Positions 1-6,634 of a stretch of DNA of 6,634 nucleotides are shown piece by piece; the first letter of the stretch is position 1; the number at the start of each line of letters is the position of its first letter. The notes under the pieces are model-generated. The model saw only the letters and a list, made by a program, of their open reading frames with translations. It searched no databases and was not told the origin of the DNA. The stretch is taken from positions 1 to 6,634 of the forward strand of contig JASEGJ010000032.1 in the NCBI GenBank assembly GCA_030018135.1. Direction: 5' to 3'. Both the position numbers and the translations under genes were made by a program. This DNA comes from Candidatus Hodarchaeaceae archaeon. Its GTDB lineage: Archaea; Hadarchaeota; Hadarchaeia; Hadarchaeales; Hadarchaeaceae.

Positions 1-32
1 CGGAAATCACGGGACCGCTAAATTCACCACAA

Positions 33-47
33 CTCAGAAATTCTGAG
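33..47. repeat. Perfect 7-bp inverted repeat with 1-base centre
   Basis: The arms CTCAGAA and TTCTGAG flank a single A. The element lies about 50 bases upstream of the TATA box of the PHP gene. Its short centre makes it more like a dimeric regulator site than an RNA hairpin, but it could also be the remains of an upstream gene's 3' end. Its function is unknown. Confidence 0.4.
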
Positions 48-49
48 GA

Positions 50-64
50 ACATCCCGGGGGTGT
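50..64. repeat. Imperfect inverted repeat around CCCGGG
   Basis: The arms ACATCCC and GGGGTGT surround one G, with one mismatch that would be a G-T pair in RNA. It begins three bases after the perfect inverted repeat at 33-47, so the two could form paired operator half-sites upstream of the promoter. This is inference from spacing only. Confidence 0.25.
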
Positions 65-90
65 AACATAAATCTAGAGGATAGTTTCAC

Positions 91-104
91 AAACCACTTA
101 TAAA
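91..104 (+). promoter_or_regulatory. Archaeal promoter: TATA box with upstream BRE-like purines
   Basis: TTATAAA at 98-104 matches the archaeal TATA box and is preceded by AAACCA, a plausible but weak BRE. Archaeal transcription normally starts 20-30 bases downstream of the TATA centre, which predicts a start around 122-130 and a leader of roughly 13-20 bases before the ATG at 143. No other promoter of this quality was seen before the downstream genes, so this may drive all four genes. The start point is inferred, not observed. Confidence 0.65.
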
Positions 105-130
105 CGGGGGGTATACGCTCCCTTGAGTTA

Positions 131-138
131 AGGGGGTG
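131..138 (+). promoter_or_regulatory. Shine-Dalgarno site of the PHP gene (ATG 143)
   Basis: AGGGGGTG lies four bases before the ATG at 143 and pairs partly with the archaeal 16S 3' end (GGAGGTGATC sense form). Together with the TATA box position it supports the start at 143. Confidence 0.5.
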
Positions 139-142
139 CCTG

Positions 143-1255
143 ATGATGGTTAAGTTGGCGTTTCACGAAGTTCGCGTCGGCCGCACGTCGGCGAGCTCGG
201 GCAACGCCGTTTTGGGGGGGGGGGCGTTAGGATATTGGAAGGAGGGAGGAACGGTGATCGTTAAGGGCGTGGGAGAATTCATCCGTCGCCCTCCCGCTCC
301 AGCCTTCGCCACGCCGGCTTGGAGGGCGAGTTCCCTCCTCCAGGAGATGGCATCGAAGAGATCGAAGTTCGCCGATTTGCACGTCCATACGCGCGTCTCC
401 GACGGGTGGGTGCCCCCCGAGGAGGCGGTCGAGCGGGCCCAAAGGGCTGGGCTCGCCGCGATAGCCATAGCCGACCACGACTCGATAAGCGGCGTGCAGG
501 CCGCGATCTGGGCGGGTAATAAGTACGGCGTCGAGGTGATCCCCGCCGTGGAGTTGAGCTCGGGAATCGACAACCTGGAGCTCCACATCCTGGGCTACTA
601 CATCGACTGGCAGAGCAAGTGGTTCGCGAACAGGCTTTCCAAGCTCCAGGAGTTCAGGAGGGAGCGGGCAACGAAGATCGTGGACAAGCTTCGGGAGCTC
701 GGGGTGGATATCGACTACAATTTGGTCATCGCGATAGACGGCGGCGTGGTCGGGCGTCCCCACATCGCGCAGGTCATGGTGGATCGGGGCTACGTCAGGA
801 CGACGGACGAGGCGTTCGACAGGTACCTGGGCACGGGAAAGCCGGCCTACGTGTCGAAGTACCAGCTTTCGCCGACCGATGCGATTAAGATGATCAAAAA
901 AGTTGGGGGCGTTCCGGTGCTTGCCCACCCGCTGTTCGCCCGCGCCGATCATTTGTTGCCGAAGCTCGTCGAGGACGGCCTCGGGGGCATTGAAGTTTAT
1001 CACAGCAAGCACGACGCCACGACGACCGAGCATTACGAACAGCTGGCTCAAAAATATGGCCTACTGATGACCGGGGGTTCGGACTCCCACGGCATAGGGG
1101 AAATACCCATCGGGCACGTGCGGGTGCCGTATTCGATAGTTGAGAAGCTCAAGGAGGAGCTGGTGGCGATGAAAGCCAAAGAAGTCACCGCGGAGAAGCT
1201 AGTGGGTCGAGGACTGATAAAAAGGGAACCAGCTAAACGAGGGAGGAAGAAATGA
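143..1255 (+). CDS. PHP-superfamily metal-dependent phosphoesterase
   Basis: This 370-residue protein is a predicted cytoplasmic PHP-domain metallophosphoesterase of the TrpH/YciV type (COG0613 group). Members hydrolyse phosphoesters such as RNA 5' ends or 3',5'-bisphosphonucleotides; the substrate here is unknown. The expected metal ligands are all visible: H80-x-H82 in LHVHTRVSDG, D111-H112-D113, E137 in PAVELSS, H148 in HILGYY, H207 in GRPHIA, H262 in LAHP, and D314-x-H316 in GGSDSHG. The C-terminal ~40 residues are Lys/Arg-rich. Start choice is uncertain. ATG 143 fits the promoter and a Shine-Dalgarno site. GTG 254 (residue 38) has a strong GGAGGGAGG four bases upstream. ATG 347 (residue 69) sits just before the PHP fold and has no properly spaced site. 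Residues 1-68 have no recognised domain and span an 11-G run at 214-224. The stop codon overlaps the next start as ATGA. The family call is strong; the N-terminus is not. Confidence 0.92.
   Translation: MMVKLAFHEVRVGRTSASSGNAVLGGGALGYWKEGGTVIVKGVGEFIRRPPAPAFATPAWRASSLLQEMASKRSKFADLHVHTRVSDGWVPPEEAVERAQRAGLAAIAIADHDSISGVQAAIWAGNKYGVEVIPAVELSSGIDNLELHILGYYIDWQSKWFANRLSKLQEFRRERATKIVDKLRELGVDIDYNLVIAIDGGVVGRPHIAQVMVDRGYVRTTDEAFDRYLGTGKPAYVSKYQLSPTDAIKMIKKVGGVPVLAHPLFARADHLLPKLVEDGLGGIEVYHSKHDATTTEHYEQLAQKYGLLMTGGSDSHGIGEIPIGHVRVPYSIVEKLKEELVAMKAKEVTAEKLVGRGLIKREPAKRGRKK
214..224 (+). repeat. 11-G homopolymer inside the PHP gene 5' region
   Basis: Eleven consecutive G sit in codons 24-28 of the longest PHP reading frame. 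With eleven G the frame from ATG 143 stays open. With ten G it would stop at a TAG four bases after the run (226-228), leaving a 28-residue peptide. Such a tract is prone to slippage and to sequencing error, so it bears on whether translation really starts at 143 or at GTG 254. Confidence 0.9.
241..249 (+). promoter_or_regulatory. Strong internal Shine-Dalgarno for alternative PHP start GTG 254
   Basis: GGAGGGAGG ends four bases before an in-frame GTG at 254. It is a better match to the anti-Shine-Dalgarno sequence than the site in front of ATG 143. Use of this start would give a 333-residue PHP protein and avoid the G11 tract. Confidence 0.4.
1241..1246 (+). promoter_or_regulatory. Shine-Dalgarno for the ATG at 1252
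   Basis: GGGAGG lies within the last codons of the PHP gene, five bases before ATG 1252. That ATG overlaps the PHP stop codon (ATGA, 1252-1255). The site supports 1252 as a real, translationally coupled start even though the frame it opens closes after 30 codons. Confidence 0.6.
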
Positions 1256-1344
1256 GGAAATTGACCTTACTTCTTCCGGCATTAGCAGCCTTATTTGTGG
1301 TTTCAGCTCTGGCGATGGGGTGGAAAAAAGCAGTAGACATCTGA
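1252..1344 (+). pseudogene. Signal-peptide-like 5' part of a frameshifted membrane protein gene
   Basis: The frame from ATG 1252 reads 30 residues before TGA at 1342. It begins MRKLTLLLPALAALFVVSAL, a textbook Sec signal: charged start, hydrophobic core, and a possible AxA cleavage site A19-L20-A21. The start overlaps the PHP stop as ATGA and has a good GGGAGG site. A 30-residue protein that is almost only a signal sequence is odd, and the frame running through 1320-1646 is open across this whole stretch and encodes two membrane helices. One extra base around the A6 run at 1324-1329 would join them into a single 131-residue protein. It could be a sequencing indel, a true mutation, programmed -1 frameshifting, or (less likely) an independent small protein. 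Confidence 0.6.
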
Positions 1345-1646
1345 CGATCCCGGCGGCGATAGCAATGGCGGTCATGACCTCCAAATCTGCAGCCTTGTTT
1401 GCCGGGGAACTGGGCGCTGCAATGAAATTTCTTGTATATGGCATGACTATGGTCGCAATATCTTGGCTAATGGGTGTTCTAGGTGGATTGTTTGAATGGC
1501 ATGCCAACACGTTTGGGGGCATGTCATACTTAGTTGGGGCAGTTGCGTTGGTCGTGCTAACGATCGGGTTTTATAAAATCTTCTGCGTAGCCACTCGTAT
1601 TGCCGAAGAGGGGTCGGCCGCTAAGACCGGGACAAATAGGCTTTAA
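1320..1646 (+). CDS. Small two-helix membrane protein, probably the 3' part of the frameshifted gene
   Basis: I do not recognise the family. The 108-residue frame has a weakly hydrophobic stretch (residues 9-28), two clear membrane helices (about 37-58 and 69-90) joined by a short loop with E59-W-H-A-N, and a hydrophilic Lys/Arg-containing tail. The nominal GTG start at 1320 has no convincing Shine-Dalgarno site, whereas ATG 1252 in the other frame has one and supplies a signal peptide, so this is most likely the body of one protein starting at 1252. Signal peptide plus two helices in about 130 residues is the topology of VirB2/TrbC-type pilins and of many small membrane accessory proteins; the pilin idea is inference from topology and from the adjacent secretion ATPase and TadC. 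Base composition is lower in GC than the ATPase motor (27 of 60 G+C at 1441-1500, against 43 of 60 at 4081-4140). Confidence 0.6.
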   Translation: MEKSSRHLTIPAAIAMAVMTSKSAALFAGELGAAMKFLVYGMTMVAISWLMGVLGGLFEWHANTFGGMSYLVGAVALVVLTIGFYKIFCVATRIAEEGSAAKTGTNRL

Positions 1647-1668
1647 GACTTGGGAAATCAAAATTAAA

Positions 1669-1674
1669 GGGGGG
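1669..1674 (+). promoter_or_regulatory. Shine-Dalgarno of the secretion ATPase (GTG 1679)
   Basis: GGGGGG lies four bases before GTG 1679. An ATG at 1677 overlaps it out of frame (ATGTGG) and would encode only 13 residues (1677-1718), so the GTG is the start of the long frame. The overlap may lower initiation at the GTG, which is inference. Confidence 0.5.
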
Positions 1675-1678
1675 TTAT

Positions 1679-4600
1679 GTGGTATTCAGGAGGGCGAAAA
1701 AACCCAAACGCGTTCTAAGGGCTGCGGAGGAAATACCCGAGCTAAAAAAGCCCACCTTGTTTAAGAAAGCCCCCAAGTCAGTTCTTAAACCCGCAGAGGT
1801 AGCGCCTGAGGTGGAAGAGCCGGCTTTAGAAGCCCCCGAGGCCCCCCCACCGGTCGAGGAGGTCGAAGCTCCGAAGCCGATCGAAGAGCCTCCTCCCCCC
1901 AAGATGGAAGAGGCCTCCAAACCGGTCGAAAAGCCCCCTGTCGAAGTAAAGGTTCCCAAACCCGTTGAAAAGCCCAAACCAATTGAGAGACCCGTGGCTA
2001 GGGGAGCCCCGCCTCCCGCTGAAAAATCCATCATAGAAGCCCTCCAGACGGACTCCGCCCTCGAGGAGCTCCAGCAAAGGCTCGAGGCCAGGCAGGAGGT
2101 CGAAGCTCGAAGGGCTGTGAGGGTCAAGAGGCCAGCCATGGTCAGGAGGAGGGTCCCGAAACCGATTGAAAAGCCCCCGGTCGAGAAAATAGCCCCCAAA
2201 CCAGCTAAAAGACTTGGGCTCAAAAAAGTTAAAAAGTTCCCCTCGGTCAGAGGGAAAAAGGTCGGACCGGCTAGAAAGCCCCGAGTCAAAAAAAAGGGAA
2301 AATTCGTCGAAAGGCCCACTTTGGCTGGGGAAAAAAAGGTTAAGGCGGTTAAAAAACTCAAGATCGCGAAAGGGGCTCCCAAGCCGGTCGAAGAGTCGCC
2401 TGTTGAGATAAGGGCCCCCGAACCCGTTGGAAGGCCCAAGCCGGTCGAGAAACCTCCAGTTGAGAGGAGGGCCCACCGGGTCGAGGGGAGGGTCCCAAAG
2501 CCAGTTGAGCACCGCCTTCGGGAGAGGGTCGCAAAACCGATTAAGGGGCTGGTTCCAGCCAAAAGGAGGGTCACGAAGCCGATCCTAAAGGCCGAGGCGG
2601 TGGAGGTCGAGAAGCCCCCACTGGAGGCACTTCAAGCGGATTCCGCCCTCGAGGAGCTCCAGCAAAGGCTCGAGGCCAGGCAGGAGGTCGAGGCCCTAAA
2701 GGCGTTCGAGGAGTACACCACCTTCGAGCCGCCGAAGGGCTACCAGGAGGTGGAGCGCTATTGGATCGCGAAACCCTACGCCTGGGCGGCCATCCTTTTC
2801 GACCCGGAGAAGAACGAGCGCCTGTATTATCTAGTTGAGCCCACCCTGACGCCCTTCGAGAAGACGGTCTTGGAGACGCTCCACGAGCACCTGCTCGACC
2901 GCCTGAGCTACGATGAAACCATGAAGGATCGAGATGTGATCATCAAAAACAAAGCCCTCGAACTCCTCGACGAGTACGGCGTGTCCCTCGATGAAAAATC
3001 CGTCAACAAGGTCCTCTACTACTTGAAGAGGAACTACATCGGCTACGGCAAGATAGATAGCATCCTCAAGGACCCGAGGATAGAGGACATCTCGTGCGAC
3101 GGGGTCGACATACCCATTTTTCTGTATCATCGGGATCACCAAAACATCCGCACGAATCTCGTGTTCAAGGACGCGGAGGAGCTCGACCTCTTCGTCATCA
3201 GGATCGTCGAGCGCGCCGGGAGGCAGATCTCACTGGGGAGGCCGACCGTCGACGCAGCGTTGCCTGAGGGCTACAGGGTGCAGGCGACGATTGGAACCGA
3301 GATAACGACGCGGGGCAGCTCATTCTCGATCAGGAAGTACACCGAGGAGCCATTCACGCCCGTCGACCTCATTTTACACGGCACCTTCTCGCCGGAGATG
3401 CTTGCATACCTCTGGCTGGCGACCGAGAACAAGAAGAACATCATGGTCGTCGGAGGAACTGCTAGCGGAAAATGTGTGGCCGGCGATACCAAGGTCTTGC
3501 TCGCGAATAGCCGTCTGGAAGAGATGAGGAGCCTAGCCGGGGAGGCCTTCAAGAGGGGGCAGGTGATGGAAACCGAAGATGGATGGTTCGTGACCGACAC
3601 TGATCTCAAGGTCTTCTCGATGGGCCCGGATTTGAAAATTGCTCCCGTAAAAGTATCCAAGGTCTGGAAGCGCAGGGCCCCGGATTTTCTCTACAAGGTG
3701 CGGACCCGTAGCGGAAAGGAGATCACCGTCACCCCTGAACATCCATTCTTCACGATGGATGGCGGTGTGGTCGAAAGAAGGGCAGATGAGCTCGAAGTGG
3801 GGATGAAAATAGCCACCGCCGAAATAGCTTCCGGTGATCGGGGACCCTGTCTGGCGTCCCCTGAGGTTTTTTGGGATGAAATCGCAAACGTCAAGAGGAT
3901 AAAGCCGACCGACCCTTGGGTTTATGATTTAACGGTGGACTCCACCCACAATTTCGTTGCGAATGGCATAATAGCTCACAATACTTGCACCCTTAACGCC
4001 CTCTCGCTCTTCATCCCGCCCGACGCGAAGATCGTCTCGATAGAGGACACCAGGGAGCTCACGTTCTACCAGGACAACTGGCTCGCGAGCGTCACCCGCG
4101 ACGCCCGCGGCGAGCGGGCGATAGACATGTACGACCTCCTGCGCCAGGCGCTAAGGCAGAGGCCAGAAGTTCTGATCGTGGGCGAGGTGCGGGGCAAGGA
4201 GGCCCTCACGCTATTTCAGGCCATGAGCACCGGCCACTCCTGCTACTCCACCGCGCACGCTGGCTCCATACAGGAGATGGTGCACAGGCTCGAGGGCGAG
4301 CCGATAAACGTGCCGCATCACATGCTCACCGCGCTCGACATCGTGTGCCTCCAGCTCCTCACCTACCACAGGGATAAGAGGGTCCGCCGCAACCAGACCA
4401 TCGTCGAGGTGCTCGGCGTCGACCCCCTCAGCGGAGCCCTCAGGACGAACCGGATATTCGACAGAAACCCGATAACCGATCAGTTCGAAAGGATCGGGAA
4501 TTCGCAGGTCCTCCTCGAGATCGCGAGGGAGCGCGGCTGGAGCGCCATAGAGCTGGAGAGGGAGCTCAAAAACCGGCGGAGGGTGCTAGAGTACCTCGCG

Positions 4601-4693
4601 AAAAACAACATGAGGCGCATCGGGGAGGTGTCGGCGATCATACGGCAGTACTATTTCGATCCCGCGAAGGTGATGGAGCAAATAAAATCGTGA
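1679..4693 (+). CDS. tadA: Archaeal type II/IV secretion ATPase (KlbA/TadA/FlaI family) with Pro/Lys/Glu-rich tail and P-loop mini-intein
   Basis: This is the cytoplasmic hexameric ATPase that powers assembly of a type IV filament or secretion system together with a TadC/FlaJ membrane partner. Residues 1 to about 339 form a low-complexity Pro/Lys/Glu tail with repeats. Residues ~346-585 are the N-terminal domain, with DPRIEDI at 465-471 and RPTVDAALPEGYR at 521-533. The RecA-like motor follows: Walker A G592-G593-T-A-S-G597-K598, split by an intein (599-768) and completed by T769; Asp box SIEDTREL (787-794); Walker B VLIVGEV (831-837) with catalytic E836; and His box STGHSCYSTAHA (850-861). 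Removing the intein leaves 834 residues, still long for the family because of the tail. GTG 1679 is preceded by GGGGGG. The TadC gene follows after 16 bases. The family assignment is secure; whether the system is a pilus, a DNA-transfer or a secretion machine is not. The tadA symbol is by family, since KlbA would serve equally. Confidence 0.95.
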   Translation: MVFRRAKKPKRVLRAAEEIPELKKPTLFKKAPKSVLKPAEVAPEVEEPALEAPEAPPPVEEVEAPKPIEEPPPPKMEEASKPVEKPPVEVKVPKPVEKPKPIERPVARGAPPPAEKSIIEALQTDSALEELQQRLEARQEVEARRAVRVKRPAMVRRRVPKPIEKPPVEKIAPKPAKRLGLKKVKKFPSVRGKKVGPARKPRVKKKGKFVERPTLAGEKKVKAVKKLKIAKGAPKPVEESPVEIRAPEPVGRPKPVEKPPVERRAHRVEGRVPKPVEHRLRERVAKPIKGLVPAKRRVTKPILKAEAVEVEKPPLEALQADSALEELQQRLEARQEVEALKAFEEYTTFEPPKGYQEVERYWIAKPYAWAAILFDPEKNERLYYLVEPTLTPFEKTVLETLHEHLLDRLSYDETMKDRDVIIKNKALELLDEYGVSLDEKSVNKVLYYLKRNYIGYGKIDSILKDPRIEDISCDGVDIPIFLYHRDHQNIRTNLVFKDAEELDLFVIRIVERAGRQISLGRPTVDAALPEGYRVQATIGTEITTRGSSFSIRKYTEEPFTPVDLILHGTFSPEMLAYLWLATENKKNIMVVGGTASGKCVAGDTKVLLANSRLEEMRSLAGEAFKRGQVMETEDGWFVTDTDLKVFSMGPDLKIAPVKVSKVWKRRAPDFLYKVRTRSGKEITVTPEHPFFTMDGGVVERRADELEVGMKIATAEIASGDRGPCLASPEVFWDEIANVKRIKPTDPWVYDLTVDSTHNFVANGIIAHNTCTLNALSLFIPPDAKIVSIEDTRELTFYQDNWLASVTRDARGERAIDMYDLLRQALRQRPEVLIVGEVRGKEALTLFQAMSTGHSCYSTAHAGSIQEMVHRLEGEPINVPHHMLTALDIVCLQLLTYHRDKRVRRNQTIVEVLGVDPLSGALRTNRIFDRNPITDQFERIGNSQVLLEIARERGWSAIELERELKNRRRVLEYLAKNNMRRIGEVSAIIRQYYFDPAKVMEQIKS
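2054..2103 (+). repeat. 50-bp exact direct repeat, copy 1
   Basis: These 50 bases are identical to 2642-2691 and lie 588 bp (196 codons) upstream of it in the same reading frame. The encoded segment (residues 120-143, ending DSALEELQQRLEARQEVEA) matches residues 316-339 at 23 of 24 positions, with T124 versus A320. The heptad-like spacing of leucines suggests an amphipathic or coiled-coil helix. Nucleotide identity over 50 bases points to recent duplication or gene conversion. Confidence 0.95.
2642..2691 (+). repeat. 50-bp exact direct repeat, copy 2
   Basis: This is the second copy of the segment at 2054-2103. It sits directly before the folded N-terminal domain of the ATPase, so it is probably the original linker helix and copy 1 its duplicate. 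Recombination between the copies would delete 196 residues of the basic tail in frame. Confidence 0.95.
3473..3982 (+). mobile_element. 170-residue mini-intein inserted in the Walker A motif of the secretion ATPase
   Basis: The insert encodes residues 599-768 of the precursor. It begins with the nucleophile Cys1 (CVAGDTKVLL, block A), has block B GKEITVTPEHPFF with the T87-x-x-H90 pair, block F VYDLTVDSTHNFVANG, and block G IIAHN with penultimate His169 and terminal Asn170, followed by Thr+1 in the host. Excision between K598 and T769 restores GGTASGKT, a perfect P-loop. No LAGLIDADG or other endonuclease motif is present and there is no room for one, so it is a splicing-only class 1 mini-intein unable to home by itself. 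The length and the region before block B recall the 168-residue Methanocaldococcus KlbA intein, which starts with Ala rather than Cys (from memory). Cys126 of the intein and Cys+2 of the host could in principle pair with Cys1. G+C looks lower than in the flanking motor. Confidence 0.95.
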
Positions 4694-4699
4694 GCATGT

Positions 4700-4706
4700 G
4701 GTGTGA
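4700..4706 (+). promoter_or_regulatory. Weak Shine-Dalgarno before the TTG start of tadC
   Basis: GGTGTGA lies three bases before TTG 4710 and resembles the GGTGATC part of the archaeal consensus. An in-frame TGA at 4704 prevents any earlier start. Confidence 0.35.
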
Positions 4707-4709
4707 ACT

Positions 4710-6518
4710 TTGGTCAGGAGGTTGGCAATTCGTTTATTCGGGCGGTGGACGCAAAAGCGGAAATACGATGGGTTGAGGGAAAGGCTGGGCCGGGCGCGGA
4801 TGATGGTCTCGGCGGACGCGTATGTGTCCGTGGCCATCTTTTATTCGATCGTCGTGTCTGCTACGGTGGCGATTTCTGGCAGCTTAGTCCTTTGGCTCGT
4901 GCATTTTTTTACGCTGCCCATGCTTGCATCGATCTTCCTCGTAGCAATCATCTCGGGTTTTTTGACGTACCGCCTGTTTCTATTTTACCCATCGCTGGCC
5001 GCAAATGAGAGGGCCCATAAAATAGACCTCGCGCTCCCCCACACGGTCAGCTTCATGCATGCCCTGAGCCGGAGCGGCGCCACGGTGACGGATATCCTGA
5101 AGGAGTTCAGCGCGCGCCCCGACATGGGCGAACTAGCTGAAGAAGCAAGCATATTCATGCGCGATGTGGAGTTCCTCGGCCAAGACCCGCTGACCGCGCT
5201 CCGCAACCTATCGCGGTCGACGGTTTCGAAGAGATTCAAGACCTTCCTAGAGACCCTGACCTCCATCATCGAAACGGGCGGCGATATGACGGGCTACTTC
5301 GCCAGCAAGTGCTCGGAGTACCAGACCGAGGTGAGGGACGAGCAGAAGAAGTTCATAGAGACGCTCGGGCTATTGGCCGAGATCTACGTCATCATGCTCG
5401 TGTTCGCGCCGCTGTTGATATTGCTCCTGCTCGTCACCTTGGGCGCGATGGGGGGGATTCCGGTAGCGCTTCTTTTTTTGGTAGCCTACGTGGCGATTCC
5501 GCTCGGCTCGGCCATATTCATGGTGTTGGTCAAAATAATTTCCGGTGGCGGGCTCAAGATAAAGCTTGGCAAGGGCAAGCCGCCGGAGGCCTTTAAGGGC
5601 GTGTCGGTGCGCGGCGAGGCGGTCAAGAAGGAGATGCTCGGGGGCATCGCTAGAGGCATAACGAGGACGAGGCTGAAGGCCGCGATCTTGCACCCCTTCA
5701 AGACGGTCTCCGAGAACCCCCACTACGCATTTTTCGTCAGCGTGCCAGCCGCGGTGATTTTTTCGATCATACTTAGTCCATTCAGCACCACAACCGCATT
5801 TTTTGCCACGCTGATAATCCTCGCTCCCTACGTCATCGCCTACGAATCCAAGTCGAGGAGGGTCGGAAGGATGGAGGGCGCGCTGCTGGGCTTTCTGAGG
5901 TCGTTGACCAGCGGGGTTAAATCCGGCTTGACGCTGCCCCGGGCGATGGCGGTGGCGTCGACCTCCGACCTGGGTCCGCTGGGCAAGGAGGTCAGGAGGA
6001 TGGGGGCCGACATCAGGTGGGGGATGTCAGCCGCGGAGGCGCTGGCGAGGTTTGAAGCTCGAGTGAAGGACTCGGGTACAGTTTCGTGGGTGGCGACGTT
6101 GATCAGGAAGGCGAACGAGGCGGAGTCCGACATATCCGATGTGCTCGAGGTGCTCATGGACGATGTGGCGACCACGCGATCGCTCCAGAGGGAGCGGAGG
6201 GCGGCGATGGCGACGTATCAGGTCATCATATTCCTGGTCTTCTTCGTGTTCCTCTTCACGGTTTACATGGTGGTAAAGAACATCGTGCTCATGGCCGCGC
6301 CGGTCGCTGGCGGGATGGAGATGCTACTGTTCGGAGGCATCGACCCCCGCCTTTGCTCGACGGTATTCATGCACGCCACGATTCTCGAGGGCCTCTTCGC
6401 CGGGCTGGTGGGCACGCAGATGGGCGAGGGGGACCTGAGGTCCGGCCTAAAGTACTCGCTTTTGATGATGGTCGCGGCTTACGCCGTGTTCGCCGTGCTC
6501 ATCTTCCCAGCGATTTAG
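4710..6518 (+). CDS. tadC: TadC/FlaJ-type type IV filament platform membrane protein with two T2SSF domains
   Basis: This 602-residue polytopic protein is the inner-membrane platform on which the neighbouring ATPase acts during filament assembly. A cytoplasmic, basic N-terminus (residues 1-40) leads to membrane helices at about 41-64 and 69-93 and a cytoplasmic T2SSF domain (~100-218, starting LPHTVSFMHALSRSGATVTD). Helices at ~219-247 and ~250-277 close the first half. The second half repeats the plan: membrane segments within ~337-378, a T2SSF domain (~388-500), a helix at ~503-531, and C-terminal helices containing ILEGLFAGLVGTQMGEG, typical of archaeal FlaJ/TadC. The doubled domain in one chain matches the archaeal family length. 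TTG 4710 is chosen because the charged N-terminus belongs to the family pattern and a stop lies just upstream; the alternatives, ATG 4800 and 4803, would remove it. The gene begins 16 bases after the ATPase stop, implying co-transcription. The gene name is by family. Confidence 0.93.
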   Translation: MVRRLAIRLFGRWTQKRKYDGLRERLGRARMMVSADAYVSVAIFYSIVVSATVAISGSLVLWLVHFFTLPMLASIFLVAIISGFLTYRLFLFYPSLAANERAHKIDLALPHTVSFMHALSRSGATVTDILKEFSARPDMGELAEEASIFMRDVEFLGQDPLTALRNLSRSTVSKRFKTFLETLTSIIETGGDMTGYFASKCSEYQTEVRDEQKKFIETLGLLAEIYVIMLVFAPLLILLLLVTLGAMGGIPVALLFLVAYVAIPLGSAIFMVLVKIISGGGLKIKLGKGKPPEAFKGVSVRGEAVKKEMLGGIARGITRTRLKAAILHPFKTVSENPHYAFFVSVPAAVIFSIILSPFSTTTAFFATLIILAPYVIAYESKSRRVGRMEGALLGFLRSLTSGVKSGLTLPRAMAVASTSDLGPLGKEVRRMGADIRWGMSAAEALARFEARVKDSGTVSWVATLIRKANEAESDISDVLEVLMDDVATTRSLQRERRAAMATYQVIIFLVFFVFLFTVYMVVKNIVLMAAPVAGGMEMLLFGGIDPRLCSTVFMHATILEGLFAGLVGTQMGEGDLRSGLKYSLLMMVAAYAVFAVLIFPAI

Positions 6519-6523
6519 ACGTT

Positions 6524-6542
6524 CGGCGCTCGCCGTAAAAAA
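6524..6542. other. Short hairpin and A6/T6 run after tadC
   Basis: CGGCG and CGCCG flank CT (6524-6535), followed one base later by AAAAAA (6537-6542). On the + strand the run is A, so it is not a terminator for tadC. Read on the - strand the T6 would suit an archaeal terminator for a convergent gene lying beyond the window. No T-run terminator follows tadC on the + strand, so the operon may continue. Confidence 0.2.
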
Positions 6543-6634
6543 CCTTCGTCAATCGGCGGTTTGGCGGCGGAGGCGCTATCGGTGCCGTTCAAATAAAGAC
6601 CTCCACCCAAGCTTCTAGCCCACCTGCCCCGCCG

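Follow-up and report, generated by a model that had tools for sequence, protein, structure and literature searches.

At this locus the Walker A motif of a filament-assembly ATPase is interrupted by 170 codons, which raises the questions of what the inserted segment is, where it came from and what it means for the motor that carries it. The window, that is, the whole stretch of 6,634 nucleotides analysed, belongs to contig JASEGJ010000032.1 of a Candidatus Hodarchaeaceae archaeon. Comparison genomes, contigs and loci are designated below by G, C and L numbers. The interrupted gene is made up as follows.

1679 to 4693, + strand: open reading frame of the precursor, a type IV filament assembly ATPase (T2SSE/PilB3-like by Pfam and NCBIfam), GTG start, 1004 aa including the intein.
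1679 to 2713, + strand: Pro/Lys/Glu-rich N-terminal extension, residues 1 to 345, read from the translation; also found, in diverged form, at the sister locus L023 (41% identity).
2714 to 3472, + strand: conserved part of the N-extein, residues 346 to 598; 86% identical to G005, 69 to 74% to G012, G009 and G023.
3452 to 3472, + strand: N-terminal half of Walker A, GGTASGK, aligned with the uninterrupted GGTASGKT of the orthologues.
3473 to 3982, + strand: class 1 mini-intein, C1...HN, placed by Pfam, NCBIfam and solved-structure matches and by homologues at the same site.
3473 to 3475, + strand: Cys1, the N-terminal splicing nucleophile, invariant in the same-site alignment.
3731 to 3742, + strand: block B, TPEH, with T87 and H90.
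3821 to 3862, + strand: 14-residue linker EIASGDRGPCLASP, which holds Cys126; delimited against full-length same-site inteins and PhoCDC21-1.
3917 to 3982, + strand: blocks F and G, WVYDLTVDSTHNFVANGIIAHN, with H159, H169 and N170; matched by TIGR01443, at most 66% identical to the C-terminal parts of same-site inteins.
3983 to 4690, + strand: C-extein, residues 769 to 1004, starting with Thr+1, which is the Walker A Thr; 90% identical to G005, T2SSE.

The nature of the host was established from the exteins and the neighbouring gene. Pfam returned T2SSE (5.1e-28, its best stretch starting at residue 769) and PilB3_C (2.4e-9), and NCBIfam gave FlaI/BasE/TadA-type matches. The next gene downstream (4710 to 6518) encodes a T2SSF/TadC-type membrane protein (Pfam T2SSF, 8.4e-31); at L023 the gene order is the same, and it is followed by ORFs whose N-termini are prepilin-like, as judged by eye. 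Its T2SSE domain and the adjacent TadC/PilC-type membrane protein identify the host as the motor of an archaeal type IV filament. At 1e-20 its own genome has no other match of the kind; a profile search there also brought up, on contig C16, a more remote TadA-like paralogue whose P-loop (GSRGAGKTSLL) is uninterrupted and, on contig C4, a PIN-domain ATPase. Within the N-terminal extension, the segment DSALEELQQRLEARQEVEA is present twice (residues 125 to 143 and 321 to 339). Upstream, between a PHP gene and the ATPase, positions 1320 to 1646 encode a predicted membrane protein of 108 aa with no convincing family match; tblastn found no match to it in L023.

The 170 residues lie in frame between Lys598 and Thr769 of the host (GGTASGK/T), and the frame is open across them, with no internal stop anywhere in the ORF. 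At the junctions, codon 598 is AAA (Lys), followed by TGT for Cys1, and AAT for Asn170 (3980 to 3982) is followed by ACT for Thr769, the +1 residue (3983 to 3985). Three profiles recognise the insert: PF14890 Intein_splicing in Pfam (3.6e-25), and in NCBIfam intein_Nterm TIGR01445 (4.1e-21), whose match begins exactly at residue 1, and intein_Cterm TIGR01443 (1.3e-9), whose match stops at residue 170. The class 1 set is complete, with Cys1, T87-x-x-H90 (TPEH), the block F histidine H159 (THNF), H169-N170 and Thr+1; Cys1, T87, E89 and H90 are invariant in the alignment of same-site inteins. Cys1 and Cys126 are its two cysteines. A LAGLIDADG or other endonuclease domain was looked for in the insert and none was found, the linker EIASGDRGPCLASP standing at its place. 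The best solved relative is the Pyrococcus horikoshii PhoCDC21-1 mini-intein (6rpq, 1.6e-33, over residues 4 to 170), followed by PabCDC21-1 of P. abyssi (6rpp, 1.9e-30). A scan of viral contigs with the intein found no relative, and an Rfam scan of the window no match. The AlphaFold models were of unusably low quality, with a pLDDT of 31 for the intein alone and of about 25 across the intein in a 659-residue precursor whose ATPase core was also poor.

Orthologues without the insert were then compared with the window. The nearest relative found, L023 on contig CAKZTQ010000004.1, is about 88% identical around the site and its loop is uninterrupted (GGTASGKTCTLN); contig C4 of G005, a genome of another genus in the same family, has the same sequence at the insertion site. 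These two share 86% (N-extein) and 90% (C-extein) identity with the window. When the intein is removed from the window ORF, the result is GGTASGKTCTLNAL, exactly the sequence of the L023/G005 orthologue. Four further orthologues (G012, G009, G023 and G006) also lack the insert, so that its exact absence was observed in five. One could still take the 170 residues for a part of the ATPase fold, or for a dead insertion that does not splice. The orthologue alignment contradicts the first, the segment being exactly what the orthologues lack, and the intact splicing residues and open frame speak against the second; we give almost no credence to either. Profiles and orthologues agree far beyond chance and, on this evidence, positions 3473 to 3982 are a mini-intein without endonuclease, lodged in Walker A. 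The preliminary description had proposed as much: a full set of splicing residues exactly between K598 and T769, no homing endonuclease, and a filament-assembly ATPase split in its Walker A motif. Host and lack of an endonuclease were borne out, and codons and profile ends show the coordinates and residues to be correct to the base.

Could occupied alleles of the same site be found elsewhere? A query spanning the intein-extein junction was searched in 394 archaeal genomes, and inteins ending at the same Lys/Thr site were found in six more distant ones (G230, G231, G049, G281, G224 and G229). Read out in full, they are 526 to 696 aa long and have clean C1...HN/T junctions; a LAGLIDADG-like motif is present in six of six, and their endonuclease regions are related to one another. 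Two of the hosts (G224 and G229) appear, from the residues flanking the junction, which resemble those of the C16 paralogue, to belong to a paralogous ATPase subfamily. The full-length inteins share with the window copy the site, Cys1 and the HN/T end, and over the N-terminal splicing part the five that were aligned are 38 to 41% identical to it. They differ from it by their endonuclease domain, which in the 170-aa window copy is replaced by the 14-residue linker. A same-site relative at an intermediate stage, tracing the loss of the endonuclease, was not found among these genomes. The window intein is most plausibly an allele of the archaeal filament-ATPase Lys/Thr intein that has lost its homing endonuclease.

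The host superfamily is known to carry another intein, that of KlbA in Methanocaldococcus jannaschii (MJ0781, PDB 2jmz/2jnq), and since the window host belongs to the same secretion/filament ATPase superfamily, its intein might be an allele of the KlbA one. The preliminary description had already set the Cys1/Thr+1 pairing apart from the Ala1/Cys+1 arrangement of Methanocaldococcus KlbA. This difference is real, and it goes with a different site: KlbA-type inteins, which we found in G025, G023, G054, G109, G181 and others, lie in the TGH region, about 85 residues downstream of the Lys/Thr junction, after NTGHDG or NTGHNG. They start with Ala and, wherever the end was read, finish with SN before Cys. 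Among solved structures, the M. jannaschii KlbA intein matches the window intein more weakly (1.8e-7), and an intein tree places the KlbA-type inteins apart from it. Site, first residue and +1 residue all contradict a KlbA allele, which can hardly be the right identification.

Other P-loop mini-inteins are closer in kind. PabCDC21-1 and PhoCDC21-1 (PMC6801210) are likewise mini-inteins in a P-loop, without endonuclease and of similar size (164 to 168 aa), but their host is the MCM helicase and the loop at their former endonuclease site is about 7 residues shorter than that of the window intein. An assignment to the CDC21-1/MCM-a allele was rejected, the window host being T2SSE/PilB3-like and not MCM. 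RadA of Pyrococcus horikoshii and of Thermococcus sibiricus also has a mini-intein in its ATPase P-loop (PMC5790916); these two inteins differ from the window copy by their host, by a weaker match (1.1e-10) and by conditional splicing that has been measured. Insertion between the P-loop Lys and Thr has precedents in VMA-b (between Lys240 and Thr241; PMC2814812) and in TerL1-a, which was called a classic P-loop insertion (PMC5050341). With Thr769 serving as +1 residue between the two halves of Walker A, the window intein is a further instance of an element of known kind, placed at the classic P-loop site. Archaeal NTPases with a mini-intein inside the P-loop thereby come to include a type IV filament motor.

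The mechanism of class 1 splicing, here by means of Cys1 and Thr+1, is established, and its course in this protein can be predicted. After translation, Cys1 would attack the Lys598-Cys1 bond; the chain would be transferred to the side chain of Thr769; Asn170 would cyclise; and a bond between Lys598 and Thr769 would re-form GGTASGKT. The Mg ligand of Walker A and the splicing nucleophile are one and the same Thr, so that the precursor, before splicing, has no P-loop; productive ATP binding is not expected of it, and the motor would be active only once splicing has taken place. We infer, on good grounds, that splicing would act as an obligatory activation step for ATP binding. Comparable situations have been described: the P-loop intein of P. 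horikoshii RadA disrupts the ATPase function, and in DnaB the splicing residue is the P-loop Ser (PMC6195587). Overall, it is very probable that the segment is a class 1 mini-intein which came in as, or goes back to, a homing intein of full length at the P-loop Lys/Thr site, that its endonuclease has since been lost, and that splicing restores GGTASGKT.

We then considered whether the inteins of this site are tied to the filament ATPases or to the P-loop itself. With a profile built from the P-loop inteins of filament ATPases, we searched the same 394 archaeal genomes and read about 100 junctions. The best 36 distinct matches, which include the members of the profile, are all P-loop insertions, while MCM-b, MCM-c and KlbA-site inteins rank later; the sample is ranked by similarity to P-loop inteins and is hence no unbiased census. 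Named from their flanking motifs only, the hosts among these 36 comprise filament ATPases, MCM, SMC-like, SRP-GTPase-like, AAA and EF-2-like proteins, and others. By sequence, the window intein is nearest to P-loop inteins of unrelated NTPases. On the tree, which was built from a short alignment, the P-loop label requires 4 changes, compared to 25 with labels shuffled. The likeness among P-loop inteins may in part stem from adaptation to flanking residues that they share. The filament-ATPase intein of G049 groups with SRP-GTPase inteins at 98/89. Constrained tests did not reject a single clade for any of the competing groupings, whether the filament-ATPase inteins (p = 0.07 and 0.18), all P-loop inteins (p = 0.14) or all MCM inteins (p = 0.10). 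We propose, tentatively and with somewhat more doubt than assurance, that archaea harbour an intein lineage tied to the junction between Gly-Lys and Thr or Ser, and not to a single host gene. This lineage would have spread across unrelated NTPases (filament ATPases, MCM, SMC, SRP-like GTPases, EF-2 and others), and the window copy would be a member without endonuclease. Such a pattern, P-loop inteins that are related while their hosts are not, opens the way to a direct test of how inteins pass from one host to another.

The codons around the insertion bear on the age of the intein. The relevant feature is the following.

3452 to 3994, + strand: tract of low-GC3 codons, from -7 to +4 on both sides of the insertion, with the intein inside the span; delimited by GC3 and synonymous differences.

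At 3/11, the GC3 of these 11 codons is the minimum among 479 extein windows; that of the intein is 0.64, compared to 0.84 for the exteins (Fisher p = 1e-7). At residues identical between the window and G005, 9 of 14 codons differ near the insertion, against 34% elsewhere in the conserved exteins (p about 0.02); this last difference is modest and was sought once the codons had been seen. Taken together, the tract and the GC3 of the intein resemble what homing would leave, an intein taken up from a donor with lower GC and flanks co-converted along with it, although the signal is short and its detection preceded its testing. Alternatively, the intein may be ancestral to the family, its relatives having lost it precisely while the window genome kept it. 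The same-site inteins of other archaeal lineages do indicate that inteins have long had access to this position; on the other side, five orthologues of the same family or order are empty, and the lowered GC3 of intein and flanking codons does not fit a long residence. We consider an ancestral intein very unlikely. Acquisition would instead be fairly recent, as both the empty loops of the nearest relatives and the codon tract suggest, and long-term retention then needs no explanation. The locus offers a set for evolutionary comparison, composed of an occupied allele without endonuclease, close orthologues that lack the insert, and same-site inteins of full length.

A different reason for the presence of the intein would be that its splicing is conditional, on temperature, on redox state (through Cys1 and Cys126 or the extein Cys at +2) or on a partner, and that it is kept because it times the activity of the motor. 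Such behaviour is documented for related elements: in Pyrococcus and Thermococcus, the P-loop mini-inteins of RadA require warming in order to splice within their native exteins (PMC5790916), and the DnaB P-loop mini-intein is under redox control (PMC6195587). The window intein has just two cysteines, C1 and C126, and the C-extein has a Cys at +2. This latter Cys, however, is also present in the intein-free orthologue, and is therefore no adaptation to splicing; close intein-bearing relatives that could show conservation of C126 were not found; and the empty alleles of the nearest relatives suggest a recent gain. A role as a switch, which the preliminary description raised for temperature and redox, finds no support in the present results and appears unlikely, if less so than an ancestral origin. 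If splicing did prove conditional, a formerly selfish element would control pilus assembly post-translationally.

Other inteins were encountered in the course of this work. L086 (G025, contig C11, 2175 to 2738) is a second natural mini-intein, of about 189 aa; its host is a filament ATPase, in which it occupies the TGH site of KlbA and starts with Ala1. Two filament-type ATPase ORFs, of 1966 aa (L080, G229 contig C1) and 2026 aa (L087, G023 contig C1), contain about two and about three inteins, respectively, at different sites. The window genome itself (1.1 Mb) has at least five more intein-bearing genes, on contigs C4, C5, C11, C17 and C45 (L095 to L099); from their flanking residues, the hosts of these five look like an inositol-phosphate synthase, a Hel308-like helicase, RtcB, a CDC48-like AAA protein and an RFC subunit.
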